A DNA stretch of 64,000 nt from Amycolatopsis sp. WAC 01376 (GTDB lineage Bacteria > Actinomycetota > Actinomycetes > Mycobacteriales > Pseudonocardiaceae): assembly GCF_003947415.1 (NCBI RefSeq), contig NZ_QHKL01000002.1, positions 124,001 through 188,000 of the forward strand, given 5' to 3'. Of the stretch, positions 1-64,000 are shown piece by piece. The stretch's first letter is position 1; the number at the start of each line of letters is the position of its first letter. The notes beneath the pieces were generated by a model. That model made no database searches. It worked only from the letters and a program-made list of their open reading frames with translations, and was not told the DNA's origin. Made by a program: the position numbers and the translations under genes.

Positions 1-11
1 CGGCAAGTAGG

Positions 12-815
12 TCAGAGTCGCAGGAAACCCATGTCCGGGAAGTGGGCCGGCGCGATGATCGCGCCGGTCTCTTCCGCTTCGGCGAGGAAACGCTGCCGCG
101 TGCGGAGCGCGAGATCCGGGTCGACGTCGCCGAGGAAGCTCACCCGCGTGTCCGTCAGCTGGGCGGGCGTGTGCAGGACGTCGCCGAGCAACAGCAGGCG
201 CTCGTCGTCCGCGGTGATGTCGAGGACGTAGTGGCCGGGCGTGTGACCGGGGGCATGCCGCGCCACGATCCCGGGCGCGATCTCGACGTCGTCGCCGCTG
301 ATCGCCTCGGTCAGCCCCGCGGCGCGGGCGGTCTCCATGCCGACACGGCTCCATTCGGCCGTCCCGGCGGGCGCGATGAGGGCGTCCCAGTCCAGTTGCC
401 CGAAGACGACCTGAGCACCAGGGAAGGTCAGGTCGCCCTCGGGGGCGATCCAGCCGATGTGGTCGTTGTGCAGGTGGGTGAGGAAGACGGTGTCGATCTC
501 GTCGATGGGGCAGCCCGCCTTGTCCAGCGCGGCCGCGAGGTCGCCGCCTGTGCCCATCGGCGGGGTGGGGTCGCCCTTGGCGGGCGTCATCCCCGGCGGG
601 AACGCGAATTCGCGCGGGCCGAGGCCGGTGTCGACGAGGATCGTGCGGCCGTTGCCGCGGATCAGGTACGCGCCGGTCGGCACGTGCACGGTGCCGTCCT
701 CGTCGAAGACATCCGGGTGGGCTTCGGGGTCGAGACCCGGGAAGAACGCGAGCGGCAACCTGATCAGGCCGTCCCCGAGCGCTTCGATCTCGATGTCTCC
801 GACGGTGATGCCCAC
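12..815 (-). CDS. MBL-fold metallo-hydrolase
   Basis: About 267 residues. The metallo-beta-lactamase metal motif THLHNDHIG gives His114, His116, Asp118 and His119. Further ligand candidates are the His in APGHTPGHY, the Asp in LLLGDVLH and the His in IIAPAHFP near the C-terminus, so a two-metal hydrolase site looks complete. There is no signal peptide, so it is probably cytoplasmic. A GTG at 815 has a G-run just upstream and begins the VGITVGDIEIEALGDG segment typical of the family; a TTG at 857 would add 14 unconvincing residues. The substrate cannot be told (lactonase, glyoxalase-II-like or other). It follows the epimerase gene on the same strand. Confidence 0.85.
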   Translation of the reverse strand: MGITVGDIEIEALGDGLIRLPLAFFPGLDPEAHPDVFDEDGTVHVPTGAYLIRGNGRTILVDTGLGPREFAFPPGMTPAKGDPTPPMGTGGDLAAALDKAGCPIDEIDTVFLTHLHNDHIGWIAPEGDLTFPGAQVVFGQLDWDALIAPAGTAEWSRVGMETARAAGLTEAISGDDVEIAPGIVARHAPGHTPGHYVLDITADDERLLLLGDVLHTPAQLTDTRVSFLGDVDPDLALRTRQRFLAEAEETGAIIAPAHFPDMGFLRL

Positions 816-886
816 CAAAACCCCCAAAAAGTCGATTTCCGTTGCCGGGAACGACAACCCGGTGGGGGCCGGGTCTGTTCCCGGTT

Positions 887-1948
887 TCAGAGACCGACCG
901 GTTCCCGCAGCTCAGCGGTGGCGAAACCGGCGATGCCTTCGGCGAAACCGGTTCGCGCGGTGAAGCCGAGCAGCCGTTCGGCGCGGGCGGGATCGGCGAC
1001 GACGTGCCGGACGTCGGCGGGACGGGCGCCGCCGGCGACCTTCGGAGCCGGTCCGTCGCAGGCCTTCGCGAGTTCTTCGGCGAGTTCGCCGACGGAGTGC
1101 GGTTGCCCGGAACAGATGTTCAGCGGCGTCAGGTCACCTTCGGGGCCGTCGGTGCGTAGCGCCAGGACGTTCGCCCTGGCCACGTCGTGGACGTGCACGA
1201 AGTCGCGCTGCTGCGCGCCGTCCTCCAGCACGATCGGCGCCTCGCCGCGTAAGAGGGAGGACCGGAACAGCGACGCGACGCCCGCGTACGGGGTGTTCTG
1301 CGGCATCCGGGGCCCGTAGACGTTGTGATAGCGCATCGCCCAGACCGTCCCGCCGGTTTGCCGGGCCCACGCCGCCGCCAGATGTTCCTGCGCGAGCTTG
1401 GTGGCCGCGTAGGTGCTTCGCGGCCGAAGTGGCGCGTCCTCAGGGACGAGCCGCCACTCGAGTTCCGCGCCGCACGTCGCGCACGTGGGCTCGAAGCGTC
1501 CGGCGTCCACATCGGACTGTTTCCGCGGCGACGGCGGGACGATCCCGTGGCTGGCGCATTCGTACCGGCCTTCGCCGTAGACAACCATCGACGAGGCGAG
1601 CACCAGTTTCCGGACCCCGGCCCGGTGCATCCCGGCCAGCAGCACGGCCGTCCCGTAGTCGTTGTTCAGCGCGTACGACGGCGCGTCGGACGGATCGACG
1701 CCGTGCCCGACGACGGCAGCCTGGTGACAGACCGCCTCGACACCGTCCAGCGACTCGGCGACCAGCGCCGCGTCGGTGACGTCGCCACGCAGGAACCGGT
1801 GGCGGCCGGTGTACCCGGGCGGACGCGAAGAACCGTGGGCGGTGCGCAGGAGGGTGTCGAGGACGACGACCTCGTGACCTTGATCGGACAGCAGATCGGC
1901 GATGTGGGAGCCGATGAATCCGGCCCCGCCGGTTACCAGTGTTCGCAC
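887..1948 (-). CDS. NAD-dependent epimerase/dehydratase (extended SDR)
   Basis: A 353-residue sugar-nucleotide epimerase or dehydratase-like extended SDR. The N-terminus MRTLVTGGAGFIGSH carries the GxxGxxG nucleotide-binding loop; Asp31 follows strand 2, as in NAD-using enzymes. The catalytic YxxxK pair is Tyr180 and Lys184. An insertion around residues 128-165 contains a CxxC pair (CATC), a feature of one actinobacterial epimerase subfamily. The GTG start at 1948 lies 7 bases after TAGCGT (reverse strand 1956-1961), so the transcript is probably leaderless. The exact sugar substrate is unknown. Confidence 0.85.
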   Translation of the reverse strand: MRTLVTGGAGFIGSHIADLLSDQGHEVVVLDTLLRTAHGSSRPPGYTGRHRFLRGDVTDAALVAESLDGVEAVCHQAAVVGHGVDPSDAPSYALNNDYGTAVLLAGMHRAGVRKLVLASSMVVYGEGRYECASHGIVPPSPRKQSDVDAGRFEPTCATCGAELEWRLVPEDAPLRPRSTYAATKLAQEHLAAAWARQTGGTVWAMRYHNVYGPRMPQNTPYAGVASLFRSSLLRGEAPIVLEDGAQQRDFVHVHDVARANVLALRTDGPEGDLTPLNICSGQPHSVGELAEELAKACDGPAPKVAGGARPADVRHVVADPARAERLLGFTARTGFAEGIAGFATAELREPVGL

Positions 1949-2064
1949 CTTCCCGACGCTAGGGGCGATCCGCGACGGCGGCGCCGGATCTCCGGCTCAC
2001 GTCAGGGAATCGTCACAAGTCGTGGCCCGCGGCACCACGGGAGCGAAGATCAGCCGAAACCGGA

Positions 2065-2070
2065 TACGGT
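2065..2070 (+). promoter_or_regulatory. -10 hexamer of leaderless mog promoter
   Basis: TACGGT fits the actinobacterial TANNNT -10 consensus and ends 6 bases before the ATG at 2077, which puts the transcript start at or next to the start codon. This favours ATG 2077 over the GTG at 2071. Confidence 0.5.
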
Positions 2071-2076
2071 GTGCCT

Positions 2077-2577
2077 ATGGAACGGAGCGCACAACGGCTG
2101 GGCCGCGCACTGGTGGTCATCGTGGACGACAGGGTCGCCCACGGCGAACACGAGGACAACACGGGACCGCTGGTCACAGAGCTGCTCGAAGAGGCCGGGT
2201 TCATCGTCGACGGTGTCGTGGTGGTCGAGGCCGAGACGGCCGCGATCCGCAACGCGCTCAACACCGCGGTGATCGGCGGCGCCGACCTGGTGATCACCGT
2301 CGGCGGCACCGGGGTCTCCCCGCGCGACCGCACGCCGGACGCGACGGCCGGTGTGCTCGACCGCCCGATCCCGGGCATCGGTGAGGCACTGCGCGCCTCC
2401 GGTCTCGCCGCCGGCGCGGTGGACGCGGGCATCTCCCGCGGGCTCGTCGGCGTCTCCGGCAGCACGCTGGTGGTCAACCTGGCCGGTTCACGCGCGGCCG
2501 TCCGCGACGGCATGGCGACGCTCTCGTCGCTGGTGCCGTACGTGATCGACGAGCTGTCCGGTCTCGAAGAGGCCTAG
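2077..2577 (+). CDS. mog: MogA/MoaB-family molybdenum cofactor protein
   Basis: 166 residues, the usual size for the MogA/MoaB family, which adenylylates molybdopterin before molybdate insertion. The TVGGTGVSPRDRTPDAT stretch is the family's substrate-binding signature, and a second glycine-rich SGSTLVVNLAGS loop follows. It matches the position of moaB2 beside mscL in mycobacteria. No other cofactor gene is adjacent; the gephyrin-like Glp lies 16 kb away. The last codons overlap the end of the convergent small gene by 4 bases. Confidence 0.88.
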   Translation: MERSAQRLGRALVVIVDDRVAHGEHEDNTGPLVTELLEEAGFIVDGVVVVEAETAAIRNALNTAVIGGADLVITVGGTGVSPRDRTPDATAGVLDRPIPGIGEALRASGLAAGAVDAGISRGLVGVSGSTLVVNLAGSRAAVRDGMATLSSLVPYVIDELSGLEEA

Positions 2578-2852
2578 TTCTTGGGAGCGGGTCCGGGCTC
2601 TGTCCCGGGCTCGCCCTTTTTGTCCTGGTGCAACACCCCTTCCACCTTCTCGGTGACGTGGCCGATCTTGTCCTCGAACCGGCCGCCGGTGACCTTGTTC
2701 GCCCCGGCCGACGCCGCCGAGACACCCTTGGCCGCGACGTCGCCGGCCTTCTCGGCCAGCGGCCCGGCCTTCTCGCGGACTTCGCCCGCGACCTCTTCCG
2801 CTTTGTGGATGGCCTGCGCGGCCAGCCCCTTCGCTTTGTCGACAATGCTCAT
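2574..2852 (-). CDS. MT0933-like small helical protein (annotated antitoxin family)
   Basis: 92 residues, lysine- and alanine-rich and amphipathic, opening with MSIVDKAKGLAAQAIHKAEE. The tandem K/E/A pattern and the KVTGGRFEDKIGHVTEKVEG segment resemble the MT0933/Rv0909-type family, named as antitoxins in databases, and CsbD-like stress proteins. No partner toxin gene lies next to it, so an antitoxin role is not supported here; a general stress protein is equally likely. ATG at 2852; the C-terminus overlaps the end of mog tail to tail. Confidence 0.7.
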   Translation of the reverse strand: MSIVDKAKGLAAQAIHKAEEVAGEVREKAGPLAEKAGDVAAKGVSAASAGANKVTGGRFEDKIGHVTEKVEGVLHQDKKGEPGTEPGPAPKN

Positions 2853-2907
2853 GCGCTGATGGTCCCACCGGGCGGCGTACCCCGCGACCGGTGCGAAAAT
2901 GGACGTC

Positions 2908-3096
2908 ATGCCAGGTGAAGACGAAGACAAGCGCCCCGCCGCGGCGGCCTCTCGCGCGGAGAAACAGCGCCGGGTCGACGAGATCTTCGGCGACGTCCTG
3001 CCGGACACGACCTCCGACGAGCGAGAGCCGGGGCAGCGTTCCCCGGACTCCGACTCGTGGTTCCTGGAGAACCGGCCGCCTCATCACGACCGGTGA
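2908..3096 (+). CDS. Small charged hypothetical protein
   Basis: 62 residues (65 if the ATG at 2899 is used). Very acidic and basic with no hydrophobic core, so probably disordered: the first third is rich in E, D, K and R, followed by KQRRVDEIFGDVLPDTTSDE and a short tail ending SWFLENRPPHH. It looks like one of the short conserved actinobacterial proteins of unknown role. It is divergent from the MT0933-like gene and convergent with mscL. I see no domain that gives a function. Confidence 0.6.
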   Translation: MPGEDEDKRPAAAASRAEKQRRVDEIFGDVLPDTTSDEREPGQRSPDSDSWFLENRPPHHDR

Positions 3097-3102
3097 TCCG
3101 GA

Positions 3103-3507
3103 TCAGCTCGCGCGGTTCTGCTGCGCGCGCAGCAGGTCGCGGATCTCGGTGAGCAGTTCGACGTCGGTCGGCTCCGAAGGGCCCGCCTCTTCACCGCGCT
3201 TGCGCCGCTCCTGGACGTGCTTGACCGGCAGCACGATCACGAAGTAGACGACGGCGGCCACGATCACGAAGTTGATCGCCGCGTTGATCACGCCGCCGAA
3301 GTCCATGAACGTCGAGTCGTTCGCGCTGAGGATGTTGAACCCCAGCCCCTTGGCGGCGTCCGAACCGCCGATGGCGTTGATCAGCGGTTTGATCAGGCCG
3401 TTCGTGAAGGCCGTGACGATCGCTGTGAACGCGGCGCCGATGACCACCGCGACCGCCAGGTCGACGACGTTCCCGCGCATCAGGAAGTCCTTGAAACCCT
3501 TGATCAA
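3103..3507 (-). CDS. mscL: Large-conductance mechanosensitive channel MscL
   Basis: 134 residues. The N-terminus LIKGFKDFLMRGNVVDLAVA is the MscL amphipathic helix leading into TM1, which is followed by an extracellular loop and TM2 (residues about 70-95), then a charged VKHVQERRKRGEE stretch and a C-terminal helix ending LTEIRDLLRAQ. It forms a homopentameric emergency release valve for hypo-osmotic shock in the membrane. The TTG start at 3507 is preceded by GAGGAG at good spacing. The mog/mscL neighbourhood is shared with mycobacteria. Confidence 0.95.
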   Translation of the reverse strand: MIKGFKDFLMRGNVVDLAVAVVIGAAFTAIVTAFTNGLIKPLINAIGGSDAAKGLGFNILSANDSTFMDFGGVINAAINFVIVAAVVYFVIVLPVKHVQERRKRGEEAGPSEPTDVELLTEIRDLLRAQQNRAS

Positions 3508-3600
3508 GACGCTCTCCTCTTCACCTGGGACGGTTCGCCGACCGTCCCTTCTCCATACCGGGGGGACGCAGGCGCCCGCCTCCACAGGGCAGGGCGCGAG

Positions 3601-4242
3601 CTAGCGGAGGGTAACCGCTATGGACCGTTCCAGCGAAGTGGCCGCGACCCGTGTCGCGATCGCGGCGGGCAGGGAAAGCAGCACCAAAGGTCCCTTGCTC
3701 CCGGCACCGGAGGTCTTCGGATCATGGTCGCCCTGCTCGCCGACCGCCGCCACGACAGCCATGCTGGCCAGCACAGACGCCTCCCGCCCGGCTTCGGCGG
3801 CCGCGACGACGTCGACCCGCTGACCCGGCCTGAGCAGTTCCGCGACCCCGGCGTCGGCGAGCCTCACCGGGACAGTCGAACTCTCGGGATCACCCGATCC
3901 GGGGATGGCCGCGTCCACCAGGCGGACGTCCGTCAGCGGCTCACCCGCCCGTGCCGCACCGATGATCATCCGCCCCTCCGCCGAGTCGGACCGGCCAAGG
4001 GCGCCCTGTGGACGGACGTCGTCCGGGAGGTCGACGAGCTTGAGGTCCCCGGCGCGCAGCACCGTCCCGGCCGGGAGGTCACGCGCGGAAACCACGGTCG
4101 CGGTGCCGGGCGTCCCGCGGGCGGAAGCGGGCAGGAACAGCGTGACCAGGCCGCTGAGCAGCAGGGACAGGGCGAGCCAGCGGCGGAGCAGCCGCGCGGG
4201 CCTGCCGTGGAGTCTTCGCAGGACAGGCAGATGGTGGAGCAC
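3601..4242 (-). CDS. SAF-domain (CpaB/RcpC-like) secreted protein
   Basis: 213 residues. An N-terminal basic stretch and a hydrophobic segment (residues about 20-42) are followed by the SAF start TATVVSARDLPAGTVLRAGDL, as in CpaB/RcpC pilus-assembly proteins and antifreeze-like domains. The rest resembles the C-terminal RcpC part, with VPVRLADAGVAELLRPGQRVDVVA. GTG at 4242 has GAGGGGG upstream. No pilus genes surround it, so the partner system is unknown. A 15-base stretch inside the gene (3686-3700) is identical to part of the palindromic repeat at 40832-40851. Confidence 0.75.
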   Translation of the reverse strand: MLHHLPVLRRLHGRPARLLRRWLALSLLLSGLVTLFLPASARGTPGTATVVSARDLPAGTVLRAGDLKLVDLPDDVRPQGALGRSDSAEGRMIIGAARAGEPLTDVRLVDAAIPGSGDPESSTVPVRLADAGVAELLRPGQRVDVVAAAEAGREASVLASMAVVAAVGEQGDHDPKTSGAGSKGPLVLLSLPAAIATRVAATSLERSIAVTLR

Positions 4243-4314
4243 GGGATTCCCCCTCGTCGATCGGTGATGATCTCGACGCTAGGGGCCGGTGCGGTGCCCT
4301 GGAAAGAACGAAAA

Positions 4315-4338
4315 CCCCCGGCTGTGGATAACCGGGGG
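4315..4338 (-). terminator. Rho-independent terminator after the FmdB gene
   Basis: Perfect 7-base arms CCCCCGG/CCGGGGG with a 10-base loop. On the minus strand the stem is followed by TTTT, as expected for an intrinsic terminator just downstream of the FmdB-type gene. Confidence 0.75.
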
Positions 4339-4358
4339 CCTGTGGACAACTCGGGAGG

Positions 4359-4670
4359 TCAGGAAGCGGCGGCGGCCGTTTTCGTCGTACCCGTGGAGGA
4401 GGATGCCGCGCTCTTGGTCTCCGACTTCGACTCGGTCTTCGGCTCCGACTTGGTCTCGGTCTTGGCCGGGGCCGTGGTCGTGTTGGCCTTCGAGTCGCGT
4501 GAATCATTGCGGTAGAAACCGCTGCCCTTGAAGACCACACCGACCGAGCTGAAGACCTTGCGAAGCGGCCCCGAGCACTGCGGGCACACGGTCAAGCTCG
4601 CGTCGGAGAACGACTGCACGGCCTCGAAAGCGTGGTCGCATTCCTTGCAGGCGTATTGGTAGGTGGGCAC
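4359..4670 (-). CDS. FmdB-type zinc-ribbon protein (Rv0991c/Ruc-like chaperone)
   Basis: 103 residues. The N-terminal zinc ribbon has two CxxC pairs (YACKECDH and VCPQCSG), then GVVFKGSGFYRND, then a Ser/Thr/Lys/Ala tail that looks disordered. This layout matches mycobacterial Rv0991c, reported as a heat-shock-induced, redox-regulated chaperone whose zinc cysteines sense oxidation. The regulation fits: a CIRCE operator sits on the promoter. GTG at 4670 is chosen because AAGGAG lies 5 bases upstream. The chaperone role is inferred from family and regulation, not shown here. Confidence 0.85.
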   Translation of the reverse strand: MPTYQYACKECDHAFEAVQSFSDASLTVCPQCSGPLRKVFSSVGVVFKGSGFYRNDSRDSKANTTTAPAKTETKSEPKTESKSETKSAASSSTGTTKTAAAAS

Positions 4671-4687
4671 TGCTGCTCCTTCGTGCA

Positions 4688-4714
4688 CTGGCACTCAGCC
4701 GACAAGAGTGCTAA
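4688..4714 (-). promoter_or_regulatory. CIRCE operator (HrcA site)
   Basis: CTGGCACTC, 9 bases, GAGTGCTAA. The consensus is TTAGCACTC-N9-GAGTGCTAA: 16 of 18 arm bases match and the spacer is exactly 9. It lies at the expected transcript start of the FmdB-type gene, where HrcA would block transcription until heat or unfolded protein titrates GroEL. Confidence 0.88.
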
Positions 4715-4720
4715 CACAAC

Positions 4721-4750
4721 ACGGTACCGGGGCATTCCGGCGCAGGTCAA
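4721..4750 (-). promoter_or_regulatory. Promoter of the FmdB-type gene
   Basis: On the minus strand TTGACC (4745-4750), an 18-base spacer and TACCGT (4721-4726). The predicted start falls at the edge of the CIRCE element. Confidence 0.65.
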
Positions 4751-4827
4751 ACAAGGTTTCCCAACGTCACATCCCCGCCTGGTCAGCGATCTGTACCGCG
4801 CGGTGAACGGTGTCTACGATCATGGCC

Positions 4828-6060
4828 GTGACGTGGACCGACCGCGTGGACCGGTGGACGCGGACACACCCGACGGTTCTGGACGCCCTTATCGCCGTGA
4901 CCATCGCGGCACTGCTGGGACCGCCTTCGCTCGAGATCCTCCTGGTGGCCGACTCCCCGGCCTGGGCGCTGTGGGTGGCGGGCCTCTGCGGGTTCACGGT
5001 GCTCGCCGCCGTCGCGCTGCGGAGGATCGCCACTCGAGCCGCGTTCATCTCCGCCGGACTCGCGATGGCGGTGACCGTCGCGCTGCCGAACACGGTGGTC
5101 CGGCCCGCGCCACTGGGGCTGGTGAGTGCGAGCGACAGCATGGAGATCCCGCTGTTCTTCCTCCCGACGTCGGCGGCGTACCTGGTGCTTCTGTACGCCG
5201 TCGCCGCGCGACGGCCGCTGCGCGAAAGCCTGCTCGCCCTCGGGATCAGCGTGCTCGGAGCGTTGCTGTGCACGGCTCGGACGGCGACGGCCTACGGCGC
5301 GCTCCCCACGGGGTGGCTCACGCTGCTGCTGGCCGTTCTCGCGCTGGTCGCGGCGGTGGCTGGCACCTGGGCCGTCGGCCGTTTCCGGTTCGACCGGCGG
5401 CGACGCCTCGCCGACGAGGCCGCGGAAACCGCCGAGCGTGCCGCGGCCGGCGAACGTCAGCGCATCGCCCGCGACATGCACGACATCGTCGCCCATTCAC
5501 TGGCGGTCATCGTGCGCCAGGCCGAAGGCGGCTCCGCCATCGCCTCCAAGTCGCCGGATCGCGCGGCACAGGCGCTTTCCGTCATCGCCGGGACCGCCCG
5601 CGAGGCGCTGGCCGACATGCGGAACACGTTGCGGGTGTTGCGGGAGACCGAGTCGCGGCCTTCGCTCGCCGGAATCCCGGCCTTGGTGGAGCGTGTCCGC
5701 GCGACGGGCGTCGATGTCCGGCTGACCGACCAGGGCGGGCTCGACGTGCTGACGGCGAGCGCGGCCATGGCGGCGTTCCGGCTCGTCCAGGAAGGCTTGA
5801 CCAACAGCGTCAAACACGCGGGCCCGCATACGGTTGTCACGGTCACGATCACGCACACCCCGAGCGCGTCGGTGTTCGTCGTGGAGGACGACGGCGCCGG
5901 TGCCGGCGAGCGGCCGTCTCTCCCCGGCACGGGCGCCGGCCTGAACGGTGTCCGGGAACGCGTGCGAGCCGCGGGCGGTACGTTCGAGGCCGGTCCCGTC
6001 GACGGCGGTTTCAGGGTGCGCGCGGAGTTCCGCGTCGGCGAACAAGGAGCTTCGAGATGA
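4828..6060 (+). CDS. NarL-family sensor histidine kinase
   Basis: 410 residues. Several hydrophobic segments (residues about 20-185) form the membrane part, with no clear extracellular sensor domain. A HisKA_3 dimerisation domain follows, with RDMHDIVAHS carrying the phospho-accepting His218, then a HATPase domain with the N-box EGLTNSVKHAG and the G-box GTGAGLNGVRERV. GTG 4828 is chosen because TACGAT (4815-4820) ends 7 bases before it; ATG 4822 is the alternative. It overlaps the response regulator gene by 4 bases (ATGA). The signal is unknown. Confidence 0.9.
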   Translation: MTWTDRVDRWTRTHPTVLDALIAVTIAALLGPPSLEILLVADSPAWALWVAGLCGFTVLAAVALRRIATRAAFISAGLAMAVTVALPNTVVRPAPLGLVSASDSMEIPLFFLPTSAAYLVLLYAVAARRPLRESLLALGISVLGALLCTARTATAYGALPTGWLTLLLAVLALVAAVAGTWAVGRFRFDRRRRLADEAAETAERAAAGERQRIARDMHDIVAHSLAVIVRQAEGGSAIASKSPDRAAQALSVIAGTAREALADMRNTLRVLRETESRPSLAGIPALVERVRATGVDVRLTDQGGLDVLTASAAMAAFRLVQEGLTNSVKHAGPHTVVTVTITHTPSASVFVVEDDGAGAGERPSLPGTGAGLNGVRERVRAAGGTFEAGPVDGGFRVRAEFRVGEQGASR

Positions 6061-6701
6061 CGATCGACGTCGCACTGGTCGACGACCAGGAACTGGTCCG
6101 GACCGGCTTGGCCATGGTCGTCGACGCGACCGACGACATCCGGATCGTCGTCCAGGCCGCAGACGGGGTCGAGGCGGTCGCGAAGCTCGCCGAGACACGG
6201 GTCGACGTCGTACTGATGGACGTCCAGATGCCGCGTATGGACGGAGTAGAGGCCACCGGAGTGGTCGCTGCCCGCGAGAACGCGCCCAAAGTGATCCTGC
6301 TGACGACGTTCGACCTCGACGAGTACGCCATCGCCGGCCTGCGCGCCGGTGCGAGCGGGTTCCTGCTCAAGGACGCGTCGGCCGACGAAGTGCTGCACGC
6401 CATCCGCGCCGTCCATGCCGGCGATGCCGTGATCGCGCGCTCCACGACCCGTCGCATGCTGGACCAGCTCGCGGTCGCACGTGAGACTTCTCCGTTGCTG
6501 AACCGGCTCACCGGGCGCGAACGCGACGTGTTGCTGGAGATCGCGCAGGGGTACTCCAACGCCGAGACCGCGAAGCGGCTCTTCCTCTCCGAAGCCACGG
6601 TGAAAACGCACGTCGGTCACGTCCTCGCGAAGCTCGGGGTCCGTGACCGGGTGCAGGCGGTGATCTTCGCGTACGAGAACGGACTCGTGCGTCCGGGCTG
6701 A
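6057..6701 (+). CDS. NarL/LuxR-type response regulator
   Basis: 214 residues. The receiver domain shows the acidic pair in LVDDQE, phospho-acceptor Asp55 in VVLMDVQMPRMDG, the Thr in LLTTF and the Lys in FLLKDA. A LuxR-type helix-turn-helix follows (LTGRERDVLLEIAQGYSN to KTHVGHVLAKL). It is the cognate partner of the kinase just upstream, joined by a 4-base overlap. The targets are not visible; the membrane protein that follows is a candidate only by position. Confidence 0.93.
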   Translation: MTIDVALVDDQELVRTGLAMVVDATDDIRIVVQAADGVEAVAKLAETRVDVVLMDVQMPRMDGVEATGVVAARENAPKVILLTTFDLDEYAIAGLRAGASGFLLKDASADEVLHAIRAVHAGDAVIARSTTRRMLDQLAVARETSPLLNRLTGRERDVLLEIAQGYSNAETAKRLFLSEATVKTHVGHVLAKLGVRDRVQAVIFAYENGLVRPG

Positions 6702-6775
6702 GCCGATCTCATCATTTCGGTGGAGGTGCCGGCGACCTCAGGCCGAGGATTCCGGTCGCGCAGGCGAGCAGCCTG

Positions 6776-7240
6776 ATGCGCATGACGACAATCGACAAGA
6801 CGACCGAAACGACCACCACCCGCGTCCGGTGGCGCGACCCTGCCACCTGGGGCGGGATTCTCGCCCTGGGCGGTGGCCTCTTCCACACCGTGGTCGCCGC
6901 TACGATGCGGCAGGAAGTCTGGGCGCGGATCTTCGACGAAGGTTTCTTCAACACGGTCACGCTGGACCCTTCGCCCGACCGGCTCCCCATGGCCGAGGCG
7001 TTCTGGCTCAGCCCGGGGAGTTTCGGGGTGCCGTTGCTGCTGCTCGGCGCTTTCGTGGTCCGGTCGACCCGGCGCGGCGAACGCGTGCCCGGTTGGCTGG
7101 GTGGTGGCGTTGTCGCCTGGGCGGTCCTGCTCGGACTGCTGGGTGGTTTCGACGCCGGAACGATCGTCCTGCTGCTCATCGGCGCTCTGTTCCTGGCCGG
7201 TGCCTGGTTCAAGAAGGATCCCTCACGGCCGCGGTCGTGA
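6776..7240 (+). CDS. Small membrane protein with four predicted helices
   Basis: 154 residues (152 from the second ATG at 6782). A polar, Thr-rich N-terminus is followed by hydrophobic segments at about 25-45, 75-95, 108-122 and 125-142 and a short basic tail. Resembles the DUF6463-type integral membrane family; no function is known to me. It lies 75 bases after the response regulator gene on the same strand. Confidence 0.65.
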   Translation: MRMTTIDKTTETTTTRVRWRDPATWGGILALGGGLFHTVVAATMRQEVWARIFDEGFFNTVTLDPSPDRLPMAEAFWLSPGSFGVPLLLLGAFVVRSTRRGERVPGWLGGGVVAWAVLLGLLGGFDAGTIVLLLIGALFLAGAWFKKDPSRPRS

Positions 7241-7252
7241 AAGCATGAGCGA

Positions 7253-8635
7253 ATGAAGCCCCGCGGCAAAGAAGAGTTTCGCGGTCTGCTGGCCGACGTC
7301 GCCGCCCGCGTGGCGGGCTACCGCGAAAGCGTCGCCGACGGCCCGGTCTTCCCGCACGACACGACGGGTGTCCGGGAAAAGCTCGGCGACCTGCCCGAGA
7401 ATCCGGTCCCGCCCGCCGACGTGATCCGGCGGCTGGCCGACGCCGTCGAGCCGGCGCTGGTGGCGAACACCGGGCCGCGGTACTTCGGGTTCGTCACCGG
7501 GGGAGCGCTCGAAGCGGCGACGGCGGCCGACATGCTGGCGACCGGTTGGGACCAGCCCGCGTTCAACAAGGTCACGTCGCCTGCCGCCGCGATCGTCGAG
7601 GAAGTGGCGGGCGAATGGCTCAAAGACGTTCTCGCCCTCCCGTCCGGTGCCTCGTTCGGATTCGTGACCGGCGGGCAGGGCGCGAACACGGTCTGCCTGG
7701 CCGCCGCCCGGCATCACGTGCTGGCGCGGGCCGGATGGGACGTCGAACGCAGTGGATTGCACGGGGCGCCGCCGCTGCGGGTCATCGCCAGTGAAGAGCG
7801 GCACGCGACGATCGACCGGTCCCTCCGCTTGCTCGGTTTGGGCACCGACGTCGTCAAGCCGGTGCGCGCGGACGGCCAAGGCGCCATCGACGTCGCCGAT
7901 CTCGAGAAGGCGCTCGACGGGCCCGCAATCGTTTGCCTCCAGGCCGGGAACGTGAACACCGGCGCTTTCGACGATTTCGCCGCCGCGACGGAGATCGCCC
8001 ACCGGCACGGAGCCTGGGTGCACGTCGACGGCGCTTTCGGGCTCTGGGCGGCCGCCGCTCCCTCGCTCAGGAAGTTGACCGCGGGATTGGAAACGGCCGA
8101 CTCGTGGGCGGTCGACGGGCACAAGTGGCTCAACGTCCCCTACGACAGCGGTTACGCCTTCTGCGCCCATCCCGAGTCGCACAGGGCCGCGATGGCGCTC
8201 ACCGCCGCGTACCTGACCGGCCAGGGAGACGGCGGGGTGCGAGCGCCGAGCGACTTCGTGCCGGAGTCCTCCCGCCGGGCACGAGGGTTCGCCACGTGGG
8301 CGGCGCTCAGCGAGCTGGGCCGCGCCGGGATCGCCGAGATGGTCGAACGATGCTGCGCGCTGGCCAGAAGGTTCGCCGAGAAACTCGAAGCGAGCGAAGG
8401 CATCACCGTCGTGAACGACGTGGTGCTGAACCAGGTCCTCGTCAGCTTCGGCGACGAAACGGACAGGATCGTCGAAGCCGTCCAGCGTTCCGGCGAGTGC
8501 TGGATGGGCGCGACCGCCTGGCACGGGATGCGCCTGATGCGCATCTCCGTGTCCAACTGGAGCACCACGGAAGCCGACGTCGACCGCGCTGTCGCCGCGA
8601 TCCAAGCGGCAAGGAAGAGTGAAAAGCATGGCTGA
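7253..8635 (+). CDS. PLP-dependent group II decarboxylase-like enzyme
   Basis: 460 residues, typical of the aromatic amino acid/glutamate decarboxylase fold. Lys291 in WAVDGHKWLNVPYDSG should form the Schiff base with PLP; Asp259 in WVHVDGAFG should contact the pyridine nitrogen; TGGQGANTVCLAAAR is the phosphate-side segment. The natural amine or amino acid is not evident, and databases also call such proteins aspartate aminotransferase-like. The DUF1905 gene overlaps its end by 8 bases, which suggests translational coupling. Confidence 0.82.
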   Translation: MKPRGKEEFRGLLADVAARVAGYRESVADGPVFPHDTTGVREKLGDLPENPVPPADVIRRLADAVEPALVANTGPRYFGFVTGGALEAATAADMLATGWDQPAFNKVTSPAAAIVEEVAGEWLKDVLALPSGASFGFVTGGQGANTVCLAAARHHVLARAGWDVERSGLHGAPPLRVIASEERHATIDRSLRLLGLGTDVVKPVRADGQGAIDVADLEKALDGPAIVCLQAGNVNTGAFDDFAAATEIAHRHGAWVHVDGAFGLWAAAAPSLRKLTAGLETADSWAVDGHKWLNVPYDSGYAFCAHPESHRAAMALTAAYLTGQGDGGVRAPSDFVPESSRRARGFATWAALSELGRAGIAEMVERCCALARRFAEKLEASEGITVVNDVVLNQVLVSFGDETDRIVEAVQRSGECWMGATAWHGMRLMRISVSNWSTTEADVDRAVAAIQAARKSEKHG

Positions 8636-8915
8636 CACGACACCGCAGGCGATCGACGTGACGTTCACCGCCGAGGTCATCCCCGACTCGAACAGCGGCT
8701 GGCCGTGCGTGAACATGCCGGACTCCTCGGAGTTCTTCGGTACCGGCAAGGCCGTCAAGGTCAGCGGCACCGTGGACGGCCACGACTACGAGGTGAGCAT
8801 GCTGCCCATCGGTGGCGGAGTGCACATGATGCCGCTGCGCAAGCCGTTCCGGAAGATCATCCAGAAGGAGATCGGCGACCGGGTCACCGTGCATCTGACC
8901 AAGCGGATCTCCTAG
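8628..8915 (+). CDS. DUF1905-domain protein
   Basis: 95 residues, a single small beta-barrel domain of the DUF1905 type: VTFTAEVI start, PCVNMPDSSEFFGTGKAVKV middle and GDRVTVHLTKRI end. The start ATG lies inside the last codons of the decarboxylase gene. Proteins of this family are often fused to or placed beside YdeI-like domains; their role is unknown. Confidence 0.75.
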   Translation: MADTTPQAIDVTFTAEVIPDSNSGWPCVNMPDSSEFFGTGKAVKVSGTVDGHDYEVSMLPIGGGVHMMPLRKPFRKIIQKEIGDRVTVHLTKRIS

Positions 8916-8974
8916 CCGAGGACCGATCAGGAATCGAGAAGCGCGGCGAACCGGTCTCACCTAGCGTGACCGTC

Positions 8975-9382
8975 ATGGACATCGCCATTCACGGGAGCTT
9001 CCTCCCGCAGACCGACCCCGAAGCCGCGCTGGCGTTCTACCGCGACACCCTCGGCTTCGAGGTGCGCAACGACGTCGGCTACGACGGCATGCGCTGGATC
9101 ACCGTCGGCCCGCCGGGGCAGCCCGTGTCGATCGTGCTGCACCCGCCGGCCGTCGACCCGGGTATCACCGAGGACGAGCGTCGTGTCATCGGCGAGATGA
9201 TGGCCAAGGGCACCTACGCGAGCATCCTGTTCTCCTCCGACGACCTCGACGGTCTCTTCAAAAATCTCCAGGAGGCGGGCGCCGAGGTCATCCAGGAACC
9301 CACCGACCAGCCGTACGGCCTGCGTGACGGCGCAGTCCGCGACCCGTCCGGGAACTTGATCCGTATCCAGCAGCGCGTTTGA
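8975..9382 (+). CDS. VOC/glyoxalase-family protein
   Basis: 135 residues with two beta-alpha-beta-beta-beta halves: DPEAALAFYRDTLGFEVRN opening and DGAVRDPSGNLIRI closing, the usual ends of a VOC domain. The lengthened GEMMAKGTYASILFSSDDLDGL centre is common in members annotated as extradiol dioxygenase-like. Leaderless start likely: TAGCGT (8962-8967) ends 7 bases before the ATG. The substrate is unknown. Confidence 0.8.
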   Translation: MDIAIHGSFLPQTDPEAALAFYRDTLGFEVRNDVGYDGMRWITVGPPGQPVSIVLHPPAVDPGITEDERRVIGEMMAKGTYASILFSSDDLDGLFKNLQEAGAEVIQEPTDQPYGLRDGAVRDPSGNLIRIQQRV

Positions 9383-9384
9383 TG

Positions 9385-9942
9385 TCACCGGGTGCGGGCG
9401 CGGACGTGGACCCGTTCGCCCTGTTCGCCGAACAGGCTGAGCACCTCGACCCGCCCGCGGCCGGTGGCGCCGAACCAATGCGGCGTCCGGCAGTCGAACT
9501 CGGCGGCCTCGCCGGGACCGAGCACGACGTCCTGGTCGCCGAGTACGAGCCGGAGCCTTCCCCGCAGCACGTAAAGCCATTCGCGGCCGCCGTGCGTTCG
9601 TGGTCGGGGCTCGTCGTCGCCCGGCGGGATCGTCATCTTGTAGGCACGGGGCCCGTTCTCATGCCGCGTGAGCGGGATGAGGACACGGCCGTCGGAGGGC
9701 GGTTCGAGCACTCTTGGTGACGAGACGATCTCGTCGACGCGCAGGCCCAGCGCGGCGATCACCGGCAGCAGCAGTTCGAGACTCGGCTTGCGCTGTCCGG
9801 ATTCGAGCCGGGACAGGGTGCTGGTGGAGATGCCGGTGGCGCGGCTGAGTTCCATCAGCGTCGTGCCCTTCTTCTCCCGGGCGCGGCGCAGCCGGGGCGC
9901 GATCGATTCGATCGCCGCGGTGACAGTGGGGTCGCTCTCCAT
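9385..9942 (-). CDS. XRE-type regulator with C-terminal cupin
   Basis: 185 residues: an HTH of the Cro/XRE class (residues about 15-72, LMELSRATGISTSTLSRLES) joined to a cupin domain (about 100-180; HGGREWLYVLRGRLRLVLG). This fusion is common in regulators of small-molecule metabolism or efflux, with the cupin as ligand sensor. It is divergent from the MFS exporter gene at 10020, with a perfect palindrome in the shared promoter, so it probably controls that gene and itself. Confidence 0.88.
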   Translation of the reverse strand: MESDPTVTAAIESIAPRLRRAREKKGTTLMELSRATGISTSTLSRLESGQRKPSLELLLPVIAALGLRVDEIVSSPRVLEPPSDGRVLIPLTRHENGPRAYKMTIPPGDDEPRPRTHGGREWLYVLRGRLRLVLGDQDVVLGPGEAAEFDCRTPHWFGATGRGRVEVLSLFGEQGERVHVRARTR

Positions 9943-9971
9943 TTCGCCAGCACACCAGGTCGTCCCGGTTC

Positions 9972-9989
9972 CGGCAAAGTTCTTTGCCG
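9972..9989. promoter_or_regulatory. Palindromic operator between XRE-cupin gene and MFS gene
   Basis: CGGCAAAG TT CTTTGCCG, a perfect 8-2-8 palindrome midway in the 77-base divergent promoter. Its place makes it the best candidate binding site for the XRE-cupin regulator. Confidence 0.6.
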
Positions 9990-10019
9990 AAACAGCCAGA
10001 AGCGGCCGATGCTGGCGCC

Positions 10020-11180
10020 ATGATCGAGACCAAGCGCCTCCCCCTCGGGGTCTATCTCCTTGCTTTCAGCCTGTTCGCGATGGGGAGCGCCGAGTTCCTG
10101 ATGGCCGGGGTCCTGCCCTCGGCCGCCGCGGATCTCGGCGTCTCCCTGTCGTCCGCGGGCGCGCTCATCACCGCGTTCGCCCTCGGCGTCGTGCTGGGTG
10201 GCCCGCCGTTCGCCGTGCTGAGCCTGAAGTGGCCGCGGAGAACGGCATTGATGACCACGCAGGCCGTCTTCGCCGCTGCCATCGCGACCGGCCTGCTCGC
10301 CGACGACTACTGGATCCTGCTGGTCACCAGGTTCGTCGCCGGTCTCGCCTACGCCGGCTTCTTCGCCGTCGCGGCCGTGACGGCGATCAGCCTGGTGACT
10401 CCCGGCCGCAACGCCCGCGCCTCCGGCGTCGTCGTCGCCGGACTCAGCGTCGCCATGGTGGCCGGGGGACCGGCGGGCACCCTGCTGAGCAACCTCACCG
10501 ACTGGACCGGTGGCTTTTGGGGCGTCGTGCTGCTCACCGTGCTGGGCGTGGTCGCGTGCGCCGTCGGCCTGCCCGTCACCGCGTCCGCCGCACCGAGCCT
10601 TGCGGGGGAACTGCTCGCCATGCGGACGCCACGCCTGTGGGGCATCTACGCGATCACGATCCTGAGCACCGCCGCGTACATGGTGTCCTTCAACTACCTG
10701 GCGGCGATGCTGGCGGACGTCCTTCCTGCGGTCTGGATCCCCGCGGTCCTCGCGCTGTTCGGGATCGGCGCCTTCGCCGGGCTGTCTCTCGGCGGCCGGA
10801 TCTCCGACAAGCGCCCGCACGACGCCCTGCTCGGCGGCGCCGTCGGCATCGCGGTCTTCTCGGCGCTGCTCGCCCTCTTCGCCTCCTCCGCCTGGGTTGT
10901 CGTACCTACGGTGTTCCTGCTGGGAGTCGCGGCCTTCGTGCTCAACCCGGCGCTCTACGGGCGGGTGTTCACCATCGCCTCTTCCGCCCCGACTCTCGCC
11001 GGCGCGACCACGGTCTCGGCTTTCCAGCTGGGCATCAGCCTCACTCCGGCCTTCGCCGCCGGGGCTCTGAACCTGGGAGCTTCGCTGGCCGCCATCCCGT
11101 GGATCGGCGCCGCACTGGCGCTGGCCACGATCCCGCTGGTGCTTCGCGATCGCTCGCATGACCGCATGCTCACTTGCTAG
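10020..11180 (+). CDS. MFS exporter (DHA1 / Cmx-like)
   Basis: 386 residues with about 12 hydrophobic segments. The opening LPLGVYLLAFSLFAMGSAEFLMAGVLP and the following DLGVSLSSAGALITAFALG are characteristic of the DHA1 drug/arabinose-efflux branch that includes Cmx/CmrA chloramphenicol exporters. The substrate is unproven. ATG at 10020 is chosen; the in-frame upstream extension lies in the promoter. The divergent XRE-cupin gene is the likely regulator. Confidence 0.85.
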   Translation: MIETKRLPLGVYLLAFSLFAMGSAEFLMAGVLPSAAADLGVSLSSAGALITAFALGVVLGGPPFAVLSLKWPRRTALMTTQAVFAAAIATGLLADDYWILLVTRFVAGLAYAGFFAVAAVTAISLVTPGRNARASGVVVAGLSVAMVAGGPAGTLLSNLTDWTGGFWGVVLLTVLGVVACAVGLPVTASAAPSLAGELLAMRTPRLWGIYAITILSTAAYMVSFNYLAAMLADVLPAVWIPAVLALFGIGAFAGLSLGGRISDKRPHDALLGGAVGIAVFSALLALFASSAWVVVPTVFLLGVAAFVLNPALYGRVFTIASSAPTLAGATTVSAFQLGISLTPAFAAGALNLGASLAAIPWIGAALALATIPLVLRDRSHDRMLTC

Positions 11181-11192
11181 CATGCGAGCATG
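11165..11192 (+). promoter_or_regulatory. Operator/promoter of the ribbon-helix-helix operon
   Basis: Inverted repeat CATGCTC, 14 bases, GAGCATG. Within it, TAGCAT (11178-11183) ends 6 bases before the ATG at 11190, so a leaderless -10 element sits inside the palindrome. This is the arrangement expected for autorepression by the small RHH protein. Confidence 0.6.
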
Positions 11193-11348
11193 ACCCAGGT
11201 CGCCAAACGGCAATTCAACGTCTATCTGCCGAACGACCTCATCAAGCGGGTGAAGCACGCGTCCGTCGACGCCGACGAATCGCTTTCGTCGTTCGTCGAA
11301 CGGGTGCTGGAGGAGTACCTGCGGACCAGTGAGGAACGCGCACGATGA
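11190..11348 (+). CDS. Ribbon-helix-helix (CopG-like) small regulator
   Basis: 52 residues. A beta-strand segment KRQFNVYLPNDLIKRV followed by two helices with SLSSFVERVLEEYL matches the Arc/CopG/MetJ ribbon-helix-helix fold, which binds DNA as a dimer of dimers. Its stop overlaps the start of the VOC gene (ATGA), forming an operon with the VOC protein and the second MFS exporter. It probably represses this operon through the palindrome around its own start codon. No toxin partner is adjacent. Confidence 0.75.
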   Translation: MTQVAKRQFNVYLPNDLIKRVKHASVDADESLSSFVERVLEEYLRTSEERAR

Positions 11349-11692
11349 AGGTTATGCCGATCCGGTACAGCTCGGACGTCGAGGCGATGACGCGGTTTTA
11401 CGAGGTACTCGGCCTGCGGGTCGGGCCGGTGTCGCGCCCCGGCGGCTGGGTCGAGATGCCCGCTGAGGGCGGGATGCTGGCCATTCACCGGTCGACCGGC
11501 GACGACGTGGGCCGATGCGAACTGGCCTTCGAAGTCGACGAACCCCTGGAAGACGTCGCGGAGCGCCTGCGGGCCGCCGGATTCGAGCCGGGTCCGCCGA
11601 TGGACGAAGGCTTCGGGCATTCGATGCGCGTCCAGGATCCCGACGGTGTCTGGGTGCAGCTCAACCGGTACGACCGAGACCTCTACACGTGA
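11345..11692 (+). CDS. VOC/glyoxalase-bleomycin-resistance-like protein
   Basis: 115 residues with the VOC pattern: PIRYSSDVEAMTRFYEVLGL at the start and GHSMRVQDPDGVWVQLN at the end. It sits in a tight operon, with 4-base overlaps on both sides, between an RHH regulator and an MFS exporter. That context suggests binding or modification of a small molecule that the exporter removes; this is inference. Confidence 0.8.
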   Translation: MKVMPIRYSSDVEAMTRFYEVLGLRVGPVSRPGGWVEMPAEGGMLAIHRSTGDDVGRCELAFEVDEPLEDVAERLRAAGFEPGPPMDEGFGHSMRVQDPDGVWVQLNRYDRDLYT

Positions 11693-12936
11693 TCGGAACC
11701 CGGCGCGCGAGTCCGCTGTTCCTCGCGGTCGGCATCGTCGCACTCGAGTTCGCGGCGGCCGTCACCGGATTCGTCGCCTCCACCCTGCTGCCCGTCGTCG
11801 CCGGCGATCTCGACGCGAGGAGTGACCTCGGGCTCCTGATCGCCGGCTCGACGCTGGGACTCTTCGTCGCACTTCCCCTGGCGAGCCGGGTTCTCGCCCG
11901 CCTGGGCCCGCGCGGCACTCTCGCCATCGGGATGATCGCCTATCTCGGCGGGCTCTTCCTGGCCGCGATGTCGCGGACAGCGTGGATGTTCGCCCTCGGC
12001 CAGTTCTCCGCCGGGCTCGCCAGCGGCCTGCTGGCGATCTTCGGTGTCAGCTCGGCGATCCGGCATCTCGATGACCGGCTGCGGATCCGCGTGATCGCGG
12101 CGTCCTCGGCGATGTGGATCGTGCCCGCCCTGGCAGGCCCCGCGGCGACCCTGGGCTTGGAACGGCTCGTCGGCTGGCGGTGGACCCTGTTGCTGCCGGT
12201 GCCGTTCGTCCTTTTCGGACGGTTGCTGGTCGTACGCGCCGCCCGCGACGACACACGCGACGACGCGCCCCGGCCCTTGCTGCGGACGTTGTCGGTGCCG
12301 CTCGGAGCGGCACTTGTCGTGTTCAGCAACGGCTTCTGGCCGCTCGCGCTCGCCGGGGCGGCGATCACCGTCGCCGGGATGATCGCGATCCTGCCTCCCG
12401 GCACCGCGCGACTGCGGCCCGGAACCCCGGCCGCGCTCGGCGCGATGGTGCTGTTCGCGATCGGGTATTTCGGCGCGGACAGCCTGATCACCGTGCTTCT
12501 GACGAGCGAGCTCCAGGTGAGCCTCGGCCAGGCGGCGATCGTCCTGAGCGCCGCCCCGCTCGGCTGGGCGGTGACCAGCCTGGTGGCCGCGAAGTTCCCC
12601 TCGGCGCGCTTTCCCGTCGTGGGCTTGAGCCTGACGGCCCTCGGCACTGCTGTCGTCGCCTTTGGCGGTTCGTTCGCCGTAGCACTCATCGCCTGGACCG
12701 TCGCCGGAATCGGCATCGGATTGGCCTATCCGGGCCTGTACCTCAGAGCCACGACCGCGGGCGCGAGCGATTTCACCGCCGCGGAACTGGCGACCGCCGT
12801 CATCAGCGCGGAATGCGTCGGGCAGTTGCTGGGGCGGGCCGTCGGTGGCACCTTGAGCTCTTCGGGCACTGGGCTGCTTGCTTCGTACGCGCTTTTCGCG
12901 GCCGCTTTGGCGGCGGCCGCGTTCGCAGCGAGGTGA
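11689..12936 (+). CDS. MFS transporter
   Basis: 415 residues with about 12-14 hydrophobic segments and an opening AVGIVALEFAAAVTGFVAST typical of multidrug MFS members. The GTG start overlaps the stop of the VOC gene (GTGA), so the true start is clear. It is the third gene of the RHH-VOC-MFS operon. The substrate is unknown. The next 900 bases hold only gene remnants. Confidence 0.83.
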   Translation: MIGTRRASPLFLAVGIVALEFAAAVTGFVASTLLPVVAGDLDARSDLGLLIAGSTLGLFVALPLASRVLARLGPRGTLAIGMIAYLGGLFLAAMSRTAWMFALGQFSAGLASGLLAIFGVSSAIRHLDDRLRIRVIAASSAMWIVPALAGPAATLGLERLVGWRWTLLLPVPFVLFGRLLVVRAARDDTRDDAPRPLLRTLSVPLGAALVVFSNGFWPLALAGAAITVAGMIAILPPGTARLRPGTPAALGAMVLFAIGYFGADSLITVLLTSELQVSLGQAAIVLSAAPLGWAVTSLVAAKFPSARFPVVGLSLTALGTAVVAFGGSFAVALIAWTVAGIGIGLAYPGLYLRATTAGASDFTAAELATAVISAECVGQLLGRAVGGTLSSSGTGLLASYALFAAALAAAAFAAR

Positions 12937-13028
12937 ACTATCCCGCTTCGGTGTTACTCAGAGGGATTCCCGCGCGAAGCGGTACCGACCGGTAATCCGG
13001 GGGCGTGCTGTCGAGTCGACGCGTCCCT

Positions 13029-13489
13029 CGGAGGCTGGTGCTCGTGCATACGCCTGACAGCTGGGAGGAGCCAGGGAAGTGCCTGCATCGCCAAGTGAAG
13101 GCGCCGACCGACATCATGTCCCTGATCGACATCGCCGCAGCTGCGTTGAAGCTGCGGCTGTGGAGCGTCGGGGGAGGGACAAGGAGAAGGCAGACACCTG
13201 GCTGGACAGCGGGCTCGTGTTCACGTCCGAGCAGGGCACGCTGATCGAGCCGCGCAACTTTTCTCCGGTCGTGGGCGACGTGATGGAGGAAGGCGGGCGT
13301 CCGGTACATCAGTGTGCATGGCGGCGCCGTTCCTGCGGGTCGCTGCTGGTGGATCTCGACGTGCACCCTCGAGTCGCGATGCGCATTCTCCGGCACGCTC
13401 AGTTCGCGGTCACGATGGAGATCTACACGGAGATTTCGTCAGATCAGCTTGCCATGATCCGCTGCAGTACTTCGCGGCTGTACGGGTAG
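13029..13489 (+). pseudogene. Degenerate tyrosine integrase (C-terminal half)
   Basis: Parts of an actinomycete phage/ICE integrase are recognisable but spread over two frames. An IDIAAAALKLR segment is in one frame near 13117. A second frame then reads DTWLDSGLVFTSEQGT, IEPRNF and CGSLLVDLDVHPRVAMRILRH up to MEIYTE with the nucleophile-like Tyr. The region between, where the first catalytic Arg should be (normally HTxRKTCGSLL), reads HQCAWRRRSCGSLL and looks rearranged. The N-terminal DNA-binding domains are missing. It is a dead remnant of an integrated element. Confidence 0.7.
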
Positions 13490-13493
13490 CAAA

Positions 13494-13793
13494 ATGGTCC
13501 TTCCTATAACCCTGGGAAGGGTCTTTGACCTGCTGTGGGCCTTAGGGTTGCTTACTCGAGAAAAAGATCAAGTCAGAGTCCTGGAAGAGCTCCGCGAGAA
13601 GCTTCCCAGCCTCGATACGCCCGAGCCGTCGTCGATCAAACGCGACCGTCCCCGCCGCGTCCGGCAACTCCGTGCCGATCAAGTCGAGCAGCTGATCGCC
13701 GGCTACCGGTCCGGCGAGACGGTGTACGGGCTTGGTGACTGGTTCGGCATCGAACGGCGAACACTGCCGAGGCCCTTCATCAGTTTGCCGTAG
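13494..13793 (+). pseudogene. Truncated helix-turn-helix recombinase-associated protein
   Basis: Up to 99 residues. The middle, VRQLRADQVEQLIAGYRSGETVYGLGDWFGIERRT, matches the resolvase-type HTH that normally continues with a recognition helix and a HGVPMR-like end; here the frame runs into LPRPFISLP and stops. The upstream DQVRVLEELREKLP is typical of the same short actinomycete proteins that accompany integrases. Probably a truncated remnant linked to the adjacent integrase fragment. Confidence 0.5.
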
Positions 13794-13956
13794 TGCGCCA
13801 CCCGAATGCCATTCGGCCGACCCGGTTTGTGTATTTGTCCTATTTGGAAATAAATGTTCGTAGATCGCATCGGGTAACATGTCTGATACGTCCTGCGACT
13901 CCTGATGGGCATCCACGACGACGTGGGCACCTGTATTGTTCGGGAGGGACTTAGCG

Positions 13957-16242
13957 ATGCGCCAACGATCTCGAAGATTTATCCGTGCGGTCAACGTTCT
14001 AGCGCTGACCGCAGCGCTTGTGGTGACGCAGCTGCCCGGTATCGCTGCGGCTGCGCCGGTCGCGGGAAAGAACGTCCTCTATACGACGGACGCCGATTTC
14101 GACAACGGGGTACTGCAGGACGTCAATCACGACGCGCCCAACAACAACCAGTTGCAGCTCAACAGGTCGACGGTGTTCTTCCCGTACGTCAATGTCGCGG
14201 CTTCGGCCAGGGGAACGATGGTCCGCATCGACGTCAACACCGGCGCGATCGTCGGGGAATGGACATCGGCGCCCAGTGGTCGCGGGCACAACCCGTCCCG
14301 CACGACGGTCGACAAATTCGGCAATACCTGGTTGTCGAACCGCGAGGAAAGTGCCGGCGGAAAAGGCTCCGTGACCAGGATCGGCGTGATTCAGGGCGGC
14401 ACGCGCAGCAATGCCGACGGCACGCCGAATCCGGTCGGTGACTATCTCAAGGGCCCATTCGGGTACAACACCTGTGACGACCGGGACCAGGACGGCTTGT
14501 ACGCCACCACCCGTGGTCTCGGCGACATCCGGCCATGGACCAACGCCGGTGGTGTCAACGACAATGGTGGCGTCAGCACGGCGGCCGATGAATGCATTAT
14601 CAACTACACCCGTGTCACCGGCACGAACACCAGGACGGTCGCCGTCGACGCCAACAACGACCTGTGGACCGGCGGAGCCGACAACGATCACGAAAAGCTG
14701 ATGGGAACGTCCGGGGATCCCGTGGCGGGTTCCCAGATCAACTTCGGCTGCGGCGGGTACGGCGGACTGATCGACAAGGCGGGCACGCTGTGGTCCGCGC
14801 GCTTCGGCAACAACCTGCTGCGCTACGAACCGGGAACCGGCGCCGGTTCCTGTCTCGGCACCTCGCACGGTGACTACGGGCTCGGCATGGACCCGAACAC
14901 CGGCGAGATCTGGCACTCCACCGTTGACCGATCCGCAGTGGTCAAGATGTCGCCGGCGGGCACCGTGCTCGGTACTTTCCCGCACGGCAACCAGTACGCA
15001 CAGGGTGTCGCCGCGGACAGGGCCGGGAACGTGTGGGTCGCGCATTCGATACTCGGGCCGCAGACCACGGTCGGGCATCTCCGCACCGACGGTACTTTCG
15101 TGGGCAATGTGGCGCTGCCCGGCGGTGCCGGTCCGACCGGAGTCGCGGTGGACAGCAACGGCAAGGTGTGGGTCACGAACCTCAACACCAACAACGCCCA
15201 GCGTATCGACCCGGCCGCCGGGCCGATCGGCGGTGGCGGGGTCCCGGTCGGCGCGGTCGACCTGACCGTCGACCTCGGTGCGGGCGCGGGTCCGTACAAC
15301 TACAGCGACATGACCGGGTCCGTGCTCGGTGAGATCACCGCGCCGCAGGGCACCTGGTCCGCCGTCCAGGATGGCGGCGTCGCGGGCCAGACCTGGGGCA
15401 AGATCACCTGGAACACCGAGCCGCAGGGCAGTGTCCCGGCGGGAACCAGCATCACCGTCGAGGCGCGTACCTCGGACACCGAAGCAGGGCTGGCCGCCGA
15501 GCCGTTTGCGGCGGTCGGCAATGGCGCTCAGTTCACCATGACCGGGCGCTACATCGAGGCACGTGCGACGTTGAAGGCGAGTCCCAGCGGGGCCAGCCCG
15601 ATCCTGTCCGACCTGCGGATCCGGACTTCGGATCGGACCGGCGTTTTCTCGTGCCAGGCAACGGTTCTCAACCTGGCCGGGTTGATTGTGACCAGGGCGA
15701 ACCCGGCGGACGTGCCGTGTGCCGACGATCATCAGAACCTGGCGAACGTGAACCTGAACGCCGGTATCGTCGGTGTCCGGCTGAACGTGCTCGACGCCAG
15801 GACCGACCAGACACCCGATAGTCTCGCCGCATCGCCACCCGCTGCCGGTGACAACGCCTTCGCGGAGGCGAGAGTGGAGTCCTCGAAGGTCACCGCCGGC
15901 GCGGTCGTCCCGCTGGTGACGATCGAACTGGGCGTGATCAGATCCACGGCGACGGCGACCTGTGTCGTCGGACCGGGTGGGCTGGTGCCGTCGCTGGCCG
16001 GTTCGTCGAGCATCGCCAGCCTGAAGATCAACGGGCTTTCGGTGGCGGTGGGCAGTGCGCCACTGACGATCCCGCTGGTGGTCGGCTCGCTGCGGCTCAA
16101 CAGCACCGTGACGACCGCGACAAGCGTTACCCAACAAGCGGTCGTGCTGGACACCCCGCTCACCGACGTGGTGATCGGTGAGGCCAAGGCCAATGTCGAA
16201 GCCACCGCGGGCCACCCCGGCGGAAACCCCTGTCGCGTGTGA
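13957..16242 (+). CDS. Large secreted beta-propeller (virginiamycin-lyase/NHL-like) protein
   Basis: 761 residues. A Sec signal (basic RQRSRR start, then a hydrophobic stretch ending GIAAAAP) predicts export. Residues about 40-450 contain repeated propeller blades of the Vgb/NHL kind, such as TVDKFGNTWLSN, AVDANNDLWTGG, AADRAGNVWVAH and AVDSNGKVWVTN. A beta-sandwich-like region follows, with a C-terminal domain of unknown type carrying paired cysteines. No LPXTG or membrane anchor is seen. ATG 13957 has GGGAGGGA upstream. The 160 bases before it are unusually AT-rich. The function is unknown; catalytic lyase residues could not be confirmed. Confidence 0.75.
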   Translation: MRQRSRRFIRAVNVLALTAALVVTQLPGIAAAAPVAGKNVLYTTDADFDNGVLQDVNHDAPNNNQLQLNRSTVFFPYVNVAASARGTMVRIDVNTGAIVGEWTSAPSGRGHNPSRTTVDKFGNTWLSNREESAGGKGSVTRIGVIQGGTRSNADGTPNPVGDYLKGPFGYNTCDDRDQDGLYATTRGLGDIRPWTNAGGVNDNGGVSTAADECIINYTRVTGTNTRTVAVDANNDLWTGGADNDHEKLMGTSGDPVAGSQINFGCGGYGGLIDKAGTLWSARFGNNLLRYEPGTGAGSCLGTSHGDYGLGMDPNTGEIWHSTVDRSAVVKMSPAGTVLGTFPHGNQYAQGVAADRAGNVWVAHSILGPQTTVGHLRTDGTFVGNVALPGGAGPTGVAVDSNGKVWVTNLNTNNAQRIDPAAGPIGGGGVPVGAVDLTVDLGAGAGPYNYSDMTGSVLGEITAPQGTWSAVQDGGVAGQTWGKITWNTEPQGSVPAGTSITVEARTSDTEAGLAAEPFAAVGNGAQFTMTGRYIEARATLKASPSGASPILSDLRIRTSDRTGVFSCQATVLNLAGLIVTRANPADVPCADDHQNLANVNLNAGIVGVRLNVLDARTDQTPDSLAASPPAAGDNAFAEARVESSKVTAGAVVPLVTIELGVIRSTATATCVVGPGGLVPSLAGSSSIASLKINGLSVAVGSAPLTIPLVVGSLRLNSTVTTATSVTQQAVVLDTPLTDVVIGEAKANVEATAGHPGGNPCRV

Positions 16243-16253
16243 CCCCTGACTGA

Positions 16254-16302
16254 CTCGTGCAGTGTTCCGGGCAGCTCTTAACCGCCCGGAACACTGCACG
16301 AG
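16254..16302. terminator. Strong hairpin terminator after the secreted protein gene
   Basis: Perfect 19-base arms (16254-16272 and 16284-16302) with an 11-base loop; first arm CTCGTGCAGTGTTCCGGGC. It begins 12 bases after the stop codon and can act in both directions. Confidence 0.75.
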
Positions 16303-16391
16303 CTTTAGCCATCGTGAGGGCCGGCAGGCCGGGTTGGGGCACACAGTCACCAGCGGAGACGATCACGCAAGATCGACGCCGAACGTCAAGA

Positions 16392-16431
16392 AACCCCTCC
16401 GAACAGCTGAAACAGCCGATCTGAAGGGGTT
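16392..16431 (-). terminator. Terminator of the tRNA-Ala gene
   Basis: Arms AACCCCT/AGGGGTT around a 26-base interior that can itself fold; on the minus strand the stem is followed by TTTCTT. It lies 10 bases beyond the 3' end of the tRNA. Confidence 0.6.
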
Positions 16432-16440
16432 CTGAGAGAG

Positions 16441-16513
16441 TGGAGCTGAGGGGAATCGAACCCCTGACCTTCTCGATGCGAACGAGACGCGCTACCAACT
16501 GCGCTACAGCCCC
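16441..16513 (-). tRNA. tRNA-Ala (CGC)
   Basis: 73 bases that fold as a complete cloverleaf: acceptor GGGGCTG pairing with CAGCTCC, D-arm GTAGCGCAGTTGGTAGCGC, anticodon stem TCTCG/CGAGA with loop TTCGCAT (anticodon CGC) and T-arm GGGGTTCGATTCCCC. The discriminator base is A and CCA is not encoded. It reads the GCG alanine codon, common in this high-GC genome. Confidence 0.95.
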
Positions 16514-16584
16514 TGGTGAAACTTGCCCCTCATTTGGAGCTCCATGAGCCTATCAGTGGCTCATGGAGCCCCAAAATCCGGGGG

Positions 16585-17394
16585 TCACTCTCCGGCGGCC
16601 CGGCGGAAAGGCCTGGTCCCGGGCTCGTCGAGCTCGTGGAAGGCCGGATCCTCGTCGTCGAGGTCGACGACGACGGCTTGGCGCCGGAGGCGGGACATCG
16701 GGGACGGTTTGCGCTCCACGACGGCCGGGCGTTCGGCGGCGACGACCTCGACGTCCTCGTGGGACTCGTGGGGTTCGTCGTCGGCGGTCTCCGGGCGGCG
16801 CGGGGCGCGGGTGTTGTTGAAGCGGGCGAGGCGGCGCTGCCGGATCTCGTTTTCGATGCGGACCTGGCGGCGCAGGTACGCGAGGTAGCCGATGAGGCCC
16901 GCGTCGACGACACCGTTCGCCCACCAGACCGTCGGGGTCAGGAAGCCGGCGACGGCCGCGGTGGTGACGACCAGCACCAGGAGCGCGATGACGACCCGCT
17001 GCCGGAACGCGTATTTGGCGCGGGCGGCCATATCCGCCGCCTCCGGGTCGAATCCGCCCCGGCCCGGCCGGTAGCCGGCGCCTTGGCGTTCTCTTTCGGG
17101 ACGGGCCGCGTGCGAGGGCTGGGGAAGCGGTTCGGCTTCCGGCTCCTCGTCTTCGAGGTCGGCGTCGAGCTCCGCCTCGAGTTCGGCCAGGTCGTCTTCT
17201 ACCGATGGTTCCGTGTTCTCCGCCATCGCGAACTCCTCCGGTCCCTCGTGGCGTGTGCTCCCGCTCCGCACGACTCGCGCCGCCAAGGCCGAGTCCGTCG
17301 TCCGTGCGACCTGCTGGCGCTTGCGGGCGACCATGGGCACGAGAACGACGAGCCATGCCGCTGCGAGCGCGACGATGATCACCGAACTGGGCAT
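16585..17394 (-). CDS. glpR: GlpR-like membrane receptor of the gephyrin-like protein Glp
   Basis: 269 residues. One N-terminal hydrophobic helix (about 4-22) is followed by RKRQQVARTTDSALAARVVR, a long acidic disordered part (about 60-95), two more hydrophobic segments (about 132-155 and 157-175) and a charged tail. It corresponds to Rv0996 and to corynebacterial GlpR, the membrane receptor reported to link Glp to FtsZ and Wag31 at the septum and poles. It lies just downstream of rimJ and glp on the same strand, which supports the assignment. ATG 17394 has GGAGGTGA upstream. Confidence 0.82.
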   Translation of the reverse strand: MPSSVIIVALAAAWLVVLVPMVARKRQQVARTTDSALAARVVRSGSTRHEGPEEFAMAENTEPSVEDDLAELEAELDADLEDEEPEAEPLPQPSHAARPERERQGAGYRPGRGGFDPEAADMAARAKYAFRQRVVIALLVLVVTTAAVAGFLTPTVWWANGVVDAGLIGYLAYLRRQVRIENEIRQRRLARFNNTRAPRRPETADDEPHESHEDVEVVAAERPAVVERKPSPMSRLRRQAVVVDLDDEDPAFHELDEPGTRPFRRAAGE

Positions 17395-17555
17395 CTCCCG
17401 TCACCTCCCCCGATCCACTGCTGTAGTCACGCTAGCCACAACAGTCACACACGCCGCGCAGACTCGCCGGTTTCGATCACGGAAAATGCATCACCAAATT
17501 AGGTGAATCTCACAGCTTGTGGTAACGCGGTCACCGGAACGACCCGGTGACGGGG

Positions 17556-18227
17556 TCAAACGCGCTCCGCGAGGCCCTTCGCGACGAGCCGCGACACCAG
17601 TCCGTCACCGGTTTCCTCCTTGGTGACGGCGTAGCAGAAGTGGTCGCGCCAGCCGCCCGCGACATCGAGATATCGCTCGAAAAGACCTTCTTGGCGATAC
17701 CCTGCTTTGGCGAGAACCCGCAGGCTGGCGGTGTTTTCGGGGCGGACGGTGGCCTCGAGCCGGTGTAGCCCGCCGAAGTCGAAGACGTGGTCGGTGACGA
17801 GGGCTACGGCGCCGGTCGCGACGCCGCCGCGAACGATGTCCGATGACACCCAGTAGCCGATCCAGGCGGATCGGAGTGACGCCCGGATGACGTTACCCAC
17901 AGTGATCTGCCCGGCGAAGCGTCCATCCACCGTGATGGTGAACGGGAGACATTGACCGCGCCGGGCCAGTCCGCGCAGAGCCAGCCATTGCGACGGCCAC
18001 GACCAGTACGCGTTGCGGTCCGGCCACGGCCCGACACCGGTCGGTTCCCACATTTCGAGGTGGCCGCGATCCCGCAGCCGGACACGGCTCCACTCGCCGG
18101 CGTCCCGTAGCCGGATCGGCCGGACGGCGAGGATCCCGGCGGGCACCCGGAGCGGCCCCAGTTTCGCGGGCCAGCCAGGATGCCTGCTCTCGATCGGATA
18201 AGCGACGCCGGAAATCGGTGCGCCCAT
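17556..18227 (-). CDS. rimJ: RimJ-type GNAT N-acetyltransferase
   Basis: 223 residues with a full GNAT fold of the RimJ/RimL branch: VRPIRLRDAGEWSRVR opening, IGYWVSSDIVRGGVATGAVA (acetyl-CoA pyrophosphate loop) and LEATVRPENTASLRVLAKAGY. The family acetylates N-termini of ribosomal proteins or small amines; the actual target here is unknown. The ATG overlaps the stop of glp (TAATG), so the two are translationally coupled. The order glp-rimJ-glpR is the same as in mycobacteria. Confidence 0.87.
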   Translation of the reverse strand: MGAPISGVAYPIESRHPGWPAKLGPLRVPAGILAVRPIRLRDAGEWSRVRLRDRGHLEMWEPTGVGPWPDRNAYWSWPSQWLALRGLARRGQCLPFTITVDGRFAGQITVGNVIRASLRSAWIGYWVSSDIVRGGVATGAVALVTDHVFDFGGLHRLEATVRPENTASLRVLAKAGYRQEGLFERYLDVAGGWRDHFCYAVTKEETGDGLVSRLVAKGLAERV

Positions 18228-19498
18228 TACGCCCGCTGGGCCAGGAAGGTCACCTTGACCTGCTCGCCCGCGGCGACCTCGGTGAGGTCTTCGTCGATGT
18301 TGATCAGGCAGTTCGCCTCGGCCAGTGACGCCAGCAGATGGGCGCCGGAGGTGCCGAGCGGCTGCACCAGGTACTCGCCGTTGCCCTCGTCGCGCAGGAG
18401 TTGCCCGCGCAGGAAACCCTTGCGGCCCTTGGTCGAGGTGATCGGGGAGAGCAGCCGCGCGCCGACGATCCGGCGATGCGGGTTGCGGGTGCCGCGCGCG
18501 GCGCGGATCAGCGGGCGGACCAGGACCTCGAACACGACCAGCGCGCTCATCGGGTTGCCGGGGATCAGGAACGTCGGCACCGAATCGGGGCCGAGCCTGC
18601 CGAACCCCTGCACCGAACCGGGATGCATGGCGACGCGGGTCATGTCGATGTGGCCGAGGTCGGACAGCGCCGCGTGCACCTCGTCGCCCGCGCTTCCGCC
18701 GGCGCCGCCCGCGACGACGACGATCTCCGACATCAGCAGGCGGCCTTCGACGATCTCGCGCAGCCGTTTCGGATCGCCGGGGACGATGCCGACGCGGCTC
18801 ACCTCGGCGCCCGCGTCGCGCGCGGCGGCGGACAGCGCGTAGGAGTTGACGTCGTAGACCTGCCCGACCGACGGGGTCCGGTCGATGTCGACCAGTTCGT
18901 CGCCGACCGACACGATCGAAACCCGCGGCCGCGGGTAGACCAGGACCTTCGCCCGGCCGACCGCGGCGAGCAGGCCGACCTGGGCCGAGCCGATGGTGTC
19001 GCCCTTGCGTACGGCGACGTCGCCGATCTGCACGTCCTCGCCGGTCCGGCGGACGTAGCCCGCGGACGGCACGGACTTGTGCACGGTGACCTTGGCCTGG
19101 TGACCGTCGGTGTAGGCGGTCGGGACGACGGCGTCGGCGAGCGTCGGCAGCGGCGCGCCGGTGTCGACCCGCACGGCCTGGCCCGGCTGTAGCCGCCGCG
19201 GCTGGCGGGAACCGGCCGCGATCTCGCCGACCACCGGCAGCTGCACCGGCTCTTGGCCCGCGGTGCGGACATCGACGCTTCGTACCGCGTAACCGTCGAC
19301 GGCCGCCTGGTCGAAACCGGGCAGTGCGTGTTCGGCGACGACCTCTTCGGCGCACAGGAGGCCTTGGGCCTCGGAGATGGCGACCCGGACCGGACGCGGG
19401 CGTACCGCGGCGTCCAGGGTCAGCGCGATCTGATCCTCGACGGAACGGAACTGTCCCGCGTCTTCGGTCTCTGCCGCTTCGGCGATGGGCTCCGTCAT
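18227..19498 (-). CDS. glp: Gephyrin-like molybdotransferase Glp (MoeA family)
   Basis: 423 residues with all MoeA domains: N-terminal LPGFDQAAVDGYAVR, the MogA-like domain with IVSVGDEL, VVVAGGAGGSAGDE and AMHPGSVQGFG, FLIPGNPMSALVVFE, and a C-terminal beta-barrel ending VKVTFLAQ. The family inserts molybdenum into molybdopterin. In Corynebacterium the orthologue (Glp) also binds FtsZ through the same interface and is held by GlpR. The presence of glpR two genes downstream makes the division role likely here. Divergent from the 5-FTHF cycloligase gene across 194 bases. Confidence 0.9.
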   Translation of the reverse strand: MTEPIAEAAETEDAGQFRSVEDQIALTLDAAVRPRPVRVAISEAQGLLCAEEVVAEHALPGFDQAAVDGYAVRSVDVRTAGQEPVQLPVVGEIAAGSRQPRRLQPGQAVRVDTGAPLPTLADAVVPTAYTDGHQAKVTVHKSVPSAGYVRRTGEDVQIGDVAVRKGDTIGSAQVGLLAAVGRAKVLVYPRPRVSIVSVGDELVDIDRTPSVGQVYDVNSYALSAAARDAGAEVSRVGIVPGDPKRLREIVEGRLLMSEIVVVAGGAGGSAGDEVHAALSDLGHIDMTRVAMHPGSVQGFGRLGPDSVPTFLIPGNPMSALVVFEVLVRPLIRAARGTRNPHRRIVGARLLSPITSTKGRKGFLRGQLLRDEGNGEYLVQPLGTSGAHLLASLAEANCLINIDEDLTEVAAGEQVKVTFLAQRA

Positions 19499-19680
19499 GA
19501 CTGGGGGATCTCGATCCGTTCGTTCGACCAGGCACGCGATGAAGGCCCGTCGGTGAACTGAAGTTCACCACCGTTACCAGGAGTGATGCGGTCCGAAGCC
19601 GCGGAAATCGCCCGATCGGGCAAGCTCCTCGTGGTCCGTGCCGCCGGGGTGGTCGCTGCGCCTGTCATAGGCGTGAAGCC

Positions 19681-19686
19681 TAACCT
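19681..19686 (+). promoter_or_regulatory. -10 hexamer, leaderless promoter of the cycloligase gene
   Basis: TAACCT ends exactly 6 bases before the GTG at 19693. No ribosome-binding site is present, so translation probably starts on a leaderless mRNA. Confidence 0.5.
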
Positions 19687-19692
19687 GACCGC

Positions 19693-20289
19693 GTGGTCGA
19701 GCCTGGCAATGAACACCTGAGCAAAGCGGAGTGGCGTTCCCGGATAACCGCCGAACGACGTTCGCAGGTGGCGGAAGAGCGGCTGCGGGAGGCCTCGGCG
19801 CTCACCATCGCGGCCGGTCGGCTGCCGGGCGAGGTCGTCTGCGCCTACGTCCCGTTCGGTACCGAACCGGGCTCGACGGGACTGCTTGATCAACTTCTCG
19901 ACCTGGGGAAACGTGTGCTGCTGCCGATCGTCCCCGAAGCGCCGGGGCCGCTGGAGTGGGCCGTCTACGAAGGCCCGCCGAGCCTCGGGCCCGGCCGGCT
20001 GCGCGGGCTGCTCGAACCGACGGGGCGCCGCCTCGGTCCCGACACGCTGGGGACGGCCGATCTGGTGCTGATCCCCGCGCTCGCCGTCGACGATCAAGGC
20101 GTCCGGCTGGGCCGGGGCGCCGGCTATTACGACCGGTCGCTCGCCTTCGCGGCGCCCGGTGCGGCGCTGATCGCCGTCGTCCGGGACGCCGAACTCGTGC
20201 GTGAGTTGCCCGCGGAACCGCATGACGTCCGCATGACCGGGGTACTGACCCCGGAGCACGGCCTGGCGCCAAGACCGGTAATAGACTGA
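19693..20289 (+). CDS. 5-formyltetrahydrofolate cyclo-ligase
   Basis: 198 residues. ITAERRSQVAEERL opens the domain, VCAYVPFGTEPGSTGLLDQL follows the first strand, and the signature RLGRGAGYYDRSLAF near residue 150 is the nucleotide and folate site. The enzyme converts 5-formyl-THF to methenyl-THF using ATP and returns stored folate to one-carbon metabolism. It is the Rv0992c equivalent next to glp. GTG start with a leaderless promoter. Confidence 0.9.
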   Translation: MVEPGNEHLSKAEWRSRITAERRSQVAEERLREASALTIAAGRLPGEVVCAYVPFGTEPGSTGLLDQLLDLGKRVLLPIVPEAPGPLEWAVYEGPPSLGPGRLRGLLEPTGRRLGPDTLGTADLVLIPALAVDDQGVRLGRGAGYYDRSLAFAAPGAALIAVVRDAELVRELPAEPHDVRMTGVLTPEHGLAPRPVID

Positions 20290-20320
20290 CGCCCCGACGC
20301 AGTGGTTCAGAAAGGGCACA

Positions 20321-21691
20321 ATGAGCTCTGACGCGCACCTGTCCGATCAGTTCGCCGAAACGCTGTCGAAAATGCGTTCCGCGGGGGCCCACGCCATGGA
20401 GCTGGCTGCCTTGCGAAGGCGTCTCGAGCAGCTGTCCGAACCCGGCGCCGGTCAATTGCCGGGAAACGAACTCGAACCTCTCGAGGACATCAGCAGGCTC
20501 GTCGACCTGCCCGAGCCGGACGCCGAAGAAGCGCGCCGGGTGCTGGACCGCACCGCCGTCCTGAAGCTCAACGGCGGGCTGGGCACGAGCATGGGGCTCA
20601 CCGGACCGAAGTCGCTGCTGGAGATCAAGCCGGGGAAGACGTTCCTCGACGTCATCGCCATGCAGGTGCTTTCCACCCGCGAGAAGTACAACGCGCGGCT
20701 TCCGCTGATCCTGATGAATTCGGCGGGCACCCGCGAGCCTTCGCTGGAGTTGCTGAAGAAGTACCCCGATCTCGCCGACGACGTCATCCCGGCCGACTTC
20801 CTGCAGGGCCGCGAACCGAAGATCACCGCTGACGGGCGGCCCGCCGAATGGCCGTCGAACCCGGAACTGGAATGGTGCCCGCCGGGACACGGCGACATCT
20901 ACATCGCGCTCGCGGTGAGCGGGATGCTCGAAACGCTGCTGGCGGAGGGAATCCGCTGGTGTTTCGTGTCCAACGCCGACAACCTCGGCGCGCTGCCGGA
21001 CGCGCGGATCGCCGCGTGGCTCGCGAGCGAGAACGTCCCGTTCGCGATGGAGACCGTGCTCGGCACCGCGGCCGACCGCAAGGGCGGGCACCTCGCGCGG
21101 CGCGCGGGCCGGATCGTGCTGCGTGAGTCCGCGCAGGTTCCCGACGGCGACGACTCGTTCGGCGACGTCGGCAAATGGCGTTTCTACAACACCAACAACA
21201 TCTGGGTCGACCTCGAACGGCTGAAAGCCCTGCAGGACGCCGACCCGGCCGCACCGCAGTTGCCGCTGATCGTGAACCGGAAGACCGTCGATCCGGCCGA
21301 TTCGGCCAGTACGCCGGTGATCCAGCTCGAGACGGCGATGGGCGCGGCGATCGGCTCGGTCGAGGGCGCGCGGGCCATCGAGATCCCGCGGAGCCGCTTC
21401 GCGCCGGTGAAGACCACCGACGACCTGCTCGTCGTCCGGTCCGACGCGTACGTGCTCGACGAGGGCGGGGAGATGATCCCGGAGTTCACCACCCCGCCGT
21501 TCGTGTCGCTGAGCAAGGAGTTCTACAAGCTTCTGCCGGACTTCGACGCGCGGATCCCTTCCGCCCCTTCGCTGAAGGAGTGCACGAGCCTCTCGGTGGA
21601 CGGCGACGTCACCTTCGGGAAGAACGTCGTCGTCCGCGGCGACGTGAAGATCACCGGTCCGAAAACCGTTCCGGACGGCGAAGTCCTCTAG
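20321..21691 (+). CDS. UTP-glucose-1-phosphate uridylyltransferase, eukaryotic UDPGP type
   Basis: 456 residues of the UDPGP family (as in UGP2), not the bacterial GalU fold. LKLNGGLGTSMGLTGPKSLL is the nucleotide-binding loop with the typical GGLGTxMG, LMNSAGT and WCPPGHGDIY follow, and CFVSNADNLGALPD holds the metal-binding region; a left-handed beta-helix-like tail ends VVVRGDVKITGP. It makes UDP-glucose for glycans and trehalose. It occupies the neighbourhood where mycobacteria have galU, suggesting replacement by a non-homologous enzyme. Starts 31 bases after the cycloligase gene. Confidence 0.9.
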   Translation: MSSDAHLSDQFAETLSKMRSAGAHAMELAALRRRLEQLSEPGAGQLPGNELEPLEDISRLVDLPEPDAEEARRVLDRTAVLKLNGGLGTSMGLTGPKSLLEIKPGKTFLDVIAMQVLSTREKYNARLPLILMNSAGTREPSLELLKKYPDLADDVIPADFLQGREPKITADGRPAEWPSNPELEWCPPGHGDIYIALAVSGMLETLLAEGIRWCFVSNADNLGALPDARIAAWLASENVPFAMETVLGTAADRKGGHLARRAGRIVLRESAQVPDGDDSFGDVGKWRFYNTNNIWVDLERLKALQDADPAAPQLPLIVNRKTVDPADSASTPVIQLETAMGAAIGSVEGARAIEIPRSRFAPVKTTDDLLVVRSDAYVLDEGGEMIPEFTTPPFVSLSKEFYKLLPDFDARIPSAPSLKECTSLSVDGDVTFGKNVVVRGDVKITGPKTVPDGEVL

Positions 21692-22410
21692 GCCCGCTGG
21701 GCGATGAACACGTACTCGCGTCCTGGACGGTCGGGGGCGTCCCGGACGTCCAGGACGCGAAAGCCGTGTTCGGCCAGCAAGGTTTCGAGATCTTCACGTT
21801 CGCGGAACCACAGCTTCGAGTCCGAGGTGACGACCTCGCCGTCGGCGAACCGGTAGCTGTACCGGAACGACACGAACGGGAGGTCCACCTCGGTGACCTC
21901 ACGCCATTGCTCGACCTCGCCGACGCCGGGAACGTCGATGATGTCGTGCGCGGTGTCCGCGGCCCAGTCCTCCCACACGCGGCGACCGGGGCGCCGGATC
22001 TCGAACACCAGGTGACCACCGGGCACCAACGCGGTGCGGACGCCTTCGAGCGTCCGGCGCCATTCGCCGTCGGTCAGGAAGACCTGTGCCACGTTCCCGG
22101 TCATCACCGCGAGATCGGCGCCCGCCGCGCCCACGTCCTTCGCGTCGCCGTGGATCCAGGTGATCTTCCCTTCCGGGTCCTTGGCCTTCGCGATCTCCAG
22201 CGACGCCTCGGCCGGATCGACCCCCACGACCTCGATCCCACGCTCGGCCAGGAGAACCGCCAGACAGCCGGTGCCGCAGCCGACGTCGAGCACTCTCTTC
22301 GCCCCGAGTTCGCCAATGATGGCGAGGTAGTGGTCCAGGTCGTCGCGAGCGCCGTCGAAGGCGTCGTAGATCGGAGCGAGCCGGGCGTGGGCGAAGAGCG
22401 CGTCAGGCAT
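21688..22410 (-). CDS. Class I SAM-dependent methyltransferase
   Basis: 240 residues. VLDVGCGTGCLAVLLAERG is motif I, VVGVDPAEASLEIAK the acidic loop and GDAKDVGAAGADLAVM motif II/III; the C-terminal part has FREREDLETLLAEHGF as in Methyltransf_11/25 proteins. The substrate is unknown. It converges on the UDPGP gene with a 4-base tail overlap and its start overlaps the MMPL gene end by 8 bases, so it follows a larger minus-strand unit. Confidence 0.85.
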   Translation of the reverse strand: MPDALFAHARLAPIYDAFDGARDDLDHYLAIIGELGAKRVLDVGCGTGCLAVLLAERGIEVVGVDPAEASLEIAKAKDPEGKITWIHGDAKDVGAAGADLAVMTGNVAQVFLTDGEWRRTLEGVRTALVPGGHLVFEIRRPGRRVWEDWAADTAHDIIDVPGVGEVEQWREVTEVDLPFVSFRYSYRFADGEVVTSDSKLWFREREDLETLLAEHGFRVLDVRDAPDRPGREYVFIAQRA

Positions 22411-24583
22411 TCGGCGACGATAGTTCCGGGACGCGTTCGGGGGCCACGGATTTACCGTCGCGCCGCCAGGCCCGTTCTCCCAGCACCGTCAGGAAAGCGG
22501 GCAGCAGCACGCCGCGGACCAGCGTGGCGTCGATCAGCACGGCGACCGCCATCCCGACGCCCATCATCTTGTACTCGATCGCGCTCAGCGTGATGAAGAC
22601 GCTGAACACGCCGACCATGATCACCGCCGCTCCGCTGATCACTCCCGCGCTGGTGCCGGTGCCGCGGACGATCGCGGTGACGGCGCCTTCGGCCCGGTGT
22701 TCGCGGATCCGGCTGAGGATGAAGATGTGGTAGTCCATGCTCAGCCCGAACAGCAGGACGAACATGAACATCGGCAGCCAGCCGACGACCCCGCCGTACG
22801 GGGTGAATCCCAGCAGGGAAGCGAAATGGCCGTCCTGGAAGATCCAGGTGAGCACGCCGTACGCCGCGCCGATCGACAGCAGGTTCAGCAGGATCGACCC
22901 GAGCGCCACCGCCACGGACCGGAAAGCCAGCAGCAGCAACACGAACGCCGCCAGCAGGACGAACCCGAACACCAGCGGCATCCGCTCGACGACTCGGTCG
23001 GCGAAGTCGCGGGCGCTCGCCGTGCGGCCCGAAACCGCGAACTCGACGCCGTCCACTTCGCCGATCGTCCGCGGGAGTACCTCGGTGCGCAGTTTCGCCA
23101 GCGCGGCATCGGCTTCCGCGTCGCGGCCCGCGCCGGACAGCGGGACCCGGACGACCACGGCGTCGTCGACGTTCGCCACCGTGACGGGTTTGTTGAGCAC
23201 ACCGGAGGTCTCCCCGATCCGCCGGTCGAGATCCGTGATCGCCGACCGCAACGCCGGGCTGTCGACCGGGCCGCCGTTCTCGGCCGTCAGCACCACCATT
23301 GCGGGATAGACGGCTCCCGGGAAGGCTTCCTGGGTGCGGACGGCGACGTCGATCGTCGCGACCGACCGCGGCAGGCTCTCCGCCGGTGTCGGATCCTGCA
23401 GCCGCATGCCGAGGGCGGGCAGCGTGAGCAGGATCAGCAGCGCCACCGCGAGTCCGCCCCACAGCGACGGCCGCCGGGTGACGACGCGGGCCGTCGCGGA
23501 CCAGAACCGTGACTTCTCCGCGGCGGTGCGGCGCTTGCCCAGCCAGGGAATCCGGCCGCGATCGACCTTGTCACCCAGCAGCGAGAGCAGTGCCGGCAGA
23601 ACGGTGACCGCGCCGAGCACGGCCAGCCCGACCACGAACGCTGTGCTGATCGCGAGACCGGTGAAGTTGTCGAGTCCGGTGAACACCAACCCGCTCACGC
23701 ACAGGACCACCGTGACGCCCGAGACGACAACGACGTGCCCGGAGGTCCGCGCCGCGATGCGGATCGCGTCGTCGACGGAGTGGCCGCGTGCGCGTTCTTC
23801 CCGTTGCCGCCTCAGGAAGAACAACGAATAGTCGACGCCGACCGCCATCCCGATGAGCAGGGTGATCACCGTGGTCGCGCCGTTGATCGGGGTGAAGTCG
23901 TCGACGACGGACAGGAAACCGAACGTCGCCGCGACGGTCGTGCCCGCCAGCAGCAACGGCACCGAGGCCGCGACCAGCGCGCCGAAGACGATCAGCAGGA
24001 TCACCAGCGTCAGTGGCAGCGAAAGGAGTTCCGACCGCTTCACGTCCTCCCGGATGCCCTTGTCGACCACGGTCGACAGGCTGAGATCCCCGGACTGGCC
24101 CAACCGGACCGACGGATGCCGGGAAGCGACCTCGTCGACCAGCGCGGACGCGGTTTCGAAGTTCGGGCGGATGTCTTCCTCGCCGCCCGCGATCGAAAAG
24201 CCGACGAGGCCGGACGCGCCGTCGGCCGAGATCCGCTCGGCACCGTCGGTGGCCAGCGGTGAGCGGACGTCGATGACGGAGCCGGATCGGGTGAGTGTGG
24301 TGACCAGGTCTTCGGTCGCTCGCCGGAGTTCCTCGTCGGTGGCGAACGGTCGTGAGCCGGGCTCCTTCGCCTGGACGAGAACGTTCTCGCGCAACGGTTC
24401 GAAGGCGTCCTGGGCATTCAAAGCGGTCTGTGCGCGACCGGACTCGCCGGGATCGGTGCTTCGCCGGCTTTCGCCGTCCAGCAGCATTCCCGACAGCAGG
24501 GCGACGACCACGAGGGCGACCCAGCCGACGAGGGTGACCGCGCGGTGCCTCAGAGACCAGGCGGCGATCTTTTCGGGCAGCAT
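22403..24583 (-). CDS. MMPL-family RND transporter
   Basis: 726 residues with the MMPL layout: TM1, a large extracellular domain (about 35-165), a TM bundle with VITLLIGMAVGVDYSLFFLRR carrying the GxxxDY proton-relay motif, a second external domain (about 395-510), and a second bundle with LFGLSMDYHIFILSRIRE (second GxxxDY-like motif). Such pumps export lipids or hydrophobic metabolites by proton motive force. It is slightly shorter than MmpL proteins of mycolate transport. The cargo is unknown. It starts 120 bases after the ArsR-associated pair. Confidence 0.9.
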   Translation of the reverse strand: MLPEKIAAWSLRHRAVTLVGWVALVVVALLSGMLLDGESRRSTDPGESGRAQTALNAQDAFEPLRENVLVQAKEPGSRPFATDEELRRATEDLVTTLTRSGSVIDVRSPLATDGAERISADGASGLVGFSIAGGEEDIRPNFETASALVDEVASRHPSVRLGQSGDLSLSTVVDKGIREDVKRSELLSLPLTLVILLIVFGALVAASVPLLLAGTTVAATFGFLSVVDDFTPINGATTVITLLIGMAVGVDYSLFFLRRQREERARGHSVDDAIRIAARTSGHVVVVSGVTVVLCVSGLVFTGLDNFTGLAISTAFVVGLAVLGAVTVLPALLSLLGDKVDRGRIPWLGKRRTAAEKSRFWSATARVVTRRPSLWGGLAVALLILLTLPALGMRLQDPTPAESLPRSVATIDVAVRTQEAFPGAVYPAMVVLTAENGGPVDSPALRSAITDLDRRIGETSGVLNKPVTVANVDDAVVVRVPLSGAGRDAEADAALAKLRTEVLPRTIGEVDGVEFAVSGRTASARDFADRVVERMPLVFGFVLLAAFVLLLLAFRSVAVALGSILLNLLSIGAAYGVLTWIFQDGHFASLLGFTPYGGVVGWLPMFMFVLLFGLSMDYHIFILSRIREHRAEGAVTAIVRGTGTSAGVISGAAVIMVGVFSVFITLSAIEYKMMGVGMAVAVLIDATLVRGVLLPAFLTVLGERAWRRDGKSVAPERVPELSSPNA

Positions 24584-24644
24584 GAACTACAGTCCTTTGC
24601 GTGAAGGAGTGAGATGCCTCGGGCGAGGTTTTTGCTTCTTCTTT

Positions 24645-24678
24645 CCTGGGCCGTCGAGTTGCCGCTCGGCGGCCCAGG
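24645..24678. terminator. Hairpin between the coiled-coil gene and the MMPL gene
   Basis: Arms CCTGGGCCGTCG/CGGCGGCCCAGG (12 bases, one G-T pair) with a 10-base loop. It lies downstream of the small membrane gene on the minus strand; there is no clear T-run, so it may be a terminator or attenuator. Confidence 0.5.
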
Positions 24679-24704
24679 GTCTTTCACCGGTGATCAGGCC
24701 GTGT

Positions 24705-24974
24705 CTAGTCGACCTCCTTGAGGATCCGCTCGACCGTGCCCACGCTCTTCTGCAAATCCGCGAGGCGTCCGTCGAGTTCGGTGAGTTTGCGTTCGGTTTC
24801 TTCCTGCGCCTGGACGGCTTTTTCGGCGAGCCTGCGGTATTCCTGCTCGCGGGCGAGGGCGCCCCTGGCCCGGATGGTCGCGCCGAACTGCCATACGACC
24901 ACCGTGATCACCACGGTGAGGAACACGAAGATGCCGATCAGCCCGGCGACTTCCTGCCATTGATGCCACTTCAC
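24705..24974 (-). CDS. Small membrane-anchored coiled-coil protein
   Basis: 89 residues: a short polar N-terminus, one transmembrane helix (about 9-28, GLIGIFVFLTVVITVVVWQF), then a heptad-rich helix (REQEYRRLAEKAVQAQEET to VERILKEVD) likely to form a coiled coil. The GTG start overlaps the ArsR stop by 4 bases (GTGA). Gene order suggests its level or activity is tied to the ArsR protein; perhaps a membrane partner. Function unknown. Confidence 0.7.
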   Translation of the reverse strand: MKWHQWQEVAGLIGIFVFLTVVITVVVWQFGATIRARGALAREQEYRRLAEKAVQAQEETERKLTELDGRLADLQKSVGTVERILKEVD

Positions 24975-25312
24975 GGTCGCTCCCCCTCGTCGCCGGTTGC
25001 CGGTGTGCTCAGCGTCGGTGCCGCGGCGGCGATGGTGTCCGGGCTCAGCTCGATCACGAACGGATTCACCTCGTAGAACTTCATCGCTTTCCCGTCCTCC
25101 GACAGCTCCAGTGCGGCCGACACGAGCCCGGCCGCCTCCAGTTTGCGCAGGTGGAGCTGCAACAGCGCCCGGCTGATGCCGAGCTCTCGCGCCAGCTGGC
25201 TCACATACGCGCGCTCCGCGCGCAGCGCCGCGACGATCCGCAGCCGGTGCGGATTCGCCAGCGCCCCCAGCACCCGCAGCAGCTCGTCGCCGGACGGTCC
25301 GGTGGCGGTCAT
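24971..25312 (-). CDS. ArsR/SmtB-type winged-helix regulator
   Basis: 113 residues. LLRVLGALANPHRLRIVAALRAERAYVSQLARELGISRALLQLHLRKLEAAGLV-like order (split here across the HTH) is the ArsR fold with a leading NPHRLRI motif. No CxC metal site is present, so it probably does not sense metals. The last third is disordered. ATG at 25312 is preferred over the ATG at 25327. In an operon with the small coiled-coil membrane protein. Confidence 0.82.
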   Translation of the reverse strand: MTATGPSGDELLRVLGALANPHRLRIVAALRAERAYVSQLARELGISRALLQLHLRKLEAAGLVSAALELSEDGKAMKFYEVNPFVIELSPDTIAAAAPTLSTPATGDEGERP

Positions 25313-25340
25313 GCCGCACTCCTGCACATGCCAAAGAAAT

Positions 25341-26096
25341 CTAGCAGGTGCCGGGTTGATCTACCAGGTGCTCCAGCCAGACGTTCGGCTCCACGTAGAC
25401 GCCGAGGTCCAGTGCCGAGGAGGCGAGCACCGGCGCGATCCCGCCCGGCACGGCCGTGAGGCCGTCCCGGAGCTCGACGCCGGTCCACGCTTTCCATTGG
25501 GCGAAGGTGCCGGTGACCGTCATCGCGAAGGGCGCCACCTTCACGAACCGGGCGCCGAGCCGTTCATGCGTGCGCAGCCACGGATCCTCCGGTAGCCCGT
25601 CCGGGCGACGGCGGGCGATGTAGTCCTCAAAGGACAGTCTTGGTGCCTTCTCCTTCCCGGCCGGGCGGACCGGCACGACGAGCTTGCGCATACCTGTTTC
25701 CGAGGCGCGCTTTTTCAGTGCTTCCAACGCTTTTGTGGCCAGGCCGCCGCCACGACGGCCTGGCGCGACCATCACTTCGAGTGCGATCAGTGTCTTCGTC
25801 TCACGGGTGCTCAGCAGATCTTCCGCGGCCCAGATCAAGGCGGCGTCCCAGCCGTGGTCCGGCAGTTCCGGGCGTTCGGCCGTCGGAAAGCCGACCGGGA
25901 CGGCGGCCGCTCTCGCCACCGGGACATCGTCTTCCAGCAGCACCAGGAAGTATTCCGGCCAGCGGGCGGCGAGGTGGGACGACTTCGCCAGCAGACCGGC
26001 CGGGTCGTGCTGGAGGAATTCGCCGCCGACACCGCCGAGGGCGAGCGCGGGCTGGCGCAGGTCGGGCCGGGTGGCCAGGTCTTCGATCACGATCAT
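25341..26096 (-). CDS. GNAT-fold acetyltransferase-like protein
   Basis: 251 residues. The centre holds a GNAT core: LIALEVMVAPGRRGGGLATKALEALK is the acetyl-CoA loop region (RGGGLA), followed by LVVPVRPAGKEKAP. N- and C-terminal extensions (about 100 and 90 residues) are longer than in a minimal GNAT, and the protein resembles uncharacterised long actinobacterial members. The substrate is unknown. Single gene between the ArsR unit and DUF2786. Confidence 0.75.
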   Translation of the reverse strand: MIVIEDLATRPDLRQPALALGGVGGEFLQHDPAGLLAKSSHLAARWPEYFLVLLEDDVPVARAAAVPVGFPTAERPELPDHGWDAALIWAAEDLLSTRETKTLIALEVMVAPGRRGGGLATKALEALKKRASETGMRKLVVPVRPAGKEKAPRLSFEDYIARRRPDGLPEDPWLRTHERLGARFVKVAPFAMTVTGTFAQWKAWTGVELRDGLTAVPGGIAPVLASSALDLGVYVEPNVWLEHLVDQPGTC

Positions 26097-26178
26097 GTCC
26101 TCAGTAGAGCCGAGGACACGCGATTCTCACGAGGTGGTTTTCGAGCACGGCTTCATCCGTGCGAGGTGGTGCGACCGG

Positions 26179-26913
26179 TCAGCGTACGGGCAGCGCGCGG
26201 CGCCGTCCAGTGATTCCGGTGGTGTTGAGGTTGGCGCGCTCGCCGGCGGAGTGACCGTCGAGGTAGCCGCTGCCGGACAACCGCCTCGGCGGTGCCGAGC
26301 GCAGATCTCCGTATTGCTCGTCGTACGCCTGTTTGACCATCGCCGTCCGGTCCTGGATGACCAGTTCGGCGGAGCGATGGCCCGCCGCGGTGGTGTGGGT
26401 GCGGGCCGCGGTGTCCTCACTGTTGCGGAGCCGTTCGTAGACCGCGCCGGAGAACCCGTGCAGCCAGGTGCGCCGGTACGCGGCAAGGGATTCACCCGCG
26501 AACACCCGGTTCTCCGGGCGGACCCGGGTCAGCTGGGTGGTCGCCTGCAGCAGCAGGCTCGTGTACAGCAGTTCCGTCCGTTCCAGATCGGAGCGGAAGC
26601 CGAACACCGTCACCGCGGTGACCGACTGGCCGAGCCGGTGCAGCAGGGCCCGGCAGCGCAGCGGATGCGCGATGTTCGTGAGCAGTCCCGCCTTGTCCCG
26701 GCTGTACGGGTTGTCGATCGGGATCATGATCTGGGTGATCTCGTCCGCCGTCGCCCCGGAAGCGGCCAGCAACGCCTGATCGATGCCGTATCTGGCGATC
26801 AGTTCGGCGGCCTTGGTGTTGTACGACTCGGCTTCGGCCTCGGTGACCGCCGGGTCCTCCGCCTTCGCGAGGAGTTTCCGGACGCGCGCGAGCAGCGTGT
26901 CATGGTCGGGCAT
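26179..26913 (-). CDS. DUF2786-domain protein
   Basis: 244 residues. The N-terminal LLARVRKLLAKAEDPAVTEAEAESYNTKAAELIARYGID is the DUF2786 helical domain. A second conserved part (about 80-190) resembles the DUF7168-type region that accompanies it in actinobacteria and phages. No catalytic motif is recognisable. ATG at 26913 has AAGGAGGG upstream. Divergent from the oxidoreductase gene at 27008. Confidence 0.75.
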   Translation of the reverse strand: MPDHDTLLARVRKLLAKAEDPAVTEAEAESYNTKAAELIARYGIDQALLAASGATADEITQIMIPIDNPYSRDKAGLLTNIAHPLRCRALLHRLGQSVTAVTVFGFRSDLERTELLYTSLLLQATTQLTRVRPENRVFAGESLAAYRRTWLHGFSGAVYERLRNSEDTAARTHTTAAGHRSAELVIQDRTAMVKQAYDEQYGDLRSAPPRRLSGSGYLDGHSAGERANLNTTGITGRRRALPVR

Positions 26914-27007
26914 GGCCCTCCTTCCTGATTGGGTTGGAGCGGATCAATCTAGGAGAGAGGTCCGACAATATTCGGGCGGGATGTCCGCATCCCGGCAAGG
27001 GGGCGGT

Positions 27008-28450
27008 ATGGCGATCGACGTGTCGGTGGTCGGTGCGGGCCCGAACGGGCTCGCGGCGGCGGTCTTGCTGGTCAGGGCGGGCCTGTCGGTCGAAGTGCAC
27101 GAAGCGGCGGGCGAGATCGGAGGCGGAACGCGGACGGCGTCGCTGTTCGACGACGAAGTCCGTCACGACATCTGCGCCACCGGACATCCGCTGGCGGCGG
27201 CGTCGCCTTTCTTCCGCTGGTTCGGTCTCGCCGGGCACGGAGTCGACCTCCTGCGGCCGGAGATCGCGTACGCGCACCCGCTCGACGGTAACCGGGCCGG
27301 TCTCGCCTATGAAGATCTCGACCGGACCTGTGATGCCCTCGGTACGGACGGCCCGCGGTGGCGCCGCTTGCTGGGACCGCTGGCCCGGCACAGCCGTGAA
27401 CTGGCCGATCTGCTGCTCGGGGACCTGCGCCATCCGCCCCGCGACCCTCGGATCGCCGCCCTTCTCCCGGCCCGGATGGCGATGCTCGCTTCCGGGTTGG
27501 AGCGGCGACTGTTCACCGGCCCCGAAGCCCCCGCGCTGCTCTCCGGTGTCTCCGCGCATGTGATGAGCCGTCAGCCTTCGCTCGCCGCCGCGGGCGCGAC
27601 GCTCCTGCTCGGCCATCTCGCGCATTCGACGGGCTGGCCGATCGTCCGCGGCGGAAGCCAAGCCATCACCGAGGCTCTCGACGCCGACGTCCGCGCGCAC
27701 GGCGGCCGGATCCACACCGGCAGCCGGATCACGGATCTGCGGCAGCTGGCGGAGTCGCGCACGGTGATCCTCGACATCGCCCCGCGTGGTTTCCTTGAAA
27801 TCGCCCGTGACCTGCTGCCGCCGCGATACCGGAAGGCGCTGGAGTCCTACCGCTACGGACCCGGCGTGGCGAAGGTCGATTTCCTGGTGTCCGAACCGGT
27901 TCCGTGGGCGGTACCGGAGGTCGGCAAGGCGGGCACCGTCCATCTCGGCGGAACGCGCGACCAGGTGTACGCCGCCGAAAACGCCATCGTGCGCGGGGAA
28001 GATCCGGAAGACCGGTTCGTGCTCGTCTCCGATCCGATGGCGATCGACCCGTCCCGCGGGGTGCCGGGCAAACGGCCGGTGTGGGCGTATTGCCATGTGC
28101 CGCACGGGGATCCGCGAGACGCCACCGAACTCGTCCGGCGGCGGATCGAACGGTTCGCGCCGGGGTTCTCCGACACGATCCTGGCGGGCCGCTGTGTCAC
28201 CGCGCCGGAACTCGAGGCCTACAACGCGAACTATCCCGGCGGTGACGTCGCCGCCGGAGCGGTGGATCTGCGGCAGATGCTCGGACGGCCGGTCCCGCGC
28301 TGGAATCCACATCGGACCCCGCTCGGCGGCGTCTTCCTGTGTTCGGCGGCGACGGCGCCGGGGCCCGGCGTGCACGGGATGGGTGGCTGGCATGCCGCGA
28401 AATCCGTTCTGGGCAAGGACTTCGAGCGTCTGGTTCACGACCCGAGGTAG
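27008..28450 (+). CDS. Phytoene-desaturase-like FAD oxidoreductase
   Basis: 480 residues. The N-terminal VSVVGAGPNGLAAAVLLVRAG is the FAD dinucleotide-binding motif, followed by VEVHEAAGEIGGGTRTASL, as in carotenoid desaturase/isomerase (CrtI-like) and PYROXD2-type proteins. The C-terminal GVFLCSAATAPGPGVHGMGGWHAA is the second flavin-contact motif. No carotenoid genes are near, so the substrate is unknown. The 16-base tail overlaps the TetR gene on the other strand. Confidence 0.83.
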   Translation: MAIDVSVVGAGPNGLAAAVLLVRAGLSVEVHEAAGEIGGGTRTASLFDDEVRHDICATGHPLAAASPFFRWFGLAGHGVDLLRPEIAYAHPLDGNRAGLAYEDLDRTCDALGTDGPRWRRLLGPLARHSRELADLLLGDLRHPPRDPRIAALLPARMAMLASGLERRLFTGPEAPALLSGVSAHVMSRQPSLAAAGATLLLGHLAHSTGWPIVRGGSQAITEALDADVRAHGGRIHTGSRITDLRQLAESRTVILDIAPRGFLEIARDLLPPRYRKALESYRYGPGVAKVDFLVSEPVPWAVPEVGKAGTVHLGGTRDQVYAAENAIVRGEDPEDRFVLVSDPMAIDPSRGVPGKRPVWAYCHVPHGDPRDATELVRRRIERFAPGFSDTILAGRCVTAPELEAYNANYPGGDVAAGAVDLRQMLGRPVPRWNPHRTPLGGVFLCSAATAPGPGVHGMGGWHAAKSVLGKDFERLVHDPR

Positions 28451-28995
28451 GCGTCCAGCGTAACGGCCAGCGCCCTTTCCGGTGTCGGCGCGAAGCTCGC
28501 ACCGGCCAGCCCGCCCCACAACCACAGCTGGGCGAGTCCGTGCAGCGACGCCCACAGCGAGGACGCGAGCAGCCGCGGATCGGTCGAGGGATGCCAGCCG
28601 CCTTCCTGCAGTTCGGCGACCATCGCGGCGAAGAAGTCGAACACCGCGCTGCTCACCCGCGTGAGTTCGGGATCGTCCGCGTCGATGAGGTCGCGGCGGA
28701 ACATCAGCTCGAACATCGCCGGATTGGCCAGCGCGAAATCGAGGTAGCCGTGGCAGGCCGCGATGAGCCGTTCGCGTGGTGTCCCGTCCGGCAGGACGGC
28801 GCCGCGATCGAGCAATTCGGTGTAGCCGCGGGTGGCGACCGCCGAAAGCAGGGCGGCGCGGCCGGGGAAATGCCGCAGCGGCGCGCCGTGCGAAACGCCG
28901 GCGGCCTTGGCGATCCCGCGCAGCGTCACGGCGCCGACGCCCTCTTCTGCCAGCAGATTCGCCGCGGTGTCGATCAGGCGGGTTCGGGCGCCCAC
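28435..28995 (-). CDS. TetR-family regulator (WHG-type C-terminal domain)
   Basis: 186 residues. The N-terminal HTH reads LIDTAANLLAEEGVGAVTL to AGVSHGAPLRHFPGRAALL; the C-terminal half has SSLWASLHGLAQLWLWGG, the WHG signature of one TetR ligand-domain group. The GTG start has AAGGAG 10 bases upstream. It is the second gene of an operon with the SGNH hydrolase (22-base overlap), and the tandem palindromes upstream of that operon are its probable operators. Confidence 0.87.
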   Translation of the reverse strand: MGARTRLIDTAANLLAEEGVGAVTLRGIAKAAGVSHGAPLRHFPGRAALLSAVATRGYTELLDRGAVLPDGTPRERLIAACHGYLDFALANPAMFELMFRRDLIDADDPELTRVSSAVFDFFAAMVAELQEGGWHPSTDPRLLASSLWASLHGLAQLWLWGGLAGASFAPTPERALAVTLDAYLGS

Positions 28996-29774
28996 GACCG
29001 GGTCTCCTTGTGGACGGGCAGGAGTTCGGGGCGTTTCGGCAGGAAACCGTCGCCAGGCTGACGGCCGACGAGCCGGTTGCGGAAACGGGTGACCGCGACC
29101 GGGAGGACCTCCCGCGTCAGCCACCGCAGATCCGCGCGCAGGCCAGGTCGCCCGGCCGAACCGGGCAGCGGTTCGAGCCAGGCCGGGTCGTGGCTGACGC
29201 CGAGTTTGCCGAGCACGTGCCCGGCCAGCCGGCGATGGCCTTGTTCGGACAGGTGCAGCCGATCCGGGCCGAAATAGCGGGAATCGTGCGCGGCGTCGTC
29301 CGGCCACAGGTCGACGAGGGTCGCGCCGTAGCTGACGGACGCCTCGCGGACGGCGTCGTTCAGCGCGGTGAGGCGCGGGCGCATGCGGTGACCCATCGGC
29401 ATGCGGTGGGAGATGTCGCTGAGGGTGAAGGTGACGACCACCGGCGCGATCTCGGTGCAGGCGCGGATGGCCGTGTCGACGCGGCGGGCGACCGTGCGCG
29501 CGTCCCAGCCGCGGCTCATCACGTCGTTGCCGCCGCCGAACAACGCGATCAGATCCGGCCGGAGCCTGGTCGCCGCCGCGGTCTGCTCGGCGTGGATCTG
29601 GTCGAGCCTGCGGCCGCGGACCGCGAGATTGGCGTAGCGGAAACCGGGCTCCTCCTCGGCGAGACGTGCCGCGACGAAGTCGGCCCAGCCGCGGTAGAAG
29701 CCACCCGACGGATGCGGATCGGCCAGCCCTTCGGCGCAGCTGTCGCCGAGCGCGACGAAACGTTGGTAGCCCAT
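28974..29774 (-). CDS. SGNH/GDSL hydrolase
   Basis: 266 residues. RFVALGDSCAEGLAD contains the block I GDS serine, ALFGGGNDVM the block III GxND, and FGPDRLHLSEQGHRRLA the block V DxxH, so the Ser-Asp-His triad of an esterase/lipase is complete. There is no signal peptide, so it probably acts in the cytoplasm. It is co-transcribed with a TetR regulator, suggesting that an ester or its product is the effector. Confidence 0.88.
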   Translation of the reverse strand: MGYQRFVALGDSCAEGLADPHPSGGFYRGWADFVAARLAEEEPGFRYANLAVRGRRLDQIHAEQTAAATRLRPDLIALFGGGNDVMSRGWDARTVARRVDTAIRACTEIAPVVVTFTLSDISHRMPMGHRMRPRLTALNDAVREASVSYGATLVDLWPDDAAHDSRYFGPDRLHLSEQGHRRLAGHVLGKLGVSHDPAWLEPLPGSAGRPGLRADLRWLTREVLPVAVTRFRNRLVGRQPGDGFLPKRPELLPVHKETRSWAPEPA

Positions 29775-29804
29775 CCAGATCTCCGTAACCGCGAGTTCAC
29801 CTTG

Positions 29805-29841
29805 TAGACACTGTCTATCAAACTGATGTAGACGCTGTCTA
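29805..29841. promoter_or_regulatory. Tandem palindromic operators of the SGNH-TetR operon
   Basis: TAGACACTGTCTA (29805-29817) and TAGACGCTGTCTA (29829-29841), two 13-base palindromes whose centres lie 24 bases apart, that is on nearly the same face of the helix. They sit directly upstream of the SGNH gene start region. Confidence 0.78.
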
Positions 29842-29842
29842 C

Positions 29843-31324
29843 TCAGTGCTCCAGACGAGCACGGTGGGTGAAGGCGACGGCACGCCGCGGATCGCCGTCC
29901 GGGAGCACCCGGCACAGCGCGTCGACGATCTCCAGGTCGTCGGCGCCGCACGGCGTCTCCCAGTACGACCACAGCGCCGTCGCGTCCCCGCTGCCGAGCA
30001 CGACGCGGCGGACCGACGCGGTGACCGACTCGCGCTCCTCGCGCACGGCGGGCGACTCCGATTCGGGCAGCAGCGGACCGCGGAACGCTTTCGCGGCGCC
30101 GAGGACGTCGCCCGTCCTGAGCGCCGCGCGGACCCGCAGGAAGTCGGCGTCCACCTCGGCGGAAAGCCGGTACGGCCGCGTCTGCACGATGTCCGACCCG
30201 AGTTGCGTCCGCAGCCGGTGGATCTCCGCGCGCACGGTCACCGGGTTGCCGCTCTCGCCGTAGAGCAGCAAGGCCAGCCGTTCCGCCGAAAGGCCGCCCG
30301 GATTCAGGGCGAGCAGAGTGAGGATCTCCGCGTGTCGCAAGGTGAACGGCACCTCACGACCGTCCACTGTGGTCGATGGCGGCCCGTCGGTGAGGAACTC
30401 CAGCGCGAGCCGGGGGCGCCTCGGCGGAACCCGGTTCCGGAGGCGCAGCAGGTAGCCCTCGCTCAACGGCTCCACCGTGCCGAGCCGTCCGTCGGGCAGG
30501 GTCAGCGGCCCGCCGCCGGGCCGGATGTCCACAGTGGAGGGAAGATCGCCGCAGGCTTCGGCCGCCAGCACGCGACCCTTCGCCGACAGCAGGGCTCCCG
30601 GCGCGCCGCGTAACGCTTCCAGGTGAGTCATGTTCGCGGCCCGCAGCCGTTCGTCACGCATCGCCAACCGCGCCCGTAACTGGCCTTCGGCGAGCTGCGC
30701 GGCCGCCGTCACCAGCGCGAGCATCGCGGGATGGACCGTCCTCAGCGGACCGCTGACGTCGATCGACCCGAGCAGCGCGCCGGTCTCCGGATCGCGCACG
30801 GGCGCCGCCGCGCAAGTCCAGCCGTGATAGGTCCGCACCAGATGCTCGGCCGAGTAGATCTGCACCGGTTCCCCGGTGGCGAGCGTGGTGCCCATCGCGT
30901 TCGTCCCGATGACGTCTTCACTCCACCGGGTGCCTTCGGCGAGCATCACGCCGTCCGCGCGCCGCAGCACGCCCGCCGCGCCCTCACGCCACAGGATGTG
31001 CCCGGCCGCGTCGGTCACGATCATCATGTGCTCGGCGTCGTCGGCGATGCTCACCAGCGTCTGCCGCAGGATCGGCAGCACCGGAGCCAGCGGATGCTCG
31101 TCGCGCAGCCCGTGCACTTCGCCGGAGTCGTAGACCAGTGGCGCGACGCCCTTGTCCGGGTCGACGCGCGCGGCGAGCGAGCGATTCCACGAAGCCGACA
31201 CGATCGACCTGGGGGAACGCGGCGCGGGGACACCGGAGAGGACGGCGTCGTGGACGTCCTTCAGCAGCCGCGCGTACGCCTGAGGGTCACGCGGCGACGC
31301 TTCACCTCCGGGCAGCTCCGCCAC
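29843..31324 (-). CDS. GAF-domain transcriptional regulator with C-terminal winged helix
   Basis: 493 residues. The N-terminal half matches the GAF sensor of AcoR-type activators (SRSLAARVDP, MMIVTDAAGHILWREG, WSEDVIGTNAMGTTLATGEPVQIYSAEH, TCAAAPVRDPETGALLGSIDVSG). There is no AAA+ or Fis domain; instead the C-terminal half carries a winged-helix-like region (FTLRHAEILTLLALNPGGLSAERLALLLYG, VRAEIHRLRTQLG). It is divergent from the aldehyde dehydrogenase gene and probably activates it. The GTG follows TATCCT by 7 bases. Confidence 0.85.
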   Translation of the reverse strand: MAELPGGEASPRDPQAYARLLKDVHDAVLSGVPAPRSPRSIVSASWNRSLAARVDPDKGVAPLVYDSGEVHGLRDEHPLAPVLPILRQTLVSIADDAEHMMIVTDAAGHILWREGAAGVLRRADGVMLAEGTRWSEDVIGTNAMGTTLATGEPVQIYSAEHLVRTYHGWTCAAAPVRDPETGALLGSIDVSGPLRTVHPAMLALVTAAAQLAEGQLRARLAMRDERLRAANMTHLEALRGAPGALLSAKGRVLAAEACGDLPSTVDIRPGGGPLTLPDGRLGTVEPLSEGYLLRLRNRVPPRRPRLALEFLTDGPPSTTVDGREVPFTLRHAEILTLLALNPGGLSAERLALLLYGESGNPVTVRAEIHRLRTQLGSDIVQTRPYRLSAEVDADFLRVRAALRTGDVLGAAKAFRGPLLPESESPAVREERESVTASVRRVVLGSGDATALWSYWETPCGADDLEIVDALCRVLPDGDPRRAVAFTHRARLEH

Positions 31325-31331
31325 GTTTTCG

Positions 31332-31374
31332 AGGATAGGTGACCGCGCTCACTTCGTTGCAACGTGCGTGCAAC
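31332..31374. promoter_or_regulatory. Divergent promoter with inverted repeat
   Basis: GTTGCA (31356-31361), 7 bases, TGCAAC (31369-31374) forms an inverted repeat, and TATCCT (minus strand 31332-31337) serves as the leaderless -10 of the GAF regulator. The repeat lies about 60 bases before the aldehyde dehydrogenase start and is a candidate activator site. Confidence 0.5.
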
Positions 31375-31429
31375 CTCACCCGGCCTAGCTTCACCGCCAT
31401 CCGTCACCCCTAGCGATGAGGCAGGAAAG

Positions 31430-32953
31430 ATGGCCAAGTACGCGGCACCGAACACCGAAGGCAGCGTCGTCAGCTACGAGTCGCGCTACGACCACTACAT
31501 CGGAGGCGAGTACGTACCGCCCGCGAGCGGTCAGTACTTCGAGAACCCGACCCCGGTGACCGGACAGGTGTTCACCGAGATCGCCCGCGGTACCGCCGCC
31601 GACGTCGACCGCGCGCTCGACGCGGCCGAAGGCGCGGCCGCGGCCTGGGGCCGGACGTCGGTGGACGAGCGGTCGAACGTGCTGCTGCGGATCGCCGACC
31701 GGATGGAACAGAACCTCGAAGCGATCGCCGTCGCCGAATCGTGGGAGAACGGCAAACCGGTCCGCGAGACCCTCGCCGCCGACATCCCCCTCGCGATCGA
31801 CCACTTCCGCTACTTCGCCGGCGCCCTGCGTGCTCAGGAGGGCGGCATCTCCCAGATCGACGACAACACCGTCGCCTACCACTTCCACGAGCCGCTCGGC
31901 GTCGTCGGCCAGATCATCCCGTGGAACTTCCCGCTGCTCATGGCGGTCTGGAAGCTCGCGCCCGCGCTCGCCGCCGGCAACGCGATCGTGCTCAAACCCG
32001 CCGAGCAGACCCCGGCGTCGATCCACCTGCTGATGTCGCTCATCGGCGACCTGATCCCGCCGGGCGTGCTGAACATCGTCAACGGTTTCGGCGTCGAGGC
32101 CGGCAAGCCGCTCGCGTCGAGCAACCGTGTGCGGAAGGTCGCGTTCACCGGCGAAACCACCACCGGACGGCTGATCCTGCAGTACGCCAGCGAGAACATC
32201 ATCCCGGTCACCGTCGAACTCGGCGGCAAGAGCCCGAACATCTTCTTCGACGACGTCGCCGCGGCCAACGACGCGTTCTACGACAAGGCGCAGGAAGGTT
32301 TCGCGCTCTTCGCGCTGAACCAGGGCGAGGTCTGCACCTGCCCGTCGCGGGCGCTGATCCAGTCCGGCATCTACGACCGGTTCCTCGGCGACGCCGTCGA
32401 GCGGGTCAAGAAGATCAAGCAGGGCCATCCGCTCGACACCGAGACGCAGATCGGCGCGCAGGCCTCCAACGACCAGCTGGAGAAGATCCTTTCCTACATC
32501 GACATCGGCCAGAAGGAAGGCGCGAAGATCCTCACCGGCGGCGAGCGCAGCGACCTCGGCGGCGAACTGTCCGGCGGGTACTACGTGCAGCCGACGGTGT
32601 TCGAAGGCGACAACAAGATGCGGATCTTCCAGGAGGAGATCTTCGGCCCGGTCGTCTCGGTGGCCAGGTTCGACGACTACGCCGACGCGCTGAAGATCGC
32701 CAACGACACGCTGTACGGCCTCGGCGCCGGTGTCTGGTCGCGTGACGGCAACACCGCCTACCGCGCCGGCCGCGACATCCAGGCGGGCCGGGTTTGGGTC
32801 AACAACTACCACGCCTACCCGGCGCACGCGGCCTTCGGCGGCTACAAGGCGTCCGGCATCGGGCGCGAGAACCACAAGATGATGCTGGACCACTACCAGC
32901 AGACCAAGAACATGCTGGTGTCCTATTCGGACAGTGCGCTCGGGTTCTTCTGA
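31430..32953 (+). CDS. NAD-dependent aldehyde dehydrogenase (ExaC/acetaldehyde type)
   Basis: 507 residues. [29 protein letters not shown] and VELGGKSPN give the NAD-binding part and the general-base Glu; [13 protein letters not shown] holds the catalytic Cys. The second Cys beside it is typical of the ExaC/AldB group that oxidises acetaldehyde and similar aldehydes. A DUF779 gene overlaps its stop by 1 base (TGATG), the usual partner of this enzyme group, and a GAF regulator is divergent. ATG 31430 follows an AGGAAAG box. Confidence 0.92.
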
Positions 32954-33336
32954 TGGCCGAGCGGGTCGGCTTGACACCGGCCGCCGCGGATCTTCTGCGG
33001 CGGTTGGTGTCACTCCATGGGCCGGTGATGTTCCACCAGTCCGGCGGGTGCTGCGACGGGAGCGCCCCGATGTGTTACCCGGCAGGCGAATTCCGCACCG
33101 GGGCGGCCGATGTCCACCTTGGTGACCTGAGCGTCGAGGACATCGACGACGTTCCGGTGTGGATGTCGGGCCCCCAATTCGAGTACTGGAAGCACACGCA
33201 TCTGACCATCGACGTCGTTCCGGGCCGGGGGAGCGGATTCTCCTTGGAGGCGCCCGAAGGAGTCCGCTTCCTGGTCCGCTCCCGGCTGTTCAGTGACGAA
33301 GAGTCGGCTGAGCTGAACGGCCCAGCAACGCGATGA
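32953..33336 (+). CDS. DUF779 protein, aldehyde dehydrogenase companion
   Basis: 127 residues. GPVMFHQSGGCCDGSAPMCYPAGEF is the conserved cysteine-rich core of DUF779; a later segment SGPQFEYWKHTHLTIDVVPGRG is also typical. The cysteines may bind a metal or react with aldehydes, but the role is not known to me. Start codon overlaps the aldehyde dehydrogenase stop. The last 47 bases overlap the convergent TIGR03086 gene. Confidence 0.85.
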   Translation: MAERVGLTPAAADLLRRLVSLHGPVMFHQSGGCCDGSAPMCYPAGEFRTGAADVHLGDLSVEDIDDVPVWMSGPQFEYWKHTHLTIDVVPGRGSGFSLEAPEGVRFLVRSRLFSDEESAELNGPATR

Positions 33337-33862
33337 GCCGGTCGCCCGGCGTGGCGCCCGGCGGTGCCTCGACAGCGTGGTCGAAGGCGCCGCCGGGCCC
33401 GCGTACCGGCAGCACGTCGGGGTAGCGGCTCGCCACCTTGAGTGCGGCAGACGCGAGTTCGTCGTCCCAGCGGTGTTCACGGCCGAGGGCGGTATTGAGG
33501 TCCCAGTCGTGGGTGAGCGTGTCGACGAACAGCACGGCCAAGGCGTTCTTGCCGGGGAGCGGACCGAAGTTCCCGAAGTCGAAGGTCTTTTCGAGCGCCG
33601 GGCCGCCGAAGGCCGCGAGGAACTCGGCGGAACTCTCTTCATAGGACGTGGCGAGGTCGCCGTCCGCCGTCGGCCGGGTCTTCCTGGGAAGGCCTGTCGC
33701 CTGCGCGGCGCGGTGCTCGTTGTTGTCGATAAGGTGTTTCACGATGTCGCGGACGGTCCATTCGGCGCAGGGGGTCGAGCGGTCCCAGTCGTCCGCGCCG
33801 ATTCCGGCGATCGTGGTTCCGGTGGCGTGATGTGCCCGGGTCGTGAGTGCGAGAAAGTCCAT
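33290..33862 (-). CDS. TIGR03086-type DinB/mycothiol-dependent-fold protein
   Basis: 190 residues. The N-terminal helix bundle has DWDRSTPCAEWTVRDIVKHLIDNNEH, the metal-ligand helix of the maleylpyruvate isomerase/DinB-like fold, with later VDTLTHDWDL and a conserved His. Members bind a divalent metal and may use mycothiol as co-substrate. Its reaction is unknown. The ATG at 33862 lies 8 bases after a perfect TATACT -10, so it is likely leaderless. Divergent from the MOSC gene. Confidence 0.8.
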   Translation of the reverse strand: MDFLALTTRAHHATGTTIAGIGADDWDRSTPCAEWTVRDIVKHLIDNNEHRAAQATGLPRKTRPTADGDLATSYEESSAEFLAAFGGPALEKTFDFGNFGPLPGKNALAVLFVDTLTHDWDLNTALGREHRWDDELASAALKVASRYPDVLPVRGPGGAFDHAVEAPPGATPGDRLIALLGRSAQPTLRH

Positions 33863-33870
33863 GGAGTCAA

Positions 33871-33895
33871 AGTATACGAACGATCGTGCTATCTT
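33871..33895. promoter_or_regulatory. Back-to-back promoters with palindrome ACGATCGT
   Basis: TATACT on the minus strand (33871-33876) and TATCTT on the plus strand (33890-33895) serve the two divergent genes, each 7-8 bases from its start codon. The perfect palindrome ACGATCGT (33880-33887) lies between them and could be the TetR operator. Confidence 0.55.
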
Positions 33896-33902
33896 CTAGG
33901 GT

Positions 33903-34598
33903 GTGAGCACACTTGAGGTGAACGAAGTCTTCGTCGGGCGGCCGTCCGTGCTGGGCACGAAGCGCGACGTCCCGGTGTACAGCGCCATTGCGAAATCGCG
34001 GGTGGAGACGCCGTTCTTGAAGCTGGACGAGATCAATCTGGCCGGTGACGATCAGGCCGACCGGAGTGTCCACGGTGGCGTCGACAAAGCGGTTTACGTC
34101 TACCCTTCGACGCACTACGCGGCCTGGTCGGAGCAGGGTTTTCCGGTGGTCGCGGGCGATTTCGGGGAGAACGCGTCGGTGACCGGCGCCGATGAGTACG
34201 ACGTGCGCGTCGGCGATGTCTGGGCTTGGGGAGAGGCGCTGGTCCAGGTCTCTCAGCCGCGGACGCCGTGTTTCAAACTCGCGATGAAGACCGGGCGCAA
34301 GGACGTCATCCCGGCGATGATCGACTCCGGCCGCAGCGGCTGGTACCTGCGCGTGCTTCGGACGGGCGAGGTCCCCACCTCGGGACGGATGACGCTCGAA
34401 GAACGCGATCCGGTGAACCCGACGATCGCCGAGGTGTACGTCGCGTCGTTCACCAACGTCGCCCAGCTGGACGACGACCGCCAGGACGCGTACTGGGCGC
34501 TGCTGGACCGGGTGCTCGCGGCACCGGCGCTTTCCCGGCAGTACCGTGACGGCCTGGAATCGGCGAAACGGCGGCGAGAGGAACGGAATGCCGGTTGA
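33903..34598 (+). CDS. MOSC-domain protein (YiiM-like)
   Basis: 231 residues. The MOSC core shows DQADRSVHGGVDKAVYVYP, VAGDFGENASVTG and PRTPCFKLAMKTG with the conserved Cys that would bind a molybdenum cofactor sulfur. Related YiiM reduces N-hydroxylated compounds. C-terminal helices follow the family 3-alpha domain. GTG 33903 with a leaderless promoter. It overlaps the following TetR gene by 11 bases, so regulator and enzyme form one unit. Confidence 0.88.
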   Translation: MSTLEVNEVFVGRPSVLGTKRDVPVYSAIAKSRVETPFLKLDEINLAGDDQADRSVHGGVDKAVYVYPSTHYAAWSEQGFPVVAGDFGENASVTGADEYDVRVGDVWAWGEALVQVSQPRTPCFKLAMKTGRKDVIPAMIDSGRSGWYLRVLRTGEVPTSGRMTLEERDPVNPTIAEVYVASFTNVAQLDDDRQDAYWALLDRVLAAPALSRQYRDGLESAKRRREERNAG

Positions 34599-35199
34599 CG
34601 GCCGGGTGGCCCGCGGCGACGCGACGAGGCGGATCGTGCTCCGGCGCGCCGTCGACATCGCGTCCGTCGAAGGACTCGACGGGTTGTCACTCGGCAGGCT
34701 CGCCACCGAGCTGGAACTGAGCAAATCCGGGGTGTTCGCGCTGTTCGGTTCCAAGGAGGAACTGCAGCTCGCGGCGGTCGAGACGGCGAGCGCGATCTTC
34801 GCGGAAAACGTCGTCGAGCCGACACTGGAGGTCGAGCAGGGCATCGCCCGGCTGCGCGCGCTGTGCGCGAACTGGCTCGACTACTCGGAACGTCGCGTCT
34901 TCCCGGGCGGTTGTTTCTTCTTCAACGCCGGCGCCGAGTTCGACGCGCGCACCGGCCGGGTCCACGACGCGGTCGCGAAGGCGAGCCGGGGCTTCGCCCA
35001 GTTCATCCGGTCGACTGTCGTCGAGGCGCGGAAGGCGGGGGACCTGCGGGAGTCCGTCGATGTGAACCGGCTGGCCTTCGAACTCCACGCGCTCGGCCGG
35101 GCCGCGAACGCCGATTCGGTGATGTTCGGCGGCACGGAGCCCTACGCGCTGGCTCGCGCCGCGATCACCGCCCGCCTCGACGCCGCGGCCGTGTCATGA
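34588..35199 (+). CDS. TetR-family regulator
   Basis: 203 residues. The HTH spans RRIVLRRAVDIASVEGLDGLS to LELSKSGVFALFGSKEELQL; the middle has VFPGGCFFFNAGAEFDARTG, typical of the TetR_C_16/YxaF-like ligand domain seen beside oxidoreductases. Translationally coupled to the MOSC gene. It probably represses its own operon and the divergent TIGR03086 gene. Its stop codon lies inside the large palindrome at 35191-35247. Confidence 0.88.
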   Translation: MPVDGRVARGDATRRIVLRRAVDIASVEGLDGLSLGRLATELELSKSGVFALFGSKEELQLAAVETASAIFAENVVEPTLEVEQGIARLRALCANWLDYSERRVFPGGCFFFNAGAEFDARTGRVHDAVAKASRGFAQFIRSTVVEARKAGDLRESVDVNRLAFELHALGRAANADSVMFGGTEPYALARAAITARLDAAAVS

Positions 35200-35247
35200 A
35201 AGGGTCGTTCAGGACATTTTTCGTCCTGAACGACCCTTTCATGACAC
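35191..35247. repeat. Perfect 25-base palindrome (terminator-like repeat)
   Basis: Arms 35191-35215 and 35223-35247 are exact inverse complements (core AAGGGTCGTTCAGGAC) around a 7-base loop ATTTTTC. It includes the TetR stop codon and ends 8 bases from the stop of the hexosaminidase gene on the other strand, so it can terminate both. The length and perfection go beyond a normal terminator and suggest a dispersed palindromic repeat. Confidence 0.8.
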
Positions 35248-35254
35248 TCGGGAA

Positions 35255-36835
35255 CTACTTCCAGTCGACCTGCGTGGACCGGTAGAAGTCGATCCCCTGC
35301 TGAACCCACCGCGGGCTCTGCTTCGCCAGCCGGAGCCGATACGCGTCCCAAGTCCGGGAAGCCTTCGGTGACCAGCCGATCTCGGCGTGCCCCGGCAGCC
35401 TCGGGAACGCCATGAACTCGATGTTGTCACTGGTGATCAGCGTTTCCGACCACAGCGGCGCCTCGACGCCGATGACGTTCTTCTCCGACACGCCCTGCAG
35501 ATACGTGGCCGGATCCCAGTCGTAACCGGTCTTGACCTCGATCAGCCCGGCCCAGCTCAGCCCGAGCGGGGTCTGCGGGTGGTACTTCATGTCGAGGTAC
35601 GCCTTGTTCGCGGGCGACATCAGGATCTTGTTGCCGCGCGCCGCGGCCTCGGCCACGTTGGCGTCCGTGCCGGTCGTGCCCCAGAACTGCGGAACGGCCG
35701 AAACCGGCGGTTTCGTTTTGGCGATGTCGTGCCAGCCGGTGATCGTCTTGCCGTACTTCGCGACGATCGGATGCACCTTCGTGGCGAAGGTCTGGTAGTC
35801 CGCCGGGGTGGTCGAGTGGGCCTCGTCGCCGCCGATGTTGATGTACTTCCCAGGGGTGATCGCCGAGAGTTCGCGGATGACGTCGTCGACGAACTTGTAG
35901 GTGATGTCCTTGTTGATGCACAGCGAGCTGTAGCCGACCTCGATGTCGGTGCGCGGCGGCACCGCGACCCCGTCGCAGTTCAGTTCGGCGTAGGAGTGCT
36001 GGGCCGCGTTCGTGTGCCCCGGCATGTCGATTTCGGGAACGATCGTGATGTGCCGCGAAGCCGCGTAGCGCACCAGGTCCTTGTACTGCTCCTGCGTGTA
36101 GTACCCGCCGGGGGCGCCGCCGACGGCCGTCTGCCCGCCAACGGTCGCCAGCTTCGGCCAGCTCTTGATCTCGATCCGCCAGCCCTGGTCGTCGCTCAGG
36201 TGCAGGTGGAGCGTGTTGATCTTGTACTGCGCGATCTGGTCGATGTAGAGCTTGACCTGCGCCGGCGTGAAGAAGTGCCGGGCGACGTCGAGCATCGCCC
36301 CGCGGTAGCCGAAGCGCGGATAGTCGAGCACGGTGCCGCCCGAAACCACCCATGACCGCTTCTGGACGGTCTTCGCCTCGATCGCCGACGGGAACAGCTG
36401 GCGCAGTGTCTGCACTCCGAGGAACAGGCCCTCGTCGGTGTTCGCCTTCAGGGTCACGCCGGAAGAGGAGACCTTGAGCTGGTAGCCCTCGGTGCCGACC
36501 CGGTCGCTCGCGCGACCGGTTTCGAGGGAGATGGCCGGGCCGCCGCCGCGGTGGCCGGTGACGACGGGCAACCGGTAGCCGGTGGCCGGCCGGAGAAGCC
36601 CGGCCAGGTACTCGGCGACCTGCTTGCCTTCGCGGTCGGTGCGGATGACGGTGGCGGGGTTGAGCCGGAAGTTCGCGCGAGGATCGGGCTTCGCGTCGAC
36701 AGGCGCGGGGACGACCTCGGCGACGGTCCGTTCGGCTTTCGCGTGCTGTCCCGCGCTCGCCGTCGCGGGCAGGCCGAACGTCACGAGACTCAGGACGGCC
36801 ACGCCGAGCACGGTTCTGGACAGGCGTTTACTCAT
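35255..36835 (-). CDS. Secreted GH20 beta-N-acetylhexosaminidase
   Basis: 526 residues. A Sec signal (LSRTVLGVAVLSLVTFGLPATASAG) predicts export. A GH20b-like N-domain (about 50-165) precedes the catalytic barrel: YRGAMLDVARHFFT, LHLHLSDDQGWRIEI, IDMPGHTNAA and KYINIGGDEAHS, whose Asp-Glu pair is the catalytic couple. The C-terminal barrel has LSWAGLIEV and GVEAPLWSETL. It releases GlcNAc from chitin oligomers or glycans. A DasR-like site precedes the gene, which ties it to GlcNAc-responsive control. Confidence 0.93.
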   Translation of the reverse strand: MSKRLSRTVLGVAVLSLVTFGLPATASAGQHAKAERTVAEVVPAPVDAKPDPRANFRLNPATVIRTDREGKQVAEYLAGLLRPATGYRLPVVTGHRGGGPAISLETGRASDRVGTEGYQLKVSSSGVTLKANTDEGLFLGVQTLRQLFPSAIEAKTVQKRSWVVSGGTVLDYPRFGYRGAMLDVARHFFTPAQVKLYIDQIAQYKINTLHLHLSDDQGWRIEIKSWPKLATVGGQTAVGGAPGGYYTQEQYKDLVRYAASRHITIVPEIDMPGHTNAAQHSYAELNCDGVAVPPRTDIEVGYSSLCINKDITYKFVDDVIRELSAITPGKYINIGGDEAHSTTPADYQTFATKVHPIVAKYGKTITGWHDIAKTKPPVSAVPQFWGTTGTDANVAEAAARGNKILMSPANKAYLDMKYHPQTPLGLSWAGLIEVKTGYDWDPATYLQGVSEKNVIGVEAPLWSETLITSDNIEFMAFPRLPGHAEIGWSPKASRTWDAYRLRLAKQSPRWVQQGIDFYRSTQVDWK

Positions 36836-36875
36836 GGAGCACCTCCGGTCGGGTACCTGGAGACTCTCTGCTCAT

Positions 36876-36891
36876 AGAGGTATAGACCAAT
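36876..36891 (-). promoter_or_regulatory. DasR-responsive element (dre) candidate
   Basis: AGAGGTATAGACCAAT, compared with the dre consensus A(G/C)TGGTCTAGACCA(G/C)T, matches 13 of 16 positions including GGT..AGACC. It is centred about 48 bases before the hexosaminidase start, a normal place for repression by the GntR-family regulator DasR. Confidence 0.68.
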
Positions 36892-36943
36892 AGGGCAAAC
36901 ACGACAACACCCGATCGGACCAGTACGCCGTGCCGATCACCGG

Positions 36944-38815
36944 TCACCCGCCGCGCAGGACCGCTTTCAAGGCATCGAGAACGCTCGCGTCTTCGATGGT
37001 CGAGGGCACCTGCTCGTCGCGGCCGTCGGCGATCCCGCGCATGGTCTTGCGCAGGATTTTCCCGGAGCGCGTCTTCGGCAACGCGTCCACAATGGACACG
37101 TCACGGAACGCCGCGACCGGCCCGATGTCGCGCCGCACCAGCGCGACCAATTCGGATTTGAGTGTTTCGGCGTCGAAATCCACACCCGACTTCAGCACCA
37201 CGAACCCGCGCGGAAGCTGCCCCTTGAGCTGGTCCCGGACGCCGATCACCGCGCATTCGGCGACGGCGGGGTGGGAGGCGAGTACGGCCTCCATCGAACC
37301 GGTCGAAAGCCGGTGGCCCGCGACGTTGATGACGTCGTCGGTGCGGCCCATGACGAACAGATAGCCGTCTTCGTCGACGTACCCGGAGTCACCCGTCAGG
37401 TAGTGGCCGTCGTACCGCGAAAGGTACGCCTCGCGGTACCGCTCGTCGTCCTGCCACAACGTGGGCAGCGATCCCGGCGGGAGCGGCAGCTTGATGGCGA
37501 TGGCGCCTTCCCGGCCGGCCGGGAGCGGGTCGCCCGCCTGGTCCAGGATCCGCACGTCCCAGCCCGGCACCGGTTTCGTCGCGGAACCGGGTTTGACCGG
37601 CATCGGCTCCAGCCCACGCGGGTTCGCCGCGATCGGCCAGCCGGTCTCGGTCTGCCACCAGTGGTCGATCACCGGCACGCCGAGCTTGTCGTGCGCCCAG
37701 TGATAGGTCTCCGGATCGAGCCGTTCACCGGCCATGAACAACGTCTTGAACTCGCTGAGCTGGTATTTCTCGATTTCGGCCGCGTCAGGGTCGACCTTCT
37801 TGATCGCCCGCAGCGCCGTCGGCGCGGTGAACAACGCCTTCACCCCGTGGTCGGCGATGACCCGCCAGAACGCGCCGGCGTCCGGGGTCCCGACCGGTTT
37901 GCCCTCGTACATGACCGACGTCGCCCCGATGAGGAGCGGCGCGTACACGATGTAGGAATGGCCGACGACCCAGCCGACGTCGGACGCCGTCCACCACACG
38001 TCACCGGGCCCGATGTCGTAGATCGCGCCCATCGACCAGGCCAGCGCGACCGCGTGCCCGCCGGTGTCGCGCACGACGCCCTTCGGCTTCCCCGTGGTGC
38101 CGGAGGTGTACAGGATGTACAGCGGATCGGTGGCGGCGACCGGCACCGGGTCGGCGGGGGAGGCCTTCGCGACCAGTTCGGTCCAGTCCGCGTCGCGCGC
38201 TCCCATCTCGGCGCGAGCACGCTCCCGCTGCAGCACCACGACTTTGTCCGGCTGATGGGCGGTTCCCGCGAGCGCCTCGTCGATGATCGGCTTGTATTCG
38301 ACGACCCGCGCCGGCTCGATCCCGCACGAGGCGGCCACGATGACCTTGGGTTTCGCGTCCTCGATCCGCGCCGCCAGCTCCTTCGGCGCGAACCCGCCGA
38401 ACACCACCGAGTGCACCGCGCCGAGCCGGGCGCACGCGAGCATCGCGACCGCGGCCTCGGGGACCATCGGCATGTACACGATGACGCGGTCGCCCTTCCC
38501 GACACCGAGAGACGCGAGCGCACCGGCGAAGCGCGCGACGTCGTCCAGTAGTTCCGCGTAGGTGAACCGGCGTACCGAATCGGTGACGGGAGAATCCCAG
38601 ATCAGCGCGGTCTGCTCGCCGCGGCCGTCGCGGACATGCCGGTCGAGCGCGTTGAACGCCGTGTTCAGCTCCCCGTCCGGGAACCAGCGGTAGAAGGGCG
38701 CCCTCGACGCGTCGAGGGCCTGCGTCGGCGGACGGGTCCAGTCGATCGCCTGTGCGGCTTCGAGCCAGAAACCCTCCGGGTCTTCGAGGCTCCGCTGATA
38801 CGTCTCGGCGTGCAT
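36944..38815 (-). CDS. PrpE-like propionyl/acetyl-CoA synthetase
   Basis: 623 residues of the acetyl-CoA synthetase family. YTSGTTGKPKGVVRDTGGHA is the adenylation P-loop with the VVRDTGG extension characteristic of PrpE; WWTASDVGWVVGHSYIVYAPL and HWWQTETGWP form the acyl pocket; LPKTRSGKILRKTMR has the catalytic and acetylatable Lys. It activates propionate or another short acid. ATG 38815 with AAGGAG 6 bases upstream is preferred over upstream extensions. Same strand as the hexosaminidase but separated by its promoter. Confidence 0.88.
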   Translation of the reverse strand: MHAETYQRSLEDPEGFWLEAAQAIDWTRPPTQALDASRAPFYRWFPDGELNTAFNALDRHVRDGRGEQTALIWDSPVTDSVRRFTYAELLDDVARFAGALASLGVGKGDRVIVYMPMVPEAAVAMLACARLGAVHSVVFGGFAPKELAARIEDAKPKVIVAASCGIEPARVVEYKPIIDEALAGTAHQPDKVVVLQRERARAEMGARDADWTELVAKASPADPVPVAATDPLYILYTSGTTGKPKGVVRDTGGHAVALAWSMGAIYDIGPGDVWWTASDVGWVVGHSYIVYAPLLIGATSVMYEGKPVGTPDAGAFWRVIADHGVKALFTAPTALRAIKKVDPDAAEIEKYQLSEFKTLFMAGERLDPETYHWAHDKLGVPVIDHWWQTETGWPIAANPRGLEPMPVKPGSATKPVPGWDVRILDQAGDPLPAGREGAIAIKLPLPPGSLPTLWQDDERYREAYLSRYDGHYLTGDSGYVDEDGYLFVMGRTDDVINVAGHRLSTGSMEAVLASHPAVAECAVIGVRDQLKGQLPRGFVVLKSGVDFDAETLKSELVALVRRDIGPVAAFRDVSIVDALPKTRSGKILRKTMRGIADGRDEQVPSTIEDASVLDALKAVLRGG

Positions 38816-39000
38816 CGAATGCTCCTTCGCGCTCGGGTACCGGACCCCATCATGGACTTCCGGCCATGTCGATGCCCGGTGATAACGGCGGGGAGACGCC
38901 CGCGACAACCCGGCAACCCTGTGCGCGCATGGAGCGTCCTAAGCTGGACTAGGGGTAAAAAGGCCGGAAACGGCCTCGACGAGCGAGGGGAGCAGGGTCC

Positions 39001-40773
39001 ATGGGACTAGCGAGCGCGCTGCTTTCGTTCGCACACAGCCTGTTCGGGCCAGGGATCTGGCCAGGGGACTGGGTGTGGGCGACGAGCACCGCGGGAGCGC
39101 TGGTCGCGCTGCTGCCCGCACTGGGAGCGATGGTCGTCGCGATCATCCGCAAAGGCACCGGCAATCGCTACGACATGGTGACCCTGTCCATCTTCGGCGG
39201 GATCGGCGTCGTCGCCGTCTTCCTGCTGCCGTGGCTGCTGGCCACCGGTGTTTCACAGGTCTACCAGGAGGCCGCGTCGTCGAAGTCGGGCGGTAAGTCC
39301 GGCTTCTCCGCCGGCGACCTGTCGACCTTCAACTCCGACTACAGCCCGCTGATCGGCGCGCAGAGCGAGTACCTCGGTCGCGGCCAGAACGTGTACGAGG
39401 TCCTGTTCTATCCGAGCGGGATGCAGCTGAGCTACATCTTCTACCTGATCCTGCTGGTCGGGTTGCCCGCGCTGTCGCTGCTCTTCGTGATGCTGCAGGC
39501 GCGGACCGCGTTCCGCCGCGGACCGAAGTGGCCTTCGCGGTTCTTCTGGATCCCGTTCGTGCTGATGGTGCTGGCGAGCATCGGCATGGGCGCGAACACC
39601 GCCTTGCACTTCTGGCTCGGGTTCCTGCCGTTCAGCGTGCTGGGGCTGATCCCGGTCGCGCTGGTCGGCCCGCCGCCGTGGTCGGTGATCAACCGGCCGG
39701 ACCCTCAGCCCCGGCAGAAGGTCGAGCCGTACCGCCCGGAGCCGCCCGCTCCGAAACCGCAGCAGCAGCTGCCGCCCCCGCCCGCCAAGCAGTACCCGGC
39801 GACCGCGCTGGCGCAGGCGCCCGAACCTCCCGCGCTGGCTGCGGTCCCCGGACCGGTTCCGGCACCTCCGGGTTCCCGCAACTCCGGCGGCGGCCGCTAC
39901 AAGCGCGTCCGGCGGCTCGGCCACGGCGGCTTCGGCACCGTGTGGGAAGCCGTCGACACGCAGCTCAACCGCACGGTCGCGCTTAAGATCGCGCACGCGC
40001 CGGACCGGGACACCGAAGAGCGGATGCAGCGCGAGGCCAGGGCGCTGGCCGTGGTGAACCACCCCAACTGCGTCAAGGTGTACGACCTCGTCGAGGAACC
40101 CGACGGTCTCGCGCTGGTCATGGAGTACCTCGAAGGGCGCTCGCTTGCCGAGATCGTCGACTCGCAGGGGCCGCTCGACGACATCGCCGCCGGACGGCTC
40201 TGGTCGACCATGGCGGGCGCGCTCGCCGCGGCGCACGAGAAGGGTGTGCTGCACCGGGACCTGAAGCCGTCGAACATCATCCTCGACCGCAACGGGCTCG
40301 CTCACCTCATCGACTTCGGCATCGCCCGCAGCCAGGGTGACTCGAAGATGACCGCGACCGGGATGATGATCGGCACGCCGGACTTCGTCGCTCCCGAGCA
40401 GGCGATGGGCTCTGCGGCGAGCCCGGCTTCGGACGCTTGGCAGCTCGCCGCGACGGTCAGCTACGCGCTGTCGGGCCAGCCTCCGCGCGGCACCCGGGAG
40501 ACCCCGATGGCCGCGCTGATGGCCGCCGCCCGTGCCGAACCGGTGTCGAAGCTGCCGAACCGCAGCGCGCACGCGCGGATCCTCATCGCTTCGCTGGACC
40601 AGGAGCCTCGCCGCCGTCCGACGCTCAGCGCCGTGCGGCGCGACGTCGAAGGCTGGCTCGCTCGCGCGGGCAAGTCGCCGGACGGCCCGGTCACCCAGAT
40701 CGTCCCGCGCCGCCCTCCGCAGTCGCAACCGCAGCCCCACCAGCAGCCGCAGCCCCAGCGCCCACCGCGCTGA
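39001..40773 (+). CDS. Membrane Ser/Thr protein kinase with C-terminal kinase domain
   Basis: 590 residues. Residues 1-240 contain about five hydrophobic helices; a Pro/Gln/Ala-rich linker (about 240-295) follows; the kinase domain runs about 300-550 with LGHGGFGTVWEAV (Gly loop), VALKIA (Lys), HRDLKPSNIIL (catalytic loop), LIDFGIARS (DFG) and GTPDFVAPEQAMG (APE). The tail is Pro/Gln-rich. This order is the reverse of PknB-type kinases, in which the kinase comes first and a single TM follows. The ATG has GAGGGGAGC upstream. Target unknown. Confidence 0.9.
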   Translation: MGLASALLSFAHSLFGPGIWPGDWVWATSTAGALVALLPALGAMVVAIIRKGTGNRYDMVTLSIFGGIGVVAVFLLPWLLATGVSQVYQEAASSKSGGKSGFSAGDLSTFNSDYSPLIGAQSEYLGRGQNVYEVLFYPSGMQLSYIFYLILLVGLPALSLLFVMLQARTAFRRGPKWPSRFFWIPFVLMVLASIGMGANTALHFWLGFLPFSVLGLIPVALVGPPPWSVINRPDPQPRQKVEPYRPEPPAPKPQQQLPPPPAKQYPATALAQAPEPPALAAVPGPVPAPPGSRNSGGGRYKRVRRLGHGGFGTVWEAVDTQLNRTVALKIAHAPDRDTEERMQREARALAVVNHPNCVKVYDLVEEPDGLALVMEYLEGRSLAEIVDSQGPLDDIAAGRLWSTMAGALAAAHEKGVLHRDLKPSNIILDRNGLAHLIDFGIARSQGDSKMTATGMMIGTPDFVAPEQAMGSAASPASDAWQLAATVSYALSGQPPRGTRETPMAALMAAARAEPVSKLPNRSAHARILIASLDQEPRRRPTLSAVRRDVEGWLARAGKSPDGPVTQIVPRRPPQSQPQPHQQPQPQRPPR

Positions 40774-40783
40774 CCTGCGAAAA

Positions 40784-40851
40784 GAGAGCAAGGGACCTTT
40801 GCTAGCGTTAGTTAGTGTGCTAACGAACGCCAGCAAAGGTCCCTTGCTCTC
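40784..40851. repeat. 68-base near-perfect palindrome between convergent genes
   Basis: Arms 40784-40815 and 40820-40851 pair over 32 positions with two mismatches around a TGTG loop; the outer 20 bases (core GCAAGGGACCTTTGC) are perfect. It lies just after the kinase stop and touches the lipoprotein stop, so it can serve as a two-way terminator. A 15-base part of one arm recurs inside the SAF-domain gene at 3686-3700. Confidence 0.8.
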
Positions 40852-41421
40852 CTACTCGATGATGACCCAGGTCCCGCCGCGCCAGCCCATGGTGAAGATC
40901 TTGGGATCCCCGTCCATGATCGTCGCCTTCGGCGCGATCGCGTTGGGCGGGATGGTCACTTGGTCGGGCCCCTGGCTCTTCACCTTCGCGCGGTCGACCC
41001 GCGTGGCTTTCAGGTTCTTCAGATCCGCGGGCGTGAACATCTCGAACAACATCGGCGTGAGGCTGCGGCACTCCTTCATCCCGCCGTCGTAGGCGGGCGC
41101 TGAAATCCGGCACACGGTGTCCAGGTCTTTGGCGCCCAGCGCGTGATGGAACTCCTCCATCACGCTCGCGGCGCCGTCCAGCGTGTGAGCCACCGCCCCG
41201 CCGGTGGCGGGCTTGGTGACCGTCCCGGCGGTCGCCGAAGGGGCTGTAGCGCTGGCGCGCGTAGTCGGCGTAGGCGCGCTCGAGCTGCTACTCGGGGCTT
41301 CGGAAGTGCTCGGAACGGCCGAAGTCTGCGGCGACGCGGTCCCCGGTGTCTGCTCTTCGCAGCCCGCGATCAAGAACAAGGCCGCGGCCGCGCAGGCCGC
41401 TCCGAGCGGTCGGATCGTCAT
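40852..41421 (-). CDS. Putative lipoprotein
   Basis: 189 residues. The N-terminal signal ends in the lipobox LIAGC at residues about 17-21, so the mature protein should be lipid-anchored outside the membrane. A Ser/Thr/Pro-rich linker of about 50 residues is followed by a small domain with VMEEFHHALGAKDLDTVCRIS and MKECRSLTPMLFEMF, containing two Cys that may form a disulfide. Fold and role are unknown. The Thr-rich linker is a plausible target of the Pmt mannosyltransferase encoded next to it. Confidence 0.75.
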   Translation of the reverse strand: MTIRPLGAACAAAALFLIAGCEEQTPGTASPQTSAVPSTSEAPSSSSSAPTPTTRASATAPSATAGTVTKPATGGAVAHTLDGAASVMEEFHHALGAKDLDTVCRISAPAYDGGMKECRSLTPMLFEMFTPADLKNLKATRVDRAKVKSQGPDQVTIPPNAIAPKATIMDGDPKIFTMGWRGGTWVIIE

Positions 41422-41533
41422 GATGCCCCCTGTCGGACTGCTGTTGACCAGGGGAGAGTAACAACTCCCGTCCAAGTGTCACACTTGAATCGGGAAAGTC
41501 AGCCTGCGATCCAGGCCGCAGGACAGCTGAGGA

Positions 41534-43105
41534 TCACTTCCAGGACGGCAGCCACAGTTCGGCGTTCCAGTGCTCGTTGGTGATCGCGTTGCCGTTGAGG
41601 ATCGGCCACAACCAGGCGAAATTGGCCACGACGAGCCCCACGTAGAGGGCGACGACGAGCATGCCGGTGCCCCGGCGTTCGAATCCGCGTTTCGCGCCGC
41701 CGAGGATGTGCCCGAGGATCAGCGTCAACCCGAGTATCAGGAACGGCGCCAGCGGCGTCGCGTAGAAGTAGTACATCTGGCGGTCGAGGTTGGTGAACCA
41801 GGGCAGGAACCCGGCCAGGTAGCCGACGAGCACGGCGGCGTAGCGCCAGTCCGCGCGGAAGACCGACCGCCACACGCTCCAGCCGAGCATCGGCAGCGCC
41901 AGCCACCACATCGCCGGCGTCCCGATCAGCATCGTCGCCCGCACACAGGTCGACTCGCCGCATCCGGTCGCGTCGGTGCCACCCGCGTACGCGTAGAGCA
42001 TCGGCCGCAGCCCCATCGGCCAGGTCCACGGCTTCGACTCCCATGGATGCGGTTTGTCCTTGGGAGTCACCAGGTTCGCGTGGAAGTCGAGGACGTTCAT
42101 CGAATAGTCGCCGAGCGACCGCAACGCGGGCGGCATCCACGCCCAGAAACCGGGATCGATGTCCTTGATCGCCACGTAGTTGCGGTCGGTCGCGGTCTCG
42201 CTCGCGAACCAAGCCCAGTAACAGGCGAAGTACACCAGGATCGGGATGACGACGATCGCCCACAGCGCGGGCAGCACGTCGCGGCGCAGCGTGCCGACCC
42301 AAGGCCGCTGCACGCCGGCGGCCCGGCGCGCGGCCACGTCGAAGAACACGGTGAGCAGTCCGAACGCGGCGATGTAGTAGAGCGCCGACCACTTGACGCC
42401 GAAGGTCAGCCCGATCATCAGGCCGCCGGCGAACCGCCACCACCGGAAACCCAGCTTCGGGCCGAACCGGGATTCGTCGATCCAGCCTTCGCGGACGGCC
42501 ACGGCGAGCCGCTGCCGCACCTGGTCGCGGTCGCACAGCACGCAGGCGAACGCGGCGAGCACGAACAACGCGATGAAGATGTCGAGCATGCCCATGCGTG
42601 ACTGCAGGTGCAGGACGCCGTCGCTGATCACCAGGATCCCGGCGACCGCGCCGAGCAGGGTGGAACGGGTGAGCCGCCGGGCGATCCGGATGGTGAGGAA
42701 CACGATCAGCGTGCCCGCCAGCGCGGGCATGATCCGCCAGCCCCAGGCGTTGTAGCCGAACAGCCACTCGCCGATCGCGATGAGATGTTTCGCCAGCGGC
42801 GGGTGCACGATCAGTTCGTAGCCGTAGTTGTCTTCGTAACCGCCGTTGCGCAGCATCTGCCACGCTTGCGGGACGTAGTGCTTCTCGTCGAAGACCGGCG
42901 TGCCCTTGTCCGTGGGCGTTCCCAGATTCTGGATCCGGACGATGCCGCCGATGAGCGTCAGCACCAGCGTGACGACCCAGCCGCGCAGGCGATCGGTCGG
43001 CATGCCGCGGCCGAGGAGTGAGGCCTCCCGATCGCTCGGTGGCCGGAACGCGTCGACCGGATCCGGCCGCACGCTCTCGTTGTCACGGGTCAGCAGTGCG
43101 GTCAC
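41534..43105 (-). CDS. pmt: Protein O-mannosyltransferase (Pmt, GT39)
   Basis: 523 residues with about 11 membrane helices. VFDEKHYVPQAW carries the acidic DE catalytic pair in the first external loop, and LIVHPPLAKHLIAIGEW the following conserved segment. It transfers mannose from polyprenyl-phosphate mannose to Ser/Thr of proteins being exported by Sec. Orthologue of Rv1002c, next to rsmI as in mycobacteria. GTG 43105 with TAGGAT 8 bases upstream. Confidence 0.92.
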   Translation of the reverse strand: MTALLTRDNESVRPDPVDAFRPPSDREASLLGRGMPTDRLRGWVVTLVLTLIGGIVRIQNLGTPTDKGTPVFDEKHYVPQAWQMLRNGGYEDNYGYELIVHPPLAKHLIAIGEWLFGYNAWGWRIMPALAGTLIVFLTIRIARRLTRSTLLGAVAGILVISDGVLHLQSRMGMLDIFIALFVLAAFACVLCDRDQVRQRLAVAVREGWIDESRFGPKLGFRWWRFAGGLMIGLTFGVKWSALYYIAAFGLLTVFFDVAARRAAGVQRPWVGTLRRDVLPALWAIVVIPILVYFACYWAWFASETATDRNYVAIKDIDPGFWAWMPPALRSLGDYSMNVLDFHANLVTPKDKPHPWESKPWTWPMGLRPMLYAYAGGTDATGCGESTCVRATMLIGTPAMWWLALPMLGWSVWRSVFRADWRYAAVLVGYLAGFLPWFTNLDRQMYYFYATPLAPFLILGLTLILGHILGGAKRGFERRGTGMLVVALYVGLVVANFAWLWPILNGNAITNEHWNAELWLPSWK

Positions 43106-43161
43106 GGGGCATGATCCTACGGGCGGAAGAGTGAACTCGGTGTCCGGATCTGCGAACCGGT

Positions 43162-43167
43162 TAACCT
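43162..43167 (+). promoter_or_regulatory. -10 hexamer, leaderless promoter of rsmI
   Basis: TAACCT ends exactly 6 bases before the ATG at 43174; there is no ribosome-binding site. Confidence 0.5.
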
Positions 43168-43173
43168 TCGGGA

Positions 43174-44010
43174 ATGACCGAAGGACGCCTCGTGCTGGCA
43201 GCCACCCCGCTCGGAGACGTCCGCGACGCTTCGCCGCGCCTGTCCGAAGCTCTCGCGACGGCCGACGTGATCGCCGCGGAGGACACCCGTCGCCTGCGCT
43301 CCCTCACCGCCGCCCTCGCCGTTTCGCCGGTCGGCCGCGTGGTCAGCTTCTACGAGGACGTCGAGACCGCACGCTTGCCGAAACTGCTTGAATCGCTCAA
43401 GTCGGGCGAAACGGTGGTCTTGGTGACCGACGCCGGCATGCCGAGCGTCTCGGATCCCGGATTCCGCCTGGTGGCGGCCTGTGTCGAAGCGGACGTGCCG
43501 GTGACCTGCCTTCCCGGCCCGTCCGCGGTGACCACGGCGCTCGCGCTGTCCGGCCTGCCGTGTGACCGTTTCTGTTTCGAAGGTTTCGCCCCGCGTAAAC
43601 CCGGTGAACGTGCGAAATGGCTCGGTTCGCTGAAGGACGAGCCCCGCACGGCAGTGTTCTTCGAGTCTCCGCATCGCCTCGCGAGCACGCTCGCCGCCGT
43701 CGTCGCAGTCCTGGGTTCCGACCGTCGAGCCGCCGTGTGCCGCGAACTGACCAAAACCTACGAAGAGGTCAAACGCGGCAATCTGCCGGAGTTGGCCGCC
43801 TGGGCCGCCGACGGGGTCAAGGGCGAGATCACCGTCGTTCTCTCGGGTGCGCCGCCGCGTTCGGTGAGCGTCGAGGACCTGGTCTCGGAAGTCTCGTCGC
43901 GGGTCGCGGCCGGTGAACGCCTCAAGTCCGCCGCCGCCGAAGTCGCCGAAGCGACAGGCGTGTCGAAGAAGGAGCTTTACGACGCCGTGCTCGCCTCCCG
44001 TAAGAGCTAG
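43174..44010 (+). CDS. rsmI: 16S rRNA (cytidine-1402 2'-O)-methyltransferase RsmI
   Basis: 278 residues, the RsmI branch of the tetrapyrrole-methylase fold. LVLAATPLGDVRDASPRLSEAL, VIAAEDTRRLRSL, VLVTDAGMPSVSDPGFRLV and VTCLPGPSAVTTALALSGLP are the family blocks. It methylates C1402 in the decoding centre of 16S rRNA with SAM. It is the Rv1003 orthologue, divergent from pmt over 68 bases, and converges with the TetR gene by a 4-base overlap. Confidence 0.95.
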   Translation: MTEGRLVLAATPLGDVRDASPRLSEALATADVIAAEDTRRLRSLTAALAVSPVGRVVSFYEDVETARLPKLLESLKSGETVVLVTDAGMPSVSDPGFRLVAACVEADVPVTCLPGPSAVTTALALSGLPCDRFCFEGFAPRKPGERAKWLGSLKDEPRTAVFFESPHRLASTLAAVVAVLGSDRRAAVCRELTKTYEEVKRGNLPELAAWAADGVKGEITVVLSGAPPRSVSVEDLVSEVSSRVAAGERLKSAAAEVAEATGVSKKELYDAVLASRKS

Positions 44011-44489
44011 GACAGCAAGGCCGTCACGGCCGCATACGCCTTCGCGGCATCGGGCTCCGCGCCGGTGATGACGTCGGTGTAGATGAACGACTCGCCGATC
44101 CGCACCAGCAGGTACGCGAGATCCTCGACCGGCAAGGGCGGGGTGAGCCGTCCGGCCTCGACCTCTTCGTCCAGGAACTCGCGCATTTTCGCGATCGCGC
44201 GACTCTGCACCACGCTGGCCTTCGTCGTCAGGATCCGCAGCGCCCGCTCGGGCTCGTTGCGCAGGAACTCCCGGAACGGTTTCGAGCCGTTCACGGTCCG
44301 GACGAAGGTGCCGACGAGCTCCGCGATCCCTGCCGCGCCGCGTCCGAGTTTGCCCGAAGCACGCGCTTCGAAGACCTCCACGGTCATGGACCACAGGATC
44401 TCGCCGAGCAGCTGATCCCGGCCGCCGACCCACCGGTGCAGGGTGGCGCGGCTGATCCCCAGCTCGCCAGCGAGGTCGCCCATGTCCAC
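44007..44489 (-). CDS. TetR-family regulator, QsdR type; N-terminus uncertain
   Basis: 160 residues from GTG 44489. This start cuts the DNA-binding domain: MDMGDLAGELGISRATLHRWVGGRDQLLGEI is HTH helices 2-3, but helix 1 is missing. The same frame continues upstream without stop to about 44597 and encodes SPRPDALRAFTIARARFLEGRR, a good helix 1. No ATG, GTG or TTG exists there; ATC near 44579 is 6 bases after TATGTT. The true start may be a rare codon. The C-terminal domain resembles QsdR. The palindrome at 44605 is its likely operator. Confidence 0.7.
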   Translation of the reverse strand: MDMGDLAGELGISRATLHRWVGGRDQLLGEILWSMTVEVFEARASGKLGRGAAGIAELVGTFVRTVNGSKPFREFLRNEPERALRILTTKASVVQSRAIAKMREFLDEEVEAGRLTPPLPVEDLAYLLVRIGESFIYTDVITGAEPDAAKAYAAVTALLS

Positions 44490-44604
44490 CCGGCGCCCTT
44501 CCAGGAACCGGGCGCGCGCGATCGTGAACGCGCGCAGAGCGTCTGGGCGCGGCGAAGTCAGCTGGCGTTCTAGTGCGGTCTCGATGAGTGAAACATATCA
44601 CGCC

Positions 44605-44624
44605 ATGTCTCAGAGATGAGACAT
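44605..44624. promoter_or_regulatory. TetR operator between QsdR-type gene and oxidoreductase gene
   Basis: ATGTCTCA GAGA TGAGACAT, perfect 8-base arms. A further half-site ATGTCTCA follows at 44633-44640, just before the oxidoreductase start. Confidence 0.72.
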
Positions 44625-44660
44625 ATGCAAGAATGTCTCATCTCGACGAGGAGGATGCGG

Positions 44661-45620
44661 ATGCGCGCAGTACAGGTGACCGAATTCGGCGGACCCGAGG
44701 TGCTCAACCTCGTCGATCTGCCCGATCCCGTCCCCGGCCCGGGGCAGCTGCTGGTGGAGGTCGACCGGATCGGCGTCAACTACGCCGACACGCACCAGGC
44801 CGAGAACTCCTACCTCGCGCCGAGCAAGCTCCCGCTCGTGCCCGGTGGCGAGGTCGTCGGCCGGACCGCCGACGGCAAGCGTGTGGTCGCGCTGCTCAAC
44901 GGGGGCGGCGGCTACGCCGAGCGCGCGGTGGCCGACGAGGTCACCAGCTTCGAGGTGCCCGACGGCGTCGATGACCTGACCGCGCTGTCCTTCATCGTCC
45001 AGGGCACCACCGCCTCGCTCCTGCTGCGCAAGACCGCCCACCTCGAACCCGGCGAATCCGTCGTCGTGCACGCGGCCGCGGGCGGGGTCGGCTCCATCGC
45101 CGTGCAGCTCGCGAAAGCCTGGGGAGCGAGCCGGGTCATCGCGACCGCCAGCAGCGACGAGAAACGTGCCCTCGCTCTCGAACTCGGCGCCGACGTCGCC
45201 ATCGATTCCCGTGCCGAGAACATGACCGACGCCCTTCGCGAGGCGAACGGTGGCAAGCGTGTCGACATCGTGCTCGACATGACCGGCGGCACCGTCACGG
45301 ACCAGAGCATCGCCGCCCTCGCGCCGTTCGGCCGCCTCGCGTTCTACGGCATGGCCAGCCGCGAGCAGCCGAAGCCGATCGAGGCCCGCAATCTCCTCGG
45401 GCACAGCACCACCGTGTCCGGCATGTGGCTGCCGCACGCCTTCAAGCTCCCCGGAAACGTTTTCGGTCGCGCGCTCGACGAGCTTTTCGAACTGGCCCTC
45501 GCGGGCCGGGTCCGTGCCATCGCCGGCGGCGAGTACGCGCTGTCCGACGCACGCGCCGCCCACGAGGCCCTGCGCTCGCGCGGCACGATGGGCAAGCTCC
45601 TGCTGGACCCTGCCAAGTAG
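44661..45620 (+). CDS. NADPH:quinone reductase-like zinc-free MDR enzyme
   Basis: 319 residues, medium-chain dehydrogenase/reductase. MRAVQVTEFGGPEVLNLVD opens the quinone-oxidoreductase branch; VVVHAAAGGVGSIAVQLAKAWG is the NADPH-binding Rossmann motif (AxxGxxG). The zinc-ligand Cys/His pattern of alcohol dehydrogenases is absent. ATG 44661 is chosen because GAGGAGG lies 6 bases upstream; ATG 44655 abuts the box. Divergent TetR gene and operator make it the likely regulated target. Confidence 0.88.
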   Translation: MRAVQVTEFGGPEVLNLVDLPDPVPGPGQLLVEVDRIGVNYADTHQAENSYLAPSKLPLVPGGEVVGRTADGKRVVALLNGGGGYAERAVADEVTSFEVPDGVDDLTALSFIVQGTTASLLLRKTAHLEPGESVVVHAAAGGVGSIAVQLAKAWGASRVIATASSDEKRALALELGADVAIDSRAENMTDALREANGGKRVDIVLDMTGGTVTDQSIAALAPFGRLAFYGMASREQPKPIEARNLLGHSTTVSGMWLPHAFKLPGNVFGRALDELFELALAGRVRAIAGGEYALSDARAAHEALRSRGTMGKLLLDPAK

Positions 45621-45621
45621 C

Positions 45622-46899
45622 TCAGCCGAGCAGACGCTCCAGCGGAGCGGACTTGTGCAGGCATTCCTGCCATTCCGCTTCGCTGTCGGAGTCGGCGGTG
45701 ATCCCGCCGCCGACTCCCAGTTCGATCGTGCCTCCGTGGATTTCGAAGGTTCTGATCGCGACGTTCAGTTCCAGCCCGGCGATCGGCGACGCGAGTCCGA
45801 TCGCGCCCGTGTAGACGCCGCGCGCGGCCGGTTCCAGCTCGGCTATCAGATCCAGCGCCCGGATCTTCGGCGCGCCCGTCACCGAACCCGGTGGGAAGGT
45901 GGCCGCGAGCAAGGCCGCGTCGTCGATCCCTTCGGCGAGCGATCCCTCCACAGTGGACTCCAGATGCCAGACGCCCGGCGCGGGCCGGACCGCGAGCAGT
46001 TCGGGGACACGCACCGTGCCGGTGGCGCAAACCCGGCCGAGGTCGTTGCGGACGAGATCGGTGATCATCACGTTCTCGGCGACGTCCTTGGTGGATTCCC
46101 GCAGGCGCTGCGCGAGGTGTCCGTCCGAGGCGTCCCTCCGCGGCAGCGTGCCCTTGATCGGCGTCGACCGGACGCGTTGTCCTTGTCTGGCAAGGAAAAG
46201 TTCAGGAGAGAACGAGACGACCGAGCCCCAGTCGCCGCCGAGGAACGCCGCCCGGCGGGCTCCGAGGCGACGGGTGCCTTCGGCGAACAAAGCGATCGGA
46301 TCGCCGGTGAACTCCCCGCTGAAGCGTGCGCAGATGTTCGCCTGGAACAGCTCGCCGGCTTCGATCGCGTGCACACACGCCTTGACGGCGTCGTAGTGCT
46401 CCGACGGAAGCGGACGCGACAACGGGCCGGAACTCCAAGTCAGCGCTTCGGGAACCTCGGCGAGCGCGGATTCCACGGTGACCACTTCGTCGACCGGATC
46501 CGGGTCGCCGTCGGGAACCAGGGCTTCGAACCACCACGAACCGTCCGCGTCCAGCCGCAGCACCCTGTCGACCCAACCCCAGGCCGCCGGAGGAAGCGCG
46601 CCGGAACGGCCCGACGGATCGATCAGGTCATAACCCAGGTAACCGAACCAGCCGCCTCCGACGGCGCCGGGTACCGCGTCACGAACGAAAGGCATCCGAG
46701 CGGGGATCGCGAAGGCTTCGGCCGCATCCCGGACGGGAGTCAGGGAAGCACTCAGCGCGATGACCGCGCGCGAAGAGAACCAGTCTCCGCAAAGCGCGGC
46801 AGGCGGCTTGAGCCCGAGGTTCCTGGCGCGTACGCCGAGAACCGTCAGTGCCCGTTCGGGCCCGACGTCCGTCCGCAGCCTCCGGCACATCAACCGCAC
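45622..46899 (-). CDS. pabB: Aminodeoxychorismate synthase component I (PabB)
   Basis: 425 residues, chorismate-binding family. GELFQANICARFSGEF, FSPELFLARQG, STPIKGTLPRR, ENVMITDLVRNDLGRVC and PPGSVTGAPKIRAL are the active-site blocks; PIKGT with Lys supports 4-amino-4-deoxychorismate synthesis. It provides p-aminobenzoate for folate. Orthologue of Rv1005c in the same neighbourhood. GTG 46899; ATG 46890 is an alternative. No glutamine amidotransferase (PabA) gene is adjacent. Confidence 0.87.
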   Translation of the reverse strand: MRLMCRRLRTDVGPERALTVLGVRARNLGLKPPAALCGDWFSSRAVIALSASLTPVRDAAEAFAIPARMPFVRDAVPGAVGGGWFGYLGYDLIDPSGRSGALPPAAWGWVDRVLRLDADGSWWFEALVPDGDPDPVDEVVTVESALAEVPEALTWSSGPLSRPLPSEHYDAVKACVHAIEAGELFQANICARFSGEFTGDPIALFAEGTRRLGARRAAFLGGDWGSVVSFSPELFLARQGQRVRSTPIKGTLPRRDASDGHLAQRLRESTKDVAENVMITDLVRNDLGRVCATGTVRVPELLAVRPAPGVWHLESTVEGSLAEGIDDAALLAATFPPGSVTGAPKIRALDLIAELEPAARGVYTGAIGLASPIAGLELNVAIRTFEIHGGTIELGVGGGITADSDSEAEWQECLHKSAPLERLLG

Positions 46900-47008
46900 G
46901 CGCCATTGTCACCGTTCGAGTGGCCGGAAACGCAACCCGCCTCCGCCGGAAAGTGAGATCCGCGACCATGCGGTGACAACACGCATATCCGTCGTCACGG
47001 AGCGGGCA

Positions 47009-47629
47009 CTACAGCAGCACATCCGTGAGTTTGAAGGGGTAGACCACGGCGTCCTGCGCGATCGGTCCGTCCACACCGGGCAGCCCGGTGCCGAAACCGT
47101 GCTGGTGCAATCCCAGCCGCGAGTGGAACCAGCCCGGCCTTCCCGGGATCTCGTTGTGTCTGACCAGCCACAACACCACTTCGCTGTCCGCCCACTTGTC
47201 CGGCCGCAAGCGGTTCGTCCAGCAGTCGAGCCCGGCGTAAACGAGAACGCGTTCGACGCGCGCGGCATGCCTGACGTGTTTGATCCACGCCTTGATGAAC
47301 CGGTCGTCGACGCTCGGTGCCTCCACCTCGAGCGCAGGCGCGAGCGAACCGGGTGCGAAGGCGCCGAGCGCGCTCGCCGTCCGCACGAAATGGTCGGCCT
47401 GGTCGTGGACGGCGCCGGGTCGTGCGTAGTGCCGTGCGCCGGTGTGGATTCCGGCGTGCTGCGCGCCCGCAAGATTGCGCTCCGCCGCGACGTCCCGCCA
47501 GTTGGTGTTCTCGGTGACGGTGACCGACGCGAACCGGATGTCGGCGCCGCGCACCGCCGCCCAGTCCGTCACCGTCTCGCGGTGGGACAGGGTGACGCCG
47601 TGCTCACCTTCCGGATCGATCAAACTCAC
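47009..47629 (-). CDS. GH25-fold protein with altered active site
   Basis: 206 residues resembling GH25 lysozymes: GVTLSHRETVTDWAAVRGADIRFASV, GAQHAGIHTGARHYARPG, QADHFV and LVYAGLDCWTNRL follow the family order. The usual GIDVSHWQG start, with its active-site Asp, here reads GVTLSHRET, and the usual LDLE pair reads LEVE. There is no signal peptide. It may therefore be a non-hydrolytic or altered relative acting inside the cell. The GTG start at 47629 follows GAGGCAG. Confidence 0.65.
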   Translation of the reverse strand: MSLIDPEGEHGVTLSHRETVTDWAAVRGADIRFASVTVTENTNWRDVAAERNLAGAQHAGIHTGARHYARPGAVHDQADHFVRTASALGAFAPGSLAPALEVEAPSVDDRFIKAWIKHVRHAARVERVLVYAGLDCWTNRLRPDKWADSEVVLWLVRHNEIPGRPGWFHSRLGLHQHGFGTGLPGVDGPIAQDAVVYPFKLTDVLL

Positions 47630-47654
47630 CTGCCTCGAATTTCGCCCCAGTACG

Positions 47655-47705
47655 ACCGAAAGGTCACCTTACGTCGGCGGACCGGCCGTGAGGTGACCTT
47701 TCGGT
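47655..47705. terminator. Hairpin downstream of the ABC transporter operon
   Basis: 19-base arms (47655-47673 and 47687-47705; core CCGAAAGGTCACC) with one mismatch and a 13-base loop, located 11 bases after the permease stop on the minus strand. Confidence 0.7.
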
Positions 47706-47715
47706 ACAGCGTGTC

Positions 47716-48480
47716 TCAGGCGTTTTCGCGTTGGAACGTCCTCGCGCCCCACCAGATGGCCAGAACGGCCATGACCAGCACCACGACGCTCCCGGTGAAC
47801 AACGCGTCCATCGAGAAGTCGCCGCGGAAACTGTTCCGCTCGACATCCACCACATGCCGGAACGGATTGATCCGGGAAATCGTGTACAGCCACTCCGGCG
47901 CCGAGCCCGCGGTGATCGGGATCAGGATCCCGGAAAGCAGCAGCAACGGCATGAGGACCGCGTTGAGCAAAGCAGGGAAGGCGTCTTCGCTCTTGAGGGT
48001 CAGCGCCAGCGCGTATGAGCACGACGCCAACGTGACCGACAGAAGGAAGACGATCGCCAGGCTGAGCACGACGCCGCCGAACGGCGCGTTCAGGTCGAAG
48101 ACCAGATACGCCAGCGCGATGATGAGCAACGCCTGGACAACGGTCTGCAGCGCGTTGGCGAGCACCTTGCCCAGCAACAACGCCACCCGGCTCACCGGCG
48201 TGACCCGCATCCGCTCGACCACGCCCGAACGGAATTCCGCGAGAAGCCCGAACCCGACGAACGAACTGCCGAACAGCGCGAGCTGCGCGATGATCGCCGG
48301 GGTGAAGATCATCCAGCCGTCCACATCGGACACGCCCTGCGCGTTGAGCGCCTTCACCAGAAGCGGCCCGAAGAAGAACAAATAGAGGAGCGGCTGCATG
48401 ATGCCGATGGCGAGCCACGTCGGGTTGCGCAACGCCGCGAGCATGTCACGGCGGAAGATCAACCAGGTGTCATGCAACAT
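47716..48480 (-). CDS. ABC-2 type permease (DrrB-like)
   Basis: 254 residues with six hydrophobic segments. LIFRRDMLAALRNPTWLAIGIMQPLLYLFFFGPLL opening and AEFRSGVVERMRVTPVSRVALLLGKVLANALQT centre are typical of DrrB/ABC2 daunorubicin-resistance permeases. Its start overlaps the ATPase gene by 11 bases. With that ATPase it should form an exporter for a hydrophobic compound, under control of the adjacent PadR regulator. Confidence 0.9.
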   Translation of the reverse strand: MLHDTWLIFRRDMLAALRNPTWLAIGIMQPLLYLFFFGPLLVKALNAQGVSDVDGWMIFTPAIIAQLALFGSSFVGFGLLAEFRSGVVERMRVTPVSRVALLLGKVLANALQTVVQALLIIALAYLVFDLNAPFGGVVLSLAIVFLLSVTLASCSYALALTLKSEDAFPALLNAVLMPLLLLSGILIPITAGSAPEWLYTISRINPFRHVVDVERNSFRGDFSMDALFTGSVVVLVMAVLAIWWGARTFQRENA

Positions 48481-49480
48481 GGGTGGCCTCCTTTTCGGCG
48501 GCGTCGTCGACCGGCGCGCCCTCTTCGGCGTCGCGCAGGCTCCGTCCTGTGAGAGTCAGGAAGACGTCGTCGAGCGTCGGCCGGTGCACCTGCATGGACG
48601 TCATCGCGATGCCGCGCGAGTCCAGCGCCCGCAGCAATTCGGGCATCGCGGTGTCGCCGCGCGGCACCCGGAAACGCACGGTGCCGTCGGTGACGGTCAT
48701 CTCGTGCGCTCCTTCGAGGCGGCCCGCGATCTCCGCGGTCTCCGCCGCCGATTCCGGTGAGACCCCGATCACGACACTGTCGCCGGAAACCCTCGCCTTC
48801 AACGAGTCCGGTGTTCCCTCGGCGACGATCTTCCCGTCGTCGATGACGATCAGCCGGTCCGAGAGCGCGTCGGCCTCGTCCAGATAGTGCGTCGTCAAGA
48901 AGACCGTGACTCCCTGCTCGTCGCGCAGCCTGCGGATGTGGTCCCAAAGGTTCGCCCGGCTCTGCGGGTCGAGCCCCGTCGACGGTTCATCGAGGAAGAC
49001 GAGACCGGGTGAGTGGATGAGCCCGAGCGCGATGTCGAGCCGACGGCGCTGCCCGCCCGACAGGGTCGCGGTCGTGCGCTGGTCGAGGCCGGCCAGGTCC
49101 AGCTGTTCGGCGAGGACGGCCCCGCGCGCGAGCGCGTCCGCCTTGCTCATCCGGTACAGCCTGCCCTGGAACTCGATCTCCTCGACGACCTTGCTCGCCG
49201 GCGCGGTGCCGCCGCCTTGGGCGACGTAGCCGATTCGACGGCGCACCCCCAGCGGGTCGGTGAGCAGGTCACATCCGCCGACCGTCGCTTCGCCCGCGGT
49301 GGGCTTGAGGAGCGTCGTCAGCATGCGCAGGGTCGTGGTCTTGCCGGCGCCGTTCGGGCCGAGGAAGCCGACCAGTTCTCCGGCCGACACGTCGAGATCG
49401 ACGCCTTTGACGGCGTGGACCTCGCCCCCATTGCGGCCCTTGCGGCGGAAACGCCGCTCAAGGCCGCGTGCCTTGATCAT
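48470..49480 (-). CDS. ABC transporter ATP-binding protein (DrrA-like)
   Basis: 336 residues. FLGPNGAGKTTTLRMLTTLL (Walker A), IGYVAQGGG (Q-loop), TLSGGQRRRLDIALGL (signature), LVFLDEPSTGLDPQSR (Walker B) and FLTTHYLDEAD (switch His) are all intact. The C-terminal extension (about 230-336) with LKARVSGDSVVIGV and MTSMQVHRPTLDDVFLTLTGR is the DrrA type. It energises the permease encoded just downstream. ATG 49480 has GGAAAGGGG upstream; two palindromes lie in the promoter. Confidence 0.93.
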   Translation of the reverse strand: MIKARGLERRFRRKGRNGGEVHAVKGVDLDVSAGELVGFLGPNGAGKTTTLRMLTTLLKPTAGEATVGGCDLLTDPLGVRRRIGYVAQGGGTAPASKVVEEIEFQGRLYRMSKADALARGAVLAEQLDLAGLDQRTTATLSGGQRRRLDIALGLIHSPGLVFLDEPSTGLDPQSRANLWDHIRRLRDEQGVTVFLTTHYLDEADALSDRLIVIDDGKIVAEGTPDSLKARVSGDSVVIGVSPESAAETAEIAGRLEGAHEMTVTDGTVRFRVPRGDTAMPELLRALDSRGIAMTSMQVHRPTLDDVFLTLTGRSLRDAEEGAPVDDAAEKEATHVA

Positions 49481-49503
49481 GTCTACCCCTTTCCGATGCC
49501 CGA

Positions 49504-49521
49504 CTAGTCAAGTTTGACTAG
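49504..49521. promoter_or_regulatory. PadR operator candidate 1
   Basis: CTAGTCAA GT TTGACTAG, a perfect 8-2-8 palindrome 24 bases before the DrrA-like start codon. Confidence 0.7.
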
Positions 49522-49556
49522 CCGACTGGGCGCACTGTGCCCCAGGTGTCGTTCCG

Positions 49557-49572
49557 TAGTCAAATTTGATTA
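49557..49572. promoter_or_regulatory. PadR operator candidate 2
   Basis: TAGTCAA AT TTGATTA, the same motif with one mismatch, overlapping the PadR stop codon. The centres of the two sites are 52 bases apart, about five helical turns. Confidence 0.6.
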
Positions 49573-50163
49573 CTTGGGCGGTGCGCCGAACACCGGTTCG
49601 TCGTCGCCCTCACCCGCCATCACGTACTCACCGGCTTCGAGACGGCCGATCAGATCCCGCATCCACGTCACGTTCGCTTCCGCGTGCGCGCTCCACAGGC
49701 GGTACAGCTCACTCACGTGAGGCGGTTTCCCCAGGTCGACGGCGTGTTCGCGGGCGTAATGAGTCGACTGGGCGTGCGCTTCCATATTCGCCAACTGCTG
49801 TTTCAGCAGGGCCAGGACCTGAGCGCGGGGCAAAGTCGGCATGAACGTGACCGCCGCCGACAGCGAGTACCCGGTCGCGTCGTCGCTCGACAACGCCCTG
49901 CCCAGCTGCACGACGAACTCGGTCTCGCCGTCTTCGGTCAGCCTGTACGCGGTCCGATCGGGCCCGCCGCCCGCCTCGACGTCCTCGACCTGTTCCAGCA
50001 GACCTTCGGTGGTCATCTTCTTCAACGCGTGATAGATCGAACCCGGCTGGACATTGCCCCATTTGTCGGCCGCCCACGAGAGAAGTTCGCGCCGGACCTG
50101 GTAGCCGTGTGCCTTCCCGTACATGCGCACGACACCCAGCACCAGCAGACGCGTGGCGGACAC
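49570..50163 (-). CDS. PadR-family transcriptional regulator
   Basis: 197 residues. LLVLGVVRMYGKAHGYQVRRELLSWAADKWGNVQPGSIYHALKKM is the PadR winged helix; TEGLLEQVEDVEAGGGPDRTAYRLTEDGE is its wing; the C-terminal half is a helical PadR dimerisation (Vir_act_alpha_C-like) domain. It lies directly upstream of the DrrAB-type genes on the same strand and two matching palindromes follow, so it probably represses the exporter until the drug binds. GTG 50163 has GGAGG upstream. Confidence 0.9.
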   Translation of the reverse strand: MSATRLLVLGVVRMYGKAHGYQVRRELLSWAADKWGNVQPGSIYHALKKMTTEGLLEQVEDVEAGGGPDRTAYRLTEDGETEFVVQLGRALSSDDATGYSLSAAVTFMPTLPRAQVLALLKQQLANMEAHAQSTHYAREHAVDLGKPPHVSELYRLWSAHAEANVTWMRDLIGRLEAGEYVMAGEGDDEPVFGAPPK

Positions 50164-50224
50164 CGAGCCTCCGATCCTCTCCCGGACAACAATGCCTTAG
50201 ACGACGTCCGTAGGCTAAACAAGC

Positions 50225-52018
50225 ATGAGCACCCCAGTGTTGACTGCGGTGGCCTGGCCCTACGCCAACGGCCCCCGCCACATCGGCCACGTGTCCGGAT
50301 TCGGCGTCCCGTCCGACGTCTTCTCCCGCTACCAGCGAATGGCCGGCAACCGGGTGCTCATGGTGTCCGGTACCGACGAACACGGCACCCCGATCACCGT
50401 CCAGGCCGACAAAGAAGGCATGACCTCCCAGCAGACGGCCGACAAGTACACCCGTCAAATCGGCCAGGACCTGCAGGGACTCGGTCTCACCTACGACCTG
50501 TTCACCCGCACCACCACGGGTAACCACGCCGACGTCACGCAGCAGATCTTCCTCGCGCTGCACCGCAACGGCTACGTCGTCCCCAAGACGACCCGGGGCG
50601 CGATCAGCCCGTCGACCGGCCGCACTCTGCCCGACCGGTACATCGAGGGCACGTGCCCGATCTGCGGTTACGACGGCGCGCGCGGCGACCAGTGCGACAA
50701 CTGCGGCAACCAGCTCGACGCCGCGGAGCTGATCAACCCGAAGTCGCGGATCAACGGTGAAACGCCGAAATTCGTCGAGACCGAGCACTACTTCCTCGAC
50801 CTGACGGCGTTCGTCGAAACCTTGGGCAAGTGGCTGTCCAGCAAGACCGACTGGCGCCCGAACGTCCTCAACTTCACGAAGAACCTGATCGACGACATGC
50901 GGCCGCGGCCGATCACCCGCGATCTCGACTGGGGCGTGAAGATCCCGCTGGACGGCTGGCGCGACCAGCCGCTCAAGCGCTTCTACGTCTGGTTCGACGC
51001 GGTCATCGGCTACTTCTCGGCGAGCGTCGAGTGGGCGCGCCGGTCCGGCAACCCGGACGCCTGGCAGGAGTGGTGGAACAACCCGGACGCCCGCTCCTAC
51101 TACTTCATGGGCAAGGACAACATCACCTTCCACGCCCAGATCTGGCCCGCGCTGCTCTTCGGCCACAACGGCGAGGGCGATCGCGGCGGCGTGGCGGGCA
51201 AGTACGGCAAGCTGCACCTGCCCGACGAGATCGTTTCCAGCGAGTTCCTCACGATGAGCGGCTCGAAGTTCTCGACCTCGCGCGGCACGGTCATCTACGT
51301 CCACGACTTCCTGCGCGAGTTCGGCCCGGACACGCTCCGGTACTTCATCTCGGTCGCGGGGCCCGAGACCCAGGACACCGACTTCACCTGGGACGAATTC
51401 GTCCGCCGGACCAACTTCGAGCTGGCCAACGAGTGGGGCAACCTCGTCAACCGGTCCATCTCCATGGCCCACAAGAACGTCGGAGCCATTCCGCGTCCCG
51501 ACGCTCCCACGGCCGCCGACGAGGAGCTCAAGGAGCTCTCCCGCAAGGCGTTCGACACCGCTGGCGCCCACCTCCAGCGGTCCCGGTTCAAAGCCGCGGC
51601 CGGCGAGGCCATGCGCGTCGTCACCGCCGCGAACCGGTACCTCTCGGATCAGGAACCCTGGAAGCTCAAGGACGACCCCGCTCGCCGCGACAGTGTCCTG
51701 CACACCGCGCTGCAGGTCGTCTCGGACGCCAACACCTTGCTGACCCCCTTCCTGCCCCACTCGGCGCAGAAGGTGCACGAGGCACTCGGCGGCACCGGTG
51801 TCTGGGCGGCCCAGCCCGAACTGCAGGAAGTCGAGGACCTCGACATCCCCGGCCGGATCAACCCCATCATCACCGGGGACTACAAGACCGAGCAGGCGCG
51901 CTGGAAGTCCGTGCCGATCGAGGTCGGCAAGCCGCTGGAGAAGCCGACCCCGTTGTTCGCCAAGCTGGACCCGGAACTCGGCGAGACCGGTCCCGAATGG
52001 GCGCCGATCTCGAAATGA
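50225..52018 (+). CDS. metG: Methionyl-tRNA synthetase
   Basis: 597 residues. [21 protein letters not shown] holds the HIGH motif; [18 protein letters not shown] is the two-knuckle zinc insert; the KMSKS loop appears as KFSTSRG. The anticodon-binding helix bundle with [10 protein letters not shown] follows. It belongs to the MetG subtype with a four-Cys zinc insert. Promoter hexamer TAGGCT ends 8 bases before the ATG. Next to tatD, as in many actinobacteria. Confidence 0.95.
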
Positions 52019-52025
52019 TCAGCTG

Positions 52026-52862
52026 ATGGGTGCGGAGAAGAAGGAGCCGCCGCCGATCCCGGACAGGTTGCCGGTTTCGGTGGTGGACGCGCATACCCAC
52101 CTCGACGCGTGCGGCGCGGTCACCGCGGCCGATGTGACGGCCATGGTCGACCGCGCCGAACGCGCCGGTGTTTCGCGGGTGATCACCGTCGCGGACGATC
52201 TCGCGGCTGCTCGCTGGGCCGCGCAAGCGTCCACTTGGGACACCCGGGTTTGGGCCGCCGTCGCGATGCATCCCACGCGTACCAAGGAGTTCGGCGAAGC
52301 CGAGAAATCCGAAGTGGAGAGTCTCGCGAAGGAGTCCCGAGTGGTCGCGGTCGGCGAGACCGGCCTCGACTACTACTGGGACTACTCGCCTCACGACGCG
52401 CAACAGGACGCCTTCCGGTGGCACATCGATCTCGCCAAGCGGATCGGCAAGCCGCTGATGATCCATGATCGAGACGCTCACGACGACGTCCTCCGGATCC
52501 TCGAGGAAGAGGGGGCGCCCGACCGCGTCGTCTTCCACTGCTTCTCGGGGGACGAGCACATCGCACGCCGGTGCGTCGACGCGGGATATGTCCTCTCCTT
52601 CGCGGGAACGGTCAGTTTCCGCAACGCCCGCGGACTCCACGAGGCGGCACGGATCGTGCCGGCGGACCAGTACCTCGTCGAAACGGACGCGCCGTTCCTG
52701 ACGCCGCATCCGTTCCGTGGGCGACCGAACGAGCCCTACTGCGCCGCCTACACGGTTCGCCACCTCGCCTCGCTCAGGGGCGAGGCGGTGCACGAGGTGG
52801 CCGAATCGGTGCGAGTGACCGCTGAGCGGGTCTTCGGTTTGCCGACAGTCACCACCGGTTGA
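52026..52862 (+). CDS. tatD: TatD-family deoxyribonuclease
   Basis: 278 residues. VVDAHTHLD gives the first metal histidines, VGETGLDYYWDYS the bridging Glu, LMIHDRDAHDD and FHCFSGDE further histidines, and LVETDAPFLTPHPFRG the last Asp. All metal ligands of this TIM-barrel nuclease are present. It acts on damaged DNA or as a 3'-5' exonuclease in the family. It starts 7 bases after metG and is part of the metG-tatD-rpfB order shared with mycobacteria. Confidence 0.93.
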   Translation: MGAEKKEPPPIPDRLPVSVVDAHTHLDACGAVTAADVTAMVDRAERAGVSRVITVADDLAAARWAAQASTWDTRVWAAVAMHPTRTKEFGEAEKSEVESLAKESRVVAVGETGLDYYWDYSPHDAQQDAFRWHIDLAKRIGKPLMIHDRDAHDDVLRILEEEGAPDRVVFHCFSGDEHIARRCVDAGYVLSFAGTVSFRNARGLHEAARIVPADQYLVETDAPFLTPHPFRGRPNEPYCAAYTVRHLASLRGEAVHEVAESVRVTAERVFGLPTVTTG

Positions 52863-52936
52863 ACGGATTGCGACATTAGTGATCAGCAATGGTCCACTCT
52901 GATGAGTGACCAACGTCACGACACTCCGGGCGGTGT

Positions 52937-52965
52937 TTGCGCAACCCGGCGAGGTTCGTTACTGT
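52937..52965 (+). promoter_or_regulatory. Promoter of rpfB
   Basis: TTGCGC (52937-52942), a 17-base spacer and TACTGT (52960-52965). The transcript would start near 52972, giving a leader of about 225 bases. Confidence 0.6.
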
Positions 52966-52971
52966 CCCGTG

Positions 52972-53196
52972 ATCGTGCCGGTCGGTACCGCTCATGCGGT
53001 TTCCGGCTGTTACGCCCACAGTCACGTCAGTGCACGTCGGGGAAGCGGGACCAGGAGAGGTACGGCCTGGAACCGTGACGATGGCGCTGACTGCGGGTGT
53101 CGGACTTCTAGAGGTGTGCCGAAGTGCGCATCGAGACGAAGGACGTAGTGGAGTGGTTGTAGAGCTCCTCGACGTCTTGGGAAAGGGAACGACCCA
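52972..53196 (+). promoter_or_regulatory. Long structured 5' leader of rpfB
   Basis: This untranslated stretch contains hairpins ACCGC-TCAT-GCGGT (52987-53000) and CCAGG/CCTGG (53051-53070), and a long stem near 53140-53180 pairing AAGGACGT with ACGTCTT around GGAG/CTCC, just before the GGGAAAGGG ribosome site. I see no consensus of the c-di-AMP (ydaO) class. It may be a riboswitch of another kind or a protein/RNA-controlled leader; the rpfB leader is also long in mycobacteria. Confidence 0.45.
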
Positions 53197-54654
53197 GTGA
53201 CTGGTAGCAGTAGGCAGGATGGCTCGCGCCTCGGCGCAGAGACGAACACCTTCGCTTCCTCCGGTTCGGTTGCCGTGCTCGACCGCGACACTCAGTACGG
53301 TCAGCTGGACTACTCCGACGATCCGCGCATCACGCATCAGGACGTCCTGGCCGCACTCGGCCCCGACGCCGACACCCTGATGGCCGAGATCAACGTCGAC
53401 GTCGACGAGCTGATCCGGCTGATCAGCGCCGAGACCACCATGCTTCCGCCGATCGTCATTCCGGACGAGCTGGCCGAAGACCGCACCGCGGGCGCGCCGA
53501 TGAAGGCCGCGACCAAGGACGAGGTCATTTCGAGCGCGACCCGCGTCTGGAAGAAGCGGTTCCTCAAGGGAACCGTCATGGCGGTGTTGCTCACCCTTGG
53601 CGGTGGCGGCGCGGCCGCGATGGCGATGAACAAGAGCGTCACGCTCGACATCGACGGCAAGCAGCAGACCGTCCACAGCTTCGGCGACACGGTCGGCGAG
53701 GTTCTCGAAGACGCCGGTCTTTCGGTCGGCGCGCACGACTCGCTCTCGCCCTCGCCGCAGGCCGAGGTAGGCGACGGCGGCGTCATCAAGCTGGAGCGCG
53801 GCCGCAAGCTCAACCTGATCGTCGACGGCGCCCCGCAGCAGGAGTCCTGGGTCCGCGCGACCAACCTCGGCGAAGCGCTGAACCAGCTCGGTCGCGCCGA
53901 CCTCGCCAAGGCCGGCACCTGGACGTCGCTCCCGCAGAACGGTGAGCTGCCGCTCGAGGGCGCCACCGTCGAGGTCAAGACGCTCAAGAACGTCATGATC
54001 TACGACGGCGCGAACGACCCGCGCAAGGTTCAGACCAACTCGGTCACCACCAAGGAATTCCTCGGTGAGCTCCGGATGACCCTCGGCCCGGACGACGAGG
54101 CCGTCGGCGGCCTCGACGTCAAGCTGGTCGACGGCGCCGAGGTCCACATCAGCCGGACCGGCGTCACCATGGTCAAACAGAACGAGGAAATCGCTCCGCC
54201 CGAGCAGAAGGTCGACGACCCGGAGCTCGAAAAGGGCAAGACCAAGGTCGAAGACCCGGGCACCCCGGGCCAGAAGACCGTGACCTACAAGGTCACCAAC
54301 CGCAACGGCAAAGAGGTCGGCCGCGAGAAGGTCTCGGAAGAGGTCGTCACCGAGGCCAAGCCCAAGATCGTCAAGGTCGGTACGAAGAAGCCCGCCGATC
54401 CGGTCATCGGGGACGCCGGTGCCTGGGATCGCATCGCGCAGTGCGAGTCGACCGGCAACTGGTCCGCCAACACCGGCAACGGTTACTACGGTGGCCTGCA
54501 GTTCAACAAGAGCACCTGGGATGCCTACGGTGGCGATCAGTACGCCGCGTACCCGCACCAGGCCAGCAAGGCCCAGCAGATCGCTGTCGCCGAGAAGGTC
54601 CGTGAGGACCGCGGTGGCTACGGCGCTTGGCCGCACTGTGGCAAGAAGGCCTGA
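53197..54654 (+). CDS. rpfB: Resuscitation-promoting factor RpfB
   Basis: 485 residues: a cytoplasmic N-terminal part (1-125), one membrane helix (about 128-148), three DUF348 repeats (about 150-325; VTLDIDGKQQTVHSFGDTVGEVL is the first), a G5 domain (about 340-410) and a C-terminal Rpf domain, AWDRIAQCESTGNWSANTGNGYYGGLQFN, with the catalytic Glu in CESTGNW. It is a cell-wall transglycosylase that helps dormant cells regrow. The GTG start is preceded by GGGAAAGGG. The long N-terminal extension is usual for Pseudonocardiaceae. Confidence 0.95.
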   Translation: MTGSSRQDGSRLGAETNTFASSGSVAVLDRDTQYGQLDYSDDPRITHQDVLAALGPDADTLMAEINVDVDELIRLISAETTMLPPIVIPDELAEDRTAGAPMKAATKDEVISSATRVWKKRFLKGTVMAVLLTLGGGGAAAMAMNKSVTLDIDGKQQTVHSFGDTVGEVLEDAGLSVGAHDSLSPSPQAEVGDGGVIKLERGRKLNLIVDGAPQQESWVRATNLGEALNQLGRADLAKAGTWTSLPQNGELPLEGATVEVKTLKNVMIYDGANDPRKVQTNSVTTKEFLGELRMTLGPDDEAVGGLDVKLVDGAEVHISRTGVTMVKQNEEIAPPEQKVDDPELEKGKTKVEDPGTPGQKTVTYKVTNRNGKEVGREKVSEEVVTEAKPKIVKVGTKKPADPVIGDAGAWDRIAQCESTGNWSANTGNGYYGGLQFNKSTWDAYGGDQYAAYPHQASKAQQIAVAEKVREDRGGYGAWPHCGKKA

Positions 54655-54674
54655 CCGCCGAATAGTTCTCCTTT

Positions 54675-54721
54675 CCTGAAGGCCATCGTGTGGGTTCCGT
54701 CCCCGCAAGGTGGCCTTCAGG
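54675..54721. terminator. Inverted repeat after rpfB
   Basis: CCTGAAGGCCA (54675-54685) and TGGCCTTCAGG (54711-54721), perfect 11-base arms with a 25-base interior. It overlaps the stop codon of the DUF222 remnant on the other strand and may end both transcripts. Confidence 0.6.
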
Positions 54722-55739
54722 CCGTTAAGGGCTCCTGCGGCGGCGTAGCACCTCCGGATCTCGGTCTCGACAGTCGTGCCCACCAGCGAGGCGGCCGTAG
54801 GTGGGCCACATTCCGGGATCGCTGTGCCTCGTTGCCCTCGCGTACGCCTCCGTCACCACGGTGTGGGCCTTGGTCGCCCTGAGACCGTGCCTGGGGCGGT
54901 CTGGGGCGGCTTACCGGGGTCTCGGTCGGCTCCGCGGGTGGAGGCTGCTCGGTGACCCGTTCCGACGCCTGTCGGGGCAACGGGATGTCCGGGCTGCTTT
55001 CCGCGAGATCGACGATCTCCGAGAGTGCGTCACCGCGTCTCTCCGCCGGCGTGCGGTCGTCGGCTTCTCCGTTCGGAGCCGGATACGCCCGCGGCACCAG
55101 AAGCGCGTTCAGGCGGGCGCCAGTTTCGGGGTCGAGGTTGCCACGCAGGTCCCAGCGACCGGTGCGCTTCTGACGCAACCAGAATTCGCTTCGCTGAAGT
55201 TTCGGACTGGGGTCCTCTTTGGGTTTCCCGTCCGGGTCGAGTTGGGCGAGCAACTCCGTCCCCGCCACCGTGACGTCGCGTGGTCTGGCGACGGAGGCGA
55301 GCTCGACCAGGCCCTTCTCGGCCTCGTGCCGCGTGCTCGCGGTGAGGTGGTCGGGCAGCCGCTTCATGACGGTGACGATCCGGTCGATGCCGGCCTCGGC
55401 CAGCGCGCCGGTGGCGGCCGCGGTACCGGTCAAAGGCGCGACGGGGTCGATCGACGTGCCGTCGCGCACCCGTCTCGAATTGAGCGCGACCGCTCGAGCG
55501 GTCACCTTCTGGGCCTCCGCTCGAGGCACCCGGGCCACATGCTCGTAAAAGGCGGCGATCGAGTTGTATCCGTAGAGCTCACGGACACCACGGGACTCGA
55601 TCTCGGCCAGGATCTGGCCGACTTCGGCGATCAGACGTCGCCCTTCGCGTAGCCGTGTCTGCAACTCGTCGAGAAGCAGGTCGGCGTCACCTTCCGGCAG
55701 GTTGAGCGGGAAGGCCTTGGGAATGTTTGTGCTGGTCAT
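54717..55739 (-). pseudogene. DUF222/HNH endonuclease gene, truncated
   Basis: About 340 residues. The DUF222 domain is clear: LLLDELQTRLREGRRLIAEVGQILAEIESRG, AGIDRIVTVMKRLPDHLTAS and LRGNLDPETGARLNALLVP. It should continue into the HNH nuclease part (CAFPxCDR...HH), but after a Pro-rich linker the frame runs into low-complexity RPPRWWARLSRPRSGG and stops. The nuclease centre is therefore missing. DUF222-HNH genes are repeated, mobile-like families in actinobacteria; this copy interrupts the rpfB-ksgA neighbourhood. Confidence 0.65.
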
Positions 55740-55884
55740 CCCTCGATTGTCGAGGCAAATTCGAACGAATGCACGGTATCGATCGGGTGGATGATCATTA
55801 CCCTCCGGGGGCGCCGACCTGCGCGTATCACTCTGGAGTGGGATAGGTGTCAGTTCGAAACGCCACAAGGATGATGGGGGCGGA

Positions 55885-56490
55885 TCACGTCGGACCCCTG
55901 CCTGAGGGGTCGAGCTGTTCCCACTCCTCGCGGAGCACCCCGTAGACGACGGCGTCGTGCACGCCGCCGGACCAGCGTCGAGCGCGCCGGAACCGGCCTT
56001 CTTCGACGAAACCCAGCCGTCGTCCGACGGCGATCATTCCCGGGTTCCCCGAGAACGTCGCGAAGTCCAGGCGCAGCGTGTCGGTGCGGGAGAACAGGTA
56101 AGTCGTCCACAGGCGCAAGGCTTCGGTGCCGAATCCGCCGCCCCAGTACCGCTCGTCGTAGATGACCAGTCCCATCCGCCGCCAGTCGGTTTGCCGGCTT
56201 TCCCAGTACCAGCTGACCCGGCCGATCAACCTGTCGTCGCCCAGGTCGCACACGGCGAGGCTGGTGCGGGGATCGGGCCGTTCGGCCTTGGTGGTCGTGA
56301 GTTCGATGGCCGTGGATGCGACAGCCGCCGCGGTCGGGGTGCCGAAGTAGGGTCCGTTGGTCTTGTGCCAAGGCCGCGCGGGATCGAGCAGGTCTTCGAG
56401 TGAGGGGAGATCGGATGGCCGCCAGTCGCGCAGCCGGACTTTCTCACCTTCGAGTACGACGTCGTCCACCGGCCAATCGTGGCTTGCCAC
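55885..56490 (-). CDS. GNAT N-acetyltransferase
   Basis: 201 residues of the RimJ/RimL-like GNAT fold: [25 protein letters not shown] opening, [21 protein letters not shown] (acetyl-CoA loop) and [20 protein letters not shown]. The start may be GTG 56490 or GTG 56469. It is divergent from ksgA and its promoter overlaps that of ksgA. The substrate is unknown. Confidence 0.85.
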
Positions 56491-56497
56491 GGCTGAC

Positions 56498-56503
56498 TAC
56501 GAT
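56498..56503 (+). promoter_or_regulatory. -10 hexamer, leaderless promoter of ksgA
   Basis: TACGAT ends exactly 6 bases before GTG 56510, so ksgA has its own leaderless promoter here instead of being read through from rpfB. Confidence 0.55.
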
Positions 56504-56509
56504 CGTCGG

Positions 56510-57346
56510 GTGACTGAACTGCTCGGCCCTGCGGAGATCAGGGCGCTTGCGGCCGAGCTGGACGTACGTCCGACCAAGAAGCTCGGCCAGAACTTCGTGC
56601 ACGATCCCAACACCGTGCGCCGCATCGTCGATCTTTCCGGGATCGGCGAAGGTGACGTCGTGCTGGAAGTCGGGCCGGGTCTCGGCTCGCTGACCCTCGG
56701 ACTGCTCGCGACCGGTGCCGAAGTCGTCGCGGTCGAGATCGATCCCGTGCTGGCGAAGCGACTGCCGGACACCGTGGCCGAACGAGGCGGGGCCGAAAGG
56801 CTGAAGGTCGTCGGTGCGGATGCTTTGCGGATCACGGCGGACGACCTGCCCACGCAGCCGACCGCGCTCGTCGCGAATCTGCCGTACAACGTCGCGGTTC
56901 CCGTCGTGCTCCACCTGCTCGCCGAGCTGCCGTCGCTGACCAGCGGCCTCGTGATGGTCCAGACCGAGGTCGCGGATCGGATGGCGGCCGGTCCGGGGAG
57001 CCGGACTTACGGCGTGCCCAGCGTCAAGCTCGCTTGGTACGGGAAGACGCGCAAGGTCGCCGCGGTGCCCCGTGCGGTGTTCTGGCCGGTTCCGAATGTG
57101 GATTCCGCACTGGTCGCTTTCGAGCGGGGCGAAGTGGTGTCGTCCGTCGACCGGGAGCGGCTGTTCGCAGTGGTGGACGCCGCCTTCTCTCAACGGCGGA
57201 AGACTTTGCGCGCCGCATTGGCGTCCTGGGCCGGTTCCGCCGAGCGCGCGGGGGAGCTGCTCGTAAAGGCGGGGATCGACCCCAAGACCCGCGGAGAGCA
57301 GTTGGACGTGCACGAGTTCGCTCGGATCGCCGCCGCGGCCGTCTGA
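56510..57346 (+). CDS. rsmA: 16S rRNA (adenine-1518/1519-N6) dimethyltransferase KsgA
   Basis: 278 residues. [41 protein letters not shown] (SAM motif I), [24 protein letters not shown] (catalytic NLPY) and the C-terminal RRKTLRAAL are all present. It dimethylates two adenines near the 3' end of 16S rRNA in late 30S assembly. In mycobacteria it lies in an rpfB-ksgA-ispE operon; here other genes separate them. Confidence 0.96.
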
Positions 57347-57456
57347 CCGACCGCGGCAGATGTGACCGGCACCGCGCCGACGCGAGTTGGTCAAGGTCAG
57401 CACGAGTGCGTAAGTCTTCTTCTCGATCTGCCTGAGCCCGACGCGTCTTAGCAGGC

Positions 57457-57484
57457 AGCGCCCCTGCCGAAGTCCAAGGGCGCT
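57457..57484. terminator. Hairpin downstream of ksgA
   Basis: AGCGCCC (57457-57463) and GGGCGCT (57478-57484), perfect 7-base arms with a 14-base interior, followed by TATC. It separates ksgA from the leader of the MetN-like gene. Confidence 0.5.
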
Positions 57485-57518
57485 TATCGCTGTCTCAGAA
57501 TATGGACAGCGGATCCTG

Positions 57519-57524
57519 TATGAT
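57519..57524 (+). promoter_or_regulatory. -10 hexamer upstream of the SAM riboswitch
   Basis: TATGAT, close to consensus. The expected start near 57531 would place the riboswitch at about +65. No good -35 is seen. Confidence 0.4.
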
Positions 57525-57594
57525 GGACGCGACCAGACGTGTGATCTGCGCCTACGCGCTTGCTTTCATCCAGTGGGATCGGTTTTACTCAGTG

Positions 57595-57692
57595 AACCAT
57601 CCCGAGCGACTGAGAGACCTGGCTCGCCGAAGTCGCAGCAACCACCCTCCACAGGGCAGGTGCTACAGCCAGGACCGATGGAGGCTGTGCCT
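57595..57692 (+). ncRNA. SAM riboswitch candidate (SAM-I/IV clan)
   Basis: Closing stem P1 is CCATC (57597-57601) with GATGG (57677-57681). P2 is GCGACT (57606-57611) with AGTCGC (57631-57636), enclosing GAGAGACCTGGCTCGCCGA, which resembles the S-box k-turn region. The conserved GCAACC follows (57638-57643), P3 is CCCT/AGGG, then GGTGCTA (57659-57665), the SAM-pocket strand. P4 of SAM-I is missing and a small AGGC-TGT-GCCT hairpin follows P1, so it may be a SAM-IV or SAM-I/IV variant form. It precedes a MetN-like gene, the expected context. Confidence 0.75.
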
Positions 57693-57817
57693 AATGAACA
57701 GGGTCACCCACCCGCTCCTGCTGACCAGGCGACGCGTTGTCGATGAAGGTCGCCGCACGGTAAGTGCGTGTCGACGCTCCACCGTTACTGCCTGAGTTCT
57801 TTCCCTTATCTCTGAAT

Positions 57818-57834
57818 CCGTCCGTTCCGGACGG
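57818..57834 (+). terminator. Possible expression platform of the riboswitch
   Basis: CCGTCCG TTC CGGACGG, a perfect 7-base stem with a 3-base loop, 30 bases before the MetN-like start. Only two T follow, so it could be a weak terminator or a structure that hides the start region. Confidence 0.4.
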
Positions 57835-57864
57835 TTACTCGGTGACGGTCGGCGCGCTCGAAAG

Positions 57865-58905
57865 ATGCAGCGCCCCATGCGCATGGAGCCCTTCGTGATC
57901 ACTGTCGAAAACCTGTCCAAATCCTTTCCCCTCAACGGAAATCCCGTCGTCGCCCTGCGCGATGTGAGCGTGGACATCCAAGCGGGCTCGCTGTTCGGAG
58001 TCGTGGGTCCGGCCGGCTCCGGCAAGTCGACCCTCGCTCGTTGCATCGGCCTGCAGGAGCGCCCCGACCGCGGCGTCGTCCGGCTCGACGGCCTCAACAC
58101 CGGGACCCTTGACGGACGTCGTCTTCGCGAGATCCGCCGCCAGGTCGGTGTCGTGAGCACCAAGCCGGAATTGCTCGCCGAGCGCACCATCGCCGGCAAC
58201 ATCGCTTCGCCGCTCGAACAGCTCGGCCTCGACGGTCCGCAGCGCCGCAACCGGGTCGGCAACCTGCTCGACCTGGTCGGGCTCACTCCCCGGGCGGGGC
58301 AGCGGCCGGGCGACCTGACCGAGGGGCAGTTGCGCCGGGTGGCCATCGCCAAGGCTCTCGCCGCCGGGCCGTCCGTGCTCTTGGCCGACGACCCGACCGC
58401 GGGTGTGCAGCCCGAGGAGTCCGGCGCGGTCCTGACCGTGCTCGACCGGGCGCGTGCCGAGCTCGGAGTCACCGTGCTGCTCACCACTCCCGACGCCGGC
58501 GTGGTCCGCCGTGTCTGCGATGACGTCGCGGTACTGGAGGCCGGGGCGATCATCGAACGGGGAACCGTGCTCGACCTGGTCTCCGACCCGAACAGCCGGA
58601 CCGCGCAGGCGCTGCTTCCCGCGATCGAGACCGGGCGGGCGCAGGCCTCGAAGTACGACCGCGCGGTGGATGTCGTGCTCGTCGGCTTCGCTTCGGTCGG
58701 TGCGCTGCTGCCGGAAGCCGCCGGTCGCTTCGACGTCGAACTCGCCACCATCGGCGGCGGCCTGACCCGGATCGGTGACACGCCGGTCGGCCGGTTCCGC
58801 CTCGGTGTGCGCGGTGAGCGCGCGGACGCCGCGCTCGCCTGGATCGCCGAACGCGGCGGCCACGTGACCCACCCGGTCCGCGGACCGCAGGGCGTCGCCG
58901 CCTGA
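57865..58905 (+). CDS. Orphan MetN-like ABC ATPase with NIL-type C-terminus
   Basis: 346 residues. VENLSKSF, VVGPAGSGKSTLARCIG (Walker A), a Q-loop near VGVVSTKPELL and a C-terminal ferredoxin-like domain (about 265-335; VDVVLVGFASVGALLPEAAGRF to GRFRLGV) that matches the NIL methionine-sensing domain of MetN. The signature reads LTEGQLRRVAIAKAL instead of LSGGQ, and Walker B reads VLLADDPTAGV, with Asp where the catalytic Glu is expected. No MetI or MetQ gene is near. Start could also be ATG 57877 or 57883. Expression is probably SAM-controlled. Confidence 0.82.
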   Translation: MQRPMRMEPFVITVENLSKSFPLNGNPVVALRDVSVDIQAGSLFGVVGPAGSGKSTLARCIGLQERPDRGVVRLDGLNTGTLDGRRLREIRRQVGVVSTKPELLAERTIAGNIASPLEQLGLDGPQRRNRVGNLLDLVGLTPRAGQRPGDLTEGQLRRVAIAKALAAGPSVLLADDPTAGVQPEESGAVLTVLDRARAELGVTVLLTTPDAGVVRRVCDDVAVLEAGAIIERGTVLDLVSDPNSRTAQALLPAIETGRAQASKYDRAVDVVLVGFASVGALLPEAAGRFDVELATIGGGLTRIGDTPVGRFRLGVRGERADAALAWIAERGGHVTHPVRGPQGVAA

Positions 58906-58914
58906 TTCCGCCGC

Positions 58915-58956
58915 GAATGGGCCGTCCAGGACGAAAGCTGTCCGGGCGGCCCGTTC
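58915..58956 (+). terminator. Hairpin terminator after the MetN-like gene
   Basis: Arms 58915-58932 and 58940-58956 (core GGGCCGTCCAGGAC) with two mismatched positions and one bulge around GAAAGCT, 10 bases after the stop. Confidence 0.6.
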
Positions 58957-59014
58957 GTGTCTGACACGTCCCGTTCTCTTTTCTCCTGGTGACAGCACAA
59001 GTGGAGCGGCCACG

Positions 59015-59020
59015 TAGTCT
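59015..59020 (+). promoter_or_regulatory. -10 hexamer, leaderless promoter of ispE
   Basis: TAGTCT ends exactly 6 bases before the GTG at 59027. Confidence 0.5.
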
Positions 59021-59026
59021 TGACTG

Positions 59027-59992
59027 GTGCTCGCCGTCGTACCGCCCCCAGTGACCGTCAGGGTCCCCGCCAAGGTCAACCTGCACCTGTCGGTCGGTGA
59101 CGTACGCCCGGATGGCTACCACGAGCTGGTGACCGTGTTCCAGGCGCTTTCCCTGACCGACGAGGTGACCGTCGCGGTCACTGAAGACCCAGGCGTCGAG
59201 GTTTACGGCGAAGGTGAAGGTGCCGTGCCGACTGGGGCCAACAACCTCGCCTGGAAGGCGGCGCAGGCACTGGCGGCCCACGTCGGCAAGGCGGACGGCG
59301 AGTCCAAGGTCCGAGTGGTGCTGCGCAAAGGCATCCCGGTAGCGGGCGGGATGGCCGGTGGCAGCGCCGACGCGGCCGCGACCCTGGTGGGCCTCGCGTC
59401 GCTTTGGAAGCTCGACATCTCCCGAGACGAGCTGGCGGGTATCGCCGCGAAGCTCGGCAGCGATGTTCCTTTCGCGCTCTACGGTGGAACGGCGTTGGGT
59501 ACCGGCCGAGGCGAGCAGCTGGTGCCGGTCTTGTCGAGGCATACGTTCCACTGGGTTCTGGCGTTCGACCAGCGTGGTCTTTCGACTCCGCGGGTGTTCG
59601 GCGAGCTGGACAGGTTGCGTGAAGAGGGCAGCCCGCCTCGGATCGGTTCGCACACTCCGGTGGTCGAGGCGCTGGCGTCCGGTGATCCGCGGCAGCTGGC
59701 GTTGCTTCTCGGCAATGACCTGCAGGCGGCCGCCGTCTCGTTGCGTCCGGGACTGCGGCGCACGTTGCGGGCCGGGGTCAACGCGGGTGCGCTCGCCGGC
59801 ACCGTGTCCGGATCCGGGCCGACCTGTGCCTTTCTGTGCGCGGACGCGCAGTCGGCTGTCGAGGTCGCCGCGGAGCTGTCCGGTGCGGGGGTCTGTCGCA
59901 CGGTGCGTGTCGCACACGGGCCGGTCCCCGGAGCCCGGCTGGTCGGCGGAGATGACGCGCCGCGCCCGTCGCCGCCTCGGGTGCACGCATGA
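59027..59992 (+). CDS. ispE: 4-diphosphocytidyl-2-C-methyl-D-erythritol kinase
   Basis: 321 residues of the GHMP kinase family. [24 protein letters not shown] holds the substrate-binding start with the conserved Lys; [20 protein letters not shown] is the ATP-binding GHMP motif with its catalytic Asp following in [12 protein letters not shown]. It phosphorylates CDP-methylerythritol in the non-mevalonate isoprenoid pathway. It follows the MetN-like gene and not ksgA directly. The last 20 residues are Pro/Arg-rich and variable. Confidence 0.95.
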
Positions 59993-60059
59993 GGGTGTCC
60001 GAAATGGACACCGACTAATTCGTTGTGTTGCAAGCTTTTTGGAAAGGATCGGCTGAGGC

Positions 60060-61835
60060 ATGGCCAACTTGGTCAACCTGGAGTCGGTGAGCAAGTCCTT
60101 CGGGGTGCGCCCGCTGCTCGACGGTGTTTCGCTCGGTGTGGCGGAGGGGCAGCGTATCGGCGTCGTCGGTCTCAACGGGGGCGGGAAGACGACGCTGCTG
60201 GAGGTCCTCGCGGGGATCGCCGAGCCGGATACGGGGCGCGTCAGTCAAGTCCGGGGCTTGCGGATGGCCGTAGTCACCCAGCGGACCGAACTTCCCGACG
60301 GCAGCACGGTCGGAGATGTCGTGCTGGAGCGCTACGGCGCGGAGCACGAGTGGGCCGCTGACGCGCGAGTCAGGTCCATTATGGATGGTCTGGGAATCAC
60401 CGCTCTCGGAATCGAGAAGGCGACGGCGAACCTGTCCGGTGGCGAACGGCGCCGCGTCGCGTTGGCAGCGGCCCTCACCGGTGAACTGGACCTCGTCGTG
60501 CTCGACGAGCCCACCAACCATCTCGACGTCGAAGGTGTGCGCTGGCTCGCGGATCACCTGCTCAACCGCAGGATCGCGGTCGTGGTCGTCACCCACGACC
60601 GGTGGTTCCTCGACACGGTCGCGAGTGTGACCTGGGAGGTCGCCAACGGTCGCGTCGAGCAGTACGAAGGCGGATACGCGGACTGGATCTTCGCGCGGGC
60701 CGAGCGGGCGAGGCTGGCGGCGACGGCCGAGGAAAAGCGGCAGAACCTGGCACGTAAAGAGCTCGCATGGCTGCGTCGCGGCCCGCAGGCCAGGACGTCG
60801 AAGCCGCGCTACCGCGTCGAGGCGGCGGAAGCCTTGATCTCCGACGTGCCGGAGCCGCGGGATTCGGTCGAACTTCAGACGTTCGCCCGGCGCCGGCTGG
60901 GGAAGACCGTGCTGGAGATCGAGGACGCCACGTTGACCGTCGGCGGCGACCGCACCTTGCTCGATCACGTCACGTGGCGGATCGGGCCCGGCGATCGGAT
61001 CGGTCTGGTCGGCGTCAACGGGTCCGGCAAGACGACACTGCTCAAGCTGCTCGGCGGTGACACCGAGCCCGAAACAGGGCGGCGCATCCAAGGCAAGACG
61101 GTCAGCCTCGCGCATCTGCGGCAGGAGCTCGACGATCTGCCGGGTGATCTGCGCGTGCTGCAGGCGATCGAAGAGATCTCGGGGCGGGTCGTGTTCGGCA
61201 AGCAGGAGCTCACCGCTTCACAGCTGGCCGAAAAGCTGGGGTTCCCCGCGTCGAGGCAATGGACGCCGGTCGAAGACCTTTCCGGTGGTGAACGGCGACG
61301 CCTCCAGCTGTGCCGGCTGCTGATGGCCGAGCCCAACGTGCTGCTGCTCGACGAACCGACGAACGATCTCGATATCGACACTTTGCAACAGCTGGAAGAT
61401 CTGCTCGATTCGTGGCCGGGCAGCCTCGTCGTCGTTTCGCACGACCGGTATCTGGTGGAACGCGTCTGCGACACGATCGTCGCCCTGTTCGGGGACGGGC
61501 AGGTGACGCATCTGCCTGGCGGGATCGAGGAGTACCTGAACCGGCGCGCCAAGAGCCTCGAGAAGGCCGGTGCCGACCGGAAGCAGGGCAGCGGGCAGGC
61601 TTCCGGGCCCAAGAGGAGCGCCGCGGAACAGCGGGCGGCGCAGAAGGAGCTGTCCCGCCTCGAGCGCAAGCTCGACCAGCTGCACGCGAAGGAAGAAAAG
61701 CTGCATGCGGCACTCCTCGGCGCGGCCACCGACCCGTCGAAGCTCATCGAGCTGAACACCGAACTGAAAGCCGTCGAAACGGAGAAGGAGGAGGTCGAAG
61801 CCCAGTGGCTGGAGACCTCCGAAGCCGCGGAGTGA
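60060..61835 (+). CDS. ABC-F family ATPase (Uup-like)
   Basis: 591 residues without membrane helices. Two ABC domains: the first with GLNGGGKTTLLEVLAG, NLSGGERRRVALAAAL and LVVLDEPTNHLD; the second with GVNGSGKTTLLKLLGG, DLSGGERRRLQLCRLLM and LLLDEPTNDLD. An inter-domain linker lies at about 215-285, and a C-terminal coiled coil (about 515-585) is like that of Uup. Such proteins act on the ribosome E-site or on DNA structures; the exact role is not decidable here. It starts 67 bases after ispE. Confidence 0.9.
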   Translation: MANLVNLESVSKSFGVRPLLDGVSLGVAEGQRIGVVGLNGGGKTTLLEVLAGIAEPDTGRVSQVRGLRMAVVTQRTELPDGSTVGDVVLERYGAEHEWAADARVRSIMDGLGITALGIEKATANLSGGERRRVALAAALTGELDLVVLDEPTNHLDVEGVRWLADHLLNRRIAVVVVTHDRWFLDTVASVTWEVANGRVEQYEGGYADWIFARAERARLAATAEEKRQNLARKELAWLRRGPQARTSKPRYRVEAAEALISDVPEPRDSVELQTFARRRLGKTVLEIEDATLTVGGDRTLLDHVTWRIGPGDRIGLVGVNGSGKTTLLKLLGGDTEPETGRRIQGKTVSLAHLRQELDDLPGDLRVLQAIEEISGRVVFGKQELTASQLAEKLGFPASRQWTPVEDLSGGERRRLQLCRLLMAEPNVLLLDEPTNDLDIDTLQQLEDLLDSWPGSLVVVSHDRYLVERVCDTIVALFGDGQVTHLPGGIEEYLNRRAKSLEKAGADRKQGSGQASGPKRSAAEQRAAQKELSRLERKLDQLHAKEEKLHAALLGAATDPSKLIELNTELKAVETEKEEVEAQWLETSEAAE

Positions 61836-61886
61836 GTTCACTCGACGGCGAGCGCGTCTTTCGGCGCGGACAGTAGTGTGACGCGC

Positions 61887-63578
61887 ATGAGTCGGTTCGT
61901 GGACACGCTCGTCGCCACCGCGGCGGGGCGAGGTCAGCAGCGGGGAATGGTCACCGGGGAGCCCAAAGAGCCGGTTCGGCGTACGTGGGCCGAGATTCAC
62001 GAGCAAGCCAAGCGGGTCGCCGGCGGTCTGGTGACGGCCGGGCTCGAGCCCGGCAAAGCGGTGGCGGTCCTGGCGGCGGCGCCGTCGCTGATCGCGCCGA
62101 CGGTTCAGGCGGTATGGCTCGCCGGTGGCAGCGTGACGATGCTGCACCAGCCCACGCAGCGCACCGACCTCGCCGAATGGGCCGAGGACACCGTTCGTGT
62201 GCTGCGGATGATCGGATCCGGCCTGGTTCTGCTCGGTGAGCCGTTCGACCAGCTGGCGCCGATACTCACCGAGCACGGCATCGCCTTCCAGGTCATCACC
62301 GAGCTGCTCGAGGCCGAACCGCTGGCGGAGCCCGTGCCGACGGCCGAATCGGACACTGCGCTGTTGCAGCTGACCAGTGGGTCGACGGCCGACCCGAAGG
62401 CCGTTCGGATCACCTACGGAAACCTGTATTCGAACGTCAAGGCGATGGTCGAACGCGCAGAGTTCGATTTCGACGTCGACGTGATGGTCTCGTGGCTGCC
62501 CACGTTCCACGACATGGGGATGGTCGGCTTCCTGACGGTCCCGATGACGTTCGGTGTCGAACTCGTCAAGATCACGCCGCTCGAGTTCCTGTCGGGACCG
62601 TTGATCTGGCCGCAGCTGATCAGCAAGTACAACGGCACGACCACGGCCGCGCCGAACTTCGCCTACGCGATCGTGGGCAGGCGCATGGCCCGTGTCGAGG
62701 ACGACAACGCTTACGACCTCTCGAAGCTGCGGATCGCGCTGAACGGCGCCGAGCCGATCGACGAGACGGCCGTGCAGACGTTCGTCGAGGCGGGGTCCAG
62801 GTTCAAGATGCCCGCCGAGTGCGTTTTCCCGGCGTACGGCATGGCGGAGGCGACTCTCGCGGTTTCGTTCGCGCCGTTGTTCACCGGTTTGACACTGGAC
62901 GTCATCGAAGCCGATGCGCTCGAGGCGGACAACCGCGCGGTGCCGGTCCCCGAAGGCGACCCGCGGCGCGGGACCGATGAGGTCCGGTCCTTCGCGGTGC
63001 TCGGGCCGCCGCTCGACGGGCTCGAAGCCGAGATCGTCGACGACAAGGGCACCGTGCTCGGCGAGCGCGAGGTCGGGGAGATCCGCCTGCGCGGCGAGGC
63101 CGTGACGCCGGGCTATCTGACCATGGAGGGCCCGCTCGCGACACAGGACGAGAACGGCTGGCTGCTCACCGGCGACCTCGGTTACCTGGTCGACGGCATG
63201 ATCGTGATCTGCGGCCGTCGCAAGGACGTCATCATCATGGGCGGCCGGAACCTGTACCCGACCGACATCGAACGGGCGGCGACCTCGGTCGAGGGGGTCC
63301 GGGCGGGGAACGCCGTGGCCGTGCGGATCGACGCCGGCAGCCGCCGGGAGCGGTTCGCCGTCGTCGTCGAATCGAAACTCGCCGGAGACCCGGAAACGGA
63401 GAAGGCGCTGGCGAAGGAGGTCGCGGCCAAGGTGCGCGGCGCCGTCGACATGCGGCCCTACGCGGTCGTGGTGCTTCCGGCGGGAAGCCTGCCCAAGACG
63501 CCCTCGGGCAAGGTGAAGCGGGCCGCGACCGCCACCCAGTTCGCGGACAAGATCGCCAAGAACGCGGCGACCAGCTGA
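61887..63578 (+). CDS. Fatty acyl-AMP ligase-like protein (Pks16 type)
   Basis: 563 residues of the adenylate-forming superfamily. LLQLTSGSTADPKAVRITYGN is the P-loop, VSWLPTFHDMGMVGFLTVPM a segment conserved in FadD/FAAL proteins, FPAYGMAEATLAVSF motif A5, TGDLGYLVDGMIVICGRRKDVIIMGGRN A7-A8 and LPKTPSGKVKR A10 with Lys. Position after ispE matches mycobacterial pks16 (Rv1013). It would activate a fatty acid as acyl-AMP; the acceptor is unknown. ATG 61887 lies 7 bases after TAGTGT (61874-61879). Confidence 0.88.
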   Translation: MSRFVDTLVATAAGRGQQRGMVTGEPKEPVRRTWAEIHEQAKRVAGGLVTAGLEPGKAVAVLAAAPSLIAPTVQAVWLAGGSVTMLHQPTQRTDLAEWAEDTVRVLRMIGSGLVLLGEPFDQLAPILTEHGIAFQVITELLEAEPLAEPVPTAESDTALLQLTSGSTADPKAVRITYGNLYSNVKAMVERAEFDFDVDVMVSWLPTFHDMGMVGFLTVPMTFGVELVKITPLEFLSGPLIWPQLISKYNGTTTAAPNFAYAIVGRRMARVEDDNAYDLSKLRIALNGAEPIDETAVQTFVEAGSRFKMPAECVFPAYGMAEATLAVSFAPLFTGLTLDVIEADALEADNRAVPVPEGDPRRGTDEVRSFAVLGPPLDGLEAEIVDDKGTVLGEREVGEIRLRGEAVTPGYLTMEGPLATQDENGWLLTGDLGYLVDGMIVICGRRKDVIIMGGRNLYPTDIERAATSVEGVRAGNAVAVRIDAGSRRERFAVVVESKLAGDPETEKALAKEVAAKVRGAVDMRPYAVVVLPAGSLPKTPSGKVKRAATATQFADKIAKNAATS

Positions 63579-63581
63579 CAC

Positions 63582-63624
63582 GAAAGGGCCGGGTCCGCGT
63601 ATATCGCGGGCCCGGCCCTTTCGC
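63582..63624. terminator. Terminator after the acyl-AMP ligase gene
   Basis: Arms 63582-63600 and 63606-63624 (19 bases, one G-T pair; core CGAAAGGGCCGGG) with loop TATAT. It lies between convergent genes. Confidence 0.75.
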
Positions 63625-63639
63625 AGCACCTCCCGGTGG

Positions 63640-63969
63640 TCAGCGGCGTCGCCAGGGCGGCTTGCGGGTGTGGGTGTGCTCCAAGGCGGGCGCGATGTAG
63701 TAGCCGGCCGACTGGGACAGTCCGGCCAGCGTTCCCTCGACGTCCCGGAGGAACGCATCGACGGCCGTCGGGTCGTAGCCTCGTTTCGAAAGCGGTGCTT
63801 TGGCGAACGCCACGTTGTGGACATCCGAAACCGACAAGTCGTCCTCGCCGTCGAGAGTCGCCGCGACCCGCTCGAGGAACGCGTCGACCGCCGGTTCGTG
63901 ATAGCCCCGGGCGCCGATCGGTGCCCGGTCGAACTGCCGGGTTCTGGCCTCGAACGCGGTTACGGGCAC
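63640..63969 (-). CDS. DivIVA-domain-like protein with two short repeats
   Basis: 109 residues. Two copies of a DivIVA N-terminal-type motif: FDRAPIGARGYHEPAVDAFLERV (about 13-35) and FAKAPLSKRGYDPTAVDAFLRDV (about 54-76). In DivIVA/Wag31 this GYxxxxVDxFL segment binds membranes; here the long coiled coil is absent. The C-terminus is basic (KPPWRRR). The GTG start overlaps the stop of the next upstream gene (TAGTG). It may act in polar growth or as a small adaptor; this is inference. Confidence 0.78.
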   Translation of the reverse strand: MPVTAFEARTRQFDRAPIGARGYHEPAVDAFLERVAATLDGEDDLSVSDVHNVAFAKAPLSKRGYDPTAVDAFLRDVEGTLAGLSQSAGYYIAPALEHTHTRKPPWRRR

Positions 63970-64000
63970 TAGCGTTCCCGCAGGAACTCGACGGGACCGC
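63969..64000 (-). CDS. C-terminal end of a gene cut by the window edge
   Basis: On the minus strand the last codons read GPVEFLRER followed by TAG at 63969-63971, whose last base region overlaps the GTG of the DivIVA-like gene. This looks like the coupled end of an upstream gene, but only nine codons are visible and no family can be named. Confidence 0.4.
   Translation of the reverse strand, partial: GPVEFLRER

Follow-up and report, generated by a model that had tools for sequence, protein, structure and literature searches.

What does an RNA that resembles a SAM riboswitch regulate when the gene behind it encodes a lone MetN-like ATPase? This question is raised by a locus of Amycolatopsis sp. 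WAC 01376 that lies in a stretch of 64,000 nucleotides, which was analyzed as a whole and is referred to here as the window. The features of the locus are collected in Table 1. The comparisons below are based mainly on 104 MetN-like loci (the window and 103 fetched loci), and on 80 loci from named organisms, which are the best 80 of 437 relatives from a genome scan and include some of the same species as the rest of the sample.

Table 1. Features of the riboswitch–leader–MetN locus (window coordinates).
Feature	Position	Strand	Basis or remark
SAM-I type riboswitch aptamer without P4 (Rfam RF00162)	57594..57684	+	cmscan 52.9 bits, gathering threshold 44.4
Pseudoknot, P2 loop CCTGG (57618-57622) with J3/4 CCAGG (57669-57673)	57618..57673	+	sequence
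Shine-Dalgarno GGAGG of leader ORF	57680..57684	+	first two bases within the P1 3' strand (57677-57681)
Leader peptide uORF, MNRVTHPLLLTRRRVVDEGRRTVSACRRSTVTA*	57694..57795	+	motif in 102/103 aptamer-bearing loci by script; L038, a variant, by eye
Hairpin CCGTCCG-TTC-CGGACGG, possible attenuator	57818..57834	+	between uORF and metN
Shine-Dalgarno GGAG of MetN-like gene	57885..57888	+	sequence and relatives
Degenerate MetN-NIL orphan	57895..58905	+	likely GTG start, 336 aa; longest ORF from 57865, 346 aa

A SAM-I Type Aptamer Without P4

In a cmscan of the whole window, RF00162 matched the leader of the MetN-like gene with an E-value of 2.5e-9. An earlier note on this DNA had proposed a SAM riboswitch from P1, P2, GCAACC, and GGTGCTA occurring in the right order. 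All of these were located in the sequence (P1 CCATC at 57597-57601 with GATGG at 57677-57681, P2a GCGAC/GTCGC, then GCAACC and GGTGCTA), and the score above the gathering threshold assigns the proposed riboswitch to the SAM-I type. RF00162 was the SAM-clan model that passed its threshold at the aptamer. SAM-IV (RF00634) had no match there in a genome search to E 10 in which 150 of 3340 candidates were scored, and the SAM-I-IV variant (RF01725) had none in the genome to E 10 with 150 of 174 candidates scored. A SAM-IV or SAM-I-IV identity is unsupported by these genome searches, with the caveat that the window scan (E up to 1) omitted one weaker overlapping SAM-clan match, the family of which was not named.

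The P4 helix is part of the canonical SAM-I form, and the Rfam threshold can be reached without it. The absence of P4, which the earlier note had found odd, extends to the relatives: the linker from GGTGCNH to CGAYGG measures 10 nt in all 103 aptamers found by pattern among the 104 loci, and we therefore refer to this RNA as a P4-less SAM-I variant. The sole locus without the aptamer core (L095) is a second, unlinked MetN-like copy. RF00162 was also matched in all 20 related loci submitted to Rfam, and the expected conservation of P1, P2, GCAACC, and GGTGC in relatives was seen in the 20 aligned aptamers as well as in the 103 found by pattern. Over the 20 aligned aptamers, 99.2% of the cells are paired in a structure composed of P1, P2, P3, and the pseudoknot between the P2 loop and J3/4. 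Two-sided changes occur in 3 of its 26 pairs, a low number because the aptamer sequence is nearly invariant; the pseudoknot is identical in 20/20 and gives no covariation signal. Judged by sequence and pairing, the window RNA is a SAM-I type riboswitch and is predicted to bind SAM.

Two RF00162 matches were found in this genome, namely, the window aptamer and a stronger one (L001, C22:252765-252897; 77.2 bits). The latter lies directly before a threonine synthase-like gene (by eye) and has a purine-rich site just past P1. The genome also contains a strong SAM-IV riboswitch (C30:190336-190450; 119 bits). Three metNIQ-containing stretches from other families of the order (L161, L171, and L173) also include SAM-IV riboswitches.

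A Conserved Leader ORF Behind the Aptamer

The earlier note had placed the riboswitch 180 bases in front of the MetN-like gene. The order along the DNA stands, but the ribosome-binding site adjacent to P1 is that of a 33-codon leader ORF and not that of the ATPase. By its position, the Shine-Dalgarno sequence that overlaps P1 is thus predicted to serve this conserved ORF rather than the ATPase directly. Most of the leaders displayed have GATGGAG at this site, and two (L096 and L144) have GATGGGAG instead. The peptide was recovered in 91/104 loci with a first, stricter pattern (see Table 1 for the later counts), and the aptamer and the uORF are both present in 80/80 named loci.

With its motif LTxRRVVDxxRRTxxxC, the peptide is similar to Cys leader peptides. 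When 182 leaders (131 of them distinct within the motif) are compared, entropy averages 0.49 at the first, 0.28 at the second, and 1.34 at the third codon position, and variation concentrated at the third position is a coding signature of the uORF. RNA structure inside the uORF was considered and rejected, because RNAalifold found no consensus structure within it over the 131 distinct sequences. The final Cys codon departs from the third-position variation: it is TGT in 182/182 leaders, and the other Cys position has TGC in 64 and TGT in 12.

The window peptide has no match to any NCBIfam model. The best score on NF042933 (cut-off 45) among five family peptides (including that of the window) was 16.9 bits, and NF042934 listed none of the five. 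Elsewhere in the same genome, a match to NF042933 below the cut-off, LTQRRAVDLCRVRSSLC, precedes a DUF gene and a rhodanese-like gene (L261; gene names by eye), and this peptide passes NF042934 (29.3 vs. 27 bits). Another leader-like ORF of this genome (L263) scores 39.4 bits on NF042934 (cut-off 27).

When 394 genomes of the class were searched by pattern, the aptamer type turned up at 13 places in 10 genomes. Ten places are outside the family; seven of these (L264, L266-L270, and L276) are above the Rfam threshold, and three (L265, L274, and L275) have no Rfam listing. In other members of the class, such as L266, L268, and L269, the aptamer directly serves a main gene. In another family of the order (L175), an aptamer of 50.7 bits is followed by MWHGQISWARRHIDLCRTGTALCR, a peptide of the RRHIDLCR..ALC type, and then by an LSGGQ-type metN with metI and metQ behind. 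In a third family (genome G524), two aptamers are followed by HVDLCR peptides (...RLHVDLCRVGACSCTCR in L270 and ...RIHVDLCRLAGSTCRS in L276), and a third aptamer of the same cluster has no HVDLCR-type ORF behind it. On NF042934 (“putative leader peptide”; cut-off 27), the peptides of L175 (30.0) and L276 (36.6) are above the cut-off and that of L270 (16.5 bits) is below it. The HVDLCR motif is typical of Cys leaders; a literature search on it found no paper. These out-of-family peptides behind the same aptamer type are the strongest support for reading the uORF as a leader peptide. The G524 cluster as a whole (L277, G524:C4:120500-138500) holds three SAM-I riboswitches in 18 kb together with ABC-transporter-like genes, and two of the riboswitches have leader ORFs of the HVDLCR type.

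Between the uORF and the MetN-like gene, a perfect stem of at least 6 bp was found in 66/102 leaders vs. 14.1% of base-composition shuffles, and one of at least 7 bp in 32 of 102 leaders vs. 4.2% of the shuffles. The hairpin has no U-run, and it is missing or weaker in 36/102 leaders. The MetN-like gene has a Shine-Dalgarno sequence of its own: in all 97 loci with a located start, GGAG is no more than 18 nt away from this conserved start (7/104 starts were not located). The distance from the uORF stop to the start of the MetN match ranges from 37 bases (L070) to 227 bases (L139); therefore, no stop-start overlap was seen.

A MetN-Like Protein With Lost Catalytic Sites

The product of the downstream gene had been described as a MetN-type ATPase with a NIL-like domain. 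Pfam bears this out, with 91.4 bits for ABC_tran and 34.8 bits for NIL (cut-off 24) on ORF 57865-58905, and the closest solved structures by alignment are MetN. This NIL domain is the only one in the genome. No metI or metQ was found between the MetN-like gene and ispE, which starts 121 bases downstream of the ORF, as the earlier note had stated for the neighborhood, and neither was detected genome-wide above cut-off. A relative's MetI used as query found nothing at E ≤ 1e-3, a weak result for a search with no positive control, and the MetQ Pfam family had one match below its cut-off (24.6 vs. 27 bits). The searches made also found no second MetN with metI and metQ elsewhere in this genome.

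The suggestion of methionine uptake holds to the extent that a MetN-like gene does follow a SAM-clan switch, but an uptake role cannot be presumed, because the protein is far below the cut-off of the MetN equivalog TIGR02314 (198.9 vs. 499.7 bits, a comparison that lacks scores of the intact syntenic relatives), 6/11 catalytic sites are lost, and MetI and MetQ were undetected. The sites lost are the Q-loop Gln, two signature residues, the Walker B Glu (Asp in the window protein), the D-loop Asp, and the H-loop His; Walker A is intact.

Presence of metI and metQ Among the Relatives

Matches at E ≤ 1e-50 were found in 132/150 genomes of the family, although two of these (approximately 1e-52) probably represent different MetN proteins. 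Among the named relatives are Amycolatopsis (up to 99% identity), Prauserella, Saccharomonospora, Lentzea, Kutzneria, Umezawaea, Kibdelosporangium, and others. The gene is flanked by ksgA and ispE, with KsgA found in 99/104 and IspE in 101/104 fetched stretches; among the best 80 of 437 named loci, the corresponding counts are 80/80 and 79/80.

Downstream metI and metQ were found in 36/104 loci (for one pair, the identification relies on matches to NF008049 and NF008285 that are both below cut-off), and all 36 proteins have the 11 catalytic sites. In the other 68 loci, in which metIQ was not found downstream, 66 proteins are degenerate and two are intact; one of these stretches (L054) ends 143 bases past the gene and is not judgeable, and another (L066) ends after 417 bases with ispE already reached. 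The 66 degenerate proteins lack the first Gly of LSGGQ (66), the Q-loop (64) and H-loop (64) residues, the catalytic Glu (52), the Ser of LSGGQ (42), the D-loop residue (27), and the Walker A Lys (5). Both intact exceptions belong to one genus, a third member of which (L040) has metIQ, and they are therefore read as recent metIQ loss. The named loci have the same pattern: 20 have metIQ (Lentzea, Umezawaea, Kutzneria, and one named Nocardia), all with canonical LSGGQ, DEPTS, and THD, and the other 60 have no metIQ and never these three motifs together (for L221, this refers to only 305 bases after the gene).

Fisher's exact test for metIQ against intact catalysis gave p = 6e-26 over the 104 loci, a value that ignores kinship. 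Among independent pairs on the tree, five agree, none disagrees, and one has no difference (p = 0.0625), such that the link rests on few independent events. On a species tree of 100/104 loci made by a quick method, seven metIQ changes are needed and six are forced by well supported branches. In a MetN tree rooted on other families, the intact forms branch at the base, and the number of changes required is smaller than on the species tree. Several long branches (with a warning) in the MetN tree make the number of independent metIQ losses uncertain; by our reading, there may have been at least three. An unlinked second MetN with metI and metQ was found in at least six metIQ-less genomes (G026, G053, G100, G111, G144, and G146), so loss of the local partners does not equal loss of methionine import everywhere.

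The 20 outgroup loci from the order have metN together with metI and metQ (LSGGQ in 19 and LSVGE in L164), and ksgA and ispE were not found near metN. We infer that the window gene descends from a metNIQ operon controlled by a SAM riboswitch, such as Lentzea, Umezawaea, and Kutzneria have in this position. Replacement of metIQ by a conserved downstream permease was examined and rejected: inserted genes were found in three of the four loci checked (L117, L121, L129, and L130) and are absent from the window. These inserted genes, which separate the orphan from ispE in L117, L121, and L129, code for an MFS-type transporter and a TetR-type regulator (by eye). Two genomes (G052 and G012) have a second, very degenerate MetN-like paralog without the SAM core (L098 and L099), and between ksgA and ispE, G012 also retains an intact metNIQ (L065).

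Selection on the Orphan

The dN/dS values (NG86) range from 0.012 to 0.212 in 20 orphan pairs and from 0.038 to 0.175 in 14 pairs with intact sites; KsgA has 0.068–0.219 in the same orphan pairs. These pairs were hand-picked among close relatives, several have a common member, and the KsgA value of L071-L072 was ignored as an apparent alignment failure. The low dN/dS of the orphan pairs disfavors a pseudogene. In 4/6 within-genus comparisons with the window, the C-terminal 82 codons have zero amino acid change. When dN of these codons was compared with that of the ATPase part in pairs without a common member (nine orphan and four intact pairs dropped), it was lower in eight, higher in two, and equal in one of 11 orphan pairs, and lower in three and higher in seven of 10 pairs of intact importers (orphan vs. 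intact, p = 0.07). The mean site entropy is 1.11 for the ATPase and 0.99 for NIL in orphans, and 0.47 and 0.71 in intact proteins. These values are only suggestive of NIL being more tightly constrained than the ATPase domain in orphans.

A protein that has lost its partners and its catalytic residues, yet is tightly conserved, suggests a probable role other than transport. In Escherichia coli, methionine at the C2 domain of MetN inhibits, and N295A abolishes this inhibition (excerpts of PMC12357092). The equivalent position has A in 40, S in 14, T in 6, and another residue or a gap in 6 of the 66 degenerate proteins, and A in 13, S in 12, N in 10, and D in 1 of the 36 intact ones. Since N295 is unconserved in the family even in intact importers, the ligand is not deducible from E. 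coli MetN, and this residue was dropped as an uninformative marker of retained methionine sensing. The most economical role of the orphan is probably that of a regulator in sulfur amino acid metabolism that binds ATP and, via NIL, a sulfur metabolite.

Proposed Explanation and Alternatives

We propose, with a probability of roughly 0.6, that a P4-less SAM-I switch determines whether a Cys-type leader peptide is translated, and that this leader controls a MetN-like protein that was formerly a transport ATPase. The sequences themselves show the aptamer, the overlap of P1 with the Shine-Dalgarno sequence of the uORF, the conserved uORF, the recurrent hairpin, the joint absence of metIQ and of catalytic residues, and purifying selection on the orphan. 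At high SAM, P1 would be stabilized and the ribosome-binding site of the uORF hidden (OFF), and at low SAM, the uORF would be translated. Ribosome progress over its Arg and Cys codons would then determine whether transcription is stopped, either by the downstream hairpin or by Rho-dependent termination, and expression would thus report SAM as well as charged tRNA-Cys. The ancestral operon may have been a metNIQ under a SAM riboswitch and a Cys-type leader, acquired early in the family or before it arose. In several lineages, Amycolatopsis among them, metI-metQ may have been lost from this position; catalysis would then have decayed with the RNA control unchanged, and the MetN-NIL protein would have been retained for a non-transport job under strong purifying selection.

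The uORF could instead merely relay translation to metN, through coupling or Rho shielding, with a peptide that senses nothing. Such a relay by termination-reinitiation is known behind the riboswitch of ppe2 in Mycobacterium tuberculosis (excerpts of PMC11260477), and the family peptides do fall below the cut-offs of the leader-peptide models. We nevertheless consider it rather unlikely here, given that R-R-x-V-D, R-R-T, and C are conserved over 182 leaders with varying third positions and that the uORF stop lies at least 37 bases ahead of the MetN match.

Two other alternatives concern the protein. An ordinary SAM-I switch might control a methionine-type ATPase that is still active and is paired with an unlinked, unrecognized permease: the Walker A Lys is retained in 63/68 metIQ-less proteins, a permease of another family would be missed by the MetI query, and several relatives retain another metNIQ. 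This is very improbable in our view, as the Q-loop, the signature, the H-loop, and usually the catalytic Glu are changed jointly, which is the case in 0/36 metIQ-bearing proteins, and a homodimer of degenerate subunits would have two defective sites. Alternatively, the MetN-like ORF may be a decaying relic, in which case what matters would be the riboswitch and leader alone, or read-through into ispE. The missing catalytic residues, the start of ispE 121 bases downstream, and one relative (G148, L097) in which the match is limited to residues 7-256 would fit such a relic, but no internal stop was found among the matches listed, and the low dN/dS of the orphan pairs together with the unchanged C-terminal codons leave it only a slim chance.

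Returning to the gated leader and its former transport ATPase, a broader and somewhat doubtful extension would be that Pseudonocardiaceae repeatedly made an importer ATPase into a dead, ligand-binding regulator, expressed only at low SAM and limiting cysteine via a two-input RNA device. A mostly listing-level literature search found no report of a SAM riboswitch gating a leader peptide or of an orphan MetN controlled by a riboswitch. The loci form a natural series under constant riboswitch control, from intact metNIQ, through metIQ gone with an intact ATPase and partial decay, to full decay, in which a transporter motor can be watched turning into something else. The system offers a direct test of whether riboswitches gate amino-acid-sensing leader peptides, and knowing the role of the orphan would explain a protein of many genomes in an antibiotic-producing family.

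Comparison With Known Systems

The aptamer shares with SAM-I (S-box, RF00162) the P1 helix, P2 with inner bulges, P3, the pseudoknot between the P2 loop and J3/4, and the core residues. It differs in that P4 is absent from all relatives (103/103) and that the Shine-Dalgarno sequence belongs to a leader peptide. A ribosome-binding site within the 3' side of P1 is itself a known SAM-I design (excerpts of PMC2258182). Like MetN of the metNIQ importer (TIGR02314), the window protein has the ABC-NIL domain order, and metI and metQ follow its intact counterparts in the same position; unlike MetN, the window protein is below the equivalog cut-off and has neither the catalytic residues nor the partners.

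With the actinobacterial Cys leaders (NF042933, Ms5788A, and NF042934), the window leader has in common a short Arg/Cys peptide, and it shares the pattern LT.RR.VD..R..S..C with the L261 peptide of its own genome before the rhodanese-like gene. However, the window family is below both cut-offs, and its Shine-Dalgarno sequence is held by a riboswitch rather than the leader being leaderless. In Streptomyces lividans, metNIQ is preceded by the leader peptide metL, and threonine genes are preceded by a SAM riboswitch; metL is unlike the window leader in sequence, and the excerpts of PMC8079986 name no SAM riboswitch there. In the parts available of a 2005 survey (PMC1262725), no conserved RNA structure was found before methionine operons in the Actinobacteria covered, and Cys leader peptides were described in mycobacteria. 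The motifs in excerpts of PMC8632094 and PMC2864571 are other than that of the window. The B12 riboswitch-uORF relays of metE and ppe2 in M. tuberculosis differ from the window in ligand, aptamer class, uORF peptide, and downstream gene, but share with the mechanism proposed for it a masked Shine-Dalgarno sequence of a translated uORF, which for ppe2 is needed for the downstream gene (excerpts of PMC11260477).
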